In this document: piece by piece, positions 1-64,000 of the stretch
How positions within the stretch are numbered: position 1 is the stretch's first letter
Layout of the letters: every line of letters begins with the position of its first letter
Assembly: GCF_018771565.1 (NCBI RefSeq)
Contig: NZ_CP076326.1
Span: 1,984,001-2,048,000, forward strand
Direction: 5' to 3'
From: Thermoflexus hugenholtzii
Lineage (GTDB): Bacteria > Chloroflexota > Anaerolineae > Thermoflexales > Thermoflexaceae
DNA length: 64,000 nt
Translations under genes and position numbers: made by a program
Notes under the pieces: model-generated
The model's input: only the letters and a program-made list of their open reading frames with translations
The model's database searches: none
Told to the model about the DNA's origin: nothing

Positions 1-1
1 C

Positions 2-2350
2 CACCAGGAGGACGACGAAGCCTATCGCGTCTGGGTGGAGGAGATCGGCGCGCCGCGGGAGCGGGTCTTCCGCATGGGGGACAAAACCAACTTCTGGATG
101 ATGGGGGACACCGGCCCCTGCGGACCGACCTCGGAGATCCACTACGACTGGGGGCCGGAGCATTGCACATGCGGCGATCCGAACTGCAGCGTGGCCCTGG
201 ACAACGGCTGCGACCGCTGGCTGGAGCTGTGGAACCTGGTGTTCATGCAGTTCGATCAGAAGGCCGATGGGACGCGGGTGCCTCTCCCCCGCCCGGGGGT
301 GGACACCGGGATGGGGCTGGAGCGGCTGGCCGCGGTGCTCCAGGGAGTTTTCTCCAACTATGAGACGGATCTCTTCGTCCCCATCATCGAGCGGACCCGG
401 GAGATCCGCGGGCATACCCGCGCGGAGATGGAGGCGAACATCGTGGCCTACCGGGTGATCGCCGATCACACCCGCGCCGCCGCCTTCCTCATCGCGGATG
501 GGGTGCTGCCGGGGAACGTCGGCCGCGGCTATGTGCTGCGGATGATCATCCGCCGGGCCGCCCGCTTCGGCCGCAAGATCGGCTTCGAGGAGCCCTTCAT
601 GGCCCGCGTGGCGGAGGCGGTGATCGAGATCATGGGCGGGCACTACCGGGAGCTGGTGGACCGCCGGGAGCACATCTTCCGCACCCTCACCCAGGAGGAG
701 GAACGCTTCCTGCGCACCCTGGACCTGGGGCTCTCCCGCCTGGAGGAGGTGCTGCAGGAGCTGGCCACCCGGGGCGCCCGGGTCGTGCCCGGCGAGGAAG
801 CCTTCCGCCTCTATGACTCCTACGGGCTCCCCCTGGAGATCACCCGGGACGTGGCCCGGGAGCGCGGGTTCGCGGTGGATGAGCTCGGCTTCCAGCAGGC
901 GATGGCCCAGCAGCGGGAACGGGCGCGAGCCACCGAGCGCTTCGAGCTGGACACCGAGCAGCTGGCCCGATATCGCCGGCTGCTGGCGTCCCTCCAGGAC
1001 AAAGGGCTGGTGGGCGACCAGGGGGTGGAATACGACCCCTACAGCGGGACGGAGCGCGAGACCACCGTGGCCGCCCTCCTGGTGAACGGGGAGCCCGTGC
1101 AGGTGGCCCGCCCGGGCGACCGGGTGGAAGTCGTGCTGCCCGCCACCTGCTTCTACGTGGAGAGCGGCGGGCAGGTGAGCGACACCGGCCACATCGCCCG
1201 CTACCCGGAGGGAGGCGGGGACCCGCTGTGGGAGATCGAGGTGGAAGACACCCGCCAGCCCATCCCCGGCCTCATCGTCCATATCGGCCGGGTGAAGTCC
1301 GGTCACCCCCGGGTGGGTGACCCGGCCTGGGCGGTGGTGGACTTCGAGCGCCGCTGGGACATCATGCGCAACCACACCGCCACCCACCTCCTGCACGCCG
1401 AGCTGCGCTCCCTGCTGGGCACCCACGTGGTCCAGGCCGGCTCCCTGGTGGCGCCGGACCGGTTGCGCTTCGACTTCACCCACGGGGCCATCCTCAGCCA
1501 GGACGAGCTGGACGCCATCGTCTACGACATCAACGAGGCCATCCTGATGGATTACCCGGTGAACGTGAGCTACGAGCCGTATCAACAGGCCATCGCCAGC
1601 GGGGCCATGGCCCTGTTCGGCGAGAAATACGGGGAGATCGTCCGGGTGGTCCGCATCGGGTGGCCCGATGAGCCGCCCATCAGCGCGGAGCTGTGCGGAG
1701 GGACCCACGTTTACAACACCTCGCAGATCGGGGCCTTCGTGGTCACTTACGAGGGCGGGGTGGGCTCCGGCGTCCGCCGCCTGGAGGCGGTGACCGGGCG
1801 GGAGGCGGTGCGCCTGATCCAGGACCGGATGCGGCGGCTGAGCCACGCGGCGACTTACCTGGAGGTGCGGCCGGAGGAGGTGGACCGCAAGGTCCTGGAC
1901 CTGCTGGACCGCATCCAATCCCTGGAAAAGGAGCTGGCCCGGCTGCGGCGGGAGGTCGCGCGCCAGGAGTTCGAGGCCCTGATGAAGCGGGTAGAGCGGG
2001 TGGGCGACATCCAGGTGCTGGCCGCCGAGAGCCGGGTCGGGGACATCGAGCAGCTGCGGGAGATGACGGACTGGTTCCGGGAGCGGGTGCGGACCAACGG
2101 GGTGATCGTGCTGGCCTCCGTCATTGGCGGGCGGCCGAGCTTTGTGGCCGCCGTCACGCCGGACCTCGCCGAGCGGGGGCTGGATGCGGTGCGGGTGGTG
2201 CGGGCGGTGGCCCAGGTGGTGGGCGGCAGCGGGGGCGGTCGCCCCACCCTGGCCCAGGCCGGCGGCCGCGACGTGAGCAAGATCGGCGAGGCCCTCCACC
2301 AGGCCCCCCGCCTGGTCTCCGAATGGCTGAAGCGCTCAGCGGCCTCCTGA
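2..2350 (+). CDS. alaS: Alanyl-tRNA synthetase, 5'-truncated by the window edge
   Basis: Cytoplasmic enzyme that charges tRNA(Ala) with alanine. The frame is open to the first bases of the window, so the true start lies upstream and roughly the first 100 residues are missing. About 782 residues remain. Visible landmarks are the class II catalytic core (GPCGPTSEIHYD, then LWNLVFMQFDQ), the editing-domain zinc motif HTATHLLH, its partner CGGTH further on, a short coiled coil, and the C-terminal DHHA1 domain with the glycine-rich GGSGGGRPTLAQAGG. Together these give the full aminoacylation, editing and C-Ala layout. The first GTG in frame (position 35) is internal and not a start. A strong hairpin follows the stop codon. 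Identification is secure. Confidence 0.97.
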   Translation, partial: HQEDDEAYRVWVEEIGAPRERVFRMGDKTNFWMMGDTGPCGPTSEIHYDWGPEHCTCGDPNCSVALDNGCDRWLELWNLVFMQFDQKADGTRVPLPRPGVDTGMGLERLAAVLQGVFSNYETDLFVPIIERTREIRGHTRAEMEANIVAYRVIADHTRAAAFLIADGVLPGNVGRGYVLRMIIRRAARFGRKIGFEEPFMARVAEAVIEIMGGHYRELVDRREHIFRTLTQEEERFLRTLDLGLSRLEEVLQELATRGARVVPGEEAFRLYDSYGLPLEITRDVARERGFAVDELGFQQAMAQQRERARATERFELDTEQLARYRRLLASLQDKGLVGDQGVEYDPYSGTERETTVAALLVNGEPVQVARPGDRVEVVLPATCFYVESGGQVSDTGHIARYPEGGGDPLWEIEVEDTRQPIPGLIVHIGRVKSGHPRVGDPAWAVVDFERRWDIMRNHTATHLLHAELRSLLGTHVVQAGSLVAPDRLRFDFTHGAILSQDELDAIVYDINEAILMDYPVNVSYEPYQQAIASGAMALFGEKYGEIVRVVRIGWPDEPPISAELCGGTHVYNTSQIGAFVVTYEGGVGSGVRRLEAVTGREAVRLIQDRMRRLSHAATYLEVRPEEVDRKVLDLLDRIQSLEKELARLRREVARQEFEALMKRVERVGDIQVLAAESRVGDIEQLREMTDWFRERVRTNGVIVLASVIGGRPSFVAAVTPDLAERGLDAVRVVRAVAQVVGGSGGGRPTLAQAGGRDVSKIGEALHQAPRLVSEWLKRSAAS

Positions 2351-2390
2351 GGCCGGCGCCCTCTCTCCGCCCACGACAGGATTGCGAAAA

Positions 2391-2421
2391 GCCCGGGGAG
2401 GCGATAACGGCCTCCCCGGGT
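2391..2421. terminator. Bidirectional terminator hairpin between alaS and the glycoside hydrolase gene
   Basis: An 11-bp perfect GC stem (2392-2402 with 2410-2420) lies between two convergent genes. On the minus strand it is followed by a run of four T, so it best terminates the minus-strand gene. On the plus strand the tail is only TTC. Confidence 0.75.
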
Positions 2422-2443
2422 TCATCCTCAAGCGATCCCCATA

Positions 2444-3868
2444 TCACCGCATGATCAGCGGCAGGTAATCCCGGTAGACCTCCGGCACCACCCGGAGGAC
2501 CACCGTTAGATCCTGATCCCGCCCCTCGACGAGGAGGTTCATCGGCGCCCACGGTTCTGATCGCACCCGGATGGTCGCGGTATACACCCCCAGGGCCTTC
2601 CCGGACGGATCCGCCCGGAACGGAAGAGGCTGGCGATAAGTTCCTGACGAGGAATCCACCTGGAGCGGGAAATCCGGCGAGGAAACTGACAGCACGGTCC
2701 ACTGCAGCGGCTCGGGGGAACGATTGCGCACCCAGAAGGCCCCGCGGAGCACGGCCGGCGCATCCACATCCGAAAGGAGCATCTGCGGGCTGTTCCAGAC
2801 CGGCCTCGCCGGCACCGGGTTCTTGGCCATGTTGCGGAGAGCGGTCTCCGCCGGACGGCCTTTGATGTCATAGAAGCCCATCTGGTCGCAGCTGCCGGGG
2901 TTATAGAAGCCATAGTTGAACAGAAGCATTGCGCCCATCCACGGCCAATTCGTCTCCGCCCACTGATAAGCCTGGACCAGGTAATCCGCCTGCTGCTGGG
3001 GGGAAACCAGCTGCCACAACCGCCCGCTGAAAGAAGGATCGTTTCGGCACTCGGGCCGCCCCACCTGGGCGGGATCTATCAGCCAGCCGAACTCCGTCGC
3101 CCAGATGGGCTTGTCCACCCCGAACTCACTCACCATGATCTGCCGGATCACCTCGACCGTCCGGAAACAGAAGTCGTTAGGACCGCAATCCGGCGAGCCC
3201 GGGGCGGCGGTAGCGGGAGCCGCGAACCCATAGGGGTGGAAGCCCAGGGCATCGAAGCAATTCGCCGCGCCAGCCTGAAGCATCTCCCGCAAAAACTCCC
3301 GCTCATCCTGGTAGTAACCCGGGCACCACCCCACGCCCGGCGCGCAATAACCCTTATGGCCGTTCCAGGTGAAGGGGACCCGGCCTGTGGGCGCCAGGCC
3401 AGCGGAGACCACGATGGCTGTAGGATCCGCCCGCTTGATCCGGCGGTACGCCTCACACAGGACGCGGGTGTAATCCGCCGCGTTGGGAGGCGCCGCCCAG
3501 CCGTAAGAGGCATCGAGGTTCGGCTCGTTGCCGATCTCCCAAGCCTCGATGAAATCCGCCTGGGTCCGCGCCTCATTCTCAAGCCAGTCCCCCCACGCGC
3601 TCAGGTTCCCCAGCACATCCGCGTGGACGTCCAGCCGGCGCAGGACCCGATACGGGAGCCGGGTGCCGATGGGGCCGAAGGCCTTCGTCCAATCGAAGCC
3701 CATGGCCCCGATCCCGGGATCGGCGGCGGAGGTGGGGTTCACGCCGTAACCCAGATGGGGCGTGGACTGGGCCTGCACAGGGATCGCATTGGGGGAAAGG
3801 CGGATGCTGAGAAGCATCCTGATGATCGGGAGCCATCTGCCGATCCGGATCCACCGTCTCGCCATCAT
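2444..3868 (-). CDS. Secreted clan-A glycoside hydrolase-like protein
   Basis: 474-residue predicted exported TIM-barrel glycosidase of unknown substrate. The chosen start, the first of two ATGs, has a good ribosome site (AGGTGGAGG) and begins an arginine-rich, hydrophobic signal peptide ending near PVQAQ. WEIGNEPN (Glu near residue 115) matches the acid/base NEP motif of clan GH-A. PIWATEFGW (Glu near 259) fits the nucleophile strand. Residues after about 340 look like a beta-sandwich domain, and the protein ends in YLPLIMR, a tail shared with neighbouring exported proteins. GH39-, GH5- and GH42-like families are all possible and I cannot choose between them. A promoter lies just upstream and a terminator just downstream, so it is probably transcribed alone. 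Confidence 0.72.
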   Translation of the reverse strand: MMARRWIRIGRWLPIIRMLLSIRLSPNAIPVQAQSTPHLGYGVNPTSAADPGIGAMGFDWTKAFGPIGTRLPYRVLRRLDVHADVLGNLSAWGDWLENEARTQADFIEAWEIGNEPNLDASYGWAAPPNAADYTRVLCEAYRRIKRADPTAIVVSAGLAPTGRVPFTWNGHKGYCAPGVGWCPGYYQDEREFLREMLQAGAANCFDALGFHPYGFAAPATAAPGSPDCGPNDFCFRTVEVIRQIMVSEFGVDKPIWATEFGWLIDPAQVGRPECRNDPSFSGRLWQLVSPQQQADYLVQAYQWAETNWPWMGAMLLFNYGFYNPGSCDQMGFYDIKGRPAETALRNMAKNPVPARPVWNSPQMLLSDVDAPAVLRGAFWVRNRSPEPLQWTVLSVSSPDFPLQVDSSSGTYRQPLPFRADPSGKALGVYTATIRVRSEPWAPMNLLVEGRDQDLTVVLRVVPEVYRDYLPLIMR

Positions 3869-3915
3869 CGCGGCCTCCACCTCTGGAAAGATATCCAGGG
3901 TTCGAAGGTAAAAAG

Positions 3916-3945
3916 ATTCTATCCTCCATTCTCGGGGCGTGGCAA
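3916..3945 (-). promoter_or_regulatory. Sigma-70-type promoter for the glycoside hydrolase gene
   Basis: Read on the minus strand: TTGCCA, 18-bp spacer, TAGAAT. The -10 box ends about 47 bp before the start codon. The region 3869-4052 between this gene and the next holds nothing else that I can see. Confidence 0.55.
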
Positions 3946-4312
3946 AGCGAGGACGGACACAGGGAATCCCATGGGCGTCCACACGAATGAACGAGCGCCT
4001 GAGGGCTGAGAGAGCAGCCGGGGCGCAGGCGGCCGTTTCTCAGCTTTTGCGCTCAGCGCCGCCACCAATCCTTCCGGGAGCGGGGATCCATGAAGACGTT
4101 GTTGTCCCGGATCCCGACGTCGATTTGGGTCCCCCGCGCCCGGCCGAGGGGCTGGCCGCCCCGCAACGCCGGCAGCTGACCCCGCCCCCATGCGTTCCAC
4201 TGACGATACAGCGCCAGCAGCGAGGGTTCCACACAGAGGTTCGTGATATACACTGTATATCCTCGAGCCGTGCTGTCCTCCGCGGTGTATTTCAAGGTAA
4301 TCTGGTTCTCGT

Positions 4313-4323
4313 CCGCGTAAAGG
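4313..4323 (+). repeat. Left 11-bp target-site duplication of the IS
   Basis: CCGCGTAAAGG occurs here and again at 5446-5456, immediately outside the two ends of the element. Confidence 0.85.
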
Positions 4324-5445
4324 GTAATCACCCCCCTGAGTAGTGCTCGGTGGTATAATCGGGGCCAGATTCCGACGGAGGTGGGCCCGATGAATCGAAA
4401 GCCCAATTCCCAGAACCCCCCCTGCCCTCGCTGTGGGGCCACCCATGTGGTAAAGAACGGCAGTAAGGGTGGGCGGCCCCGTTGGGTCTGTCGGAACTGC
4501 GGGCGCTCGTTTGGGCCTACCCTGGGCACGGCGATGTATCGCTTGCGTGTGACCCCTGCGGAAGTGGCGCGCACCCTGCTGGTGGTGATGCGTCGGGGGA
4601 GCCTGAGCGCCGCTGAGGAGATCACCGGCCACAAATATGAAACCATTGGCCGATGGCTCCGGATGGCCGCCCAACACGCTGAGGCCCTCACCGAGGTCCT
4701 GGTCCACGACCTGCATTTGAGCGAGGTCGAGGTGGATGCTTTCTGGTCGTTTGTCAAAAAAGTGTCCAGAGGCTGGAGATCCAGACGCCTCGGCGGGCGG
4801 GGTGGGCCCGCGTTGGGGATGTTTGAGCCAGGACCGGGCGACTCGTTTTGTGGTGGCGTGGGGCTTTGGGTCTTCGGAGGATGAGGTCGCGCCGAAGGTG
4901 GTGGCGCAGACCCGCCAGCGCACATCTGGCAGGAGGGGCGTGATCTGGATCAGCGATGGACGGCCGGTCTACCGACGGGCGGTTCGTCAGGTCTATCGGG
5001 ACGCGCAACCGACGGGAAAGCGGGGGCGTCCGCCCCTGGTGCTCACGCCTGGGGTGGGGTTGACGCAAGCGGTCAAGCGTCGTCATCAGGGCCGGATGGT
5101 GCGCGTGGAGGTGCGTCAGGTTCTGGGGAGGCGGTGGATTGCCCCTATCCGGTGCATGAGGAACGGTTGAATGGCATGTTGCGCGATCGGTTGAATGCGC
5201 TGACGCGTAAGACCCATGCCTTTGCGAAGACGACAGGGACCTGGGATGCGCTGGTGATCCTCTGTTTGTTTGAGCACAACTGGCTGCGGCCCCATCGGGC
5301 CTTGCGGGAAGCGGGGGAGGGCCTGCCGGAGGGGCGGCGGTATCGGCCGCGGACGCCGGCGATGGCCATCGGGTTGACCGATCATATCTGGACCTGGGAA
5401 GAGTTCTTGACCTTCAAGCATTATCAATACCAAAAGGAGTGACTA
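4324..5445 (+). mobile_element. IS1-family-like insertion sequence, about 1.12 kb
   Basis: The element is bounded by an 11-bp direct repeat, carries an IS1-type transposase, and has short imperfect terminal inverted repeats (TAATCACCCC at the left, and TAGTCACTCC when the right end is read inward). Target duplications of about 8-11 bp are typical of IS1-family elements. A TATAAT box at 4354-4359 precedes the transposase. The element sits inside a minus-strand gene in the opposite orientation. The exact end could shift by a base because a G is shared between the target and the element. Confidence 0.85.
4390..5442 (+). pseudogene. IS1-like transposase, broken into three reading-frame segments
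   Basis: Segment 1 (from ATG 4390, preceded by GGAGG) encodes a zinc-ribbon DNA-binding domain (CPRCGATHVV, then CRNCGRSF) and a helix-turn-helix region, ending at EVEVDAFWSFVKK. The frame then changes at an A6 run (4754-4759) into a segment with ATRFVVAWGFG and ISDGRPVYRRAV. It changes back near a G-rich stretch around 5110-5132 into VHEERLNGMLRDRL, KTHAFAK and HNWLRPHRALR, the usual C-terminal signature of this family. The A6 site could be programmed slippage, as IS1 uses a frameshift between its two genes, but the step is +1/-2 and not the usual -1. The second disruption has no such excuse, so the enzyme is probably inactive. Confidence 0.82.
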
Positions 5446-5456
5446 CCGCGTAAAGG
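5446..5456 (+). repeat. Right 11-bp target-site duplication of the IS
   Basis: This is the second copy of CCGCGTAAAGG. The host gene frame resumes directly from it. Confidence 0.85.
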
Positions 5457-6062
5457 ACGTGGGCCTGGAAATCGGCCCCGATGCGATAGCCGCTGTCCGG
5501 GAGATAGAGGATCTCCCCCGGGCTCACGGCGAAGCCGACGACGCTGACCGGTGGCCACCCCGCCGGAGGCGGCAGCCGCTGATGACGCTCCCAATCCCAG
5601 CCGTTGTTCTTATACGTGTTGAGGATGACCGGGATCCGATGATCCCCGAAGAGGAAGCGAAGCTGTGGCGCACCGGGATCGAAGTCTCCACCGTAATCGA
5701 CCAGGCCCTTGTATTCATTCACCGGCACATACCCCAGGAGCAGCAGGTTGTAGTCCGGGTTGTCCGCCACGTTGAAAGAGACCGGGTTGATCACCGGGAA
5801 GACTTCATAAGTGACGCCCGGGATCGGCGCGCAGATGCTCCGGAGGACCAGGGGCAGGAAGACCCGGTGAGTGGCTTCCGCCCCGACGGTCCCGGAGGGA
5901 GCCGGCGAGGGGACGGGGGGAGAGGCAGCCGGGGCGCCTGCCAGGCCGTGAAGGAGGAAGAGGATCAGCCCTCCGACAGCGCCCAGCCCTCCCGGGCCGG
6001 TGATCCAGGGCCTCCTCCGGATGTCCATCGTATACCCTCCTTGCGGATTCCGCAGGGGATCT

Positions 6063-7065
6063 TCAGCGAACCTGCGCCTCGGGCACGATGGCAGTCGCCG
6101 AGGCGCCGGCGGCAACGAAGAAGGACCAGGTGTAACTCCCGCCGTTGACCGTGATCGAGACGGTGTAGCGCGAGCCCGGGCTCAGCGGATCCCGCGGGAG
6201 GATCACCACCGCATCCCGGCTGTTCAGGATGGCCCGGCCCAGGGATTGCTGGGCGGAGTCCGGGTGCGTGTAGGTGGTCTCATCGAAGACGCAGTGCGCC
6301 ACCGGCGTCCCATCTCGCAGCAGCTGATGCGCGGTGATGGAAGGTGTGAAGGAGCCGGTGCCGAACAGCATCAGGATGGGGAGCCCGGCGGGGGCCGTGT
6401 AACCACAATGGACCAGGGGATCCGGATACTCGCCGACCTGGAAGGCCCGCAGGAAGGTGGTGGCCCCCTCCCCGGGCCAGCGGATCGGGAAAGCGATCCC
6501 CTCCGGGATCCCTCCCCATCCCCGCAGCACATCCAGAGCCGCCCCCATCTGCCATCCGCCGTCCGCCTCCCGGTAAGCGCCGTAGCCGACCCGGAGGAGA
6601 CGGGGATCCAGCATGCCCACGGCGTGGAAAGGCGCCTGCATCCAGACATCGATGGCATAGGCATCGGGGGCGGTGGCGCTGGAGCTCACCATGACGTTGG
6701 CGTTCCGCCCGCAGGCATCCCCCTCCGGCGTATACCAGGGATTGAGGGGGTCCTCCGCATGGGTGATGACATCGTTCTTCACCATATAACATATAACGGG
6801 CGTGTTTCTCACATCCGTCCCGCCAGTCGGGGTTCTCCGCCACCGGCGGCAGGCCGGCCATGGCCCGGTAGGCGTTCAGTCGGGGCAGCCACTCCAGGGG
6901 CGGTGCGGTGACCGTGGGGGACCGCAGGACCAGGGGGAGGAACACGCGATTGGAGGGCGTGCTCTCCGCGGCCCCCCGGGCGCCCAGACCGGGGGCCGGT
7001 CTCCCCAACCCACCGGCAAGGATCAGCATCCCAATGATCACCCCCTTCAACCCCCGCCATCCCAT
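6063..7065 (-). pseudogene. Secreted CAP/SCP-domain protein gene, frameshifted by a 7-bp duplication
   Basis: The N-terminal frame starts at ATG 7065 (GGAGG seven bases upstream; an in-frame GTG at 7068 is also possible). It encodes a signal peptide, the motif NRVFLPLVLRS and the first CAP helix (LNAYRAMAGLPPV, CEKHARYM). It then runs out of frame. The continuation is in another frame (VKNDVITHAEDPLN, ACGRNANVM, then AFHAVGMLDPRL), which is clearly the rest of the CAP fold. Two tandem copies of the 7-mer CATATAA (6783-6796) sit at the break. Deleting one joins ARYM to VKND and gives a 331-residue protein. CAP proteins are extracellular and of varied function. The end of the protein (from about residue 230) looks like an extra beta-domain. 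Confidence 0.82.
6783..6796 (+). repeat. Two tandem 7-bp copies of CATATAA
   Basis: Perfect tandem duplication located exactly where the CAP-protein frame is lost. One copy fewer restores the frame. Confidence 0.9.
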
Positions 7066-7100
7066 CACCGAACCTCCAAAGTTTGTGGTTGGTTGTAGGT

Positions 7101-7129
7101 ATGATAACGGAGTGGGCTTGGGGTGTCAA
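7101..7129 (-). promoter_or_regulatory. Near-consensus sigma-70 promoter for the secreted-protein pair
   Basis: Minus-strand TTGACA, 17-bp spacer, TATCAT. It ends about 35 bp before the start of the CAP-domain gene and probably also drives the IS-interrupted gene behind it. Confidence 0.75.
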
Positions 7130-7221
7130 GGGAGACGACGATGGCGGAGCGTCGCACGGTGCGTTTTCGAGGGGCTGGTTGTAAAACAGAGACGAAGCCA
7201 TCTTCTTTCCGGGAGGTCACG

Positions 7222-7989
7222 ATGCGCATCGGACGGGTGCAGACCGCGGAGGGAGCGCGGTGGGTCATTGTCGAGGAAGATGCGGTGTATGCCCTCGACG
7301 GCGATCCCTTTCGGGGGACGTTCCGTCGCGGCGCGCGGATCGGATCCATCGATGCCGTGACCTGGCTGGCGCCCTGCGTCCCCTCCAAGATCGTGGCCGT
7401 GGGCCGCAATTACGCCGAGCACGCCCGGGAGCACCAGGCGGAGGTCCCTCCGGAGCCGCTGATCTTCCTGAAGCCGCCCAGCGCGGTCATCGGGCCCGGC
7501 GCTCCCATCCGGCTCCCACCCCAATCCCATCAGGTGGAGCATGAAGCGGAGCTGGCCGTGGTCATCGGACGCCGGGGGAAGGACATCCCGGAGGACCGGG
7601 CCTGGGAATACGTGCTCGGGGTCACCTGCGGGAACGATGTGACCGCCCGGGACCTCCAGCGACGGGATGGCCAGTGGACCCGGAGCAAGGGCTTCGATAC
7701 GTTCTGCCCCCTGGGCCCCTGGATCGTAACGGACCTCTCCCCGGAGGAGATCCAGAACCTGGAGATCCTCTGCCGGGTGAACGGGGAGCTCCGCCAGCAC
7801 GGGAAGGCCCGGGATATGGTGTTCTCCATCCCCACGCTGATCGCTTATATCTCCGCCGTGATGACCCTGGAGCCCGGGGATGTGATCCTGACCGGCACCC
7901 CGGCCGGGGTGGGGCCCCTCCGCCCCGGCGACTGGGTCCAGGTCGAAATCCCGGGCATCGGAGTCCTCGGCAACCCGGTCCAGGGCTAA
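7222..7989 (+). CDS. Fumarylacetoacetate hydrolase family protein
   Basis: 255-residue cytoplasmic enzyme of the FAH superfamily, metal-dependent hydrolases, isomerases or decarboxylases that act on C-C bonds of oxo-acids. The start is ATG 7222 with GGGAGG upstream; an in-frame upstream extension lacks a ribosome site. Visible signatures are VAVGRNYAEHA, the metal-binding acidic pair in EHEAELAVVIG, the Asp in GNDVTARDLQ, and the C-terminal GDVILTGTPAGVG. The length and single domain match the HpcE/YcgM-type small FAH proteins that decarboxylate or tautomerise oxaloacetate-like compounds. The substrate cannot be told from sequence, and the neighbours give no pathway hint. Confidence 0.88.
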   Translation: MRIGRVQTAEGARWVIVEEDAVYALDGDPFRGTFRRGARIGSIDAVTWLAPCVPSKIVAVGRNYAEHAREHQAEVPPEPLIFLKPPSAVIGPGAPIRLPPQSHQVEHEAELAVVIGRRGKDIPEDRAWEYVLGVTCGNDVTARDLQRRDGQWTRSKGFDTFCPLGPWIVTDLSPEEIQNLEILCRVNGELRQHGKARDMVFSIPTLIAYISAVMTLEPGDVILTGTPAGVGPLRPGDWVQVEIPGIGVLGNPVQG

Positions 7990-8099
7990 GCGGGCCCTCA
8001 GGGGTTGGGAAGCGGTTTGACAGCGCCGGGCATTGGGATTACCCTGAGGCCGGGAGCGGGGAGCTTCTTCGGGATCGGCTGGATATCCGAGGAGGTGCG

Positions 8100-10133
8100 A
8101 TGCGGGAGACGCGCGTGCTGGTCGTCGGCGAGATGGGAGCCTTGCGGGAGGCGCTGAGAGCGCCCGCCCGGGAACCGCTCCGGGTGGAGCTCCGAGAGGT
8201 CCCCTCGATCCCGGAGGCGGAGGCCGCTTTAGAGGCCTTCCAGCCGGATGTGGTCCTGGTGGACTGGCGGCTGCCGGAGGCCCTGGCGTTCCTGGAGCGG
8301 GTGCGTCCTCGCCCCCTGGGGTTCATCCTCATCGGTCCGCCCCTGCCCGCCCTGGAGATCGTGCGCTGGCTTCGCCAAGGGGTCCACGATTTCCTGCTGG
8401 CCCCGGACCATCCGGATGAGGTGGTGGAGGCGCTCCGGCAGACCCTTGACCGGGTGCAGGAGCGCCGGCGGATCCTCGGGCTGGTCGAGCGGTTGCAACG
8501 ACAGCTCCAGCAGCTCAGCGTCCTCTACGAGGTGGGGCAGGCCCTGGCGGCCTCCCTGCGCCTGGAGGAGATCCTCCCGCCCATGGTGGAGGCGGCCATC
8601 CATTTCACGGGGGCGGAGGAGGGCAGCGTCTGGCTGCTGGACGAGTCGGGCGAGGTCCTTCGCCTTTACCTGCACCGCAGCCGGATCCCGGAGCCGGAGG
8701 TGGCGGCCCCGCCCACGACCCTGCGGGTGGCGGACAGCCTCCCGGGCCGGGCCATCCGCACCGGCCGCCCCATCCTGCTCGGCCCGGGCCTCCACAAGCT
8801 GGACACCGGGGTGCTCGTGCGCGCGCTCCTGTATGTCCCCATGCAGGCCCATGGCCGCGCCCTGGGAGTGCTCGGGGTGGTCCATCGCCTCTCGGAGGCC
8901 GGCTTCTCCGAGGCGGACGTCCACCTCCTGCGCATGCTGGGGGACTACGCCGCCGTGGCCATTGAGAAGGCGCGGCTCTTCGAGGCGATGCAGGCGGAGA
9001 AAGGGAAGCTGGAGGCCATCCTCCAGGGCATAGAGGAGCCGGTGCTGGTCACGGATTTCGCGGAGAACCTGATCCTCTTCAACCGCTCCGCTCAGCAGCA
9101 CCTCGGCCTCCCGGCGGAGGCCATGGGCCGGCCCCTGCGGGCGGTGGTGGCCCATGAGGAGCTCCACGCGCTGTTCGATCGGAAGCCCCTCCCTGGCCAC
9201 ACCGTCCGCCAGGAGATCACCCTGTCGGATCGCCTGACCTTCCAGGCCAGCCTGACCGCGGTGGCGGGCGTGGGCTACGTGGTGGTGATGCAGGACATCA
9301 CCTATCTGAAGGAGCTGGATCGCATCAAATCCGAGTTCCTCTCCATTGTCTCCCATGATGTCCGCACGCCCCTGACCACGATCCGCGGCTATGTCAGCCT
9401 GTTGCCCCGCGTGGGCCCCTTGAACCCGCGCCAGCAGGAGTTCGTCGAGAAAGTGGAGCGGGCGATGCGGACCATCGTCGAGTTGCTGAACAACCTGCTG
9501 GACCTCTCCCGCCTGGAGTCCGGGCACGCCCTCTCCATGGAGCGCTGTTCGCCGGCCCAGATCCTCCACGAGGCGATCCAGATCATCCGCCCCCAGGCCG
9601 AGGAGAAAGGCCAGGCCCTGGTCCTGGAGATCCCCCCGGACCTCCCGACCCTGTATGGAGATCCGCGGCGCCTAGAACAGGTTTTCCTGAACCTGCTCAG
9701 CAACGCGGTCAAATACACGCCTCCCGGAGGGCGCATCACGGTCCGGGCCATGGAGCGGGACGGCCACCTCATGGTGCAGGTGAGCGACACCGGAGTGGGG
9801 ATCCCGCCTGCGGATCTGCCTCACATCTTCAGTAAGTTTTATCGGGTCCGACGGGAGGGGGAAACGACGGAGGGGACCGGCCTGGGGCTGGCCATTGTGA
9901 AATCCATCGTGGAGCGTCACGGGGGGCGGGTGTGGGCCGAGAGCGAGGTGGGCAAGGGGAGCACCTTCACCGTCCTGCTCCCCTGTCGGCCCGAGGCTCC
10001 CCCCGCCCCTTCTCCCCGGCGAGCGCGGGAGGCCTCACCGCAACACGCCGAGCCATCGCATGAGCAGCAGCACAGCCAGCCAGACCCCATAGCCGCCGGC
10101 CAGGCTCCACCCGAAGGGAACCCGACGGGATAG
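8100..10133 (+). CDS. Sensor histidine kinase with N-terminal receiver-like, GAF and PAS domains
   Basis: 677 residues, no membrane segments, so probably a soluble sensor. The order is a receiver-like domain (1-115; Asp at 55 in VVLVDWRLP), a short coiled coil, GAF (about 140-295), PAS (about 305-400), HisKA with SHDVRTPL (His near 419), and HATPase with NLLSNAVKYTPPGG, DTGVGIP and GTGLGLAIVKS. The receiver keeps an Asp but where the conserved Lys is expected it reads LLAPDHPDE, so it may be a pseudo-receiver used for docking. The start ATG follows GAGGAGGTGCG. The last 30 or so codons are low-complexity and overlap the end of the convergent small membrane gene. No response regulator is adjacent. 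Confidence 0.92.
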   Translation: MRETRVLVVGEMGALREALRAPAREPLRVELREVPSIPEAEAALEAFQPDVVLVDWRLPEALAFLERVRPRPLGFILIGPPLPALEIVRWLRQGVHDFLLAPDHPDEVVEALRQTLDRVQERRRILGLVERLQRQLQQLSVLYEVGQALAASLRLEEILPPMVEAAIHFTGAEEGSVWLLDESGEVLRLYLHRSRIPEPEVAAPPTTLRVADSLPGRAIRTGRPILLGPGLHKLDTGVLVRALLYVPMQAHGRALGVLGVVHRLSEAGFSEADVHLLRMLGDYAAVAIEKARLFEAMQAEKGKLEAILQGIEEPVLVTDFAENLILFNRSAQQHLGLPAEAMGRPLRAVVAHEELHALFDRKPLPGHTVRQEITLSDRLTFQASLTAVAGVGYVVVMQDITYLKELDRIKSEFLSIVSHDVRTPLTTIRGYVSLLPRVGPLNPRQQEFVEKVERAMRTIVELLNNLLDLSRLESGHALSMERCSPAQILHEAIQIIRPQAEEKGQALVLEIPPDLPTLYGDPRRLEQVFLNLLSNAVKYTPPGGRITVRAMERDGHLMVQVSDTGVGIPPADLPHIFSKFYRVRREGETTEGTGLGLAIVKSIVERHGGRVWAESEVGKGSTFTVLLPCRPEAPPAPSPRRAREASPQHAEPSHEQQHSQPDPIAAGQAPPEGNPTG

Positions 10134-10370
10134 CAGCCACCCGGCCGTCAGCACAAAGGCCAGTGTGGCGATGAGGGCCAGGGAGGCCGCCCATGTGAAG
10201 CGCGCCGTCTGAGCCGGATCCCGGGTCTCCGCATAGACGATCCACATCGCCAGAGGAATGCTCAGGGGCATCGCCGCCAGGATCCCGGCCAGAACCCGGG
10301 ATCGCTCCTGGACGACGGCCACGGCGGCGATGATCAGCCAGGCGATGACGACGTGGAGCCAGCGGAACAT
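10035..10370 (-). CDS. Small four-helix membrane protein (DUF3147-like)
   Basis: 111 residues, nearly all hydrophobic, with about four membrane helices (around 1-20, 26-46, 58-80 and 88-108) separated by short charged turns such as QERSR and AETRDP. It resembles the DUF3147 type of small integral membrane proteins, but that is by eye. The ATG lies one base after the stop codon of the metallo-hydrolase gene, so the two are almost certainly cotranscribed. Its 3' end overlaps the 3' end of the histidine kinase gene by 99 bp on the other strand. Function unknown. Confidence 0.7.
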   Translation of the reverse strand: MFRWLHVVIAWLIIAAVAVVQERSRVLAGILAAMPLSIPLAMWIVYAETRDPAQTARFTWAASLALIATLAFVLTAGWLLSRRVPFGWSLAGGYGVWLAVLLLMRWLGVLR

Positions 10371-10371
10371 C

Positions 10372-11397
10372 CTACAGCCTCCGGTAGCGGACCGGCGCGT
10401 TGGGATCCTGCTCCAGCTGGTCCAGGTTCTCCACCTGCAGGTAGCCTCGATCGTAGAGATATTCCACGTGGGCGCCGGCCTCCAGGAGGGCCAGCAACAC
10501 CCCATAACCGTATTGTCGGCCGAAGAGGGCCCACGAGATCTCGGCGATGGTCCTGGGCTCGCGGCAGATCTCCAGCACGCGCTCCAGGCGCTGCCGGTGG
10601 AACCGCTCGATGGCCGCAACCCGCCCGTAGAGGTCGAGGATGGGCTCCTCATGCCCGCCGAAGGCGAGGGCGATGCCCGGCAGCGCGGCGATCCGGCGCA
10701 GGGAGTCCAGGTAATGGCCCAGGCCGGTGTAGCGGGTGATCCGCTCCGGGGCCTGATGGGGCGTGGTGTGGGCCAGGATGTGGTCGGAGGTCAGCAGGAC
10801 CTCCTCGATGCGCAGGCAGACCTGCCCCGGGCAATGCCCCGGGGTGTGATGCACCTCGATGAACCCGAAGAGGCGCTGGCCGTCGTCCAGGCATCCCTCC
10901 ACCGGGGTGGACTGGAACATCGATTTCATGTCGAGATACATGCTCAGCAGGACGGACTGTCGTTGCGGGGAGACCCCGGCATGGCTCAGGAAGCCACGGA
11001 TCTCCCGGGCGACGGTGATCAGGCGCTCCGGAAAGTTGGCCAGCACCCGGCGATCCAGCTCGTGGATGAACACGGGGGCAGCGCTCCGCTGGCGGACGAA
11101 GTTCAACCCTCCGAAGTGATCGATGTGCCCATGGGTGATCAGAATGGCCGTCAGGTCCTCGAACCCCACCGGGCGCCTGTAACGATCCCGCACGACCTCG
11201 AAGCCCCGGATCAGATCCGCCTGGCTTTCCGGCAGCCCTGAGCCCGTGTCCACCAGGATGCGGTGGGAGTCCGCCAGGACCAGATAGACATATCCGTCCA
11301 GCTCGGGGAACAGTCGCACCGGAAGGCGGTAGAGCTCCACTCCGCCCCCGGTGCGGTAGCGCAGCACCCCCTCTCGCTCCTCCCATGGTCCCTGCAT
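10372..11397 (-). CDS. Metallo-beta-lactamase-fold hydrolase
   Basis: 341 residues, cytoplasmic. It carries the MBL signature THGHIDHFGG (HxHxDH, residues about 88-97), a downstream metal His in HHTPGHCPGQ and an Asp/His pair near SDHILAH, so both zinc sites look complete. The roughly 100-residue C-terminal helical part with GRQYGYG resembles the winged-helix tail of the LACTB2/glyoxalase II-like branch, which includes thioester hydrolases and endoribonucleases. The start follows GGGAGGGAGGCG. It is 18 bp downstream of the epimerase gene and one base ahead of a small membrane protein. Substrate unknown. Confidence 0.85.
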   Translation of the reverse strand: MQGPWEEREGVLRYRTGGGVELYRLPVRLFPELDGYVYLVLADSHRILVDTGSGLPESQADLIRGFEVVRDRYRRPVGFEDLTAILITHGHIDHFGGLNFVRQRSAAPVFIHELDRRVLANFPERLITVAREIRGFLSHAGVSPQRQSVLLSMYLDMKSMFQSTPVEGCLDDGQRLFGFIEVHHTPGHCPGQVCLRIEEVLLTSDHILAHTTPHQAPERITRYTGLGHYLDSLRRIAALPGIALAFGGHEEPILDLYGRVAAIERFHRQRLERVLEICREPRTIAEISWALFGRQYGYGVLLALLEAGAHVEYLYDRGYLQVENLDQLEQDPNAPVRYRRL

Positions 11398-11415
11398 CGC
11401 CTCCCTCCCACCTTT

Positions 11416-12456
11416 TCAGGGCAGCAGATCCCGGATCACCCGCAGGATCCCCTGGTCCCAGGCGACCCGGTGGGTGACGCCGACCTTGCCGGCGAGCTCC
11501 GCCTGATGGGCCCGATACCATTCGTAAGTTCGGATGAGGGACTCCGCGTTGCTGTAGCGGGGACGCCAGCCCAGCTTCGCCTTCGCCCGATCGATGGCCA
11601 CGAAGGAGTCCTTGTCAGCGGTCCCGTAGACCCAGCGATAGAGCGGCGAGAGGTGGAGCGCTTCGAAAAGCGCGAGGGCCGCCTTAACCGGCCGGGCGGG
11701 CAGCGGCCAGACCCGCGCCCCGGTGCCCGCGTGGTCGCACAGGGCCTGCACATCCTCCCGCACCGTGCCGAAGCGCTCCGCGCCGATGTTGAACGTGTCG
11801 TTGGCCTGCTCCGCCGGGACCGTGAGGGCCAGGACGATCGCATCGGTCAGATCATCCACATCGAGCAACTGGTAGCGGTTCCTGCCGCTGCCGATGATGG
11901 GGATGGGCTTGCCCCGCTCCACCCAGTCGAACAGGATCTGGAAGACGCCCAGGCGGCCGGGCCCGATGAAGGTCTTGGGCCGGATCACGGTGACCGTCAG
12001 CCCGCGCTCCCGGAAGGACTGACAAATCCGCTCGGCCTGGATCTTGCTTTCCCCGTAAGGCCCCACGCCCTGGAGCGGATCGTCTTCCAGGATGGGATGC
12101 TTGCGGGGGATGCCGTAGACCGCGGTGGAGGAGATGAAGACCACCCGCGGCACCCCGTGAGCCTGGGCGCTCTCCAGAACGGTCCGGGTGCCCTCCACGT
12201 TCACAGAGAAGATCTCCCGACGGGGCCAGAGGGGCAACGCCGCGGCGGCGTGGATGACCGCGTCCACGCCGTGCATGACCCGATCCACCACCTTCCGGTC
12301 CCGCACGTCCCCCTTATGGAACTCCACCGGGCCGATGTAGTCCTCCTCGATGTAATCCGCGATGTCCAGCAGGCGGACCTCGTGGCCGTGCTGGATCAGC
12401 TTGTTGGCCATGTGGAAGCCGAAGAAGCCCGCGCCTCCCGTGATCAGCACCCGCAT
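11416..12456 (-). CDS. NAD-dependent sugar epimerase/dehydratase
   Basis: 346-residue extended short-chain dehydrogenase. The N-terminal Rossmann motif GGAGFFG, the active-site SSTAVYG followed by YGESK (Tyr and Lys of the YxxxK pair) and the RPKTFIGPGR substrate loop are all present. These enzymes act on nucleotide sugars or on sterol-like substrates; this one is near the 3-beta-HSD/NDP-sugar epimerase border and I cannot assign a substrate. The ATG at 12456 follows AGGAGG. It is the first gene of a minus-strand run with the MBL-fold hydrolase. Confidence 0.88.
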   Translation of the reverse strand: MRVLITGGAGFFGFHMANKLIQHGHEVRLLDIADYIEEDYIGPVEFHKGDVRDRKVVDRVMHGVDAVIHAAAALPLWPRREIFSVNVEGTRTVLESAQAHGVPRVVFISSTAVYGIPRKHPILEDDPLQGVGPYGESKIQAERICQSFRERGLTVTVIRPKTFIGPGRLGVFQILFDWVERGKPIPIIGSGRNRYQLLDVDDLTDAIVLALTVPAEQANDTFNIGAERFGTVREDVQALCDHAGTGARVWPLPARPVKAALALFEALHLSPLYRWVYGTADKDSFVAIDRAKAKLGWRPRYSNAESLIRTYEWYRAHQAELAGKVGVTHRVAWDQGILRVIRDLLP

Positions 12457-12672
12457 CCGACCTCCTTGCGCTCCGTGAAAGATTCTTAAGGCCCCATCCC
12501 GCGGGGACCCCTCCCACCATATCATCGGAAGCCGGGAAGGGGCAATCCGGAGGATCGCCCGCGGGCTCTCCGGTCCTCCGAGCCGTGAGCTCTTTCGGAC
12601 CCGGAGAGGGCGGGGGCGACGCCTTCCGGGGGATCCGTTAAAATAGAGAGCGCGTTGAGGAGGTGATCGCCC

Positions 12673-12990
12673 ATGACACGAGCGGAGCGGAAGCCCGGGA
12701 TGGAGGATCCGGTTCGGCTCCACGCCATTGTCCATGGGATCGTCCAGGGGGTGAACTTCCGGTATTACACCCGGTTGCGGGCGGAAGCCCTGGGCTTGAG
12801 CGGCTGGGTGGCCAATCGCTCGGATGGAACGGTGGAGGTGGTGGCGGAGGGGCCCCGTCCCGCTGTGGAGGCATTGCTCGACTTCCTGCGGCAGGGGCCT
12901 CCGGCCGCGCGGGTGGATTACGTGGAAACCTACTGGGAGAAACCCACCGGTGAGTTCCGGGGATTTCGCATCCGCTACGAGGTGGACTGA
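12673..12990 (+). CDS. acyP: Acylphosphatase
   Basis: 105 residues, cytoplasmic; hydrolyses carboxyl-phosphate bonds such as acetyl or carbamoyl phosphate. The phosphate-binding loop [11 protein letters not shown] holds the catalytic Arg, and [12 protein letters not shown] holds the catalytic Asn, both in the usual order. The body is about 15 residues longer than the typical 90, all at the N-terminus, so the real start could also be ATG at 12700 (MEDPVRL). ATG 12673 has a strong GGAGG site and is kept. A TAAAAT box lies at 12639-12644. Confidence 0.93.
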
Positions 12991-13024
12991 GCGTCAGATC
13001 CAGCGCCTGGCATGGGCGGTCCTG

Positions 13025-14269
13025 TTGCTCTCCTTCACCGCCTGTGTGGCCCTCGCCGTCCTGATCCCCTGGCAGGTGATCACCTATCTGCGCACTTCTC
13101 ACGTGGGGACGCCGGCCCGGGCGGCGGCCCTCACGGGGATCCTCCGCCTGGAGCATCCGGGCGGGGAGCCGGTGGCCGTTCCCCCGGGCAACCCCTATCC
13201 CCGCCTCCGGGAGGGGGATCTCCTGGTGACCGACGCCCAGTCCCAGGGCCTGGCGATGTTCGCGGCGCCCTCCGGGCCGGGGCAGGAGCTGGCGATGGTC
13301 CAAATCTACCCCAACACCCAGATCGAGGTGCGGCGCGCCCGCTACCCCCGGTTTGGGATCAGCCCGGAGCCGGCCCGCCTTGTCTTCTATGTCCGGAGCG
13401 GCCGGGCTCGCATCACCCGCCTGGAGAGCCCCCGGGAGGTGGAGCTGATCGTTCAGACGCCCCACGGGCAGGCGACGGTGCTCTCCGGGACCCTGGCGGT
13501 GGAGGTGCAAAACGATCGGACGGATTTCACCGTGCGCGCAGGGCGGGCGCGGGTTCAGGGCTCCACCCAGGCGCAAGAGCTGCGCAGCGACCAGCGGGCG
13601 CGGATCGGCCTGGATGGGCGGGTGGAGGGGCCTCTGGGGGCGGGCCGGAGCATGCTGCCGGATCTCTTCGGGGCGCCCCTCCCGGAGCGGAGCGTTGAGG
13701 AGCTGGTTCCTCCCAATCAGTGGGCCATCTTCACCTTTGTGAAGCAGCCGGGAGAGAGCGGGGGGAACGTCGCCTCCACCGCCGAGGCGGGGCGCCGGGC
13801 CCTGTCCATCACCCGCTCCGGCTTTGACCACGCCCAGACCGGCGTCTTCATCGTCCTCAACCAGGACGTGCGGGACTTCCGGTCGTTGCAGCTGCACATC
13901 AGCCTGAAGATCCTGTTCCAGGATGTGGCGGTGTGCGGGGTGGTGGGGACGGAGTGCCCGCTGATGATCCGGCTGGAATACAAGGATCTCAACGGCAACG
14001 ATCGCCAGTGGCTGCAGGGGTTCTATGCCGTGGGGGAGATCACGCCCCAGACCCCGGGGAGCTGCCTGCCGCAGATCTGCCCGCCCCCGCTGAACCCGCA
14101 CATCCGGGTGCCCCTGGGGGAGTGGTATACCTTCGATTCGGGGAACCTGATGGAGATCCTGCGAGCCGCCGGCGCTCCCCCGGCTACCCTGACCCGGCTG
14201 CGCATCTACGCCTCGGGGCACAATTACTCGGTGATGTTCTCCGAGCTGGAGCTGATCGGGGAGGAGTGA
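13025..14269 (+). CDS. Membrane-anchored FecR-like protein, start uncertain
   Basis: About 415 residues: one N-terminal membrane helix (TACVALAVLIPWQVITYL), an extracytoplasmic beta-rich FecR-like domain (about 90-200, with QTPHGQATVLSGTLAVEVQ and VRAGRARVQGS) and a C-terminal beta domain with paired cysteines (CGVVGTEC). Protein-like sequence (ERQIQRLAW) continues upstream of TTG 13025 up to the stop of acyP, but no ATG or GTG occurs there in frame. Either TTG 13025, a rarer start near 12998, or an ATG at 12824 deep inside acyP is used. I give the nearest conventional codon. No sigma-factor partner is adjacent, so an anti-sigma role is not supported. Confidence 0.7.
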   Translation: MLSFTACVALAVLIPWQVITYLRTSHVGTPARAAALTGILRLEHPGGEPVAVPPGNPYPRLREGDLLVTDAQSQGLAMFAAPSGPGQELAMVQIYPNTQIEVRRARYPRFGISPEPARLVFYVRSGRARITRLESPREVELIVQTPHGQATVLSGTLAVEVQNDRTDFTVRAGRARVQGSTQAQELRSDQRARIGLDGRVEGPLGAGRSMLPDLFGAPLPERSVEELVPPNQWAIFTFVKQPGESGGNVASTAEAGRRALSITRSGFDHAQTGVFIVLNQDVRDFRSLQLHISLKILFQDVAVCGVVGTECPLMIRLEYKDLNGNDRQWLQGFYAVGEITPQTPGSCLPQICPPPLNPHIRVPLGEWYTFDSGNLMEILRAAGAPPATLTRLRIYASGHNYSVMFSELELIGEE

Positions 14270-14272
14270 GAA

Positions 14273-14298
14273 GGGCGGCCCCTTCCTTGAGGCCGCCC
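14273..14298. terminator. Hairpin between convergent genes
   Basis: 8-bp perfect stem (GGGCGGCC at 14273-14280 with GGCCGCCC at 14291-14298), directly after the stop of the FecR-like gene and just before the stop of the small zinc protein. There is no T run on either side. Confidence 0.6.
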
Positions 14299-14306
14299 CG
14301 TCCACC

Positions 14307-14486
14307 TCAGGCGAAGCACTTCTTGTGATAGTAGCGCATGCGGTTGCGCAGCCCGTCCTTGACCGGGAGCAGCTCGCTGAGACGGATGGGCTGGCCGCAC
14401 CGATAGCAAACGCGGCGCGTCACGTGATCCGCCGTCTGCTCGACCTTCTTCTCCTCCTGCTGGGTCTTCTTGCCTCCCTTGGCCAT
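14307..14486 (-). CDS. Small zinc-ribbon-like protein, 59 residues
   Basis: Starts MAKGGKKTQQEEKK and ends MRYYHKKCFA. It has a very basic, lysine- and glutamine-rich N-terminus of about 20 residues, then CYRCGQPIRL and a final HKKC, which could form one C-x2-C / H-x2-C zinc site. The start has GGAGG five bases upstream. It lies between a hairpin and the 81-bp palindromic repeat and converges on the FecR-like gene. No family recognised. Its compact zinc-finger look and charge suggest nucleic-acid or ribosome binding, which is inference. Confidence 0.68.
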   Translation of the reverse strand: MAKGGKKTQQEEKKVEQTADHVTRRVCYRCGQPIRLSELLPVKDGLRNRMRYYHKKCFA

Positions 14487-14577
14487 CGTTCCCTCCTCCG
14501 GCTGAGCTCCGCGCGGAAAGAATCCATCCCCAAAGTATGTCGCGGGGCTTCCCCTTCGTCAAGACAGGCCGGCTCAC

Positions 14578-14658
14578 GGACATGTCCCAAGATCGTAAGA
14601 CAACTGCGAGCAGTTGTCCTACAAAGTAGCCAGGCCCGACAAAATTGGGACACACCCC
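14578..14658 (-). repeat. 81-bp palindromic element, copy A
   Basis: Near-identical to 54641-54721 but in the opposite orientation. Outer inverted repeats (TGTGTCCCAA type) enclose a 28-bp inner palindrome with arms GTAGGACAACTGC. The inner two-base loop reads GA on the plus strand in both copies although the flanks are inverted. It lies between the small zinc-protein gene and dcd and overlaps no gene. Confidence 0.85.
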
Positions 14659-14661
14659 GGC

Positions 14662-15219
14662 TCACCGCACCCGCGGGATGGTGATCCCCCGCTGGTTCTG
14701 ATACCGTCCGCCTCGCTCCTTGTAAGATCGCTCGCAGACCTCGTCCGCCTCGAAGAACAGGACCTGAGCGATCCCCTCGTAGGCGTAGATCTTCGCCGGC
14801 AGCGGCGTAGTGTTGCTGATCTCCAGGGTGAGATACCCCTCCCACTCCGGCTCCAGGGGGGTGACGTTCACGATGATCCCGCAGCGGGCGTAAGTGGACT
14901 TCCCCACACACACCACCAGGACGTTCCGGGGGATCCGGAAATACTCGACGCTGCGGGCCAGGGCGAAGGAGTTGGGGGGGATGACGCAGACTTCCCCTCG
15001 CACGTCCACAAACGAGCGGGGGTCGAAGTTCTTGGGGTCCACAATGGTGCTGTAAACGTCGGTGAAAACCTTGAACTCGTCTGCGACCCGGATGTCGTAA
15101 CCGTAAGAGGAAAGCCCGTAGGAGATCACCCCGGGCCGCACCTGGGATTCCTCGAAGGGCTCGATCATACGATGCTTCAGGGCCATCTCGCGGATCCAGC
15201 GATCGGACTTCAGGCCCAT
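14662..15219 (-). CDS. dcd: dCTP deaminase
   Basis: 185 residues, cytoplasmic. Deaminates dCTP to dUTP, feeding dTMP synthesis. Recognisable features are [14 protein letters not shown] near the N-terminus, the nucleotide-binding [11 protein letters not shown], and the catalytic Glu region [17 protein letters not shown]. The length equals that of typical Dcd (about 185-195). ATG 15219 follows GAGGAGG. Whether it is monofunctional or also has dUTPase activity cannot be decided by eye. It is transcribed alone; the PH-domain gene upstream ends 42 bp before the start. Confidence 0.95.
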
Positions 15220-15261
15220 CGGGCGTCCTCCTCGCGCGTGGGATGAAGCGCTTCCCCTCCC

Positions 15262-16149
15262 TTATCGGAGGATCTGAAGCATGGCGCCCAGCAGCAACCC
15301 CTGAACCATCAGCCCGACCAGCCACAGCCCGTAGGCCGCGGGCCGCTCGCGCTCATGCACCAGAAACCCCAGGACCCCATGGAGGGCCCAGATCAGGGCT
15401 CCCAGCCCGGGGAGCCGGACCAGATGGAGGGAGGAGGTCAGTAGAGCGTTGGCAGACCCTTCCAGAGGGATCCGGGGCGGCAAGCCCGGGAACCGCATGC
15501 AGAGCCAGAGCCACATCCCCCAGAGGACGAGGGCCCCGAGGCCGATGAGCGCCCACGCCGCCCGATCCGACCAGAAGGCCCGTTGCCGCCATCCGGGGAA
15601 GACCGTCGTCTGCTCCAGACGCTGGGTGGGCTTCATCGCCGCCCGCTCCCGGAAAGCGTCGATGAAGGCCTGAGGCTGAGCCGGTGAGATGGCATAGATG
15701 GCCGCCTCCGTGATCACCCAGAGCTGCCGGGGAAGATCCTCGGTGGCGAAGAAGAGGACGGGACGGTTCTCCTCCACGGCCCACGCGTGGCCGGTGTAGA
15801 GGCCCGGCCAGCGGATGCCGCGCCAGCCCCGCACCGCCCCGGGATGCGTCGGAGCCGGGCGCAGGTCCTGGATGGCGTGCATGGGGATGATGTGAACCGC
15901 CGGCCACCAGGTCAGGATCAGGCCGTTGCGATCCAGATAATACCGGGCGGAATGGAGACCCCGCAGGACGTAGCCGATCATGACGGCTCCCAGCAGGGCC
16001 AACCCGGCCCCCGTGGACGCCGCCGCCACTTCCGGCGAGGGCGGACGGGAGAGGGTGAAGAGGATCCCGGCCAGGGCGATCAGCCCGAGGAGGCCTTCCA
16101 GCAGGATGCCGACCCGCAGCCCGCGCCGCCGGTCCGGCCGTTCGGTCAT
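15262..16149 (-). CDS. Membrane protein with bacterial PH-like domain
   Basis: 295 residues. Two N-terminal membrane helices (about 13-33 and 45-64) are followed by a soluble stretch (about 70-185) starting YYLDRNGLILTWWPAVHIIPMHAIQDLRP, the pattern of bacterial PH-domain (YdbS/bPH) proteins, and then four more helices. The function is unknown; the family is membrane-associated. Its ATG overlaps the stop of the upstream response regulator gene (ATGA), pointing to translational coupling and a shared operon with the response regulator and probably NfeD. Confidence 0.7.
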   Translation of the reverse strand: MTERPDRRRGLRVGILLEGLLGLIALAGILFTLSRPPSPEVAAASTGAGLALLGAVMIGYVLRGLHSARYYLDRNGLILTWWPAVHIIPMHAIQDLRPAPTHPGAVRGWRGIRWPGLYTGHAWAVEENRPVLFFATEDLPRQLWVITEAAIYAISPAQPQAFIDAFRERAAMKPTQRLEQTTVFPGWRQRAFWSDRAAWALIGLGALVLWGMWLWLCMRFPGLPPRIPLEGSANALLTSSLHLVRLPGLGALIWALHGVLGFLVHERERPAAYGLWLVGLMVQGLLLGAMLQILR

Positions 16150-16793
16150 CCCTGTCCCTCCGGCGGGGTCAGCATGTAACCGAACCCGCGCACCGAGACC
16201 AGCACCTCCCCCCGCTCCGGGTCCAGGCCCAGGCGCTTGCGGATCTGGCGGATGTGCACTTTCAGGAGCTCCCGAGCCTCCGGGTCATCCGTCTCGATCC
16301 CCCAGACCTCCCGCACCAGATCCGCATGGGAAACCACCTGGCCGGCGCGCCGGGCCAGCACGGTGAGGATCTTAAACTGCAGAGGAGGGAGCTGCACCGG
16401 CCGGCCGCGCCAGATCACCCGCTTGCGACCCTGGTCGATGATCAGCGGCCCCACCTGCACCACCTCGCCGCCGGTCCAGGTCTGGAAGGCCCGCCACGCC
16501 CGGGCCAGGCGCTCCCAGATCGGATCCGCCGCCGCGTCCTCCACGGGGCAGATCAGGGGAAGGGGGGAGCATCCCCGCAGGGCGTTGAACAGCCCGCGGC
16601 CGTTGCGCTCCAGCCACTCCCGATCCGCCACGATGACGTCGGGGACGGCGCGGGCGATCAGCGCCAGCCCTCCCCGCAAATCCGGCGCGTAATGCGCGCG
16701 ATATCCCACCTGCAGGGCGCTCTGGAGCAAACGCTCCCCCAGCTCCAGATCCGGATGGATGATCAGCACCCGCAGGCGATCCATCCCCTCCAT
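16146..16793 (-). CDS. OmpR/PhoB-type DNA-binding response regulator
   Basis: 215 residues. The receiver domain (1-110) has a possible phospho-acceptor in PDVIVADREW, but the usual downstream Thr and Lys are not obvious. The C-terminal winged helix (about 120-213) is clear: GRPVQLPPLQFKILTVLA, VWGIETDDPEARELLKVHI, RQIRKRLGLDPERG and SVRGFGYML. ATG 16793 and ATG 16784 (GGAGGGG directly upstream) are both plausible starts. It sits between nfeD (31 bp gap) and a membrane PH protein (4-bp overlap). No kinase is next to it; the nearest is the orphan kinase at 8.1-10.1 kb. Confidence 0.88.
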   Translation of the reverse strand: MEGMDRLRVLIIHPDLELGERLLQSALQVGYRAHYAPDLRGGLALIARAVPDVIVADREWLERNGRGLFNALRGCSPLPLICPVEDAAADPIWERLARAWRAFQTWTGGEVVQVGPLIIDQGRKRVIWRGRPVQLPPLQFKILTVLARRAGQVVSHADLVREVWGIETDDPEARELLKVHIRQIRKRLGLDPERGEVLVSVRGFGYMLTPPEGQG

Positions 16794-16824
16794 CCCCGGA
16801 GTCTCCCCTCGACGGGAATCCCCA

Positions 16825-18180
16825 TTATGCCGGACGCCCGTCCGGTGCCGCCGGGCGCTCTGACGAAGTCGCGGGAGGCGTCCATTTCCGCACCCGCAGC
16901 CGGAGGCCCTCCACCCCACTCACCTGGACGGGCGTGCCGGCCGGTATCATACCCGCTTCGCTCTCCGCCGTCCACAATTCGCCGGCTACGTGCACCATCC
17001 CAACGGGGTTGAGATCGGTGCGCGCCTCCCCGATGCGCCCGATCAGCGCCTCCACGCCCATGACGCTGGGGCGGCGCTGAGCCTGGAGGGCCTTCGCCAC
17101 GATGAAGCCGAAGAAGCCCGCCATGGCCAGCCCGGTGCCGCCGGCGACCCAGGGGGAGAGCGGTGGGAAGGGCGAACGGGCGACCGGGGCGAACAGCACC
17201 AGGGCCCCCGCGATGAACGTCGCCGTCCCCGCCGCCGTCAGGGCGCCGTGGGTGGACGCCTTGATGTCCAGGATGAACAGGACGATGGCCACGGCGATGA
17301 GCAGCAGCCCCAGCCAGTTGACCGGCAGCACCCCGATCCCGTAGGCCGCCAGGAGCAGGCACACCACCCCGATGAACCCGGCCACCCACCCGCCGGGGTT
17401 CGACAGCTCGATCAGGATGGCCTGCACGCCGATGGCCAGCAGGATGAGGGCGACGTTCGGATCCACCAGACGGTGGAGGATCTCCTCCACGATGTTCATC
17501 GGCAAGGGCACAATGACCGCCCCCTGGGTGCGCAGGGTGCGCGATCCGCCCGACACCCGCACCGTTCGGCCGTCCAGCTGGCGGAGCAGGTCCTCAGGGC
17601 TCTCCGCGATCCCATCGATGAGGCCGGCCTCCAGGGCCTCCCGGGCGCTCACCGCCTTCGCCGATTCCACCGCGGCCTCCGCCAGTCGCACGGCATCCGG
17701 GCCGCGTCGCTCCGCCAGGCTGCGGACCTGGGCTTTCAGGATCTCTTTGACCTTCTGGCTGAGGGTCTGGGGAAGATCCTCCCCCTGGCCGCCGACGGGG
17801 GAGGCGGCCCCGATGGCCGTCTCCGGAGCCATCCACGCCAGGTGCCCGGCCAGGGTCACCAGCGTCCCGGCGGACCCCGCGATGGCCCCCCGCGGGGCGA
17901 CGTAGACGATCACCGGCACCGGACTCTCCCGGATCATGGAGACCAGGCGCAGGGTGAGGTTGACCTCTCCGCCCGGGGTGTTGAGCTGCAGCACCAGCGC
18001 CTCCGCCCCCTGATCCTGAGCGACCTCGATCCCCCGCCGCAAGTAATCCGCCACCACCGGGGTCAGCGCCCCCTCCACCCGCAACCACACCACCCGGGGA
18101 GCGGCGTCCGCCTCCACGCCCCCGGCTCCCAGCAGAAGCATCCAAACCCCCAACCACCCTATCCAGCGCCATCCACGCAT
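16825..18180 (-). CDS. nfeD: NfeD-family membrane-bound serine protease
   Basis: 451 residues. A signal peptide (GVWMLLLGAGGVEADAAP) leads to a ClpP-like periplasmic protease domain (about 28-225): LNTPGGEV, the catalytic Ser in GAIAGSAGTLV, SPVGGQG, and a Lys in QKVKEILKAQ for the Ser-Lys dyad. Then come four or five membrane helices (about 255-380) and a C-terminal OB-fold NfeD domain (about 390-440) ending in LRLRVRKW. This is the long NfeD1b architecture that partners with stomatin-like proteins in membrane quality control; no stomatin gene is in view here. Start ATG 18180 follows AAAGGAG. Confidence 0.92.
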   Translation of the reverse strand: MRGWRWIGWLGVWMLLLGAGGVEADAAPRVVWLRVEGALTPVVADYLRRGIEVAQDQGAEALVLQLNTPGGEVNLTLRLVSMIRESPVPVIVYVAPRGAIAGSAGTLVTLAGHLAWMAPETAIGAASPVGGQGEDLPQTLSQKVKEILKAQVRSLAERRGPDAVRLAEAAVESAKAVSAREALEAGLIDGIAESPEDLLRQLDGRTVRVSGGSRTLRTQGAVIVPLPMNIVEEILHRLVDPNVALILLAIGVQAILIELSNPGGWVAGFIGVVCLLLAAYGIGVLPVNWLGLLLIAVAIVLFILDIKASTHGALTAAGTATFIAGALVLFAPVARSPFPPLSPWVAGGTGLAMAGFFGFIVAKALQAQRRPSVMGVEALIGRIGEARTDLNPVGMVHVAGELWTAESEAGMIPAGTPVQVSGVEGLRLRVRKWTPPATSSERPAAPDGRPA

Positions 18181-18261
18181 CGAAGCTCCTTTCCGGTTCC
18201 GGCCCGACCGGATCGGTCCTGCCGTAGGGGACCCCCCAAGCAAACAGGTCACGGCTGAAGG

Positions 18262-18668
18262 GTAGGAGGGGCTTCAGCCCCGACCTCCGTTTTCGAGACA
18301 GCAAGGTCGCGGCGAAAGCCGCTCCTACCCAACATCGATCCTCCTGTAGGAGGGGCTTCAGCCCCGAACCTCCGTCTTCGGGACAGCATGGTCGCGGCGA
18401 AAGCCGATCCTACAACCGTCGATCTCCCGTAAGGGGGGCTTCAGCCCCGAACCGCTGTCCCCATGGCAACAGCGATCATCCCTGAAGCAAGAGCCTTCAA
18501 TCCCAACCCCCCTTTCCTCGATCCCGTAAGGGTCGCGGCGAAAGCCGATCCTGCTTCCGATGGATGGCAAGGCGCGGGCCGAAATTCATTTCGGCCTACC
18601 ATGGGCGGAGATTTCACCCCGAACTCTTGTCCTCGATCCTGCAAGGGTCACGGCAAAGGCCGCTTCCG
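18262..18668. repeat. REP/BIME-like array of short hairpins
   Basis: Two full inverted pairs (18262-18328 and 18346-18413), each made of a GTAGGAGGGGC-TTCA-GCCCC hairpin and, about 20 bp on, a GGTCGCGGC-GAAA-GCCG hairpin reading toward CCTAC. A third head (18429-18453), a lone tail (18531-18554), a different palindrome GGCCGAAA-TTCA-TTTCGGCC (18577-18596) and a degraded tail (18646-18668) follow. This fills the 559-bp gap 18181-18739, where no gene is visible. The layout is like REP sequences mobilised by RAYT transposases. No RAYT gene is in the window. Confidence 0.8.
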
Positions 18669-18739
18669 CCGGAACAGATCCCATGGCTCATTCTATGGCA
18701 TTCCATCGGTCTGTGCCTATATTCGGAAGAACAGATGCT

Positions 18740-21286
18740 TCATTCCGCGCGCGCTCCCTCCAGCAGGCGCTCCAGCAAACGACGGGTTTCCCCTTTGAGA
18801 TCGATCATCTCCCCCGGGGGACCCACGCAGGCCGGGCATCCCCGTTCGCACGGGCAGCGCTGGAGCACCTCGCGCGCCGCCTGAAGGAGAAAAGGCTGGA
18901 CGGTGTAGAGATGCTCGGCGAAGCCGACACCCCCCGGCACGTTTTCATAGAGCAGCAGGGTGGGGCCTCCCGTGAGGCGGCCCTCCGGATCCACCAGGAG
19001 GCTCAGATCCGCCGGATCGCTCATCAGGAAGACAGGGGCCAGGTGATGGAGGAGATCCCCCAGCCCGGAGAGGGCGCTGCGGGTCCCTTGCATCTCCTCC
19101 AGACGCCGGTGGCAGCGCCGGCACACCGTGATCAGGTTCTCCGGGGCATGGGCCTCCGCCCGATCCCGGAAGGTTCGCAACGGACGAAGGTGATGGACAT
19201 CGTGGGCCTGGCCCGGAAGCTCCGGCGCCCCGCACACCCGGCACCGGTAGCCGTCCCGGGCTCGGATGGCCCGACGGATGGCCTCCCATTCCGGCCCATA
19301 ATCCAGCGGTCCGATCCACACGCCCTCGGCGCGCAGGGCCTCCACGAGGGCGGGGCGCAACGCCAGCCACCAGGCCGTGGTCGGGAGCGCTTCCTCAGGG
19401 GTCTCCACCTCCTCCCATCCGATGAGCTCCCCGCTGGGCCATCGCCGGCGTCGGTATCCGACCACCCGCCGGGTGATCGTCACCTCCCCCCACGCCCCGA
19501 CGGCCCACGGCGCCTCCCGCCGGGCGTGCTCCTGATCGAGCGCCCAGCGCGCTTCCACGATGGGCTCGGTGAACTCATCCCCCTCAAACGGCTCCGCGAG
19601 GGCCTCCCCGCGCGACCAATCCACCGTGAGGATCCGGTAAGCGGTTCCCTCGTGCAGGTAGACCGCCCCCGGGTGGACCAGGATGGGCGCGGAAGGGCGG
19701 TCCACCTCCCCGATCACCCGACCGCCCGGCCCCGCGAGGCGGATGTGCACACGCTCCCCTGTGGTGGTGCGCAGGTTGATCTCCTGGGCCGGGTAGCGGT
19801 CCGCCCGGAAATACACCCGTCCGTCCGTGGGGTTGCGGTAGAGCGGCTCCCCCTCCGCCATCATCCGCTCCACGATCCAGACGGTGTCCAGAGTGCGGGC
19901 GAAGGGCTCGTCGGGCCCCAGGGGCCACTCGAAGGCGGCGCAACGCAGGTGATCCGTGAGGATCAGCAGATTGTCCGGATCGAAGCGAACGGCTTCGGGA
20001 GACCTCCGGAACAGGAATTCGGGATGGGCGGCCAGATATTCGTCCAGCGGCGTGGCGGTGAGCACCAGGAGGGCCACGCTCAGGGGCGTGCGGCGGCCGG
20101 CCCGTCCCGCCTGCTGACGGACCGAGGCGATGCTCCCCGGGTAGCCGACCATCACGCAGGCCTGCAGGGCGCCGATGTCAATCCCCAGCTCCAGGGCGTT
20201 GGTGGCGATCACCGCGCGGATCCGCCCCTCCCGCAGCCCTCCCTCGATCTCCCGGCGCTCCTCCGGAAGGTATCCGCCGCGATATCCCCGCACCTCCCCG
20301 GGATCCCCACCTCGTTCGCTCCAGGCCTCCCGCACGATGCGCAACAGCCGCTCCACTGCCATGCGGGACCGGGCGAAGGCGATGGTGGAGATCCCATGCT
20401 CCAGGAGGGTGAGGATCAACCCGGCAGCGGCGGTCAGGGCGCTCTGGCGCAGGCCGGTGGCGGCGTCAAGCAGCGGGGGGCGATACAGGATGAAGTGGCG
20501 CTCGCCGGAAGGGGAACCGTCGTCCTCCACGATGTGGACCGGGGCTTCCACCAGCCCTTCGGCCAGCTCGGGGCCGTTGGCGACGGTGGCGGAGGCCAGG
20601 AGGAACTGGGGCGCCGCGCCGTAAGCCCGGGCCAGGCGCCGCAGCCGTCGCAACACGTTCGCCACGTGGCTGCCGAACACCCCCCGGTAGACGTGGGCCT
20701 CATCGATCACCACAAAGCGCAGATGCCGCAGGAAATCCGCCCAGCGGGGATGCTGCGGCAGGATCCCCATGTGCAGCATGTCGGGGTTGGTCAGGATCAG
20801 GCGTCCCCGCTCCCGGACGAGACGTCGCGTCTCGGCCGGCGTGTCCCCATCGTAAGGCAGGGCGGCCACCGGGAGCTCCAGGGCGGAGAGCCAGGCGCGC
20901 AGGACCGCGCGCTGATCGTGCGCTAAAGCCTTAGTGGGATACAAAAAGAGGGCCGTGGTCCGCGGGTCCTCGCAGAGCGCCTGAAAGATGGGGAGCAGAA
21001 AGGCCAGGGTCTTCCCGGAGGCCGTTCCGGTGAAGAGGGCCACGTGGGCCCCTTGACGGGCCGCCCGATACGCTTCCGCCTGATGGGTGAACAGCGCCTG
21101 GATCCCCTGTCGCCGCAGCGCATCCTGACAGCGGGGGTGGAGATCCGCCGGGATCGGGACTTCACGGGCCTGCCGGGCGGGCGCCCGAGCCCATGCCGCC
21201 ACATGCCGGCGAAAGGAAGGATCCTCTCGCCAGCGCTGCAGCAGGCGCGCCAGCGCGTGATCGCCCCTACCCATAGCGGACCACAT
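18740..21286 (-). CDS. DEAH-box helicase with DUF1998-type C-terminus and an HNH nuclease motif
   Basis: 848 residues. Superfamily 2 helicase motifs: GTASGKT (about 88), DEAH (about 194), SATV, and QQAGRAGR. The C-terminus has CPCERGCPACVG near residue 810, the cysteine cluster of MrfA/YprA and DUF1998 proteins, which act in strand-specific DNA repair; DUF1998 also occurs in the DISARM component DrmB. Between them, near residues 670-720, lies a complete HNH-type motif: YRCRVCG, then HDVHHLRPL, ENLITVC and CHRR, so both the zinc cysteines and the His/Asn/His set are present. MrfA of Bacillus is about 100 residues shorter. Start: ATG 21286 has GGGGAGG almost touching; ATG 21274 is an alternative. 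Transcribed alone. Confidence 0.88.
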   Translation of the reverse strand: MWSAMGRGDHALARLLQRWREDPSFRRHVAAWARAPARQAREVPIPADLHPRCQDALRRQGIQALFTHQAEAYRAARQGAHVALFTGTASGKTLAFLLPIFQALCEDPRTTALFLYPTKALAHDQRAVLRAWLSALELPVAALPYDGDTPAETRRLVRERGRLILTNPDMLHMGILPQHPRWADFLRHLRFVVIDEAHVYRGVFGSHVANVLRRLRRLARAYGAAPQFLLASATVANGPELAEGLVEAPVHIVEDDGSPSGERHFILYRPPLLDAATGLRQSALTAAAGLILTLLEHGISTIAFARSRMAVERLLRIVREAWSERGGDPGEVRGYRGGYLPEERREIEGGLREGRIRAVIATNALELGIDIGALQACVMVGYPGSIASVRQQAGRAGRRTPLSVALLVLTATPLDEYLAAHPEFLFRRSPEAVRFDPDNLLILTDHLRCAAFEWPLGPDEPFARTLDTVWIVERMMAEGEPLYRNPTDGRVYFRADRYPAQEINLRTTTGERVHIRLAGPGGRVIGEVDRPSAPILVHPGAVYLHEGTAYRILTVDWSRGEALAEPFEGDEFTEPIVEARWALDQEHARREAPWAVGAWGEVTITRRVVGYRRRRWPSGELIGWEEVETPEEALPTTAWWLALRPALVEALRAEGVWIGPLDYGPEWEAIRRAIRARDGYRCRVCGAPELPGQAHDVHHLRPLRTFRDRAEAHAPENLITVCRRCHRRLEEMQGTRSALSGLGDLLHHLAPVFLMSDPADLSLLVDPEGRLTGGPTLLLYENVPGGVGFAEHLYTVQPFLLQAAREVLQRCPCERGCPACVGPPGEMIDLKGETRRLLERLLEGARAE

Positions 21287-21427
21287 CCCTCCCCGGACGC
21301 AACGGATGGTTGGGATCGCCCTCTCCTTTTCCATTATGCCTTCGAGGGGGGATTCCGGTATCCTTGGGGAAAACGGCCGTCGGGGTTGACGGCCGTCCAT
21401 CGTTCCGAACCCGGAGGGGCAGCCGCG

Positions 21428-22159
21428 ATGGTGGGGACGCTGATCAACGTGGCGACGGTGGTGGCCGGGAGCGGCGCCGGCCTGCTGGTGGGCAGCCGTC
21501 TCCCTGAGCGCATCCGCCAGACGGTGCTGAGCGGCCTGGGCCTGATGACCCTGGTCATCGGGATGAGCATGGCCCTCCAGACCCGGAACCCGCTGCTGAT
21601 GCTGGCCTCGCTGCTGCTGGGCGGGGTCATCGGGGAGCTGCTGGGCTTAGAGGAACGGCTGCAGGCCCTGGGACGTTCCCTCGAGACCCGCGTCTCCGGC
21701 CACAGCGGGGAAGGCAGCGCCTTCGTCAAAGGCTTCGTCACCGCCAGCCTGGTCTTCTGCGTCGGTCCTATGACCATCCTGGGCTCCATCCAGGACGGCC
21801 TCACCGGCAACTACACGCTGCTGGCCATCAAAGCCACCCTGGACGGCTTTGCCTCCCTGGCCTTCAGCGCCTCCCTCGGGATCGGCGTGATGTTCGCCGC
21901 CCTGACGGTGCTGATCTACCAGGGCGCCCTCACCCTGGGAGCCGGGTTGGTGAAAGCGGTCCTCACCGAGGCCATGATCACCGAGATGACGGCAGTGGGC
22001 GGAACCATGATCCTGGGCATCGGATTGCTACTGCTCGACCTCAAGCGGGTGCGGGTAGCCAGCTTCCTCCCCGGCCTGTTCATCGCTCCCGTCCTGGTCG
22101 CCCTCGCCCCGACCCTCAACGCCCTGCTGGTCCGCCTGGGGATCCCCCTCACCCCTTGA
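21428..22159 (+). CDS. DUF554 family membrane protein
   Basis: 243 residues with about seven membrane helices. The start MVGTLINVATVVAGSGAGLL and the loop FVTASLVFCVGPMTILGSIQDGL match the DUF554 (YdfK/YqgA) family, whose molecular function is not established. ATG 21428 follows GGAGGGG. The gene is followed at 18 bp by the hydantoinase gene, so these two and the lipase gene form a plausible three-gene operon, though the functions do not obviously connect. Upstream it is divergent from the helicase gene. Confidence 0.88.
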   Translation: MVGTLINVATVVAGSGAGLLVGSRLPERIRQTVLSGLGLMTLVIGMSMALQTRNPLLMLASLLLGGVIGELLGLEERLQALGRSLETRVSGHSGEGSAFVKGFVTASLVFCVGPMTILGSIQDGLTGNYTLLAIKATLDGFASLAFSASLGIGVMFAALTVLIYQGALTLGAGLVKAVLTEAMITEMTAVGGTMILGIGLLLLDLKRVRVASFLPGLFIAPVLVALAPTLNALLVRLGIPLTP

Positions 22160-22177
22160 GATACGGGAGGAATCCCG

Positions 22178-23545
22178 ATGTTGATCCGAAACGGAACCCT
22201 GGTGACCGCGGAGGGGATGTTGCGGGCGGAGATCCGGATCGAAGGAGAACGGATCGCCGCCATCGGGGATCTGGCTCCCTACCCCGGCGAGCCGGTGGTG
22301 GACGCCGGCGGCGCGTATGTGCTCCCCGGCCTGGTGGACCCCCACGTTCACATCGCTCTGGACACCGGGATCTACCGCACGGACGATGATTGGTGGATCG
22401 GAACGCGGGCGGCTGCCTTCGGCGGGATCACCACCGTGATCGACTTCGCCACTCAGTTCCGGGGGCAACGCTTCGAGGACGCCCTGGCCGCCCGCCTGGA
22501 GGAAGCCCGGGAGAAGGCGGCGGTGGACTACGCCCTCCATATGATGGTCACCGATCTCCCGCCGGGCCGGGAGGGGGAGCTGGGAAAGCTGGTGGAACAG
22601 GGGGTGGCGGGCATCAAACTCTACACCACCTACCGGCCGAACTACTACGCCGATGACGCCACCCTGTTGCGGGTGATGCGAGCGGCGGGCGCCATGGGGC
22701 TGATCACTATGGTCCACTGCGAGAACGACGCCCTGGTGACCGAAGCCGCTGAGCAGCTGAAGGCAGCGGGGCGCACCGGCCTGCGGGAGCACGGCCGCTC
22801 CCGGCCGCCCCTGGCGGAGATCGAGGCCGTCCACCGCGTCCTCTTCCTGGCCGCCGAGGCCCGCGCCCCCGTCTACATCGTCCACTGTTCCACCGCCCGC
22901 TCCGTGGATCTGGTGCACGAGGCTGCCCTGCGGGGGCAGCCCGCCTTCGCCGAGACCTGTCCTCAGTATCTGCTCCTCGACGAGACCGCTTACGAGGGCC
23001 CTCACCCGGAGTGGTATATCCTCCAGCCTCCGCTGCGCCCGGCCGCCGAGCGGGCCGGGCTGTGGGAGCGCCTGCACCGGGGCTGGATCGCGGCCATCGG
23101 AACCGATCACTGCGATTACGCCTTAAGCCAGAAGACCGCCACGGGATCTTTCCTCACCACCCCCGGCGGGCTGCCGGGGCTGGAGACCATGCTGCCGTTG
23201 CTTTACACCTACGGCGTCGCCGAGGGGCGCATCGGATGGCCGGATTTGGTGCGCCTGTGCGCCACCGGCCCGGCGAAGCTCTTCGGGCTTTACCCCCGGA
23301 AAGGCGCCCTGCAGCCGGGGGCCGACGCCGACCTGGTGATCTATGACCCGGAGCCGGAGGAGACCCTCTCCGCCGCTCGCCTGCATTCCATCGCCGGCTA
23401 CACCCCCTATGAGGGCTGGCGGGTGCGGGGACGGGTGCGCACGGTGATCGTGCGGGGCCAGATCGTCGTGGAGGACGGGGCCTTCCGGGGGACGCCGGGA
23501 TGGGGCCGCTTCCTCCCGGCCGCTCCCTTTACCACCCGACCCTGA
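22178..23545 (+). CDS. Dihydropyrimidinase/hydantoinase family amidohydrolase
   Basis: 455 residues, cytoplasmic. A binuclear-metal amidohydrolase opening cyclic ureides: metal His in LVDPHVHIALD, the carbamylated Lys in GIKLYTTY, further ligands in MVHCENDA and YIVHCSTA, and the Asp in GTDHCDY. The length fits D-hydantoinase and dihydropyrimidinase. The ATG follows GGGAGG. In E. coli a hydantoinase of this group (hyuA) is clustered with ygeW, ygeY and a carbamate kinase. The latter three are present here 27 kb away, so a common ureide pathway is possible but not shown. Confidence 0.9.
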   Translation: MLIRNGTLVTAEGMLRAEIRIEGERIAAIGDLAPYPGEPVVDAGGAYVLPGLVDPHVHIALDTGIYRTDDDWWIGTRAAAFGGITTVIDFATQFRGQRFEDALAARLEEAREKAAVDYALHMMVTDLPPGREGELGKLVEQGVAGIKLYTTYRPNYYADDATLLRVMRAAGAMGLITMVHCENDALVTEAAEQLKAAGRTGLREHGRSRPPLAEIEAVHRVLFLAAEARAPVYIVHCSTARSVDLVHEAALRGQPAFAETCPQYLLLDETAYEGPHPEWYILQPPLRPAAERAGLWERLHRGWIAAIGTDHCDYALSQKTATGSFLTTPGGLPGLETMLPLLYTYGVAEGRIGWPDLVRLCATGPAKLFGLYPRKGALQPGADADLVIYDPEPEETLSAARLHSIAGYTPYEGWRVRGRVRTVIVRGQIVVEDGAFRGTPGWGRFLPAAPFTTRP

Positions 23546-23557
23546 AGGAGGCTCCCA

Positions 23558-24433
23558 TTGGGAAAGCGCGCGCTGGTGCTCTCCGGCGGCGGCGGGCGGG
23601 GCGCCTACGAGGTGGGGGTCATCCGCGCCCTTTACCGCGCCGGATGGATCCCGGAGATCCTGGTGGGCACCTCCATCGGCGCCGTGAACGCCGCCGCCCT
23701 GGCGGCGGGCTGGACCGCGGAGCGACTGGTGGAGTTCTGGCTGGGCCTGCGATCCCATCACGTCCACCGCCCCCATCTGCGGGTCTGGCGGAGCCTGTTC
23801 ACCACCGAACCCCTTCGGGCCACCCTTCGCCGGCACATCGACTTCGAGCGCCTGAACGACCCCGACAACCCGCGGGTGCTGCTGGTGCTGGCCACGGACC
23901 TCCGCCGGGGATGCCCGGTGGTCTTCGCCAGCCGCCCCGTCCCCAAGGCCCTCGCGGTTCGCATCGGGCCGGAGCACCTGCTCGCCAGCTGCAGCATCCC
24001 TTACGTCTATCCGGCCACGCCGGTGGAGCGCAGCGTGTTCTGGGACGGAGCGGTGATGGCCAACACGCCGTTGAACGCGGCCATCGAGGCCGGCGCCGAC
24101 GAGATCGTGGCGGTGCTGCTGGCCCCCATGCCCGGACAGGCGGGAGGCTGGCCTCTCCCCCGCCATCCCCTCCAGGCCCTCGCCCTCGTCCTCGATCTGG
24201 CTCTCCTGGCCACCTTCGAGAACGACTACCGGCAGCTGGAGGCGGTGAACCAGGCGGTGCGCCGGGGACATCCCCTCAAGCCCACCCATCGGGAGATCCG
24301 ATGCCACGTGGTGGCCCCGGCCGCGCCGCTGCCCCTCTCCCGCATCCTGCGCTATGACCCGGCAGGGACCCGCGCCCTCATCGCCCAGGGGGAAGCGGAC
24401 GCCCGGGCGATCCTGGATCGGCTGGAGGGATAA
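23558..24433 (+). CDS. Patatin-like phospholipase
   Basis: 291 residues. Patatin-type acyl hydrolase with a Ser-Asp dyad: oxyanion loop GGGGRGAYEVG near the N-terminus, nucleophile in GTSIGAVNA (Ser about 45), and Asp in FWDGAVMANTP (about 170). No membrane anchor or signal peptide. The likely start is TTG 23558 with AAGGAGG upstream; no ATG fits. It follows the hydantoinase gene by 12 bp. Acts on lipid acyl esters; the physiological substrate is unknown. Confidence 0.9.
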   Translation: MGKRALVLSGGGGRGAYEVGVIRALYRAGWIPEILVGTSIGAVNAAALAAGWTAERLVEFWLGLRSHHVHRPHLRVWRSLFTTEPLRATLRRHIDFERLNDPDNPRVLLVLATDLRRGCPVVFASRPVPKALAVRIGPEHLLASCSIPYVYPATPVERSVFWDGAVMANTPLNAAIEAGADEIVAVLLAPMPGQAGGWPLPRHPLQALALVLDLALLATFENDYRQLEAVNQAVRRGHPLKPTHREIRCHVVAPAAPLPLSRILRYDPAGTRALIAQGEADARAILDRLEG

Positions 24434-24448
24434 AGCCTCGCTGATCCC

Positions 24449-25384
24449 TCAGGGCTCCTCGCTCGCGATGGCGGCCTCCAGCCGACGAACCCCCTCATAC
24501 CAGGCGTCGTCCCCCTTCACGAAACGCTCCACCCCGATGGCCCGAAGCGCCGGCTGGCCCTCCGGGTCCTCATGGGCGCTCAGCAGGAGCGCCTGGATCT
24601 CCGCCTGAAGCACGGGAGCCAGGTGGGGGGCGGCCACCACCGGCGGCGCCCCAAACTCGGGGGAGCGATCGATCACCCGCACCTTCCCGGCCAGCTCCGG
24701 CTCCCGTTCCAGCAGGAACTGAAAGACCAGGCTGTCGACAGCCGCCCCATCGGCCAACCCCTGAGCGACCGCGCGGATCGCCCGGTCATGCCCATAGGTG
24801 AAAAACGTGCGCCGGAAGAACCGCTCCGGCGTCTCACCCAATTGATGCACGAGATAGCGGGGATAGAGATAGCCGGTGTTGGACAGCGGATCCACGAAAG
24901 CGAAAACGCGCCCCCGCAGATCCTCCATCCGGTAGATCGGGAGGTCCGCCCGCACGATCACCCAGGACTGATACGTGGGCTTCCCGTTCACCACCGGCAC
25001 GGCCAGCAGCCGGAATCCGTGCTCCCGCTGACCGATCACATAGGCCCACGTGCAGATGAAAGCGATGTCCACCTCCCCACGGGCGATGGCCGCGTTCATG
25101 TCCCGATAATCGCGGCGCTGGACCCTCTCCACCGGGCGGTTCAAGCGATGGGAGAGATATTGAAGCAGCGCCTGATAAGCCTCCGCAGAGCTCTGGGGCG
25201 AGAGAACGGCGGCGATGCCCACCCGCAGCGGGACCACTCCGGTGCGTCGCGGGGTCGCCAGCGGCGCCCGCCGATTGAAATCCACATAGGGCATGGGCTC
25301 AGCCGCCCCTCCGCAAGCCCCCAGCCAGAGGGACAGAGCCACAAGCCCCCAGCGGAAAGCCCTGCAGAGCCTCTCGATGCCCAT
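24449..25384 (-). CDS. PhnD-like phosphonate/phosphite-type substrate-binding lipoprotein
   Basis: 311 residues. N-terminal lipoprotein signal with lipobox LGAC (Cys about 24), then a type II periplasmic-binding fold of the PhnD/SsuA2 kind: LRVGIAAVLSPQSSAEAYQALLQYLSHRL, EVDIAFICTWAYV, SWVIVRADLPIYRMEDLRGRVFAFVDP and SNTGYLYPRYLV. Binding proteins of this group take phosphonates, phosphite or phosphate, and some serve as sensor modules. No ABC permease or ATPase gene is next to it, so it may work with a transporter encoded elsewhere or as a sensor. It is divergent from the respiratory operon. Confidence 0.82.
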   Translation of the reverse strand: MGIERLCRAFRWGLVALSLWLGACGGAAEPMPYVDFNRRAPLATPRRTGVVPLRVGIAAVLSPQSSAEAYQALLQYLSHRLNRPVERVQRRDYRDMNAAIARGEVDIAFICTWAYVIGQREHGFRLLAVPVVNGKPTYQSWVIVRADLPIYRMEDLRGRVFAFVDPLSNTGYLYPRYLVHQLGETPERFFRRTFFTYGHDRAIRAVAQGLADGAAVDSLVFQFLLEREPELAGKVRVIDRSPEFGAPPVVAAPHLAPVLQAEIQALLLSAHEDPEGQPALRAIGVERFVKGDDAWYEGVRRLEAAIASEEP

Positions 25385-25523
25385 CCGCTCCCTCGCGCAG
25401 ACCCGGTCAGATCCTCCGATCCCTTGCCCATTCTACCCGCAACCCGGCCGGGCGGAGCTACGGCTCCGCTTCCTCCGCACGGGATCACCGGGGATGCCCG
25501 CGGCGCCCGGGCCTGTCCGGTGT

Positions 25524-25577
25524 TTCCCCGACAGCGTTCCGGGTTTCCCGGACAGGCTTTCGGGATCCCCCTGACAG
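25524..25577. repeat. Three phased GACAG repeats in an intergenic region
   Basis: GACAG recurs at 25530, 25551 and 25573, twice inside the longer pattern TTTCCCnGACAG, with a 21-22 bp period (two helical turns). An inverted pair CCTGTCCGG / CCGGACAGG overlaps it (25512-25556). This could be a regulator-binding cluster between the divergent PhnD-like gene and the respiratory operon. The rest of 25385-25809 has no gene. Confidence 0.45.
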
Positions 25578-25748
25578 ACCGCGCCCCGCGGACGCAGGGT
25601 TTCCCTGCTACCCCCTCGCCCCGGCCCCGCTTATGCTGAGGATGGAAGCAGCCGCCCCGAGCCCGGATTCCCTAAGGGCCCCCACAGGCCGATGGGGCCG
25701 GGCCGATAGGGTCCGTGGGGAAACCTGCGGGCCTGCCGGATTCGCAAA

Positions 25749-25780
25749 GGGGACGGTGCCTTCGGGCCCGTCCCCTTTTT
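25749..25780 (+). terminator. Strong intrinsic terminator in the leader of the respiratory operon
   Basis: 8-bp stem GGGGACGG/CCGTCCCC plus an inner GCC-TTCG-GGC, followed by five T. It lies only 30 bp before the start of the iron-sulfur gene, and no plus-strand gene precedes it, so it would act on the leader of the operon itself. Leader attenuation or a riboswitch is a reasonable reading. Confidence 0.75.
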
Positions 25781-25809
25781 GAGTTCCAGTCCCGGCGAGG
25801 AGGTGGAAA

Positions 25810-26709
25810 ATGACGGGATCCGCGGGGAAGGTGGATCTGGATCGGCGGGAGGTGCTGGCGAAACTGGCCAGCGCCGTCTTCGCAGGGCTGGTGGCCCCCG
25901 CCGTCCTCGGCGAGTCCGCGGCGCCTGCGGAGGCGGCCACCCTCCCGGAGCTGCCCGTGCTGCCCCCGCCCCAGCCGGAAGAGGACCCGCTGGTCCGGAT
26001 GATGCGGGATCTCCAGCGGGCGTTGCAGAAGCCGGTGGAGCAGCGGCGGTGGGTGATGGTGATTGATCTGCGCAAGTGCGTGGGCTGCCACGCCTGCACC
26101 ATCTCCTGCGTCGTGGAGAACAAGCTGCCTCCGGGCGTGGTCTATCGCCCTGTCCTGGAGGAGGAGCTGGGAACCTATCCCCATGTCGTCCGGCGGTTCA
26201 TCCCTCGCCCGTGCATGCAGTGCGATCGGCCGCCCTGCGTTCCCGTCTGCCCGGTGAACGCCACCTGGAAGCGGCCGGATGGGATCGTGGTGATCGACTA
26301 TGAGCAGTGCATCGGCTGCCGCTACTGCATCACCGCCTGCCCTTACGGGGCGCGGACCTTCGACTTCGGCGATCGCTACACCGAAGGGACAGCGGGGGCC
26401 CGACCCTTCCTGCTCGGCGAGGAGGGCGCGGCCGTCCACGAGACGATCCCCATGTTCGAATACGGCCAGCCTCGTCCCCGACGGGATGAGAGCTCCCCCA
26501 TCGGCAACACCCGCAAGTGCCACTTCTGCCTGCATCGCATCGAGCGGGGCCTGTTGCCGGAGTGCGTGGTCACCTGCATCGGCCGGGCGACCTTCTTCGG
26601 GGACGCCAACGACCCGGAGAGCCTGGTCGCCGAGCTGATCGCCCGGCCGAACGTGATGCGCTTGAAGGAGGAGCTGGGGACGGAGCCCAAGGTTTACTAC
26701 CTGCTCTGA
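25810..26709 (+). CDS. Ferredoxin-like electron-transfer subunit of a molybdoenzyme complex
   Basis: 299 residues. Four [4Fe-4S] sites of the DmsB/PsrB/TtrB kind: [11 protein letters not shown] (about 93-103), [29 protein letters not shown] and [20 protein letters not shown]. The N-terminus has [18 protein letters not shown], a Tat-like signal with the arginine pair but weak consensus. It passes electrons between the membrane subunit and the molybdopterin subunit encoded just downstream. RBS GGCGAGGAGG. First gene of a three-gene operon with gaps of 36 and 42 bp. Confidence 0.92.
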
Positions 26710-26745
26710 GCCGGATCGGAGCCGGACGCGCAAAAGGAGGCTTCC

Positions 26746-27891
26746 ATGATGCGACGGGTTCTGTATGGGGTGGCCATCCTGGCCGTGCTGTTCGGCCTGT
26801 GGGGGATCTACGATCGCGCCGCCTTCGGGCACCAGAACGCGGCCTACGGGAGCTACGTGGTCTGGGGTCTGTGGGTCGCCCTGTATCTCTTCTTCACCGG
26901 CATCGCGACGGGGACCTTCGTCTTCGCCACGCTGGAGTATCTGTTCCGTGTTCCTATCTTCGCCCGCACCGGCCGCCTCTCCCTCTTCCTGGCCCTGATC
27001 ACCCTGGGGGCCGGCCTGCTGCACATCTGGCTGGACCTGGGGCGTCCGGAGCGGGTCTGGAAAGCTTACCTGCAGCCCAACTTCAACTCCGTGATGGATC
27101 AGATCGTCTGGGGCTACACCCTCTTCGGCCTGATCATCCTGGCCATGCTGGCCATGAGCTTCCGGCCCCAGCGCTACGCCGGATGGCTGCGGATCCTCTC
27201 CGCCATCGGCCTGTTCCTCGCCCTCTTCCTGAGCGGCGGCGTGGGAGCCCTCCTGGGCGTGCAGGCCGCCCGTCCCTTCTGGCATGTGGGCCTGTTCCCC
27301 GTGCAGTTCCCCTTCTTCTCCCTGGCCTCGGGGGCGGCCCTGCTGCTCCTGGTCTATGGCCTCTTCGATCGGGCGGCCAACGAACATCGGGCGCAGCTCC
27401 TTCGAACCCTGGCGATCCTCAGCCTGGTGCTGCAGCTGATCAAGCTGTATTTCCTGTGGGCGGACTACTCCCAGAGCCTCTACGGCGGGATGCCCCAGAA
27501 CGTCGCCGCCGTCCAGGAGGTGCTCTTCGGGCGCTACTGGTGGGCCTTCTGGATCCTGCAGCTGTTCCTGGGGAGCCTGGTGCCCATCGTCATCCTTCTC
27601 TGGCCGGGGCTCTCGACGAAGCCGGCGTGGGCCGCCCTAACAGGCTTCCTGATCCTGGTGGGTTTCGCCGCGGCCCGGGCGAACATCGTGTTCCCGGCCC
27701 TCGCCGTGCCGGAGCTGAAACAGCTCATCGGCGCCTTCCACAGCGCCCGGCTTCAGTTCCATTACTTCCCGAGCCCGATGGAGTGGGCCGTCAGCATCGG
27801 CATCAGCGGCCTGGCCGGGCTGGCCTTCCTGATCGCCTACGATCGCCTGCCGATAACCCCCGAACACGTCCCGGAGGCTCCGGCGCGCTGA
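26746..27891 (+). CDS. NrfD/PsrC-type membrane quinone-interacting subunit
   Basis: 381 residues with about nine membrane helices. NrfD-family features include GLWVALYLFFTGIATGTFVFA, HIWLDLGRPERVWKAY and a regular helix pattern to the end. Such subunits oxidise or reduce quinone in the cytoplasmic membrane and couple to the iron-sulfur subunit. ATG 26746 follows AAAAGGAGG. Its place between the ferredoxin-like and molybdopterin genes is typical of Psr/Ttr/Srr complexes. Confidence 0.92.
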   Translation: MMRRVLYGVAILAVLFGLWGIYDRAAFGHQNAAYGSYVVWGLWVALYLFFTGIATGTFVFATLEYLFRVPIFARTGRLSLFLALITLGAGLLHIWLDLGRPERVWKAYLQPNFNSVMDQIVWGYTLFGLIILAMLAMSFRPQRYAGWLRILSAIGLFLALFLSGGVGALLGVQAARPFWHVGLFPVQFPFFSLASGAALLLLVYGLFDRAANEHRAQLLRTLAILSLVLQLIKLYFLWADYSQSLYGGMPQNVAAVQEVLFGRYWWAFWILQLFLGSLVPIVILLWPGLSTKPAWAALTGFLILVGFAAARANIVFPALAVPELKQLIGAFHSARLQFHYFPSPMEWAVSIGISGLAGLAFLIAYDRLPITPEHVPEAPAR

Positions 27892-27933
27892 CCCGCGCGG
27901 GGCCCCCATCCTTCACCGGATAGGAGGTGCGGG

Positions 27934-30900
27934 ATGACGAAGGCGATGCCTCGACCGACGGAGATCCGGGAGGAGCTCCCGGCGGAGAAAACCGAAGGAA
28001 CCGGTCTGACCCGGCGGGATTTCTTGAAGACGGCGGCCCTGGTGGGGAGCACCGCCCTCTTCGCCCACGCGGCCCGCACCCTGGCGAGCTTCCACCCGGA
28101 GGCCGAAGGGGAATACCCGCTGGGCCGGCCGGAGAACATGATCTTCACCGTCTGCCAGCAATGCAACACCCAGTGCGGGATCAAAGTGAAGCTACTGGAC
28201 GGCGTGGCGGCCAAGATCGACGGCAACCCCTACTCGCCCTGGGCGCTCTACCCCCATCTCCCTTATAAGACGCCGATCTCCCAGGCTGCTGCCATCGATG
28301 GGGGGCTCTGCCCCAAGGGCCAGGCGGGTATCCAGACCGCCTACGACCCGTATCGCCTCCGGGTGGTCCTGAAGCGCAAGCCCGGCACCAAACGGGGCGA
28401 GAACCAGTGGATCACCATCCCCTTCGAGCAGGCCATCCGGGAGATCGTCGAAGGGGGCGACCTCTTCGGCGAGGGCCCTGTGCCGGGCCTGAAGGAGCTG
28501 TGGGCCCTGCGGGACCCCAAAGTCATGAAGGCGATGGGCGATTTCGTGAAGAAGATCTGGGGGGAGAAGGATCCGGAGAAGAAGAAGGCCCTGGTGGAGG
28601 AATTCAAGAAGCAGTTCGCGGATCATCTGCACACCCTGATCGATCCGGACCACCCGGACCTGGGGCCGAAGAACAATCAGATCGCCATCATCTGGGGGCG
28701 GCTCAAGGGCGGACGCTCGGATTTCATCCACCGGTTCTTCGGCGATGGCCTGGGGACCGTCAACCGCCACGGCCACACCACCGTCTGCCAGGGCTCCCTC
28801 TACTTCGGCTGCAAAGCGATGTCTGAACAGTTTGTGGACGGGAAGTTCTCCGGCGGGGCCAAGTTCTACTGGCAGGCGGACCTGGGCAACAGCGAGTTCG
28901 TCATCTTCGTGGGCGCCAGCCCCTTTGAGGGGAACTACGGCCCGCCGCTGCGGGTGACCAAGATCACCGAGGGGCTGGTCTCGGGCCGGCTGAAGTATGC
29001 GGTGATCGATCCCCGTTTCTCCAAGACGGCGGCCAAGGCCTGGAAGTGGATCCCCAACAAGCCGGGGACCGAGGGCGCCATCGCCATGGGGATGATCCGC
29101 TGGATCATCGAGAACCAGCGCTACGACGAGAAATACCTGCGCAACGCCAACCGGGCCGCCGCCAAAGCCGCCGGGGAGCCCACCTGGACCAACGCGGTCT
29201 GGCTGGTGAAGATCGGCGAGGACGGCACCCCCGGCCCCTTCCTGCGGGCCTCCGAGATCGGCCTCACCACCAAGCAGGAAGTGGAGAAGGAGGGGAAGAA
29301 GGTGACCGTCTATGTGACCCCCGACGGCAAGCAGTTCGCCTACGACCTCCTGGTGACCATGGTGGAGGGCAAGCCGGTCGCCTTCGACCCCAACGACGCC
29401 GAGACCCCGGTGGTCGGGGACCTCTTCGTGGAGGCCACCCTCACCGCCCTGGACGGCAAGGCCATCCGGGTGAAGAGCGGGATGCAGATCCTGAAGGAGT
29501 CGGCGGAGAAGATGACCATTGAGGAATACGCCGCCGAGGCGGGGATCCGCCCTCAGGATATCGTGGAGCTGGCCCGGGAGTTCACCGCCCACGGCAAGCG
29601 GGCCGCCGCCGACGTCCACCGCGGCGTCTCCCAGCACACCAACGGCTTCTACAACGTGGTGGCCTGGTTCACCCTGAACCTGCTCATCGGCAACTACGAC
29701 TGGAAGGGCGGGATGATCAAGGCCACCACCTACGATTACACCGGGGCCAAGGCCAAGAAGCCGTTTAACCTGAGCGCCATGAACCCCGGCAAGCTCTCCC
29801 CGTTCGGGATCAGCATCATCCGTCACGAAGTCAAGTGGCAGGACACCACGCTCTACGACGGGAAATATCCGGCGAAGCGGAACTGGTATCCGCTGTCGTC
29901 GGACATCTACCAGGAGCTGATCCCCTCCATGGGGGACGCCTATCCGTATCCCATCAAGATCCTCTTCATCTATATGGGCTCGCCGGTCTATGCGCTGCCC
30001 GCCGGCCACACCAACATCGAGATCCTGAAGGATCCGAAGAAGATCCCCCTGATCATCGCCTGCGACATCGTGGTCGGCGAGACCTCGATGTATGCCGATT
30101 ACATCTTCCCGGATCTCACCTACCTGGAGCGCTGGGAGTTCGCCGGCTCCCATCCCTCGGTGGCCTGGAAGGTCCAGCCGGTGCGGCAGCCGGCCATCCC
30201 GCCGCTCACGGAGACGGTGAAGGTCTTCGGCCAGGAGATGCCGCTCTCCCTGGAGGCCATGCTCCTGGGCCTGGCGGAGGCCCTGGGCCTGCCGAACTTC
30301 GGCCCCAACGGCCTGGGCGAGGGCATCCCCCTCACCCACCCGGATCACCTCTACCTGCGCATGGTGGCCAACCTGGCCTACGGGGAGAAGGAGGACGGCT
30401 CCGACGCGGTGCCCGATGCCGACGATGAGGAGGTCCGGATCTTCCTGGAGGCCCGGCGGCACCTCCCGAAGAGCGTCTTCGATCCGGAGCGCTGGAAGGA
30501 GACCGTGGGGGAGGACCTCTGGCGCAAGGTGATCTACGTGCTCAACCGGGGCGGCCGCTTCCAGGACTTCGAGAAGGCCTATGAGGGCGATCAGGTGAAG
30601 AACAAATACGGCCAGCTGATCAACCTCTACCAGGAGAAGACGGCGACCACCAAGAGCGCGATGACCGGCAAGCCGCTCATCGGCTACGCCACCTACATCC
30701 CCGCGCCCACCGATGTGCTGGGCAACCGGCTGGAGGACGAGAAGGAGGGCTACGAGTTCCACCTGATCACCTACCGGGAGATCTTCCACACCAAGAGCCG
30801 CACCATCTCCAACTACTGGCTACTGGCCCTGGCCCCCGAGAACTACGTCCTGATGAATGCCCGGGACGCCGCCCGGCTGGGCCTGAAGGACGGGGATTGG

Positions 30901-31227
30901 GTGCGGATCGTCTCGCCCACCAACCCGGAGGGGGTTTGGGACCTGGGCAACGGCCAGAAGAAGGCGATGGTCGGCAAGGTCAAGGTCGTCCAGGGGATCC
31001 GCCCCGGGGTGATCGCCTTCAGCCTGGGCCACGGCCACTGGGCGTATGGGGCCTCGGATGTGGTGATCGACGGGGTGGTGGTGAAGGGCGATCCGCGCCG
31101 GGCGACCGGCATCCACGCCAACGCCGCCATGCGGGTGGACCCCTACCTGAAGAACACCTGTCTGGTGGATCCGGTGGGCGGCTCGGCGGTGTTCTACGAC
31201 AGCCGGGTGAAGGTGGAGAAAATCTGA
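27934..31227 (+). CDS. Tat-exported molybdopterin oxidoreductase, TtrA/ArrA/SrdA-like catalytic subunit
   Basis: 1097 residues. Tat signal [12 protein letters not shown] (about 26-37), then a [4Fe-4S] site CQQCNTQC ... GLCPKGQ (about 72-130). Further on, [18 protein letters not shown] holds a Cys in the usual Mo-ligand position. Late motifs include [20 protein letters not shown] and HGHWAYG. The size is well above PsrA/PhsA (about 760) and close to tetrathionate, selenate/sulfur or arsenate reductases, with a lysine-rich insertion near residues 185-235. The acceptor (tetrathionate, sulfur, arsenate or selenate) cannot be decided by eye. It acts outside the membrane with the two preceding subunits. 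RBS GATAGGAGG. Confidence 0.88.
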
Positions 31228-31264
31228 AAGCCCCAAGGGGCGCCATCCCGAATCCGGGACCGAC

Positions 31265-31305
31265 AGCGGAGGGGGGCGCTCTCAGGCGGCCCCTCTCCGC
31301 TTTCT
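31265..31305 (+). terminator. Terminator after the molybdoenzyme operon
   Basis: GC-rich hairpin from AGCGGAG (31265) to CTCCGCT (ending 31301), with an imperfect GGGG/CCCC interior, followed by TTTCT. Confidence 0.65.
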
Positions 31306-31356
31306 ATACGACGACAGCCTTTCCGGGATGAAATCAGGCCGATACGGGAGGGAAGG

Positions 31357-31731
31357 ATGCGAACCCGCTGGGCGATCTTCGGAACCCTGATCGCCGTCGG
31401 GATCGTGGTCTGGCTGGCCATGAATCCCCCGCGGCCTCTTCTCAACGTTCTCAAGCGCGTGGATCCCTCCCCGGAGACCGGGGCGCGGCTGGTGGAGCGC
31501 TACGGCTGCCGGCGTTGCCATCGCATCGGCGATTCAGGAGGGATCCTGGCGCCGGATCTCAACGGGATCACCCGGCGGGTGGGGGATCCGGCCATGGTGA
31601 GCCTGCGGCTCTGGCTCCGGGACCCCCAGGCCGTCAAGCCCGGGACCGCCATGCCGAACTTCCATCTCTCCGACAGCGAGATCGAGGCGATCCTCGCCTA
31701 CCTTCAGGCGCTGGACGCCCGGCGCCCATAG
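31357..31731 (+). CDS. Membrane-anchored monoheme cytochrome c
   Basis: 124 residues. An uncleaved-looking N-terminal helix (AIFGTLIAVGIVVWLAM) anchors a class I cytochrome c domain with heme site CRRCH (residues 51-55) and an axial Met in GTAMPNFHLS. The heme environment LLVERYGCRRCHRIG-like and the SDSEIEAILAYLQAL C-terminal helix are typical. ATG 31357 follows GGGAAGG. It lies 129 bp after the molybdoenzyme operon beyond a terminator, so it may have its own promoter but could still serve as a partner for that complex. Confidence 0.88.
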   Translation: MRTRWAIFGTLIAVGIVVWLAMNPPRPLLNVLKRVDPSPETGARLVERYGCRRCHRIGDSGGILAPDLNGITRRVGDPAMVSLRLWLRDPQAVKPGTAMPNFHLSDSEIEAILAYLQALDARRP

Positions 31732-31847
31732 CCGTGGGGAACTCCCATCGGACCCAGCGCGTCGTGGGAACGAACGGATTCGGCACGCACCCGACCCCCA
31801 AAGGCCCAGGCGAGCCCCATGGGCCACGATGTGCAAACCCTTTAACT

Positions 31848-31874
31848 TGACAGATCCGACAGAACCCATATAAT
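31848..31874 (+). promoter_or_regulatory. Promoter of the aromatic amino acid operon
   Basis: Perfect TTGACA (31848-31853) and TATAAT (31869-31874) with a short 15-bp spacer. The predicted transcript would begin near 31881, about 30 bp before the leader peptide ORF. Confidence 0.8.
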
Positions 31875-31910
31875 GGGAAACCAAACCGGCAGGAGTGGGG
31901 TTTCCCGGAC

Positions 31911-32009
31911 ATGATGGCACGGCGTCTCGCGAGCGTCCTCCGCGGCTACGGGTGGTATTACTTTTACTTTGCCGCGCCTGTGGCGGGGCCGCTCGCGCGT
32001 GCCACGTGA
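31911..32009 (+). CDS. Leader peptide rich in aromatic residues, 32 codons
   Basis: Reads MMARRLASVLRG, then YGWYYFYF (codons 13-20: Tyr, Gly, Trp, Tyr, Tyr, Phe, Tyr, Phe), then a short tail ending at TGA 32007-32009. Seven aromatic codons in eight is extreme for such GC-rich DNA and recalls the phe and trp leader peptides of enterobacteria. It is the first ORF after a near-consensus promoter and lies 90 bp before the chorismate mutase/prephenate dehydratase gene. Its ribosome site is weak: GGGG ten bases upstream, or AGGAG fifteen bases upstream. It would sense charged Phe, Tyr and Trp tRNAs by ribosome stalling. Confidence 0.82.
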   Translation: MMARRLASVLRGYGWYYFYFAAPVAGPLARAT

Positions 32010-32085
32010 TGGTTCCACCCCATCCCAACGATCTCACCCATCGGCGCGGAGCGGCTCCCCGGAGCCCCCGCGCCGATGGCGTTTT
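31928..32085 (+). promoter_or_regulatory. Transcription attenuator with segments 1:2, 2:3 and 3:4
   Basis: Segment 1 CGCGAGCG (31928-31935) is perfectly complementary to segment 2 CGCTCGCG (31990-31997). Segment 2 (31988-31998) is also complementary to segment 3 (32044-32055): seven pairs, one bulged G, four pairs. Segment 3 forms the 5' arm of a terminator with segment 4 (32068-32079). A ribosome stalled on the aromatic codons (31947-31970) would block segment 1 and favour 2:3, giving read-through. A ribosome at the stop codon would cover segment 2 and allow the terminator. Confidence 0.8.
32038..32085 (+). terminator. Terminator arm of the attenuator
   Basis: 12-bp perfect stem (32038-32049 with 32068-32079), an inner GGCTC/GAGCC stem, then CG and four T (32082-32085). 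It ends 14 bp before the pheA start codon. Confidence 0.82.
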
Positions 32086-32099
32086 CATGGGGAGGAGAC

Positions 32100-33356
32100 A
32101 TGATCTGCGGCATCCGCGGCGCGATCACCGCCCAGGCCAACACCCCCGAGGCCATCGCCTCGGCCACCCGAACGCTGCTCCAGGCCATCGCCCGGGCGAA
32201 CCACCTCACCCCCGAGGAGATCGTCGCCGCCTGGTTCACCACCACCCCCGATCTCAACGCCGCCTTCCCCGCCGCCGTCGCCCGGGAGATGGGATGGACC
32301 CACGTCCCCATGCTCTGCGCCCAGGAGATCCCCGTCCCCGATGGATTGCCCCGTTGCATCCGCGTCCTGCTGCTGGTCCAGCCCCGCCGGCCCCTCCGGC
32401 CCGTCCCGGTTTACCTGGGCGAGGCCCGCCGGCTCCGACCGGACCTGTTTAACGGGGAGGGAGATCCCGCCCCGGAGCCGGATCCCCCGCCCCCTCCCCC
32501 GACCCGTCCGCGGGTGGCCTTCCAGGGGGAGCCAGGAGCCTATTCCCACGAGGCCGCTGAGCGCTTCTTCGGGGGCGAGCTGGAGCTGCTCCCCTGCGCC
32601 ACCTTCGCCGAGGTCGCCCAGGCCGTGGAGGCCGGCCGGGCCGACTTCGGGATCCTGCCCGTGGAGAACTCCACCGCAGGCTCCATCAACGCCGTCTACG
32701 ACCTCCTCCTGGAGCGGGACCTCCGGATCTGGGGGGAGGTGATCCTGCGGGTGCGGCACTGCCTCCTCGCCCCTCCGGGGACCTCCCTCTCGGACATCCG
32801 GGCGGTGCGCTCCCATCCCCAGGCCCTGGAGCAGTGTGCCCGCTTCATCGCCCGCCACGGCTGGGAGGCCATCGCCGCCCCCGACACCGCCGGCAGCGCC
32901 CGCATGCTGGCCGAGCGCCCGGAGCCCGGGGTCGCCGCCATCGCCAGCCGCCTGGCCGCCGAACGCTACGGCCTGGCGATCCTGGCCGAAGGCATCGAGG
33001 ACGACCCCGAGAACGCCACCCGCTTCTTCATCGTCAGCACCCATGAGCCCCCCCGCGCCGCCCGCAACAAGACCTCCATCGTCTTCAGCACCCGCCACGT
33101 GCCGGGGGCCCTCCACGCCTGCCTGGGGGAGTTCGCCGCCCGCGGCATTAACCTCACCAAGCTCGAGTCCCGCCCCCGCCGCGGCCGTCCCTGGGAATAC
33201 GTCTTCTACCTGGACTTCGAGGGCCACTGGCAGGATCCGGCGTGTCGCGAGGCCCTGCTGGGCCTGCTCCAGCGGGCCTCCTTCCTGAAACTGCTGGGCT
33301 CTTATCCGGCCGCCGAGGGAACCCTCTCAAGCCACGAAGAAGGAGGAGAGCGATGA
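32100..33356 (+). CDS. pheA: AroH-type chorismate mutase fused to prephenate dehydratase
   Basis: 418 residues, cytoplasmic; converts chorismate to prephenate and then to phenylpyruvate for phenylalanine. Residues 1-122 are an AroH-class mutase: GIRGAIT at the N-terminus, [20 protein letters not shown] and [13 protein letters not shown], matching the catalytic Arg, Cys, Glu and Arg of the Bacillus enzyme. After a proline-rich linker, residues about 138-325 are the dehydratase ([41 protein letters not shown]). The C-terminal ACT domain ([36 protein letters not shown]) would bind phenylalanine for feedback control. Known bifunctional P-proteins use an AroQ mutase instead, so this fusion is unusual. 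ATG 32100 follows GGGGAGG. The stop overlaps the next start (ATGA). Confidence 0.93.
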
Positions 33357-34378
33357 TCGTGGAATGCGCGTCCGATATGGACCCCCGCGCCATCCAGCGA
33401 CTGGTGGAGCACCTGCAGGCCAGGGGCAAGCCCGTCTACCGGATTCACGGGCCCCAGCCCGTGCTGGTTTGCCCGGATGATCACGACCTGGATCCCCAGG
33501 AGCTCCAGACCTGGCCCGGCGTCCGACGGGTGATCCCGGTCCGTCATGCCTTCCAGCTGGCCGCCCGGGATTACCGGCCGGAGGGCACCCAAATCCGGGT
33601 GGGCGAGGTGCTCATCGGCGGGGAGGAGCCGGTGTTGATCGCCGGCCCGTGCGCCGTGGAATCCCGCGCCCAGCTCCTGGAGACCGCTTACGCCGTCCGG
33701 GAAGCGGGCGCCCATATGCTGCGCGCAGGGGCCTTCAAGCCCCGCACCTCCCCTTACTCGTTCCAGGGACTGGGCTGGGAGGGGCTGGAGCTGCTGGCCG
33801 AAGTCCGCGCCGAGACCGGCCTCCCCGTGGTGACCGAAGTGATGGCCCCCGAGGAGATCCCCCTGGTGGCCGAGGTCGCCGACGTCCTGCAGATCGGCGC
33901 CCGCAACATGCAGAACTTCAGCCTGCTCAAGGCGGCCGGCCGCCAGCCCAAGCCGGTCCTCCTCAAGCGCGGGATGAGCGCCACCATCGAGGAATGGCTG
34001 CTGGCGGCGGAATACATCATGGCCTACGGGAACTTCCAGGTGATCCTGTGCGAGCGGGGGATCCGCACCTTCGAGCGGATGACCCGCAACACCCTGGACC
34101 TCAACGCCGTGCCGGTGGTCAAACGCCTGAGCCACCTGCCGGTGCTGGTGGATCCCAGCCACGGCACAGGGGACGCGGCGTATGTGATCCCCATGGCCCG
34201 GGCCGCCATCGCCGCCGGAGCGGACGGCCTGATCACCGAGGTCCATATCCGCCCGCAGGAGGCCTGGTCGGACGGCCGCCAGTCCCTCACCCCGGAGGCC
34301 TTCGCCCGCATGGTCCGCGAGGTCCGCGCCGTGGCTCGGGCCCTGCGGGAACTGGAGGGCGATTCCCATCGCGCGTAA
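33353..34378 (+). CDS. aroF: 3-deoxy-7-phosphoheptulonate (DAHP) synthase, type I-beta
   Basis: 341 residues. Condenses phosphoenolpyruvate with erythrose 4-phosphate, the first step of the shikimate pathway. An N-terminal ferredoxin-like regulatory domain (1-75, starting [21 protein letters not shown]) is followed by the KDOPS-like TIM barrel: [47 protein letters not shown] and [10 protein letters not shown]. The layout is that of the Thermotoga enzyme, in which the N-terminal domain gives Tyr/Phe feedback. The start overlaps the pheA stop by four bases and is preceded by AAGGAGGAG. Part of the attenuated pheA-aroF-tyrA operon. Confidence 0.95.
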
Positions 34379-34389
34379 GGAGTCAACGG

Positions 34390-35229
34390 ATGGCGCCGTT
34401 CCGCTGGGGGATCATTGGGTTGGGATTGATCGGCGGCTCCATCGCCCATCGGCTCGCCCGACAGGGGCTCCCGGTGCTGGGAGCGGATCAGGATCCCCGG
34501 ACCCGGGAGCAGGCCCGGGCCTCCGGGATCTTCGAGGACGTCCTGGACCCGCCGGCCCTGGCCGCCGCCGCGGAGGGCGTGATCCTGGCCACGCCGGTGG
34601 GCGCGATCGAGGAGCTGCTGCGGACGCTGCCGTGGCGGCCGGGACAGGTGGTGCTGGACACCGGGAGCACCAAGCGACGGGTGGTAGCGGCGATGGGGAA
34701 GCTGCCGGACGGCGTGGGCGCCGTCGGCGGACATCCCATGGCCGGCCGGGAGACCTCGGGCTTCGAGGCGGCGGACCCGGATCTCTTCGTCGGGCGGCCG
34801 TTCCTGCTGGTCCCCACTTCCCGCACCACCCCCGAAGCCGCCGCGCGGGCGGAGGAGCTGGCGCGCCTCCTGGGCGCCCGGCCGCTGTGGATGGAGGCGG
34901 AGACCCACGATCGCCAGGTGGCCTGGATCAGCCACCTCCCCTACGTGACGGCCATGGCCCTTGTCGCTGCCGTGGAAGCCGCTGGGGATCCCGCCCTCTG
35001 GGAGATCGCTGCCTCCGGCTTTCGGGACGCCACCCGGGTGGCGGCCAGCGACCCCCGCATGATGGGGGACGTCATCCGCAGCAACGCCGATGAGGTCGTC
35101 GCCGCCCTGGAGACCCTCCTCCGGATCCTGGAGGCTTGGCGCGCGGCCCTGAAGGCCTCCCCGCCCTCGCTCCCTCCGGAATGGCCCCGCCTGGCCGCGC
35201 GCCGCCGCGGATGGTCGGGGAGTGCCTGA
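34390..35229 (+). CDS. tyrA: Prephenate dehydrogenase
   Basis: 279 residues, cytoplasmic; oxidative decarboxylation of prephenate to 4-hydroxyphenylpyruvate for tyrosine. N-terminal NAD-binding GIIGLGLIGGSIAHRLA, then LDTGSTKRRV, GGHPMAGRETSGFEAA (catalytic His region), WMEAETHDRQVAWISHLPY and GFRDATRVAASDPRM. No C-terminal ACT domain, so feedback is probably exerted elsewhere. The ATG follows AAGGAG, 11 bp after aroF. Last gene of the operon; it converges on the cobalt/nickel transporter genes 7 bp further on. Confidence 0.95.
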   Translation: MAPFRWGIIGLGLIGGSIAHRLARQGLPVLGADQDPRTREQARASGIFEDVLDPPALAAAAEGVILATPVGAIEELLRTLPWRPGQVVLDTGSTKRRVVAAMGKLPDGVGAVGGHPMAGRETSGFEAADPDLFVGRPFLLVPTSRTTPEAAARAEELARLLGARPLWMEAETHDRQVAWISHLPYVTAMALVAAVEAAGDPALWEIAASGFRDATRVAASDPRMMGDVIRSNADEVVAALETLLRILEAWRAALKASPPSLPPEWPRLAARRRGWSGSA

Positions 35230-35236
35230 GAGATCC

Positions 35237-36019
35237 TCACGGGACGGGACGGACCATCCACGATCGGCCCACCAGGTTCGCCCGATAAAGGAGATCCCGA
35301 TTCGCCAGCGCCTCCGGCGTCGGCCCATCGAACCACACCCGATGGTCCTCCCCGATGATCACCGCTCGGTCCGCCACCAGGCGGGCCAGCTCCAGGTCGT
35401 GGGTGGCCACCAGCAGCGTCTTGCCCAGGCGGCGCAGACCCCACAGGATCTCCACCAGGCGATCATTGGTCCGCGGGTCCAGGCCGGTCGTGGGCTCGTC
35501 CAGCAGCAGCACATCCGGGTCCACCGCCAGCACAGCCGCCAGCGCGACCCGCCGCTTCTGGCCCTCGCTGAGCTGGAACGGGGCCCGATCCGCGAGCTCC
35601 TCGATCTCCAGCAGGCGGAGCATATCCCGCACCCGGCCCTCAACCTCCTCCGGCGGGAAGCCGAGCTGGGCCGGCCCGAAGGCGATCTCCTCGAAGACCG
35701 TGGGGTTGAAGAGCTGGGCATCGGAGTTCTGGAAGAGCAATCCCACCCGCCGCCGGAACTCCCGGAAGAACGCCGGGCGGGCCAGGCTGGCGGGCGTCAG
35801 GGGATGCCCGAAGGCATGGACGGTCCCGGAGTCAGGAAACAGAAGGCCGGCCAGGACCTTCAGCAGGGTGGACTTGCCGCAGCCGTTGGGCCCGAGGAGG
35901 GCCACCTGTTCCCCGGATGCCACCCGCAAGCTCACCCCGGCCAGGGCCGGGAATCGCCCCAGATAGGTCACCCGCACCTCGTTCACCTCGAAGACCGGCC
36001 GGCCGTCAGCGGACCACAT
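35237..36019 (-). CDS. cbiO: ECF-type cobalt/nickel transporter ATPase
   Basis: 260 residues. ABC ATPase with Walker A LLGPNGCGKSTLL, Q-loop FQNSDAQLFNPTVFEEIAFGP (the DAQLF form is typical of ECF ATPases), signature LSEGQKRRVALAAVLA, Walker B VLLLDEPTTGLD and switch THD. Powers metal uptake together with CbiQ and CbiM. Its start overlaps the end of the cbiQ gene by 14 bp, so it is the last gene of a fur-cbiM-cbiQ-cbiO operon. Nickel (NikO) is equally possible. Confidence 0.92.
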   Translation of the reverse strand: MWSADGRPVFEVNEVRVTYLGRFPALAGVSLRVASGEQVALLGPNGCGKSTLLKVLAGLLFPDSGTVHAFGHPLTPASLARPAFFREFRRRVGLLFQNSDAQLFNPTVFEEIAFGPAQLGFPPEEVEGRVRDMLRLLEIEELADRAPFQLSEGQKRRVALAAVLAVDPDVLLLDEPTTGLDPRTNDRLVEILWGLRRLGKTLLVATHDLELARLVADRAVIIGEDHRVWFDGPTPEALANRDLLYRANLVGRSWMVRPVP

Positions 36020-36980
36020 AGACCCCCCCGAGCATCAGCAAGGTCAACGCCGCCAACGCCCCGGAGGCCCATACCGAGGATGGCCGCCGTTGAACGAAAG
36101 CCACCCGGCCCTGGAAGCCCCGGGCGAGCATGGCCTGGTGGATCTCCCGAGCCAGAGCCTCGGACCGGAGGAAGAGGGCATAGGCGGCGGCCGCGCCGAG
36201 CCGTCGGCCCGCATCCCCCGCCCGCCCGCCCAGGACCCGTGCCTGCCAGGCGGCATACATGTCCTGGACCACCGTCAGGAGGACGAAGATGTAGCGATAG
36301 GTCAGGGTGAAGAGCATCCCCACCGCCGCCGGAAGCCCCAACGCCCGAAGGCCTCGCAACAGCTCGAACCAGCCGGTGGTCACGGTGAGCAGGGTGACCA
36401 GGGAAACCGAGGTCGCCGCCCGAAGCATCACCATGAGGCCCCCGGTGAGACCCTGGCGGGTGAGGCTCAGCTCCGAGGGCAACGCAAGGGGCCCCAACCG
36501 GGCATCGGGCCCGAACCGGACCAGCACCACCAGCGGCTCCCCCGGATGAACCAGGCTGGTCATCCCCGGCAGGACGATCAAGCCGGTGAAGAACAGCACC
36601 ACCAGCCCCGTGCGCCCCAGGAACGATCGCAGGTCCAGCCGTCCCAAGGCGGCCAGCAGAACACAGCCGCCGTAGAGGAGGGCCAGGGGCGCCAGGCCCC
36701 GGCTGAGGCCGGCGGCGAGGATCAGGGCCAGGAAGCAGAGGATCTTGACCTCGGGGGACGCCCGCTGCAACAGCCCATCCCGCCGGGCGATCTCCTCCGC
36801 GTAGAGCGCCCGCCGGACGACCTCCAGGGCGCCGACCAGGGTCCGGGCGACGAAATCCAGCCGGACCCGACGGGCTTCGGAGGTCCCAGGGCCCGACGGG
36901 GCGGATGGACGCCCCAACCAGGGTGGAAGGGTCAGGACCGGGTCCGAGGCCGAAGGAGAAGCCACCGCAGGATCCCCCAT
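36006..36980 (-). CDS. cbiQ: ECF transporter transmembrane subunit CbiQ/NikQ
   Basis: 324 residues if ATG 36980 is used, which overlaps cbiM by 49 bp. GTG 36965 is an alternative, and neither has a good ribosome site, so translation is probably coupled. About six membrane helices; the coupling motifs are ARVLGGRAGDAGRRLGAAAA and AREIHQAMLARGFQGRV, the latter holding the family's A-R-G triplet. An unusual N-terminal extension of about 45 residues rich in Ser/Pro precedes the first helix. Forms the energy-coupling module with CbiO. Confidence 0.87.
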   Translation of the reverse strand: MGDPAVASPSASDPVLTLPPWLGRPSAPSGPGTSEARRVRLDFVARTLVGALEVVRRALYAEEIARRDGLLQRASPEVKILCFLALILAAGLSRGLAPLALLYGGCVLLAALGRLDLRSFLGRTGLVVLFFTGLIVLPGMTSLVHPGEPLVVLVRFGPDARLGPLALPSELSLTRQGLTGGLMVMLRAATSVSLVTLLTVTTGWFELLRGLRALGLPAAVGMLFTLTYRYIFVLLTVVQDMYAAWQARVLGGRAGDAGRRLGAAAAYALFLRSEALAREIHQAMLARGFQGRVAFVQRRPSSVWASGALAALTLLMLGGVYVVR

Positions 36981-37942
36981 ACCAGCGCAGCCAGCAAGAC
37001 GCCCATCAGGGCGGAGAGCAGATAGCTGAGCACTTCCCCTCCGGGAACCCCCTCCAGGATGGGAACGGCGTAACCCGGCAGGAGCCCGGACCACCACCCG
37101 CTCAGCGCGGCGAGGCCGCGGGGCACATATCCGACCAGCGCCCCCAGCTCCTCCGGCGCCCACTCCCCGAAGGCCGTCCCCGGAGCCAGAAGGCCCAGCG
37201 GGGTGAGGACGATCAGCAGGCCCAGCACCACCACCAGCGGCAGCCAGGCCCCGGCGGCCCACTTTCCTTCCGCGGGGCGGGCCAGCAGGTCGGGCTGGAC
37301 CCGATGCACATAGCCGACGATCAACCCGGTGACCAGGGCCTCCACCGGGCCGGCCACGACCAGGTGGGCGAACATCATCGCCGGCACCGCCAGATTCAAA
37401 GGATATGGGTTATAGAGCGGGGTCCCATCCGGGGCGCGGAAAAGAAGGGGCTGGAGGCCCAGCTCGATGGCCGTGGCCAGGGCCGCCGCGTTGATGCTCA
37501 AATACCCTGCCAGGGCCGTGGCCATCAGGAGACGGGTCCGCGAAGGGGAGCGACCGGCGACGGTCTGATAGACGACGTAAGCCACAGCCGGGGCCAGGAT
37601 CCCCATGTTGAAGATGTTGGCCCCCAGGGCCAGGATGCCCCCATCCCCGAAGAAAAGGGCCTGGATCACCAGGGTCACCGTCATGGCCAGCATCGCCCCC
37701 CAGGGACCCAGGAGGATGGCCGCCAGGGCAGCCCCCACCGCGTGGGCGGACGTCCCATCCGGGACGGGGACGTTCAGCATCTGGACCACGAACCCGAAGG
37801 CCGAGGCCAGGGCCAGGCGGGCCAGGATCGCCCCGTCCGAATCCTGTCGCAGGCGCCGAGCGGCCACGTAGAGCGCGGGGGCAGAGCCAGCGGCAAGAAC
37901 GGCGCAGGTTTCCGGGCTCAGATAACCATCGGGGATATGCAT
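36932..37942 (-). CDS. cbiM: Cobalt/nickel substrate-binding membrane subunit CbiM with C-terminal CbiN/PDGLE-like part
   Basis: 336 residues. Begins MHIPDGYLSPETC, the invariant N-terminus whose amine and His bind Co or Ni. About seven helices of the CbiM core follow (1-220, with DGTSAHAVGAALAAILLGPWGAML and GDGGILALGANIFNMG). The extra segment from about 235, with two helices around a loop GTAFGEWAPEELGALVGYVP, corresponds to the fused CbiN/NikN or PDGLE partner. ATG 37942 follows GAGGAGG. Metal selectivity (Co or Ni) is not decidable here. Confidence 0.92.
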   Translation of the reverse strand: MHIPDGYLSPETCAVLAAGSAPALYVAARRLRQDSDGAILARLALASAFGFVVQMLNVPVPDGTSAHAVGAALAAILLGPWGAMLAMTVTLVIQALFFGDGGILALGANIFNMGILAPAVAYVVYQTVAGRSPSRTRLLMATALAGYLSINAAALATAIELGLQPLLFRAPDGTPLYNPYPLNLAVPAMMFAHLVVAGPVEALVTGLIVGYVHRVQPDLLARPAEGKWAAGAWLPLVVVLGLLIVLTPLGLLAPGTAFGEWAPEELGALVGYVPRGLAALSGWWSGLLPGYAVPILEGVPGGEVLSYLLSALMGVLLAALVWGILRWLLLRPRTRS

Positions 37943-37971
37943 CCCGACCTCCTCGTGCGGATGATCCGGGC

Positions 37972-38442
37972 TCAGCGGGCTGCCGCCTGCGAGGAAGGCG
38001 GGTCCGTCTTCCCCTCGGCGGAGGCGCGGCACCGCGGGCAGAGGCCAACCAGCATGAGGGTGAGTTGCTCGATGGCCAGCCCGGAGCGCGCCTGAAGCTC
38101 CCGGGCAAGATCCCCCAGGAGATCGGCCTCCAGATGGAGCACCTCCCGACACGAACGGCAGAAGAAGTGCGCATGGCTGGGCTGGTCCCGCCACTCGTAG
38201 ACGATCCGGCCCTCCCCCAGGACGTGGCGGTCCAGCAAGCCCAGCTGGGTGAACAACCGCAGGGTGCGGTAGACCGTAGAGAGGTCCACGGCAGGCGCGT
38301 GGGCCCGGACGGCAGCATGGACCTCCTCGGCGGTCATATGCCGTCCCGCCGAGCGAAGGGTCTCCAGGATCAGCATCCGCTGGGGCGTCACCCGGAAGCC
38401 GTGCCGGCGCAACGTCTGTCGGATCGGATGACAGTGCGGCAC
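37972..38442 (-). CDS. Fur-family metalloregulator
   Basis: 156 residues. Winged helix with GFRVTPQRMLILETL and STVYRTLRLFTQLGLLD, then a dimerisation domain with HAHFFCRSCREVLHLEAD and a second cysteine pair CPRC near the C-terminus, forming the structural zinc site. First gene of the operon and 29 bp upstream of cbiM, so it very likely controls cobalt/nickel (Nur-like) or zinc uptake and its own expression. A palindromic candidate operator lies about 100 bp upstream. The ATG follows GGCGGAGGAGGCG. Confidence 0.9.
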   Translation of the reverse strand: MPHCHPIRQTLRRHGFRVTPQRMLILETLRSAGRHMTAEEVHAAVRAHAPAVDLSTVYRTLRLFTQLGLLDRHVLGEGRIVYEWRDQPSHAHFFCRSCREVLHLEADLLGDLARELQARSGLAIEQLTLMLVGLCPRCRASAEGKTDPPSSQAAAR

Positions 38443-38543
38443 CTCGCCTCCTCCGCCTTCCTCTGGGTCCCCTCAATGCCGGGAGGGCCTGGCCCAGCCC
38501 CCAGCTCCTTCCAGCGCCCATCCCGGCTATTTGCAAGATTTGG

Positions 38544-38566
38544 TTATTGCCAATATATGGCGCTAA
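38544..38566. promoter_or_regulatory. Candidate Fur-family operator
   Basis: Half-sites TTAnnGCCA and TGGCnnTAA are separated by ATATA. The palindrome is AT-rich against a very GC-rich background and sits in the divergent gap between the fur-cbiMQO operon and glgP. Confidence 0.55.
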
Positions 38567-38656
38567 TCGGCATCCGTCAAAATCGGACTTCGGCTCCGCA
38601 GCCCGGCTGCCGCTTCGAACGGTAAGATGAACGGGGGATCCCGACCCGGCCGACAT

Positions 38657-38685
38657 TCGACAGGATCCCCCGGACCCGTTAAAAT
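38657..38685 (+). promoter_or_regulatory. Possible promoter for glycogen phosphorylase
   Basis: TCGACA, 17-bp spacer, TAAAAT, ending 44 bp before the preferred start of glgP. A similar GTTAAAAT box occurs before acyP. Confidence 0.45.
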
Positions 38686-38729
38686 GCGAAAGTGCTTTAT
38701 CCGCAGGGATGCGTTTTCGGAGGCAAACG

Positions 38730-40883
38730 ATGGAGCCGGCGGGCAACGGCGGGAAGCTGCCCAAGCGCATCGCCCGTCTGGGGGAGCTGATCACGAACAT
38801 GTGGTGGACCTGGCAGCCGGACGCCCAGCGGCTGTTCGAGCGGCTGGATCCGGTGCGCTGGGAGGAGGTCCGCCACAACCCGGTGGCCTTGCTGCGCCGG
38901 GTCGAGCGGGCCCGGCTCAATGCGGCCGTTCAGACCCCGGCCTACCTGGAGCTTTACGATCGGGTGATGGAGGAGTTCGATCGCGCCCTCACCGGGCCCA
39001 CCTGGTTCGCCCGGGCCCATCCGGAGCGCGCGGAGGCCATCATCGCCTATTTCTCCACGGAGTTCGGGATCCACGAAGCCTTCCCGGCCTACGCGGGCGG
39101 GCTGGGGGTGCTGGCCGGCGACTTCCTCAAAGAGGCCAGCGATCTGGGCCTGCCTATGGTCGGGGTAGGGTTGCTGTATCAGCACGGATATTTCACCCAG
39201 CGCATCACAGAAGACGGCTGGCAGGAGGCGATCTACGAGCCGCTGGACCTGGAGAACCTCCCCCTTCATCCGGTGTTGGGCCCGGATGGGCAACCGGTGC
39301 GGGTGGAGGTGACCATCGCCGGCCGGCCGGTGCGGGCGCAGATCTGGCGCCTCCAGATCGGCCGCATCCCGCTTTACCTGCTGGACACCAGCCTCCCGGA
39401 GAACGAGCCCGCGGATCGGGAGCTCTCCGCCCGGCTGTATGACGGGGACCCGGAGCGGCGGATCGCCCAGGAGATGATCCTGGGGATCGGCGGGGTGCGG
39501 GCCCTGCGGGCTCTGGGTCTGCAGCCCGCCGTCTGGCATCTGAACGAGGGCCATTCGGCCTTCTCCATCCTGGAGCGGCTGCGGGAACACATCGCCGCAG
39601 GCCTCCCCTTCGAGGAGGCCGCAGCCCGGGTGCGGGCCACCACCGTGTTCACCACCCACACCCCGGTCCCCGCCGGCCATGATCGCTTTTCCTTCAGCCT
39701 GATCGAGCGCGCCTTCGCCGGTTACTGGGAGCAACTCGGCCTTTCCTTCAAGGACTTCTGCGAGCTGGCCCGTCAGGACGAGCCCTGGGGCTCCACCTTC
39801 AACATGACGGTCCTCGCCTTGCGCTTCGCCGATCACCGCAACGCCGTGAGCGAGCTCCACGGCCACGTCACCCGCAAGATGTGGGCTCACCTGTGGCCGG
39901 ACCGGCCCGTGGAGGCGGTCCCTATCCGCCACATCACCAACGGGGTCCACGTCGGGACCTGGCTGGCGCGCCGGATGCGCGTCCTCTACCAGCGCTACCT
40001 GGGGCCGGACTGGCTGGAGCGGCTGGATGATCCGACCCTCTGGGAGCGGGTCCTGGAGATCCCGGATGAGGAGCTGTGGACGGTGCGGCGGCACCTGAAG
40101 CGTAAGCTGGTGGCCTTCATGCGCGAACGGGCCCGGCGGCGCTGGCAGGGCAACCGTGTTTCCCCGATCCAGATCGTGGCCTCGGGCGTGCTGCTCGACC
40201 CTTATGCCCTGACCATCGGCTTCGCCCGGCGCTTCGCCCTCTACAAGCGCGCCTACCTGCTCTTCCGGGATCCGGAGCGGCTGCGACGCCTGGTCAACGA
40301 TCCCTATCGCCCCGTCCAGATCATCCTGGCCGGGAAGGCCCATCCGGCCGACGAGCCGGCCAAGCGCATGATCCAGGAGATCTACCGCCTGATCAAAGAC
40401 CCGGCCTTCGGAGGGCGGATCGCCTTCCTGGAGGATTACGACATCGAGGTGGCCCGCCATCTGGTGCAGGGGGTGGACGTCTGGCTGAACACCCCCCGCC
40501 GGCCCCTCGAGGCCAGCGGCACCAGCGGCCAGAAGGCCGCCCTCAACGGCGTGCTGAACCTGAGCGTGCTGGACGGCTGGTGGCGGGAGGGCTACAACGG
40601 GGCCAACGGCTGGGCCATCGGGGAGGATCGGGAGTATGAGGACCCCGAAGCCCAGGACGCGGCCGACGCGGCGTCCCTCTATGACCTGCTGGAGAAGGCC
40701 GTGGTCCCCCTCTACTACGACGTCGAGGCCGATGGGATCCCCCACCGATGGCTGCGCATGGTGAAAGAATCCATCCGTTCCCTGGCCCCCTTCTTTAACA
40801 CCCGGCGGATGGTGAAGGAATACCTTCAGGAAATGTATCTGCCCGCCATGGAGGCGGCCTCCCCGCGGACGTTGCCGGTGTGA
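38730..40883 (+). CDS. glgP: Glycogen/alpha-glucan phosphorylase (short GT35 type)
   Basis: 717 residues. Releases glucose 1-phosphate from alpha-glucan using pyridoxal phosphate. Key parts: YFSTEFGIHEAFPAYAGGLG near residue 105, HLNEGHSAFS, THTPVPAGHD, HITNGVHVGTW, FARRFALYKRA, and the PLP-lysine region EASGTSGQKAALNG then LDGWWREG. It is shorter than classical GlgP (about 800-840) and fits the AlgP group common in thermophiles, with a DUF3417-like N-terminus (LGELITNMWWTWQPDAQRLF). ATG 38730 has GGAGG six bases upstream and is preferred to ATG 38709. Overlaps prmC by four bases. Confidence 0.93.
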   Translation: MEPAGNGGKLPKRIARLGELITNMWWTWQPDAQRLFERLDPVRWEEVRHNPVALLRRVERARLNAAVQTPAYLELYDRVMEEFDRALTGPTWFARAHPERAEAIIAYFSTEFGIHEAFPAYAGGLGVLAGDFLKEASDLGLPMVGVGLLYQHGYFTQRITEDGWQEAIYEPLDLENLPLHPVLGPDGQPVRVEVTIAGRPVRAQIWRLQIGRIPLYLLDTSLPENEPADRELSARLYDGDPERRIAQEMILGIGGVRALRALGLQPAVWHLNEGHSAFSILERLREHIAAGLPFEEAAARVRATTVFTTHTPVPAGHDRFSFSLIERAFAGYWEQLGLSFKDFCELARQDEPWGSTFNMTVLALRFADHRNAVSELHGHVTRKMWAHLWPDRPVEAVPIRHITNGVHVGTWLARRMRVLYQRYLGPDWLERLDDPTLWERVLEIPDEELWTVRRHLKRKLVAFMRERARRRWQGNRVSPIQIVASGVLLDPYALTIGFARRFALYKRAYLLFRDPERLRRLVNDPYRPVQIILAGKAHPADEPAKRMIQEIYRLIKDPAFGGRIAFLEDYDIEVARHLVQGVDVWLNTPRRPLEASGTSGQKAALNGVLNLSVLDGWWREGYNGANGWAIGEDREYEDPEAQDAADAASLYDLLEKAVVPLYYDVEADGIPHRWLRMVKESIRSLAPFFNTRRMVKEYLQEMYLPAMEAASPRTLPV

Positions 40884-41776
40884 AGGCCATGAGCGCGGCG
40901 ATGAAACCGGAAACGCGCATCCATGCCCTCTCGATCCGTGAGGCCATCGCCTGGGCCTCCCGGCGGGTGCGCGCCTCTGCCCCCCGGCTGGCGGCCGAGG
41001 TGCTGCTGGCCCACGTCCTGAACGTTTCCCGCGCCTACCTGCTGGCCCACCCCGAACGCACCCTGGCGCCGGACGAATGGGAGGCCTTCGCCCGGCTGGT
41101 GGCTCGGTCCGAGCAGGGGGAGCCCCTGTTCTATCTGATCGGCGAGCGGGAGTTCTACGGGATGCCCTTCAAGGTCACCCCCGCCGTCCTGATCCCCCGG
41201 CCCGAGACCGAGGGCCTGGTCGACGCGGCCCTGGAGTGGGCGCGGAGCCGGGCCTACCGGACCTACACCCCCCTGGTCTTCGCCGACATCGGGACCGGCT
41301 CCGGGTGCATCGCGGTGGCCCTGGCGGTCTACCTGCCCAACAGCCGGGGCTACGCCACCGATCTCTCCCCGGAGGCCCTGGAGGTCGCCCAGGAGAACGC
41401 CGCCCGTCACGGCGTGGCCTCCCGCTTGACCTTCCTACAGGGCGACCTCTGCGCCCCCCTCCCGGAACCGGTGGATCTGCTGGTGGCCAACCTGCCCTAC
41501 GTGGCCCGATCCGAATGGGCGGACCTGGATCCCGCCATCCGGGAATACGAGCCGATCCTGGCCCTGGATGGAGGGCCGGACGGACTGGATCTGATCCGGC
41601 GCTTCCTGGCCCAGGCCCCGGGGTATCTGCGACCGATGGGAGCGGTCTTCCTGGAGATCGGCGCCGGGCAGGGGCCGGCCGTCCTGACGCTCGCCCGGGC
41701 CGCCTTCCCCCGAGCGGTGATCCGGCTGCTGAAGGACGCCGCCGGGCTGGACCGGATAGTGGCCATCACCCACTGA
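40880..41776 (+). CDS. prmC: Peptide chain release factor N5-glutamine methyltransferase
   Basis: 298 residues from GTG 40880, which overlaps the glgP stop (GTGA); ATG 40889 is an alternative. Methylates the GGQ glutamine of release factors using S-adenosylmethionine. N-terminal helical domain with PLFYLIGEREFYGMPFKV and LIPRPETEGLV, the SAM-binding DIGTGSGCIAVALA, and the active-site NLPY in VANLPYVARSEW. NPPY is usual; NLPY is an accepted variant. Confidence 0.94.
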   Translation: MKAMSAAMKPETRIHALSIREAIAWASRRVRASAPRLAAEVLLAHVLNVSRAYLLAHPERTLAPDEWEAFARLVARSEQGEPLFYLIGEREFYGMPFKVTPAVLIPRPETEGLVDAALEWARSRAYRTYTPLVFADIGTGSGCIAVALAVYLPNSRGYATDLSPEALEVAQENAARHGVASRLTFLQGDLCAPLPEPVDLLVANLPYVARSEWADLDPAIREYEPILALDGGPDGLDLIRRFLAQAPGYLRPMGAVFLEIGAGQGPAVLTLARAAFPRAVIRLLKDAAGLDRIVAITH

Positions 41777-41792
41777 GGGAAAGGAGCCAGGG

Positions 41793-42248
41793 ATGCGGAT
41801 CGCCATCGGAGCGGATCACGCGGGCTACGCTTTAAAGGAGACCCTGGTCGCCCATCTGCGGGAGCAGGGGATCGAGGTGGTGGATTTCGGGACCCACAGC
41901 CCCGAGTCCGTGGACTACCCGGACTACGCCCGGGTGGTGGCCGAGGCCGTTGCCCGCGGGGAGGCGGATTACGGCGTCCTCATCTGCGGCACGGGGATCG
42001 GCATGTCCATCACAGCCAACAAGGTGCCCGGCATCCGCGCCGCGGCGGTCTCGGATGTCTACACCGCGAAGATGAGCCGCGCGCACAACGACGCCAACGT
42101 CCTCTGCCTGGGCGGTCGGGTGGTCGGGCCCGGCCTGGCCATCGAGATCCTGGATACATGGCTGCGCACCCCCTTCGAGGGAGGGCGCCACGCCCGCCGA
42201 CTGGAGAAGATCCGGCAACTGGAAGCGGCCTGCTCATCCTCCCCCTGA
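41793..42248 (+). CDS. rpiB: Ribose-5-phosphate isomerase B
   Basis: 151 residues, cytoplasmic; interconverts ribose 5-phosphate and ribulose 5-phosphate. IGADHAGYALK, DYPDYA, the catalytic Cys in LICGTGIGMSITANK and the His/Arg region KMSRAHNDANVLCLGGR are all intact. ATG follows AAAGGAG. Lies 16 bp after prmC and 4 bp before a glycosyltransferase gene, so the four genes glgP to glycosyltransferase probably form one operon. Confidence 0.96.
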   Translation: MRIAIGADHAGYALKETLVAHLREQGIEVVDFGTHSPESVDYPDYARVVAEAVARGEADYGVLICGTGIGMSITANKVPGIRAAAVSDVYTAKMSRAHNDANVLCLGGRVVGPGLAIEILDTWLRTPFEGGRHARRLEKIRQLEAACSSSP

Positions 42249-42252
42249 AGCG

Positions 42253-43362
42253 ATGGACGCGCGTCCGGTCCTGGGCATCGATGCCAGCCGCGCCACCCTC
42301 GCCCGCCCGACGGGCGTGGAGCGCTACGCCCGGGCGGTGATCCGGTCCCTCCTTCCCTATGCCGAAGCCGAAGGGGTGCGGGTCCGTCTTTACTTTCGGG
42401 ATCCCCCGCCGCCGGGCCTCTTCCCGTCCTCCCCGTCGGTGGAGCATCGGGTGATCCCCTTCCCTCGCCTGTGGACCCATCTGCGCCTCTCGTGGGAGAT
42501 GGCCCGCCGTCCGCCCACGGCCCTCTTCGTCCCCGCCCACGTGATCCCGCTGGTTCACCCCCGCAGCGCCGTCACCATCCACGACCTGGGCTATCGCCAC
42601 TTCCCGCATGCGCATCCGTTCGCCCAGCGGCTGTATCTGGAGCTCTCCACGCGGTGGAGCGCCGCCGTCGCCCGTGTCGTCTTCGCCGACTCCGAGGCCA
42701 CACGAGCGGACCTCATCCGCTTCTACCACGTCCCGGCGGAGAAGATCGTGGTGGCCTACCCGGGTTACGATCCGCCGCCCATCCCGGAGGACGCCGAGGC
42801 GATCCTGCGCCGCTTCGGGGTCCGGCCCCCTTATCTGGTCTCGGTGGGGACGATCCACCCGCGCAAGAACTTCGGGCTGATCCTTCAGGTTGCGGCGCGT
42901 CGGCTTGCGGAGGGATGGGAGGGCCAGGTGGTGATCATCGGGAAGCCCGGATGGCCGGACCCGGCCTTCGAGCGCCTGCGCCGGGATCCGATGTGGGCGG
43001 GCCGTCTGATCCTGACCGGATATGTGGATGACGCCACGCGAGGAGCGTTGCTGAGCCGGGCCGAGGCCTTCCTGCTCCCTTCCCTCTATGAGGGCTTTGG
43101 CTTCCCGGTCCTGGAAGCCCAGGCATGCGGGGTGCCGGTCCTCTGCGCCCCCAGCGGGAGCCTGCGGGAGGTCGCCGGAGAGGGCGCGCTCCTCCTCCCT
43201 CCGGACGACCCCGCGCCGTGGGCGGAGGCCCTGAGCCGCCTAACGCGGGATCCGGAGCTCCGGTCCGCCCTGATCGCGCGAGGCCACGCCAACCGGCAGC
43301 GGTTCTCCTGGGAACGCTGCGCCCGCAGGATCTGGGAGGCCCTGCGAACGTTGTGGGAGTAA
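42253..43362 (+). CDS. GT4-family glycosyltransferase
   Basis: 369 residues, GT-B fold, cytoplasmic or peripheral to the membrane. N-terminal LGIDASRATLARPTGVERYARAVI, middle YLVSVGTIHPRKNFGLIL and the C-terminal nucleotide-sugar motif EGFGFPVLEAQACGVPVLC followed by GEGALLLPPDDP. The opening resembles mannosyltransferase B-like enzymes. Transfers an unknown sugar, perhaps for cell-surface polysaccharide. Starts four bases after rpiB and converges on the aldolase gene. Confidence 0.9.
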   Translation: MDARPVLGIDASRATLARPTGVERYARAVIRSLLPYAEAEGVRVRLYFRDPPPPGLFPSSPSVEHRVIPFPRLWTHLRLSWEMARRPPTALFVPAHVIPLVHPRSAVTIHDLGYRHFPHAHPFAQRLYLELSTRWSAAVARVVFADSEATRADLIRFYHVPAEKIVVAYPGYDPPPIPEDAEAILRRFGVRPPYLVSVGTIHPRKNFGLILQVAARRLAEGWEGQVVIIGKPGWPDPAFERLRRDPMWAGRLILTGYVDDATRGALLSRAEAFLLPSLYEGFGFPVLEAQACGVPVLCAPSGSLREVAGEGALLLPPDDPAPWAEALSRLTRDPELRSALIARGHANRQRFSWERCARRIWEALRTLWE

Positions 43363-43405
43363 GGATGCCGCGCTCCCTGCTGGGCCGCTGCCCTGAGAAG
43401 GGCCC

Positions 43406-44815
43406 TTAGTCTGCCAGCCCCTCCACCTCCTCGGCTTTCGTCTCCGCCGTCGGCGTTGGGATCGGGCGGAGGAGGGGGACCGGACGCACGTAGCGGGCGA
43501 CCAGCTCCCGGGTGCCGGCCACCCGGAGGCGCTCGAAGAGGAGCGCGAAGCGCGCCTCCAGGGCCTCCCGAATGGGCCCACGCACTTCCTCCGGGAGCTC
43601 CCAGAAGGCCTGCTTGAAGGGCCCCCACGCCCGCTTGCGGGTCTTGTAGTAGAACTGCTCGTCCGTCTCCCCCGGCTTTCGCTCGTCGGCGTGATGAGCC
43701 CGCAGATAGGCGTAGATCTCCTCCCGGAAGGCCACAGGGAGCATCTCGAAGACCAGGTTCTGGAAGCCGGTGGCCAGATGGACTTCGCAGGCCTCGCATT
43801 CCACGAACTTGTGGAAAGCCTCCTCCGGGAGGGTGCTGGCCCCATGCTGCACTGCCCCCGCCAGCCCGTATTCCAGGCGGGCCGCCCGGGAAAGGGCCCG
43901 GAGCGCCTCGAAATCGATGGCCACCTGGGCCAGGGTTCCGTCCGGCAGCACCACCCCGCCGTGGGTGGTGCCTGTCTGCACACTGATCTTGCTGATCCCC
44001 ACCACCTCCCCCAGCTCCCGGCGGTAGCCGTCCATGAAGGCCCGCAGCTCCTCCACCGTGCTGTTCTTGCCGCCCACCTCCCCGATCTCCCCGCCCACGG
44101 AGATCGTCACACCGGGCGGCTCGATGGAGCGGATGTAACGGGTGAGGGCCGCACACAGGGTGTAGTTCAGACGCTGCTGCGCGTCCAGGGTCGGCTGGGA
44201 GAGGTCTACAAGTGTGGAGGTGTCGATGTCGATGTTGTAGAACCCCGCCGCGATGGCCTCCGCCGTGAGATCCCGCACCGCCTGCAGCTCCTTCTCGGGG
44301 TCCCGGGCATAGGCTTTTGCGGAAACCTGGAAATGGTCTCCCTGAAGGAAGAGAGGGCCTGTGAAACCCTCCTTGACGGCGGCCGCCATCAGGACGGCGG
44401 CGTATTCCTCCGGGCGCTGGTCGGTGTAGCCGATCTCGCTGCGGGCGATCTCGAAGATCACAGCCCCCGCCTCCAGCCGCCGCGCCGCCCGGAAGGCCGC
44501 CCGGCCCATGTCGTAGGTCATCCCCCGCAGGTTCATGGCCGGGACAGTGAAGGTCGGGGGAATCTCCCCCCGGCCTCGTGCCGCGTAGAGGGCGTGGATG
44601 GAGGCCGGGATGACCCCCAGCGCCTGGGCGATGCCGTAGATCCACCAGCGGGCCTCCGCCCGCTCCGGTGGGGAGCCGAAGACCGCCTGATGAACCAGCT
44701 CGTCGATCCCCTGCGCGCGGATCCAGAGGGGATCGTGCACCTCCACCCGGCCGTCGGCCAGGGCCAGCGCCTCCCCCCACCGTGGCCGCCGCAAACGATC
44801 CCGGACATCGATCAT
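43406..44815 (-). CDS. Class II fructose-bisphosphate aldolase-like protein
   Basis: 469 residues, much longer than usual class II aldolases (about 280-350). The zinc-binding LFLQGDHFQVS, GFYNIDIDTSTLVDLS, SVGGEIGEVGGKNST, VQTGTTHGGVVLPDG and AVQHGASTLPEEAF lie in the order expected of the family, so zinc-dependent aldol cleavage of a sugar phosphate is likely. About 60 extra N-terminal residues and 130 C-terminal residues (FVECEACEVHLATGFQN onward, many aromatic and charged residues) are added. Substrate may be fructose or tagatose bisphosphate or something else. ATG follows CAGGAGG. Confidence 0.82.
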   Translation of the reverse strand: MIDVRDRLRRPRWGEALALADGRVEVHDPLWIRAQGIDELVHQAVFGSPPERAEARWWIYGIAQALGVIPASIHALYAARGRGEIPPTFTVPAMNLRGMTYDMGRAAFRAARRLEAGAVIFEIARSEIGYTDQRPEEYAAVLMAAAVKEGFTGPLFLQGDHFQVSAKAYARDPEKELQAVRDLTAEAIAAGFYNIDIDTSTLVDLSQPTLDAQQRLNYTLCAALTRYIRSIEPPGVTISVGGEIGEVGGKNSTVEELRAFMDGYRRELGEVVGISKISVQTGTTHGGVVLPDGTLAQVAIDFEALRALSRAARLEYGLAGAVQHGASTLPEEAFHKFVECEACEVHLATGFQNLVFEMLPVAFREEIYAYLRAHHADERKPGETDEQFYYKTRKRAWGPFKQAFWELPEEVRGPIREALEARFALLFERLRVAGTRELVARYVRPVPLLRPIPTPTAETKAEEVEGLAD

Positions 44816-44881
44816 GCGAAGACCTCCTGCAACATTAGGATTCTGAGCGCGCCCCTCTCGCTCCGCTCCTTATGAATCCCA

Positions 44882-45298
44882 TCACTCGGCCGAAGGCGTG
44901 ACCTCCGTCTCCGGGGATGAGGAGCCGGTTCGGCGCGGGGAGCGCCTCGGGCCCGATGGGGCGGCCTCCGTCCGTTTCCGACGCCCCCGTGGGGTCGGCG
45001 CGGGAGGCGCTTCCTCCTCCGGCTTGAGGGCTGGGGCCTCCATCCCGGCGGGCGGCTCCGGCGACGGGGAGGCGGCCGCTTCGGGCGCGGGGGAAGCCGG
45101 CTCGGCCCCCACCGGGGCGACCGTCGGGGCCGCCCGGCGCAGCTCCGCCAGGCCGATCTTCACCCGCCGGCGGCAGAAGGGACATTCCCGCATTCCATAG
45201 CGGGCGTTCTCCGCCAGCGCCTGGGCCAGGATCCCCGCCGCTTCCTCCCGGGAGACGGAGAACGGCCGGCCGCAATACGGACAGCGCGTGCGCAGCAT
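44882..45298 (-). CDS. Zinc-ribbon protein with long disordered tail
   Basis: 138 residues. N-terminal 45 residues hold two Cys pairs, CPYCGRPF and CPFCRRRV, likely one zinc ribbon. After residue about 55 the chain is low-complexity Pro/Ala/Glu/Arg (many PEPPAG- and RRKR-like stretches), probably disordered, acidic then basic. No family recognised. ATG follows a GGAGGCGC site. Transcribed toward the aldolase gene with a 66-bp gap; divergent from lgt. Confidence 0.68.
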   Translation of the reverse strand: MLRTRCPYCGRPFSVSREEAAGILAQALAENARYGMRECPFCRRRVKIGLAELRRAAPTVAPVGAEPASPAPEAAASPSPEPPAGMEAPALKPEEEAPPAPTPRGRRKRTEAAPSGPRRSPRRTGSSSPETEVTPSAE

Positions 45299-45434
45299 GC
45301 GCGCCTCCTCAGGTCTTCCATCGAACGCATCGCTCCCATTTTAGCATCGCATCCCCGCCGGCCCATCCCAGCGGGCGGGATATAATGAGGGGCAGGCCCC
45401 ACAGGGCCGCCATTCCTGAACAGGAGGTCCATCG

Positions 45435-46313
45435 ATGTTCTGCCCGCCGGGGACAACCGGAGCGATCCTGTGCGTGGGGAATTTCGCCATCCGGGCCTAC
45501 GGGCTGCTGCTGATGATCGGGATCCTCCTGGGCGCCTACCTGGCGGCGGCGGAAGCCCGCCGTCGGGGGGAGAACCCCGATCATGTGTGGGATGGCCTGC
45601 TGATCGTCTTCCTGCTGGGTCTGATCGGCGCGCGCCTTTACCACGTGTTCTCCAACCCGGAAGGCGCTGTCGGCTGGTCCTACTACCGGGAGAACCCGAT
45701 CAAGATCCTCTACATCTGGGAAGGGGGGCTCGCCATCTACGGGGCCCTCATCGGGGGGCTGATCGGGTTCTTCCTTTACGCCTACCGCCACCGACTGGCG
45801 GTCTGGCGCTGGCTGGACATCACGGCGCCTTCGATTCTGGTGGGCCAGGCCATCGGCCGCTGGGGGAATTTCTTCAACCAGGAGCTCTACGGCCCGCCCA
45901 CCACCCTCCCCTGGGGCATCCCCATCCCCCTGGAGCGCCGCCTGCCGCAACACCTCACCCTGCCCCCGGAGACCCGTTTCCACCCGGTGTTCCTGTATGA
46001 ATCCCTCTGGAACACCCTGGGCTTCCTGATCCTGTTCAACTTGAGCCGGCGGCTGGGGCATCGTTTGCTGGAGGGGGACCTCTTCGCCCTCTATTTGATC
46101 TGGTATCCGGTGGGACGCCTGTGGATCGAGACCCTGCGGCCGGACGCGTGGAAGCTGGGGAACATCGCCGCGGCCCAGGTCTTCTCCCTGATCGCCCTGG
46201 CGGCCGGGCTGGCCATCCTGATCCGGAACCGGCTCCCCGGGCGAATACGGGGAGCGAAGGCTCCTACCGAAATGCCGGAGACAAAGACTCCCACCGGGAT
46301 GTCCGAGGCCTGA
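45435..46313 (+). CDS. lgt: Prolipoprotein diacylglyceryl transferase
   Basis: 292 residues, about seven membrane helices. Transfers diacylglycerol to the lipobox cysteine of prolipoproteins in the cytoplasmic membrane. The N-terminus with IRAYGLLLMIGILLG, the IWEGGLAIYGALIGGLIG helix, the signature IGRWGNFFNQELYG and a late RLWIETLRPD fit Lgt. The preceding GAACAGGAGG and a TATAAT at 45381-45386 give a local promoter and ribosome site. The Cys at position 2 of the chain is not conserved and is not itself a signal. Confidence 0.94.
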   Translation: MFCPPGTTGAILCVGNFAIRAYGLLLMIGILLGAYLAAAEARRRGENPDHVWDGLLIVFLLGLIGARLYHVFSNPEGAVGWSYYRENPIKILYIWEGGLAIYGALIGGLIGFFLYAYRHRLAVWRWLDITAPSILVGQAIGRWGNFFNQELYGPPTTLPWGIPIPLERRLPQHLTLPPETRFHPVFLYESLWNTLGFLILFNLSRRLGHRLLEGDLFALYLIWYPVGRLWIETLRPDAWKLGNIAAAQVFSLIALAAGLAILIRNRLPGRIRGAKAPTEMPETKTPTGMSEA

Positions 46314-46373
46314 TCTTCCTATGGAACCCGGAGGCAAGCCGAGCGGACCCGGGTCTCGTCTTGGTGGCGGACC

Positions 46374-47036
46374 GTGAAACCGCTTCCCTTCCCGGTGAAA
46401 TGGATGGATCTCCGGCGAGGAGTCCGAATCCTCAGCGCGATCCTCATCGTCCTTCTCCTCGCCGCCCTGGGGACAGCCTGGACGGTCTCCCACCTGGAGG
46501 AACGGGATCCCTTCTGCGCCGGCTGTCACCTGCGACCGGAGATCACCTACGTGGGTCGAGCGGCTGCCGCGCGGGGAAGCCGACCGGTCGACCTGGCCGC
46601 TGCCCACGCGAGGGCCGGCCTCCCCTGCGTGGCCTGTCATCGAGGGGATTCTTCCCTCCCCGATCGCGTCCGCACCCTCGCCCTGGGCGCGTGGAACGCG
46701 GCCCGGACGCCCTTCACGCCGCCGGACGTTCCCCATCACCCGGTACGCATGCCCGGCCTCCCGGAGAACAGCTGCCGCCTCTGCCACGTCCGGGAGCCCG
46801 CCCGGGCAGGGATCCCGCCCGACACGACGAACCCGGTGATGGCCGAGGGGTTCGAGAACCACTTCCACACGGATCTGTTCCGGCCGGACCTCCAGACCTC
46901 CGTGGGGTGCGTGGATTGTCATCGCGCGCACATGGAGACGGTGACGCCCTTCTTTATCATGCAGGAGATCGTGATCCCGGCCTGCGAGCGCTGCCATCGG
47001 GAGGTCGGCCGGGGACCCCTTCGAATGGGACCATGA
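46374..47036 (+). CDS. Five-heme membrane-anchored cytochrome c, NapC/NrfH-like
   Basis: 220 residues. One N-terminal membrane helix (ILSAILIVLLLAALGTAWTV) then five CxxCH heme sites: CAGCH, CVACH, CRLCH, CVDCH and CERCH. NapC/NirT proteins usually have four hemes, so this is an extended or separate variety. It likely moves electrons from quinol to a periplasmic or external partner. GTG 46374 is the assumed start; ATG 46404 (MDLRRG) is also possible. The stop overlaps the ATG of the next gene (ATGA). Confidence 0.85.
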   Translation: MKPLPFPVKWMDLRRGVRILSAILIVLLLAALGTAWTVSHLEERDPFCAGCHLRPEITYVGRAAAARGSRPVDLAAAHARAGLPCVACHRGDSSLPDRVRTLALGAWNAARTPFTPPDVPHHPVRMPGLPENSCRLCHVREPARAGIPPDTTNPVMAEGFENHFHTDLFRPDLQTSVGCVDCHRAHMETVTPFFIMQEIVIPACERCHREVGRGPLRMGP

Positions 47037-48238
47037 AGCCACGGCGCTGGCTTTTTGTATCTGTTCCTCTGTGGGGCCACCTGGACTATGGGGGCTACCT
47101 GGATCTGGCGGTCGCCCTCGCCCGACGCGGGGAGCGGGTGCTGTGGGCCAGCGGATCCCTGGTGCAGGAAGCGGTGGTCCGCCGGGGCCTCCCCTTTGTC
47201 CCGCTGCCCTCCGTGGGCTGGCGATGGCTGCCCCCGCTCCCCTCGGATGTTCCTCCCATGGAGCGGGCGCGACGGCGTCGGGAGCGAGCGCTGGAGGCCT
47301 GGCTCCAGCCTGAAGCGCATGCGCGGGCGCTGCGCGCCCTGAGCTCCCTGATTGAAGCCTGGCGCCCGGATTGGATCGTGGCGGAGCCTTTCGCCGGCGT
47401 CGCGGCCTGGGCGGCGGAGCGATACGAGCTTCCTCTGATCGTCGTGGGGTTCCCCGCCGGGCGCTGGCCGGCCCCAGCCACTCCAGAGGCCCAGGTCGAG
47501 GTGGAAGCGGCCCGAGCCCGGCTGGCAGAAATCGCCGCCCGTCTCGGCCTGGCCGGCCGCTACTGGCGGGCGGACCCCTTCCCCCAGATCACCTCCCCAT
47601 ATGCCCACGTCGTTTTCTTCCCCGCCGACTGGTTCGTCGATCTGGACCGCCTGGATCCCCAGAACCGGTTCTTCGGGGGACGTCGGAAGGCCTCGACGGT
47701 TCCACCTCTCCCACGCTCGCGTCCCCGCGTCCTGATCACCCTGGGCAGCACCTTCACCGGGGATCCCGCCTTCTTCATCGGGGCGGCCCGCGCGGTGCAG
47801 GCCCTGGGCGGCGAGCCCCTCCTGGTCCTCGGGAGGAGCCCCTTCGCCCCCGGGCTTCGGGAGGCTGTGGCGCGGGCGCTTCCCGATCTCCCGCTCTGGG
47901 ACTGGGTGGACTACGCGGCCGTGTTCCCGCAACTGGATCTGGTGATCCACCACGGGGGGATGGGGACCACCCATGCCGCTCTGGTTTACGGCGTCCCCCA
48001 GCTGGTGGTCCCGCATGCGGGGGAACAGCATCTGCAGGCCCGTCGGGTGGAAGCCGCGGGAGTCGGGCTTTCCATGCGGCCCGCCGAGGCCACCCCTCTC
48101 CGATGGCGGCAGCTCATCGCCACCCTGCTGCAGGAGCCCACCTTCCGGGATCGCGCACAGATGTGGGCGCAACGGATGGAGGCGGCCGGCGGCGTGGAGG
48201 AGGCCGCCGCGCAGCTGATCGAAAGCAGGGAGCCATAG
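47033..48238 (+). CDS. UGT/MGT-like glycosyltransferase (GT1 type)
   Basis: 401 residues, GT-B fold. Start VPLWGHLDYGGYLDLAVALARRGERVLWA is the acceptor-domain opening of macrolide/steryl glycosyltransferases, and HHGGMGTTHAALVYGVPQLVVPHAGEQHLQARRVEAAG (positions about 317-354) is the donor-site motif of GT1 enzymes. Transfers an activated sugar to a small lipophilic acceptor such as a carotenoid, sterol-like or polyketide compound. Translationally coupled to the five-heme cytochrome gene by a four-base overlap, though a functional link is not obvious. Confidence 0.88.
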   Translation: MKPRRWLFVSVPLWGHLDYGGYLDLAVALARRGERVLWASGSLVQEAVVRRGLPFVPLPSVGWRWLPPLPSDVPPMERARRRRERALEAWLQPEAHARALRALSSLIEAWRPDWIVAEPFAGVAAWAAERYELPLIVVGFPAGRWPAPATPEAQVEVEAARARLAEIAARLGLAGRYWRADPFPQITSPYAHVVFFPADWFVDLDRLDPQNRFFGGRRKASTVPPLPRSRPRVLITLGSTFTGDPAFFIGAARAVQALGGEPLLVLGRSPFAPGLREAVARALPDLPLWDWVDYAAVFPQLDLVIHHGGMGTTHAALVYGVPQLVVPHAGEQHLQARRVEAAGVGLSMRPAEATPLRWRQLIATLLQEPTFRDRAQMWAQRMEAAGGVEEAAAQLIESREP

Positions 48239-48349
48239 GGGGCTTCGGCTTCAGAGCCTTCAAGTTGTAGGTCGAAATGAATTTCGACCGCTATCCCAGC
48301 CGGTGCGCCCCCCCGACCGTCCACCGCGGTCCAGATCCATCTTCTCCAC

Positions 48350-49056
48350 GCCGATTGAAATCGGCCTTCCAAAGCGCTATGCGCCGGGCGTCGGCCTTCG
48401 CCGACGCAAAAGACAATTCTCCGGTCGGCGCAGGCCGACCGCGGGCCGAAGGCCTCCCCAGGCCGAATTCATTCGGCGCGCATGCCGACCGTCGGCCGAA
48501 GGCCTTCGTGCCGATTGAAATCGGCCTTCCAAGGCGCTGCACGCCAAGCGTCGGCCTTCGCCGACGCAAGCGACGTTCCTCGGTCGGCGCAGGCCGACCG
48601 TTGGCCGAAGGCCCCCCCAGGCCGAATTCATTCGGCATGCAGGCCGACCGTTGGCCGAAGGCCCCCCCAGGCCGAATTCATTCGGCGCGCATGCCGACCG
48701 CGGGCCGAAGGCCTTCGTGCCGATTGAAATCGGCCTTCCAAGGCGCTGCACGCCAAGCGTCGGCCTTCGCCGACGCAAAAGACAATCCTCCGGTCGGCGC
48801 AGGCCGACCGTTGGCCGAAGGCCCCCCCAGGCCGAATTCATTCGGCGCGCAGGCCGACCACCGGCCGAAGGCCTTCGTGCCGATGGAAATCGGTCCCTCC
48901 AGGCGCTGCACGCCAAGCGTCGGCCTTCGCCGACGCAAAAGACAATTCTCCGGTCGGCGCAGGCCGACCGTCGGCCGAAGGCCCCCCCAGGCCGAATTCA
49001 TTCGGCATGCAGGCCGACCACCGGCCGAAGGCCTCCTCAGGCCGCATTCATTCGGC
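48350..49056. repeat. Array of about 160-bp units built from short palindromes
   Basis: Units start at 48350, 48510, 48719 and 48879 (spacing 160, 209, 160). The 209-bp and last units hold an extra 50-bp sub-repeat. Each unit is a string of small hairpins: GCCGAT-TGAA-ATCGGC, CGTCGGC-CTTC-GCCGACG, GGTCGGC-GCAG-GCCGACC, a GGCCGAAGGCC type, and GCCGAA-TTCA-TTCGGC (the last at 48462, 48621, 48671, 48831, 48991 and, altered, 49041). A related hairpin GTCGAAA-TGAA-TTTCGAC is at 48273-48290. It fills most of the 932-bp gap 48239-49170, which holds no gene. Open frames running through it are produced by the repeats. Confidence 0.88.
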
Positions 49057-49170
49057 ATGCCGGCCATCCGGCCGGAATTGCCCGCGCTTGACAAAATCCG
49101 GCCACATCGACAAGGATGGCTATCGGTCCTTCCCGGACCCCCTATCATCCTCATAACTGGGAGACCGACC

Positions 49171-50400
49171 ATGGCCGTCGAGATCGTATCTGCCATCCGA
49201 CAGGCGGTGGAAGCCCGCCGGGAGGAGATCCTGCGCTTCTTCTTCGACATCGTGGCCATCCCCAGCTACGACGCTCAGATTCGGGCGGTTGGGGAGCGGG
49301 TCGCCGAGGAGATGCGCCGCCTGGGCTTCGAGGAGGTCCGCTTCGACGTCATGGGCAACATCCTGGGCCGCATCGGCCACGGCCCACGGATCCTGGTCTA
49401 CGACAGCCACCTGGACACCGTGGGCATCGGGGACCCGGAGCAGTGGGCTTGGGATCCCTTCCGGGGACGGCTGGAGGGCGATCTCTTCTATGCCCGAGGG
49501 ACCTGCGACGAGAAAGGATCCACCCCCGGCATGGTCTACGGGCTGGCCATCGCCCGGGACCTGGGCTTGCTGGAGGGATGGACAGTGTATTACTTCGGCA
49601 ATATGGAGGAATGGTGCGACGGCCTGGCCCCCAACGTCTTTGTGGAGGTGGATCCGAAGATCCGCCCGGACGCGGTGGTGATCGGGGAGCCCACAGGCCT
49701 GCGGGTCTATCGGGGCCATCGTGGGCGGGTGGAGCTGAAGGTAATAGCCAAGGGACGCAGCGCCCACGCCGCCTCCAACTGGCTGGGGGACAACGCCATC
49801 TACAAGATGCTCCCGGTCATCGCTGGCATCCGCGACCTGGACCCCCGGCTGAAGTCGCACGAGTTCCTGGGGAAGGGCACGATCACCGTCACCATGATCG
49901 AAAGCCGCACGCCCTCCATCAACGCCGTCCCCGACGAATGCACCATCTACATCGACCGCCGGCTGACCTTTGGGGAGACCAAGGAGGAAGCCCTGGCCCA
50001 GGTGGAGTCCTGCATCCCGCCGGAGCATCGGGAGAGCATCCGCGTGGAGATCCTCCGCTATGAGGACCCCAGCTACACGGGCTTCCGGTATCCGGTGGAG
50101 AAATACTTCCCCGCCTGGGCCATGGAGGAATCCCATCCCCTGGTGCAGGCCGGGCAGGCGACCATCGAGGCCCTGTGGGGGGAGCGGCGGCCCACCGGGA
50201 AGTGGGATTTCTCCACCAACGGCACCTACTGGGCCGGGAAAGCCGGCATCCCCAGCATCGGCTTCGGCCCGGGGGATGAAACCTACGCCCATCGGGTGGA
50301 TGAGCACATCTCCCTCAGCGAGGTGGTGGAAGCCACCGCCTTCTACGCCCTCTTCCCCTCCATGCTGCGGAACGCCCTGAGCGCCTCGCGGGGCGTGTGA
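49171..50400 (+). CDS. ygeY: M20-family metallohydrolase, YgeY type
   Basis: 409 residues, cytoplasmic. Dinuclear-zinc amidohydrolase/peptidase: YDSHLDTVG, the bridging Asp/Glu region ARGTCDEKGST and NMEEWCDGLAP, GEPTGLRVYRGHRGRVEL, then the dimerisation domain and a late GDETYAHRVDEHISL. The YgeY branch (related to DapE/ArgE and linked to selenium-dependent purine and ureide catabolism in enterobacteria) usually sits beside ygeW, as it does here. Probably deacylates or decarbamoylates an amino acid derivative. ATG 49171 has GGGAG upstream. The 707-residue open frame that continues upstream is repeat DNA, not gene. Confidence 0.9.
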   Translation: MAVEIVSAIRQAVEARREEILRFFFDIVAIPSYDAQIRAVGERVAEEMRRLGFEEVRFDVMGNILGRIGHGPRILVYDSHLDTVGIGDPEQWAWDPFRGRLEGDLFYARGTCDEKGSTPGMVYGLAIARDLGLLEGWTVYYFGNMEEWCDGLAPNVFVEVDPKIRPDAVVIGEPTGLRVYRGHRGRVELKVIAKGRSAHAASNWLGDNAIYKMLPVIAGIRDLDPRLKSHEFLGKGTITVTMIESRTPSINAVPDECTIYIDRRLTFGETKEEALAQVESCIPPEHRESIRVEILRYEDPSYTGFRYPVEKYFPAWAMEESHPLVQAGQATIEALWGERRPTGKWDFSTNGTYWAGKAGIPSIGFGPGDETYAHRVDEHISLSEVVEATAFYALFPSMLRNALSASRGV

Positions 50401-50431
50401 ACGCGCAATCTCATCATCAGGGAGGACGCCC

Positions 50432-51412
50432 ATGCAGACCCATCTGCGCGGCCGTGATGTGATCAGCGACCTGGACCTCTCCGTGGAGGAGGTCCAGACG
50501 GTGTTGGACGTGGCCTTCGACCTCAAGATGAAGCAGGCCATGGGGATCCCGCATCGCTACCTGGAAGGGAAGACCATGGCCATGCTCTTTTTCTACAGCA
50601 GCACCCGCACCCGCGCCTCCTTCGAGGCGGGCCTGGCCCAGCTCGGGGGGCACCCCGCCTTCATCGAATCCAAGACCACCCAGATCGCCCACGGAGACAC
50701 CGCCAAGGAGATCGGGGAGATCTACGGGCGCTACTTCGACGCCATCGCCATCCGCCATGTGGACTGGGGGGTGGGTAACCGCTACATCACCGAAGTGGCC
50801 CGCTACAGCCGGGCGCCGGTCCTCAACATGCAGTGCGATATCTACCACCCCTTCCAGATCCTGGCGGACCTGATGACCCTGGTGGAGAAGAAGGGACGGG
50901 ACCTGCGGGGGAAGAAGATCGCCGTCACCTGGGCCTACGCGGCCAGCTACCAGAAGCCCCTCTCGGTCCCCCAGTCCCTGATCCTGCAGCTCACCCGCTT
51001 CGGGATGCATGTGGTCCTGGCCCATCCCCCCGAGTTCAAACTGATGCCGGACATCGTGGAGCAGGCGCGGGAGAACGCCCGCCGCTTCGGCGGAGTTTTC
51101 GAGATCACCGACAACATGGATGAGGCCTTCCGGGACGCCGACGCGGTCTACCCCAAGAGCTGGGGATGCTGGCTGACCACCACCGACCCGGAGGAGAGCG
51201 CCCGCATCGCCCGCAAGTATCAGGACTGGATCGCCGACGAGCGACGGATGCAGCTGGCCCGCCCGGACGCCATCTACATGCACTGCCTGCCCGCCGACCG
51301 CGGCCTCGAAGTCACCGACGCCGTGATCGACGGCCCTCAATCCGTGGTCTACGATCAGGCGGAGAACCGCCTGCACGTCCAGAAGGCCGTGATGGCCCTG
51401 GTCATGCGCTGA
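50432..51412 (+). CDS. ygeW: Knotted carbamoyltransferase, YgeW type
   Basis: 326 residues. Member of the aspartate/ornithine carbamoyltransferase superfamily: carbamoyl-phosphate site STRTRASFEAG, the segment HGDTAKEIGEIYGRYFDAIAIRH (positions about 89-111) and late HCLPADRGLEVTDAVIDGPQSVV. The family's amino acceptor is unresolved in the better-known members. Together with carbamate kinase it can run in the catabolic direction, releasing carbamoyl phosphate from a carbamoylated amine to make ATP. Shorter than E. coli YgeW (about 395). ATG follows AGGGAGGACG, 31 bp after ygeY. Confidence 0.9.
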   Translation: MQTHLRGRDVISDLDLSVEEVQTVLDVAFDLKMKQAMGIPHRYLEGKTMAMLFFYSSTRTRASFEAGLAQLGGHPAFIESKTTQIAHGDTAKEIGEIYGRYFDAIAIRHVDWGVGNRYITEVARYSRAPVLNMQCDIYHPFQILADLMTLVEKKGRDLRGKKIAVTWAYAASYQKPLSVPQSLILQLTRFGMHVVLAHPPEFKLMPDIVEQARENARRFGGVFEITDNMDEAFRDADAVYPKSWGCWLTTTDPEESARIARKYQDWIADERRMQLARPDAIYMHCLPADRGLEVTDAVIDGPQSVVYDQAENRLHVQKAVMALVMR

Positions 51413-51432
51413 GCCCAACCCCGGAGGTGCGG

Positions 51433-52389
51433 ATGCGTCTGCAACCCGGACTGGCTGTCGTGGCCGTCGGCGGCAACTCCCTGATCAAGGGGCCGGACCG
51501 CATGACCGTCCCCGATCAGTATGAGGCCGCCCGCGAGACCATGGTGCACATCGCGGAGATGATCGCCCAGGGCTGGCGGGTGGTGATCACCCACGGCAAC
51601 GGCCCCCAGGTGGGCTTCATCCTGCGGCGCAGCGAGCTCTCCCTCCACGAGCTCCACCCCGTCCCTCTCGACGCCGCGGACGCCGACACCCAGGGGGCCA
51701 TCGGCTACATGTTCCAGAAGGCCCTTTACAACGAGTTCCGCCGTCGGGGGATGCGCCAGCTGGCGGTGACCGTGGTCACCCAGGTTCTGGTGGACCGGAA
51801 CGATCCCGCCTTCCAGAACCCCACCAAGCCCATCGGCTCGTGGATGGACGAGGAGACCGCGCGGCGGCGGGCGGCGGAGCAGGGCTGGGTGGTGCGGGAG
51901 GACGCCGGCCGGGGGTGGCGGCGGGTGGTCCCCTCGCCCCGCCCCCGGCGCATCATCGAGCTGCCCGCCATCCAGGCACTGCTGGAGGACGGCTTCGTCG
52001 TGATCGCCGTGGGCGGCGGCGGCATCCCGGTGGTGGAGGATGAGACGGGCGACCTGGTCGGCGTGGAGGCAGTCATCGACAAGGACCTGGCCAGCGCCCT
52101 CCTGGCCATCGAGCTGCGGGCGGACCTCTTCTTGATCTCAACGGCCGTGGAGAAGGTGGCCCTGGATTACGGGAAGCCCACCCAGCGCTGGCTGGACCGG
52201 CTGACCGCCTCGGAGGCCCGACGCCACCTGGCCGAGGGCCAGTTCCCCCCGGGCTCCATGGGGCCGAAGATCGAGGCTATCCTCCAGTATCTGGATCACG
52301 GGGGGAAAGCCGCCCTGATCACCGATCCACCCCACATCCCCGCCGCCCTCCGGGGGGAGACCGGCACCTGGTTCGTCCAGGATGAGTGA
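51433..52389 (+). CDS. arcC: Carbamate kinase
   Basis: 318 residues. Converts carbamoyl phosphate and ADP to carbamate and ATP. VVAVGGNSLI at the N-terminus, HGNGPQVGFILRRSE, DADTQGAIGYMFQKAL, IAVGGGGIPVVED, VEAVIDKDLASALLA and FPPGSMGPKIEA are all standard. ATG 51433 follows CGGAGG, 20 bp after ygeW. Last gene of the ygeY-ygeW-arcC operon, followed by a long hairpin. Confidence 0.94.
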   Translation: MRLQPGLAVVAVGGNSLIKGPDRMTVPDQYEAARETMVHIAEMIAQGWRVVITHGNGPQVGFILRRSELSLHELHPVPLDAADADTQGAIGYMFQKALYNEFRRRGMRQLAVTVVTQVLVDRNDPAFQNPTKPIGSWMDEETARRRAAEQGWVVREDAGRGWRRVVPSPRPRRIIELPAIQALLEDGFVVIAVGGGGIPVVEDETGDLVGVEAVIDKDLASALLAIELRADLFLISTAVEKVALDYGKPTQRWLDRLTASEARRHLAEGQFPPGSMGPKIEAILQYLDHGGKAALITDPPHIPAALRGETGTWFVQDE

Positions 52390-52405
52390 GGCTTCGGTTG
52401 GGGAC

Positions 52406-52438
52406 CCCTCCCCCTCCCCGAATTGGGGAGGGGGAGGG
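52406..52438. terminator. 14-bp perfect pyrimidine/purine hairpin after carbamate kinase
   Basis: CCCTCCCCCTCCCC pairs with GGGGAGGGGGAGGG around a GAATT loop, 16 bp after the stop codon. No T run follows. It may be a terminator or a REP-like repeat. Confidence 0.55.
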
Positions 52439-52489
52439 CCAGCCCCCATATTAACTTCCTTCCCGAGTGCGACCGGGGGTTCGCCCTGG

Positions 52490-52681
52490 ATCACGAACGT
52501 CCTCCACTGGGTGATCGGCCGGGATCACGAAGAGGCCGTTCGCCTGCCGGCATCCCGGGGAAAGCCGACGCTCAGCCTGGTGGATTGTGTGAGCTTTGTC
52601 CTGATGAGAAAATACCGGATCACAACCGCTTTCGCCTTCGATGAGGACTTCGAGCGCGAGGGGTTTCAACTTCTGAGTTGA
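52490..52681 (+). pseudogene. C-terminal remnant of a VapC-type PIN-domain toxin
   Basis: The end of this open stretch, SLVDCVSFVLMRKYRITTAFAFDEDFEREGFQLL, has the order of the last third of PIN-domain ribonucleases: Ser-Leu-x-Asp-Cys, then the acidic FDEDF pair and GF. The N-terminal two thirds, with the first catalytic Asp, are missing, and no antitoxin gene is next to it. The upstream boundary is a guess. The rest of 52390-52849 holds nothing I can call. Confidence 0.6.
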
Positions 52682-52849
52682 TCCCCTCGAGGCTCGTGGA
52701 GGGATTTGCGCCTTCGAGCGCGCTGGATCTCCCCTGCGCCCATGGCCTGGCGGCGGGAAACCGATGAATCCAGGCCCGCGTTTCCTTACCAGGGCTTCTG
52801 AAGCGGGGCCTTCAACGGTGCGATGCTTGTCTGAATCGCGGAGCGTGGT

Positions 52850-53581
52850 ATGCGTCTTCATGGGAAAGTTGCGTTGATCACCGGGGCCAGCCGGGGGATC
52901 GGGCGGGCCATCGCCCGGGCTTACGCCCAGGAAGGAGCCGACCTCGCCCTTTGCGCCCGCGACGTCGAGGCCCTCGCCGACGCCGCCCGGGAAATCCAGG
53001 CCTTGCGGGAAGGAGCCCGGGTGCTCGCCCGCCCATGCGATGTCACCCGGCCGGACCAGGTGGCGGAGCTGATGGCCGCCATCGCGGAGACCTTCGGCCG
53101 GCTGGACATCCTGGTCAACAACGCCGCCATCCTGGGCCCCCGCCTCCCCATCGCCGAATACCCCCTGGAGGCCTGGCGGGAGGTCCTGGAGGTCAACGTC
53201 ACCGGCGTGTTCCTGGTCACCCGGTCCGCCCTGCCCCTGCTCCGCCGCGCCGGCGGGGGCTCCATCATCAACCTCTCCTCCGGGGTCGGCCGCCGGGGGC
53301 GGGCGCGCTGGGGCGCCTACGCCGTCTCCAAAGGCGCCATCGAGATCCTCACCCAGATCCTGGCGGAAGAGCTGGCCCCTGAGGGCATCCGGGTGAACGC
53401 GGTGAACCCCGGCCCCACCCGCACCCGGATGCGAGCCCAGGCCTATCCGGAAGAGGACCCCCTCTCCCTCCCCACGCCGGAGGAGATCGCCCCGATCTTC
53501 GTTTACCTGGCCTCGGACGAGAGTCGGGAGCTCACCGGCCAAAGCCTGGACGCCCGCTCCTTCCGATGGCCCGATCGATAA
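52850..53581 (+). CDS. Short-chain dehydrogenase/reductase
   Basis: 243 residues, cytoplasmic Rossmann oxidoreductase. GASRGIGRAIA binds NAD(P), NNAAILGP is the structural loop, and the catalytic set is Ser in INLSSGVG, Tyr and Lys in YAVSKGA. PGPTRTRM follows. Cys and Asp at the adenine pocket (LCARDVEAL) with Arg suggest NADP, which is weak evidence. The substrate is unknown. ATG 52850 has no strong ribosome site (GGAG about 12 bases upstream). Transcribed alone. Confidence 0.9.
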   Translation: MRLHGKVALITGASRGIGRAIARAYAQEGADLALCARDVEALADAAREIQALREGARVLARPCDVTRPDQVAELMAAIAETFGRLDILVNNAAILGPRLPIAEYPLEAWREVLEVNVTGVFLVTRSALPLLRRAGGGSIINLSSGVGRRGRARWGAYAVSKGAIEILTQILAEELAPEGIRVNAVNPGPTRTRMRAQAYPEEDPLSLPTPEEIAPIFVYLASDESRELTGQSLDARSFRWPDR

Positions 53582-53747
53582 GGCATGAGCGCATCGGTCA
53601 TACATGGGATCAGGGATCAAAGCCCCAGCGCCCTGATCCACTCCGCATCCGAGAAAACCGGAATACCCCGGTCGATCAGGCGCCGACTTTCCCGGCCCCT
53701 TCTGTTCCTCGTATGATAGAGACGGAGAACCTCGTCGGGGGACGCCC

Positions 53748-54608
53748 GTGTCGGAGAGGCGCTTTCAGCGAATCGGCCTGGTCTTCCATCCGCAACGACC
53801 CCACGCCCGCGGCCTGGCGGAGGCAGTGGCCGAGGTCCTGCGAGAAACCGGGCGGGAGCCGGTGCTGATCTCCTCAGAGGAGCTGCGCGACGGGGCCCTG
53901 GTATCCGGCTGGGACCTCGCCCTCACCTTCGGAGGGGATGGCCTGCTGCTGCACGTGGCGCGCTACGCCGCCCCTGCGGGCGTGCCCCTGCTGGGGATCA
54001 ACCTGGGCCGTGTCGGCTTCCTCACCGAAATCGAACCCGAGGAGTGGGCGGAGCAGCTGCAGAAAGTATGGGAAGGGCGCTACTGGATCGAGCGCCGCCT
54101 CATGCTCACCGCCTATCAGATCCGCGAGGGCCAGCGCCGCGGGCCCTACCCCGCCCTCAACGACGTGGTGGTCGGCCGCATGGGCCTGGGACGGGTGGTG
54201 CGCATCCGCGCGGAGATCGATGGGCGCTACTTCACCACCTACATCGGCGACGGGCTGATCGTCGCCACGCCCACGGGCAGCACCGCCTACGCCCTGGCCG
54301 CCGGCGGCCCCATCCTCCCCCCCGAGCTGAAGAACATCGTCCTGGTCCCCATCGCCCCCCACCTCAGCCTGGATCGCGCGGTGGTGCTGGATGAAGGGGC
54401 CCGTGTCTCCCTCACCGTGCACACCGAAGGCAAAGCCGCCCTGACCGTGGATGGAATGGGGGATTACCCGCTGGAAGAAGGGGACCGGGTGGAGATCGCC
54501 GCCGCTCCCTTCAGCGCCTGCTTCCTCCGCCTCCGGGATCGCTCGTATTTCTATCGCCTCCTCGCCGCTCGCCTGCGCCGCATGGTGGCCGACGAGGACG
54601 CCCGATAA
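53748..54608 (+). CDS. nadK: NAD kinase
   Basis: 286 residues, cytoplasmic; phosphorylates NAD to NADP. The GGDG motif in TFGGDGLLLHVARYA, GINLGRVGFLTE, NDVVVGRMGLGRVV, and TPTGSTAYALAAGGPILPP are all as expected. Start GTG 53748 follows GGGGGACGCCC, an acceptable site. It is followed by the second copy of the 81-bp palindromic element. The gap 53582-53747 before it shows nothing but a possible TATGAT box. Confidence 0.95.
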   Translation: MSERRFQRIGLVFHPQRPHARGLAEAVAEVLRETGREPVLISSEELRDGALVSGWDLALTFGGDGLLLHVARYAAPAGVPLLGINLGRVGFLTEIEPEEWAEQLQKVWEGRYWIERRLMLTAYQIREGQRRGPYPALNDVVVGRMGLGRVVRIRAEIDGRYFTTYIGDGLIVATPTGSTAYALAAGGPILPPELKNIVLVPIAPHLSLDRAVVLDEGARVSLTVHTEGKAALTVDGMGDYPLEEGDRVEIAAAPFSACFLRLRDRSYFYRLLAARLRRMVADEDAR

Positions 54609-54640
54609 GCCCGGCCCTGCGCTGGGTTCCGGCAGGCGGA

Positions 54641-54721
54641 GGGTGTGTCCCAATTTTGTCGGGCCTGGCCGCTTTGTAGGACAACTGCGAGCAGTTGTCC
54701 TACGATTTTGGGACACACCCC
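54641..54721 (+). repeat. 81-bp palindromic element, copy B
   Basis: GGGTGTGTCCCAA at one end and TTGGGACACACCCC at the other enclose a perfect inner palindrome with 13-bp arms GTAGGACAACTGC and a GA loop. Copy A is at 14578-14658 in the opposite orientation. It sits between nadK and dprA. Confidence 0.87.
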
Positions 54722-54792
54722 AGGCGGATGGCTATCATTCATTTTGAGAAGACTTGACGCTGGATCTCACCTCAGGATCGGGGAGCGCGTCC

Positions 54793-55884
54793 ATGGCGCT
54801 GTCGCCGGAGGAACTGGGCTACTGGCTGGTCTTCCACCGGGTGATGGGCATCGGGCCGGCACGCTTCCGCGCGCTGCTCCAGCATTTCGGAGACCTGCGG
54901 GCGGCGTGGGAGGCCGATGAGAAGGCCTGGCAGGAGGCCGGCCTGGACCGGCGCACAATCCAGAACCTCCGTGAAGCCCGGGGGCGGCTGCGTCCGGAGG
55001 CGGAGCTGGAGCGGGTGCGCCGGGCAGGCGTGACGGTGCTCACCTGGGCGGACCCGGATTACCCGCCCCTCCTGCGCCGCATCCCGGATCCCCCGCCGGT
55101 GCTTTTCCTGCGAGGGCAGCTCGCCGACGCCGATCGCTGGGCCGTGGCCATCGTGGGAACCCGTCAGCCGACGGGCTACGGGCGGGAGGCCGCCCAGTGG
55201 TTCGCCCGGGAGCTCGCCCGGACCGGGATCCCCATTGTGAGCGGCCTGGCCCGGGGGATCGACGCCATCGCCCATGAGGCGGCCCTGAAAGCGGGAGGGC
55301 GAACCCTGGCCGTGCTCCCCTGTGGGCTGGACCAGGTCTATCCGGCGGCGCACGCCCCGCTGGCCGCCCGCATCGTGGAGCAGGGCGCGCTGCTTTCCGA
55401 GCTTCCCCTGGGGGCGCGGGTGGAAGCGGGGAACTTCCCGGCCCGGAACCGGCTGATCAGCGGCCTGGCGGTGGGCGTGCTGGTGGTGGAGGCCGGCCCG
55501 ACCAGCGGGGCGCTGATCACCGCCGCCCACGCCGCCGAGCAGGGCCGGGAGGTCTTCGCGATCCCGGGGAGCATCTTCTCCACAGCCAGCCAGGGGACCA
55601 ATCGGCTGATTCGGGATGGGGCCACCCCGGTGACCTCCCCCCAGGAGCTCCTCGAGGCCCTCAACTGGTCGGTGACCGCCCGGCAAGCGGAGGTCCAGCT
55701 GCAGCTGCCCGCCGACCCGGTGGAGGCCCGCCTCCTGGAGCTGCTCGGACGGGAGCCCATGCACATCGATGAGATCGCCCGGGCCGCCGGCCTGCCCGTC
55801 GCCCAGGTCAGCAGCGCCCTCACCGTGATGGAGATCAAAGGGATGGTCCGCCACCTCGGCGCCCAGCATTATATCCGGGGATGA
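54793..55884 (+). CDS. dprA: DNA-processing protein DprA (Smf)
   Basis: 363 residues. Loads RecA on incoming single-stranded DNA in natural transformation. N-terminal helix-hairpin-like part (VMGIGPARFRALLQHF), Rossmann-type core VAIVGTRQPTGYGREAA, IVSGLARGIDAIAHEAAL, AVLPCGLDQVYPAAH, NFPARNRLISGLAVGVLVVEA and a C-terminal winged helix (EPMHIDEIARAAGLPVAQVSSAL). Complete and of usual length. ATG 54793 is preferred to an upstream TTG at 54754. Confidence 0.95.
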   Translation: MALSPEELGYWLVFHRVMGIGPARFRALLQHFGDLRAAWEADEKAWQEAGLDRRTIQNLREARGRLRPEAELERVRRAGVTVLTWADPDYPPLLRRIPDPPPVLFLRGQLADADRWAVAIVGTRQPTGYGREAAQWFARELARTGIPIVSGLARGIDAIAHEAALKAGGRTLAVLPCGLDQVYPAAHAPLAARIVEQGALLSELPLGARVEAGNFPARNRLISGLAVGVLVVEAGPTSGALITAAHAAEQGREVFAIPGSIFSTASQGTNRLIRDGATPVTSPQELLEALNWSVTARQAEVQLQLPADPVEARLLELLGREPMHIDEIARAAGLPVAQVSSALTVMEIKGMVRHLGAQHYIRG

Positions 55885-56057
55885 TCCCCCACTTCGGCCC
55901 CCGGAAGCACGCTCTCGACCTTTAACCAGAAGGCACAAAGGGGAATCCTTCGCCTCCGATGATGGCCAGCCATCCTCGGGAAGTTTCCCATGGATCTGCC
56001 GCATCCTATCCATCTCGAACGCCTGACGTCCCAACTCGCGTCCAAGGGCTCGGCGCC

Positions 56058-56087
56058 TTGACAGGCATACTCCGAACTGTGTAGAAT
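56058..56087 (+). promoter_or_regulatory. Promoter before the cyclase-family gene
   Basis: TTGACA (56058-56063), 18-bp spacer, TAGAAT (56082-56087), giving a leader of about 145 bases. The remainder of 55885-56240 shows no gene or clear structure. Confidence 0.65.
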
Positions 56088-56240
56088 GGCGTTAAACTTC
56101 CCCTTCCAGAGAGGGCCAGGGCGCTCTTCCCCATTGCCGGCGCACAACCTGGAGGCGACACCCGGCCGGTGCGGTCAACCCGCATCCGCCGGATCGAATC
56201 ATTCAGAGCGCTCGCCAAACCGGCAGGAAAGGAGGGAGCC

Positions 56241-57437
56241 ATGTGCGGTCCACAGGTCTATGAGGCGATGGCGCGGGCCTGGAGCCGTCGGGACTTCCTC
56301 AAGATGCTAAGCGGCGCGATGGCCGCCACCGTGCTTCCTTCCCCCGGCCCGACGGTCTGGCCCTGGCTGAGCGTGGAGATCCAGGGCGCGCGCGAAGGCG
56401 ACCTCGTCTCCTTCACCCTCACCGTCCGCAACCTCACCGAGGAGACCATCTCCGACCTCTACGTCGCCGGCCACGTCCCCCGCAACGCGGATTTCGTCGC
56501 CGCCACCGCCACCCCCGCCCGGGCCTGGTTCCGGGGCTTCGAGGCCGAAGGCGGAGACCTCCAGTCGGCCGTCTGGCTGGCCGAGGAGATCCCGCCCAGG
56601 GGCACCCTGGGGCCCTTCCGCTATCAGGTGGCGCCGCACCCGGCCGCCACCCTGGTGAGCGCCCACGGGTTCGTCTCCTGGCGAAAGCCCGCTTACGGAG
56701 AGGCGGCCTCCGCCCCCGTCGGGGTGATGGTGCGGACCGCTGCCCGCGTCTTCCAGCGAAAAGTGGACCTCACCTACGTGCAGAACCCCAACTTCCCCAT
56801 CTGGCCCGGGGCGCCGCGCCTCCAGATCGAGAACGTCTTCAACCACGCCCAGCACGGCTTCTACGCCAACCGCTGGCACATCTATGAGCACCACGGCACC
56901 CACATGGACGCCCCCGTCCACTTCGGGAAGAACGCCCTGACCATCGAGCGGCTCCCCGCGGAGGTCCTGGTCGCCCCGGCGGCGGTCATCGACATCCGCG
57001 ACCGCGCCCGGCGCAACCCCGACGCCCAGCTCACCCCCGACGACATCCGGGCCTGGGAGCGGCGCTACGGGCGTCTGCCGGACGGCGCCGTGGTGTTCAT
57101 GTGGAGCGGATGGGGAGCCCGGGTGGGCGACGAGGCGGCCTACCGCAATATGGACGCCCAGGGCGTGATGCACTTCCCGGGCTTCCATCCGGACACTGCC
57201 GAGTTCCTCCTGAAGGAGCGCAACATCGTGGGCATCGGGGTGGACACCCTGAGCCTGGACTACGGGGCGTCCACGGACTTCAAGACCCACTACACCATCC
57301 TCCCGGCCAACAAGTGGGGGCTGGAGAACGTTGCCAACCTGGGCCGCATCCCGCCTGCCGGAGCCATGGTCTTCGTCGGCGCCCTGCGCATCGAAGGCGC
57401 CTCCGGCGGCCCCGTCCGCTTGATCGCGGTGTGGTAG
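56241..57437 (+). CDS. Tat-exported cyclase-family hydrolase with N-terminal beta domain
   Basis: 398 residues. ATG 56241 has AGGAGGG upstream; an earlier in-frame ATG lacks a site. The N-terminus has [19 protein letters not shown], a clear Tat signal. Residues about 45-160 look like a beta-sandwich of the CARDB/DUF11 kind ([20 protein letters not shown]). Residues about 170-398 are the cyclase (kynurenine formamidase-like) fold with [12 protein letters not shown], the metal site, and [12 protein letters not shown]. Probably a metal-dependent amidase or lactonase outside the cell membrane. Substrate unknown. Confidence 0.83.
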
Positions 57438-57465
57438 CTGGGCGTGGAAAGAGGCAGGCAACCAT

Positions 57466-57502
57466 CCGCGGCGGGGGTGATCCCTGCCGCGGGGAATTTT
57501 TT
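57466..57502 (+). terminator. Intrinsic terminator between the cyclase gene and acs
   Basis: Stem CCGCGGC/GCCGCGG with an inner GGG/CCC, followed by GGAA and six T. It ends 18 bp before the acs start codon, so acs needs read-through or a very close promoter. Confidence 0.8.
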
Positions 57503-57520
57503 ATCCAAAAGGAGGGTGCC

Positions 57521-59434
57521 ATGGCGGTGAAGGAAGTCGTGGCGGATATCCGTCATCTGAGCGGCGAGGTGTATTATCCCTCCCCCGAGGTCCTCGAGCG
57601 CGCCTACATCAAAAACTATGAGGAAGTCTATTCGCGCGCCATGCAGGACCTTGAGGCCTTCTGGGCCGAGCGCGCCGAAGAGCTGGAGTGGTTCCGGAAA
57701 TGGGACCGGGTCCTCGATGACAGCAACAAGCCCTTCTACAAGTGGTTCGTCGGCGGCAAGATCAACATCTGCTACAACGCCGTGGACCGCCACATGAAGA
57801 CCTGGCGCAAGAACAAGGTGGCCCTCTACTGGGAGGCGGAGAACGGCGAGCGCCGGGTGCTGAGCTACTACGACCTCTACCGCGAGGTCAACCGCTTCGC
57901 CAACGTCCTGAAGGCCCTGGGGGTCCGCAAGGGCGACCGGGTGACCATCTACATGCCCCGCATCCCGGAGCTGCCCATCGCCATGCTGGCCTGCGCCCGC
58001 ATCGGGGCGATCCACAGCGTGGTCTTCGCTGGCTTCTCCGTGGAGGCCCTTCACACGCGCATCGAAGACTCCAAATCCCGCCTGGTGATCACCGCCGACG
58101 GCGGATACCTGAACGGGCGTATCGTGGAGACCAAGCGCACGGTGGACGAGGCGGTCCGGCGCGCCCCCTCCGTGGAGCACGTGCTGGTGGTCCGCCGCAC
58201 CCGCCACGAGGTGCCCATGGAGCCCGGGCGGGATTACTTTTACGATGAGCTGGCCCGGCTGCCCTTCGCCCAGGGCGAATGCCCGGTGGAGGAAACCGAC
58301 GCCGAGGACCCCCTCTACATCCTCTACACCTCCGGCACCACCGGCGCCCCCAAGGGCCAGGTCCACGTCCACGGCGGCTACGCGGTTTATATCTACACGA
58401 CCATGAAGTGGGTCTTCGACATCAAGGATGAGGACATCTGGTGGTGCACGGCGGACCCCGGGTGGGTGACCGGGCACTCCTACATCGTCTACGCGCCGCT
58501 GATGCTGGGGGCCACCAGCGTGATGTATGAGGGAGCGCCGACGTATCCTTACCCGGATCGCTGGTGGAGCATCGTGGAGAAATACGGGGTGACTGTGCTG
58601 TACACCACCCCCACGGCCATCCGGGGGCTGATGCGCTTTGGGGATGAGTGGCCCAACCGGCGCAACCTCTCCTCCCTGCGCCTGTTGGGGACGGTGGGCG
58701 AGCCGATCAACCCGGAGGCCTGGCGCTGGTATTACCGGGTGATCGGGAAGGGACGCTGCCCGATCATGGACACCTGGTGGATGACGGAGACCGGCGGCTT
58801 CATGATCACCCCCATGCCATGCGTCCCTCTCAAGCCCGGCTCGGCCACCCTGCCCTTCCCGGGCATCCGGGCCGAGGTGGTGGACGAGAACGGCAACCCC
58901 TGCCCGCCCGGCGTGGAGGGCTACCTGGTGATCCAGAACCCATGGCCCGGGATGACCCGCACCCTCTACGGCGACCCCGATCGCTACGTGCAGGTCTATT
59001 GGTCCAAGTATCCGGGGTGGTTCTTCACCGGGGACTCGGCCCGACGGGATGAGGATGGCTACTTCTACATCATCGGGCGGGTGGACGATGTGCTGAAGGT
59101 GAGCGGTTACCGGCTGGGCACGGCGGAGATCGAGTCGGCCCTGGTGGCCCATCCGGCGGTGGCCGAGGCCGCTGCCATCGGCCTGCCCCACGAGGTGAAG
59201 GGCGAGGGGATCCACTGCTATGTCATCCTCAAGGCCGGCTACACCCCCAGCGAGGCCCTGGCCGAGGAGCTGCGCCAGCATGTGGCCCAGCTGATCGGCC
59301 CCATCGCCCGGCCCGAGGCCATCCACTTCGTGGACAAGCTCCCCAAGACCCGCTCGGGCAAGATCATGCGGCGGGTGCTGCGAGCCCGCGCCCTGGGCCT
59401 CCCTGAAGGCGACCTCTCCACGCTGGAGGAATGA
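57521..59434 (+). CDS. acs: Acetyl-CoA synthetase (AMP-forming)
   Basis: 637 residues, cytoplasmic; makes acetyl-CoA from acetate, ATP and CoA via acetyl-AMP. ATP loop [27 protein letters not shown], the acetate-pocket Trp in [12 protein letters not shown], hinge [29 protein letters not shown] (about residue 505-533) and the C-terminal catalytic Lys in [10 protein letters not shown], which is the usual site of regulatory acetylation. A sirtuin gene lies directly downstream on the other strand, and such deacetylases reactivate Acs in other bacteria. ATG 57521 follows AAAAGGAGGG. Confidence 0.95.
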
Positions 59435-59438
59435 GCAA

Positions 59439-59506
59439 GGCCTCCTGCGGCGTGATCCGGCCGGGGGCGCGAGGAGCGCCCCCGGCATCACGCGGTTCAG
59501 GAGGCC
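59439..59506. terminator. Long bidirectional hairpin between acs and the sirtuin gene
   Basis: Nested arms GGCCTCCTG/CAGGAGGCC, CGTGAT/ATCACG and GGGGGCGC/GCGCCCCC form one long stem between convergent genes. The right arm includes the sirtuin stop codon. Confidence 0.7.
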
Positions 59507-60204
59507 CCGGAGAACTGCGCCCACCACCGGGGTAGGGTTTCCCCCACCGGCCCTCGCCAGACCTCATCCGCCAGGGGCGTGAGGACCGTGTCCTCGATGT
59601 TGAACTCGATCAGGCGGGCACCGTGGGCGCGGGCCCATCGCGGGAGCGAGGCCACCGGCTCCACGAGCCCGGAGGTCCCGATGATCAGGAAGATCTCCGC
59701 CTCCGCCGCGGCGCGGAAGGCCTGCGTCCACGCCGCCTCCGGAAGCGGCTCCCCGAACCACACCACGTCCGGCCGGGCCAGGGCCCCGCAAGCCGGGCAA
59801 CGCGGCGGCAACTCCGGCAACGGCACCCGCCGATCCTCCCAGACCCGTCCCTCCCGGACGCACCGCATGCGCCACAGGCTGCCATGGAGCTCGATCACCC
59901 GGCGGCTGCCCGCTTGCGAATGGAGCCCATCCACGTTCTGGGTGATGAGGAGGAAATCCGGGAGCGCCTCCTCCATCGCGGCCAGCGTCCGGTGCGCGGG
60001 GTTCGGTGTCGCCCGGGCAATGCACTCCCGGCGCCACGCATACCACTCCCATACCCGGACTGGATCCCGGGCGAAGGCCTCCGGGGAGGCCAGATCCTCC
60101 GGCCGGTAATCCCTCCACAGCCCACCCGGGCCCCGGAACGTCGGAACCCCGCTCTCCGCCGAGACCCCGGCCCCGGTGAGGGCCACCACCCGTCGGCGCG
60201 CCAT
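59497..60204 (-). CDS. SIR2-family NAD-dependent protein deacylase
   Basis: 235 residues, cytoplasmic. NAD-binding GAGVSAESGVPTFRG, catalytic His in HGSLW after TQNVDGLHSQAG, and a zinc module with CPACG. The first Cys pair of that module reads RCVREGRVW, with only one Cys, so zinc binding may be partial. Removes acyl groups from lysines; the neighbour acs is a plausible target. ATG 60204 with GAGGGCCGCG; it starts 8 bp after the PlsY-like gene. Confidence 0.9.
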   Translation of the reverse strand: MARRRVVALTGAGVSAESGVPTFRGPGGLWRDYRPEDLASPEAFARDPVRVWEWYAWRRECIARATPNPAHRTLAAMEEALPDFLLITQNVDGLHSQAGSRRVIELHGSLWRMRCVREGRVWEDRRVPLPELPPRCPACGALARPDVVWFGEPLPEAAWTQAFRAAAEAEIFLIIGTSGLVEPVASLPRWARAHGARLIEFNIEDTVLTPLADEVWRGPVGETLPRWWAQFSGAS

Positions 60205-60212
60205 CGCGGCCC

Positions 60213-60803
60213 TCAGTGCGGACGCTCCGCACCCCGAGTGCGGAGCACCGTCCACAACAGGTTCACATTGCGGATCAGGACCACGAGCATCACCGCGAAA
60301 GCCGCGGCGAACCGCTCCGGGGGAACCTTCCAGACCCACAGGAGGAGAAGGCTCAGCGGGAAGGCCACGATGCCGACGCTGGGCAGCCAGCGGAAGCGAT
60401 AGGCGGCGAGGGCGCCCAGGACGTAAGCGGGCACCACCTCCCGGAAGGCCAGGACGAAGAGCGCTCCGGTGGCGGGCCCCAGGCCCCGGCCTCCGCGATC
60501 CCGCCGGATGACCTTATAAAAGGGCCAGCAATGGCCAACCACCGGGGCCACCGCCGCAGCGATCAGCCAGGGCAGGCTGAACCCGGCCCGCAGGGCGATG
60601 GCTGTGGGAAGAGCTCCCTTGCCCAGATCAAAGAGGATCGTGATCAGCCCGGGGAGAGGGCCTGCCAGCCGCCACGCCCCACCCCCGCCGGGGTTGTCCC
60701 GGAATTCGTGCGGGGTGCGCCCCGTCTTCCAGCGCACGAAGAACTCCGCTGGCAACACCGAGCCGAGGAGATACCCGGCCGCCACCAGCACCACCGGTTC
60801 CAT
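60213..60803 (-). CDS. PlsY-like glycerol-3-phosphate acyltransferase family protein
   Basis: 196 residues, about five membrane helices. PlsY makes lysophosphatidate from acyl-phosphate and glycerol 3-phosphate. The first motif GSVLPAEFF fits, but the second reads RDNPGGGGAWRLAG where PlsY has GSGNxGATN, and the third reads GHCWPFYKVIRRDRGGRGLGPATG, which lacks the canonical FKGGKGVAT. It may be a diverged paralog with altered activity. ATG 60803 with GGAGG is preferred; ATG 60818 is an alternative. Probably in an operon with the sirtuin gene. Confidence 0.75.
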   Translation of the reverse strand: MEPVVLVAAGYLLGSVLPAEFFVRWKTGRTPHEFRDNPGGGGAWRLAGPLPGLITILFDLGKGALPTAIALRAGFSLPWLIAAAVAPVVGHCWPFYKVIRRDRGGRGLGPATGALFVLAFREVVPAYVLGALAAYRFRWLPSVGIVAFPLSLLLLWVWKVPPERFAAAFAVMLVVLIRNVNLLWTVLRTRGAERPH

Positions 60804-60994
60804 CCCAACCCCCTCCATTCCCTGCCCCCCTAGGCCCGCTTTTCGGTCAGGGATCCATTGTAGCGAAACCCGGGGTCGCCGCGAAGCGCGAGGAGGAACG
60901 CAAAAGGGATCCACGCCGGGATAGCGTGGTAAGGCATAACTGGAGGAAGAGGCGTCGCCGGGCATGTGAGGCGGGGATGGGTCAGGATCGACGC

Positions 60995-62986
60995 TTAAAC
61001 CGGCTTCGAGGGCCAATCCACCCACCCATCCTGGACCACAACGATGGGCCGGCCCTCCCGGCGCAGCCGTTCGATCGCCTCCCGCGCTCCCTCTGTGATC
61101 TCGCGCCCGGCCACCGCGGGCCAGGTCTCCCCCAGGGCCTTGCGGAGGATCTCTGCCCGCCGAACCGCCCGCTCCACATCCCCTCGATCGATGATCCAGG
61201 AGACCTCCAGGGCCAGGTGCATGGAACGCTGGCGCCGCCTCCCCCGGATCACCCCATCCACCCGCCGGGCTTCCTCGTATTCCTCACGAGTGATGGATCG
61301 AGCCTTCAGGGCCTTCCCGAGCGCCTCCATCAGCTCGTCAAAGGTCAGCGCCCGCACCTTGTGGAAATCCGGTCCTCCGAAGTAAGCGGCTGCCCGTTCG
61401 CGATATCGCCGCTCCAGGCTTTCTTTCTTCAGGACAGACATATCATCGGCCACAACCCGGCGGTGGACAATAAATGCCTCGCTCAAGCGCTGAAGCGATT
61501 CCTCCGTGCGACGCTGAGCTTCAGCCAGCTCCGCAAACCGACGGTCCGTCTCCTCTCGATGAGCCGTAAACGCCTCGCTCAGGCGCTGGAGGCTCTCTTC
61601 CGTGCGACGCTGGGCCTCCATAAGCTCGGCAAACCGACGATCCGTCTCCGCACGATAGGTCAGGAACTCCTGACGGTGAGCCGCGAACGCCTCGCTCAGG
61701 CGCTGCAGCGATTCCTCCGTGCGACGCTGAGCCTCCGCAAGCTCGGCGAAACGGCGATCCGTCTCCGCACGATGCTCCAGGAACTCCTGGCGGTGGGCTT
61801 CAAACGCCTCGCTCAGGCGCCGGAGGCTCTCCTCCGTGCGACGCTGGGCCTCGGCCAGCTCCGCAAACCGACGATCCGTCTCCGCCCGTTGCTGCAGGAA
61901 CTCCTGACGGTGAGCAATGAACGCCTCATAATGCGAATGCTGCGCCTCCGCCAGGGCGCGGACTTCAGCGCTGAGCTCGGCAAAGCCCGCGTTGGTCTGG
62001 GCCTGGTAGGACGAGAACTCCTGACGGTGGGTGATGAAGGACTCGGCCAGGTTGCGCACCGTCTCAATTAAGTTGTGGACGACTTCGGTCAGGTTGCGGA
62101 CAGCCGCGTTGAGCTCCGTAAGCTGCGCTTGAGTCTGGGCCTGGTGGGCCACGAACTCCTGACGATGGACGGTGAAGGCCTCCGCCAAGCGCTGGAGGTT
62201 CTCCTCGGTGCGACGCTGGGCCTCCGCTAACCCAAGCTGGATCTCGGCCAGATTATGGACGGTCTCGCTTAAACCGTGGACGACTTCGGTCAGGTTGCGG
62301 ACAGCCGCGTTGAGCTCCGTAAGCTGCGCTTGGGTCTGGGCCTGGTGGGCCAGGAACTCCTGACGATGGGCGATGAAGGCCTCCGTCAAGCGCTGGAGGT
62401 TCTCCTCGGTGCGACGCTGGGCCTCCGCCAACCCAAGCTGGGTCTCGGCCAGGCTGCGGACGACTTCGGTCAAGTTGCGGACGGCTGCGTTGAGCTCCGT
62501 AAGCTGCGCTTGGGTCTGGGCCTGGTGGGCCAGGAACTCCTGACGATGGACGGTGAAGGCCTCCGCCAGACGCTGGAGATTCTCCTCAGTGCGACGCTGG
62601 GCCTCGCTGAGGTCGCGAACCGTCTCGGCCAGGGTGCGGACGGACGCGCTAAGCTCCGCGAAGCGCATGTCGGTCTGGGCCTGGTGGGCCAGGAACTCCT
62701 GACGATGGGCGGTGAAGGTCTCGCCCAGGCGGCGGATGGCCTCAGCCATCTCCGCAAAGCGGGCGTCCGTCTCCCGGGCCTGTCGCCGCTGGGCCCGGTA
62801 GAGGGCCAAGATGAGGCGGGCAGCCCGCCGGAAGCCCCGCTCCATCGCCTCCCGCGTGGCCGCCAGATCGGCGGGCATCCGGCGCACCTCCTCCGAGGCC
62901 AGCAGGGCCCACAAGGGCTCCCGCCACTCCGGATGCGCGCGCAACAATTCCGCCAGATCCCGCAGATCCTCCACCGTGAACGCCAT
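60995..62986 (-). CDS. Long repetitive coiled-coil protein with a DUF3782-like nuclease-fold C-terminus
   Basis: 663 residues. Residues about 60-520 are a run of near-identical coiled-coil blocks of about 35-85 residues, built on the theme HRQEFLAHQAQTQAQLTEL, AVRNLTEVV and EAQRRTEENLQRL (later EESLQRL). The C-terminal 140 residues are compact and include ALEVSWIIDRGDVERAVRRAEILRK, PAVAGREI and PIVVVQDGW, the PD-(D/E)xK-like pattern of the DUF3782 family seen in thermophiles. No signal peptide or helix for membrane insertion is seen. The function is unknown; a nuclease-like domain on a variable-length coiled coil could be DNA-binding or structural. Confidence 0.8.
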   Translation of the reverse strand: MAFTVEDLRDLAELLRAHPEWREPLWALLASEEVRRMPADLAATREAMERGFRRAARLILALYRAQRRQARETDARFAEMAEAIRRLGETFTAHRQEFLAHQAQTDMRFAELSASVRTLAETVRDLSEAQRRTEENLQRLAEAFTVHRQEFLAHQAQTQAQLTELNAAVRNLTEVVRSLAETQLGLAEAQRRTEENLQRLTEAFIAHRQEFLAHQAQTQAQLTELNAAVRNLTEVVHGLSETVHNLAEIQLGLAEAQRRTEENLQRLAEAFTVHRQEFVAHQAQTQAQLTELNAAVRNLTEVVHNLIETVRNLAESFITHRQEFSSYQAQTNAGFAELSAEVRALAEAQHSHYEAFIAHRQEFLQQRAETDRRFAELAEAQRRTEESLRRLSEAFEAHRQEFLEHRAETDRRFAELAEAQRRTEESLQRLSEAFAAHRQEFLTYRAETDRRFAELMEAQRRTEESLQRLSEAFTAHREETDRRFAELAEAQRRTEESLQRLSEAFIVHRRVVADDMSVLKKESLERRYRERAAAYFGGPDFHKVRALTFDELMEALGKALKARSITREEYEEARRVDGVIRGRRRQRSMHLALEVSWIIDRGDVERAVRRAEILRKALGETWPAVAGREITEGAREAIERLRREGRPIVVVQDGWVDWPSKPV
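61490..62760 (-). repeat. In-frame tandem repeats inside the coiled-coil gene
   Basis: Blocks such as CTTCGGTCAGGTTGCGGAC and CTCCTGACGATGG-type strings recur several times, with the upstream blocks (about 61490-61920) and downstream blocks (about 62050-62620) each nearly identical among themselves. They are coding and in frame. Confidence 0.85.
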
Positions 62987-63065
62987 CTACATCCTCCCGC
63001 TCCGGGATTTTACCATAAAGCGAAGCCCGGCGGCTTCAGCGCGTTGCGCAGAAGGACCCGCCGGC

Positions 63066-64000
63066 TCACTCTTGCGGCTTAAGCGGGAAGACGCGCACGG
63101 AGTCCGGGCCCAGCAGGCCTTCGAGGCGCGCCAGAAGCTCCGGGGAATACCACGTGCCTTGCTGAGGGAACCGCAGTCGGACCTGCCGCCGGTCCGGATA
63201 CACCACCACGACCTGGAAGGGGTCCGGCCCCGGCCGCTCTGTGAGCAGCCGATGGACCTCCTGCAGCCGCCGCAGATCGTCCTCCAGCCGGTCGGTCCGG
63301 TAGAGATACACCACGATTTGCCGGGCCGGGACGGCTCTGGGGGTTTCCGGCCCTGGGGGGATCTGTTGTCCCCTTTCGGAGGCCGGGGTCCAGGCGCCTG
63401 CCTCCCCCTCTGAAGGCGGAGAGGGCGTCTCCTCCGAGGACGAAGGAGGAACGGACGGAGCGGCTTTCTTCGGATCGGAGGCTGTCTCCTCCCTGGAACG
63501 CTCCCAGCCGTTCGGCGGGAGGATACGCTCCTCGGCCTCCGGGAACCCCTCCGCTTCCGTTTCCGTCTGCTCCTCAACCGGTCGCGCCAGCACCTCCTGA
63601 TCCCGCAGGTCCTCCGCCACTACCCGAGGCTCCCGCCCTCCGCTCTCCGCCTTGCCCACCACGATGAGGATCGAATCCGGGCGCACCCGGTCCCCCTTCT
63701 GCTTCCACAGGCGGGGGAAGATCACCACCTCCACCATCCCATGGATGTCTTCCATCGTCACATACGCCATGGTCTCCCCGGTTCGCGTCGTGACGGTCCG
63801 CACCGCACGGATCAGGCCGGCCAGCTTCACGGTTTGCCCGTGGAGCTCCTCGCTCAGGTCGGCCGTGGTGTGGGTGACCACCTGCTGCAAGATCGGCCAT
63901 TGCCGGGTGAGCGGGGTCTCTGAGAGATAAGCGCCGACGAGCTCCTTCTCCCATTCCAGGATCTGGCCCTCCTCGACCTCGGGCAGATTCGGCAGCGCGC
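63066..64000 (-). CDS. dnaE: DNA polymerase III alpha subunit, C-terminal part; 5' end outside the window
   Basis: About 310 residues visible, open to the edge. EWEKELVGAYLSETPL matches the helix before the OB domain of DnaE, and VKLAGLIRAVRTVTTRTGETMAYVTMEDIHGMVEVVIFPRLW (about 30 to 70 residues later) is its OB-fold. An unusual Glu/Pro/Ser-rich linker of about 80 residues (EEQTETEAEGFPEAEERI onward) separates the OB-fold from a final domain with RQIVVYLYRTDRLEDDLRRL and DPFQVVVVYPDRRQVRLRF. The whole product copies the chromosome in the replisome. It is preceded by the coiled-coil gene on the same strand, 79 bp apart. Confidence 0.88.
   Translation of the reverse strand, partial: ALPNLPEVEEGQILEWEKELVGAYLSETPLTRQWPILQQVVTHTTADLSEELHGQTVKLAGLIRAVRTVTTRTGETMAYVTMEDIHGMVEVVIFPRLWKQKGDRVRPDSILIVVGKAESGGREPRVVAEDLRDQEVLARPVEEQTETEAEGFPEAEERILPPNGWERSREETASDPKKAAPSVPPSSSEETPSPPSEGEAGAWTPASERGQQIPPGPETPRAVPARQIVVYLYRTDRLEDDLRRLQEVHRLLTERPGPDPFQVVVVYPDRRQVRLRFPQQGTWYSPELLARLEGLLGPDSVRVFPLKPQE

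Follow-up and report, generated by a model that had tools for sequence, protein, structure and literature searches.

How is the synthesis of phenylalanine and tyrosine controlled in Thermoflexus hugenholtzii? The window, by which we mean the whole 64-kb stretch of DNA analysed here, is part of a complete Thermoflexus genome (Chloroflexota) and holds a promoter, a short open reading frame (ORF) and a hairpin in the interval that separates a cytochrome c gene from pheA, the chorismate mutase-prephenate dehydratase gene. A sequence-only reading had taken this arrangement for a classical attenuator with the architecture of the enterobacterial trp and phe systems. The comparison reported here bears this out: conservation of the frame, stop, codon run, antiterminator and terminator extends far beyond the genus, and the helices covary. 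We conclude from sequence that the pheA leader is very probably a ribosome-mediated transcription attenuator for Phe/Tyr synthesis.

Results

The leader is followed by three adjacent genes on the same (+) strand. They encode a fusion of AroH-type chorismate mutase, prephenate dehydratase and ACT (pheA, 32100..33356; Pfam CM_1, PDT and ACT), a DAHP synthase (aroF, 33353..34378, start ATG at 33353; DAHP_synth_1) and a prephenate dehydrogenase (tyrA, 34390..35229, start ATG at 34390; PDH_N and PDH_C), and these Pfam matches confirm the pheA-aroF-tyrA operon named earlier. Elsewhere in the window, a molybdenum/tungsten cofactor riboswitch (RF01055, 55.8 bits) lies at 25643-25769 (+); the region downstream of it has a molybdopterin oxidoreductase at 27934-31227.

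The promoter, TTGACA-16-TATAAT at 31847..31874 (+), had been called near-consensus and is in fact perfect, with 12/12 consensus matches (0.1 expected in shuffles); both hexamers are identically placed in all Thermoflexus relatives read. The leader ORF (31911..32009, +; ATG at 31911, TGA at 32007-32009) encodes the 32-residue peptide MMARRLASVLRGYGWYYFYFAAPVAGPLARAT; its start aligns with the ATG of the relatives and its length varies by whole codons. Within it, at 31947..31970 (+), stands the regulatory codon run Tyr-Gly-Trp-Tyr-Tyr-Phe-Tyr-Phe. This is the sole 8-codon stretch with seven aromatic codons in the 64 kb, and even at a threshold of at least six of eight there is no other place on either strand and none in 30 simulated windows, which puts the 32-codon ORF and its aromatic run, present where they had been reported, beyond chance. 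The poor ribosome site suspected earlier is also real: AGGAG stands 15 nt before the leader ATG, and in several relatives AGAGG or GAGG precedes it by 8-10 nt.

Three mutually exclusive complementarities had been proposed, and all of them are exact at the following positions. Segment 1 (CGCGAGCG, 31928..31935, +), the 5' arm of helix 1:2, pairs exactly with 31990-31997 (CGCUCGCG), and an outer extension pairs GGCACG just upstream of segment 1 with CGUGCC after segment 2. Segment 2 (31988..31998, +) lies within the leader ORF and pairs with either segment 1 or segment 3 (32044..32055, +), the latter forming an 11-bp antiterminator with one bulge. Segment 3 overlaps the 5' arm of the terminator hairpin 3:4 (32038..32079, +), a GC stem in which 32038-32049 pairs with 32068-32079 at 12/12 bp; it is followed by CGUUUUC at 32080-32086. 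Calculated helix energies at 37 C are -47.8 (1:2), -35.8 (3:4) and -27.3 kcal/mol (2:3), with the same order at 70 C; this order is as expected and would agree with termination as the default. The folded leader region exceeds shuffles in stability by 3.9 sd, and each helix alone has modest support in the single sequence (p about 0.03-0.04, base shuffling). Because the single-sequence helices were only modestly better than shuffled bases we tested conservation, and it is conservation rather than the single sequence that lends the helices decisive support.

The other Thermoflexus leaders retain the promoter, ATG, aromatic run, stop and hairpin. Pairing of 1:2 is 94% kept in the genus, compared with 20-55% in slid controls, and the inner 1:2 helix that brackets the run shows two compensatory changes (for example GCGGUA/UGCCGC versus AUGGCA/UGCCAU). 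A second DAHP synthase in one Thermoflexus is preceded by a leader of its own.

The U-tract is a point absent from the earlier reading. Most Thermoflexus species have UUUUUU, whereas the window species and its nearest relative have CGUUUU, so that the CGUUUUC of the window is the weaker tract; together with the poor leader ribosome site it counts against attenuation in the window species. A reading suggested by this weakness is that the leader there acts partly or mainly on pheA translation, with ACCCCAU (32016-32023) pairing with AUGGGGAGG (32087-32095), which covers the pheA ribosome site. The minimum-energy fold of the whole leader does contain this pairing, but the ACCCC stretch is absent in the Thermoflexus species with a strong U-tract, and we consider control at translation unlikely. 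The two genomes with a weakened U-tract are also those in which the pairing can form, fully in the window species and almost so in its closest relative.

For comparison beyond the genus, relatives' loci were retrieved by protein similarity only, and 34 of them, some near-duplicates, are on contigs that include the chorismate mutase start. An aromatic leader ORF stands upstream of the chorismate mutase gene in 33 of these 34 loci; the sole one lacking it lies directly behind another gene. Across 37 distinct loci the aromatic run is at the same place, starting 86-112 nt before the terminator stem, and the leader stop falls 21-39 nt before that stem (a GC hairpin plus U-tract). The ORF also takes in segment 2, which in most leaders precedes the stop by 12-23 nt, and the loop of 1:2 holds the codon run.

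Aligned with one another, 31 leaders from outside Thermoflexus show 87% pairing in the antiterminator (29-53% in slid versions), where 7/12 pairs have compensatory changes, and 98.8% pairing in the terminator stem, where 4/8 pairs do. Such an alignment, looking for a conserved leader peptide and covarying stems, had been put forward as a check of the attenuator, and the leader came through it. Antiterminator and terminator are mutually exclusive, as the covarying 2:3 helix shares segment 3. The protector helix 1:2 is 72% paired in the 31 leaders, which is weaker evidence; its exclusivity with 2:3 is clear in Thermoflexus and weaker in the broad set. The RNAalifold consensus shows the terminator only, as expected for mutually exclusive helices. 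Sequence and comparison thus establish the leader frame, the codon bias, the exclusive covarying helices and the gene context.

A covariance model built from the 31 leaders, without any Thermoflexus sequence, has the window leader as its sole match in the 64 kb (E 0.056) and matches every pheA leader from Thermoflexus that was tested, with E from 5.5e-6 to 0.03. It finds matches in 244/396 genomes of the class at E<=0.01 and in 43/301 of a phylum sample at E<=0.001, families outside the class included. Nearly all inspected matches precede genes for chorismate mutase, prephenate dehydratase, DAHP synthase, tyrA, aroA or an aroK-aroB fusion, and one genome has two split operons with one leader each. 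The scaffold consensus for segments 2, 3 and 4 is GGUCGCUCC, AGCGUGGAGCGACC and CCACGCU plus U-tract.

Three matches (L236, L243 and L245) looked like false positives. At two loci (L157 and L158) the gene right behind the aromatic leader resembles one for a LysE-type amino acid exporter, and chorismate mutase or DAHP synthase comes next. In roughly half of the leaders from outside Thermoflexus (L019, L022, L040, L043, L048, L066, L079 and others) a GC hairpin, CCCGCGC/GCGCGGG, ends immediately ahead of UUUUAUUUU, with which the Phe/Tyr run also starts; the hairpin resembles a site of pausing or early termination. We dropped the idea that it is, with UUUUAUUUU, a universal 5' pause site, as it occurs in about half of the relatives and is absent in Thermoflexus.

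Codon identity tracks the downstream gene in relatives of the scaffold. Tyr-only leaders precede tyrosyl-tRNA synthetases (L142, ATYAYYYARM; L231; L237; L241, YDYYGYYYAAD), a CHMHHPH run precedes a histidyl-tRNA synthetase (L240) and a YTTTTGTPAT run an aspartokinase (L143). For L142, L231 and L237 the synthetase identity is supported by TIGR00234 matches at the same places; the names for L241, L240 and L143 come from reading of the proteins. This match between codon run and downstream gene is the best indication that sensing is done by the codons themselves. It may also mean that the Chloroflexota hold one inherited attenuator scaffold whose regulatory run was exchanged in evolution (Phe/Tyr, Tyr, His, Thr), a proposal that we make tentatively and with somewhat more doubt than belief. 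Tyr leaders ahead of tyrosyl-tRNA synthetase occur only sporadically, and Thermoflexus itself has none. One further scaffold-like match (L244) has an Ile/Val run (VIIVIVI) and precedes an ABC-F type ATPase gene. In several class members (L266, L267, L277 and L257) a short ORF ending (I)YxYxSGL-stop lies ~270-290 nt before tyrosyl-tRNA synthetase; it may belong to a T-box or to some other leader.

A similar picture would result if the hydrophobic aromatic peptide encoded ahead of the antiterminator were a specific arrest peptide of the TnaC or Erm-leader style, which blocks the ribosome in response to a ligand. However, what the peptides have in common is aromatic content and position and not sequence, and Tyr, His and Thr runs that match the gene are explained by codon-specific stalling and not by a fixed arrest peptide, which makes nascent-peptide arrest very improbable.

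Which amino acids would codon-specific stalling sense? The earlier reading had the leader respond to Trp, Tyr and Phe alike. Codon totals in the 37 pheA-type leaders are 169 Phe, 119 Tyr and 20 Trp, with at most one Trp codon per leader and none in 17/37. Every Thermoflexus leader has one, whose UGG is part of a paired arm or adjoins it. The genome to which the window belongs has a T-box-like leader before trpE (L168 2985-3302, -; RF00230, 65 bits, E 5.4e-13, short of the gathering score of 93), and the trpE loci of sister species share the GGGTGGCACCACGGG motif. Because Trp is absent from 17 of the 37 leaders and trpE has this leader of its own, the Phe/Tyr part of the claim is supported and three-way sensing is not established; the codon counts support a pheA-type leader that is mainly a Phe/Tyr sensor.

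The trpE leader implies that sensing of tRNA by RNA probably exists in T. hugenholtzii, and a T-box or metabolite riboswitch before pheA could likewise be the direct sensor of uncharged tRNA or of an aromatic amino acid, which would make the short ORF incidental. Yet an Rfam search (gathering thresholds and E<=10) found nothing relevant in the pheA leader and no amino-acid leader family (Trp_leader and others). Searched for stem I, the specifier loop and the T-box antiterminator, the pheA leader has no Rfam match, unlike the trpE leader with its RF00230 hit below gathering, and 15 relatives' loci are likewise free of T-box and other Rfam matches. What is conserved is codon composition, frame and stop position, not an aptamer, and the run varies in order and, by whole codons, in length. 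Direct sensing of this kind at pheA is extremely unlikely. Equally hard to credit is a constitutive terminator or conserved structure beside an unrelated, untranslated stretch of aromatic codons, which the poor ribosome site in the window would suit, but which is at odds with a frame and stop position that have survived great divergence and with an alternative, covarying helix in competition with the terminator.

Discussion

The recurrence of an aromatic-codon leader with an RNA switch across much of the phylum indicates that ribosome stalling probably senses Phe/Tyr shortage. In the attenuator that we propose, RNA polymerase would start just after 31874 and a ribosome would translate the 32-codon leader. 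With Phe-tRNA and Tyr-tRNA charged, it would cross the aromatic run and segment 2, which would then be occupied or re-pair with segment 1 behind the ribosome; with segment 2 unavailable, segment 3 would pair with 4 and transcription would end before pheA. Under a shortage of Phe or Tyr it would be in the run that the ribosome stalled, and the stalled ribosome, because the run lies in the loop of 1:2, would block that helix and free segment 2 to pair with 3 as antiterminator, so that pheA-aroF-tyrA would be transcribed. Leader translation, stalling, termination and the starvation response are what we infer from the arrangement. Equilibrium partition functions in which the ribosome footprint enters as unpaired bases only hardly separate the stalled and released states, and a model that treats the ribosome as a barrier shows the direction expected, which is partly built into it. 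Since equilibrium models alone give no switch, co-transcriptional kinetics or a ribosome barrier is needed and is assumed here.

The mechanism is a known one; what appears to be new, and is well supported by the sequence comparison, is a very widespread and conserved Chloroflexota family. In a large group that is poorly represented in culture, Phe/Tyr synthesis would usually be controlled by leader-peptide attenuation, which in one genome would stand beside T-box-like control of Trp. About 240 genomes offer a dataset for comparing codon identity, spacing and gene target. A published prediction has T. hugenholtzii incapable of making Phe and Tyr, with most of the genes in place (PMC8129789); the conserved and apparently regulated pheA-aroF-tyrA operon suggests, contrary to that prediction, that Thermoflexus does make both. 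In Rfam and the literature searched (many subscription papers being beyond reach) we found no description of such an attenuator in Chloroflexota, in agreement with the earlier reading, which knew of none in this lineage.

The closest known systems are leader-peptide attenuators. E. coli pheL-pheA likewise places a leader peptide before a chorismate mutase-prephenate dehydratase gene, with competing antiterminator and terminator. The pheL peptide uses Phe codons only, and in the Chloroflexota leader, compared with what is generally known of pheL, segment 2 is inside the ORF and the run in the 1:2 loop. E. coli trpL uses Trp codons; its mechanism (RF00513) is alike in outline, whereas the Chloroflexota leader has no Rfam match and Thermoflexus trpE carries a T-box-like leader instead. 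The Acholeplasma uORFC-13-1 motif upstream of aroF, a uORF with Phe codons before a terminator (24 representatives), belongs to another lineage and, by its description, is a different motif (PMC8632094). In the actinobacterium Corynebacterium glutamicum, the aroR leader upstream of aroF has Phe-Tyr-Phe and responds to Phe and not to Tyr (Neshat et al. 2014, as reviewed in PMC11802643; also PMC4046766); by analogy, Tyr responsiveness of the Chloroflexota leader is not assured. As described, aroR has three aromatic codons and controls aroF (PMC11802643), in contrast to 6-12 such codons in the Chloroflexota family and the pheA-aroF-tyrA operon behind the Thermoflexus leader; the two share a leader peptide, ribosome stalling, as predicted for Chloroflexota, and control of a DAHP synthase operon.
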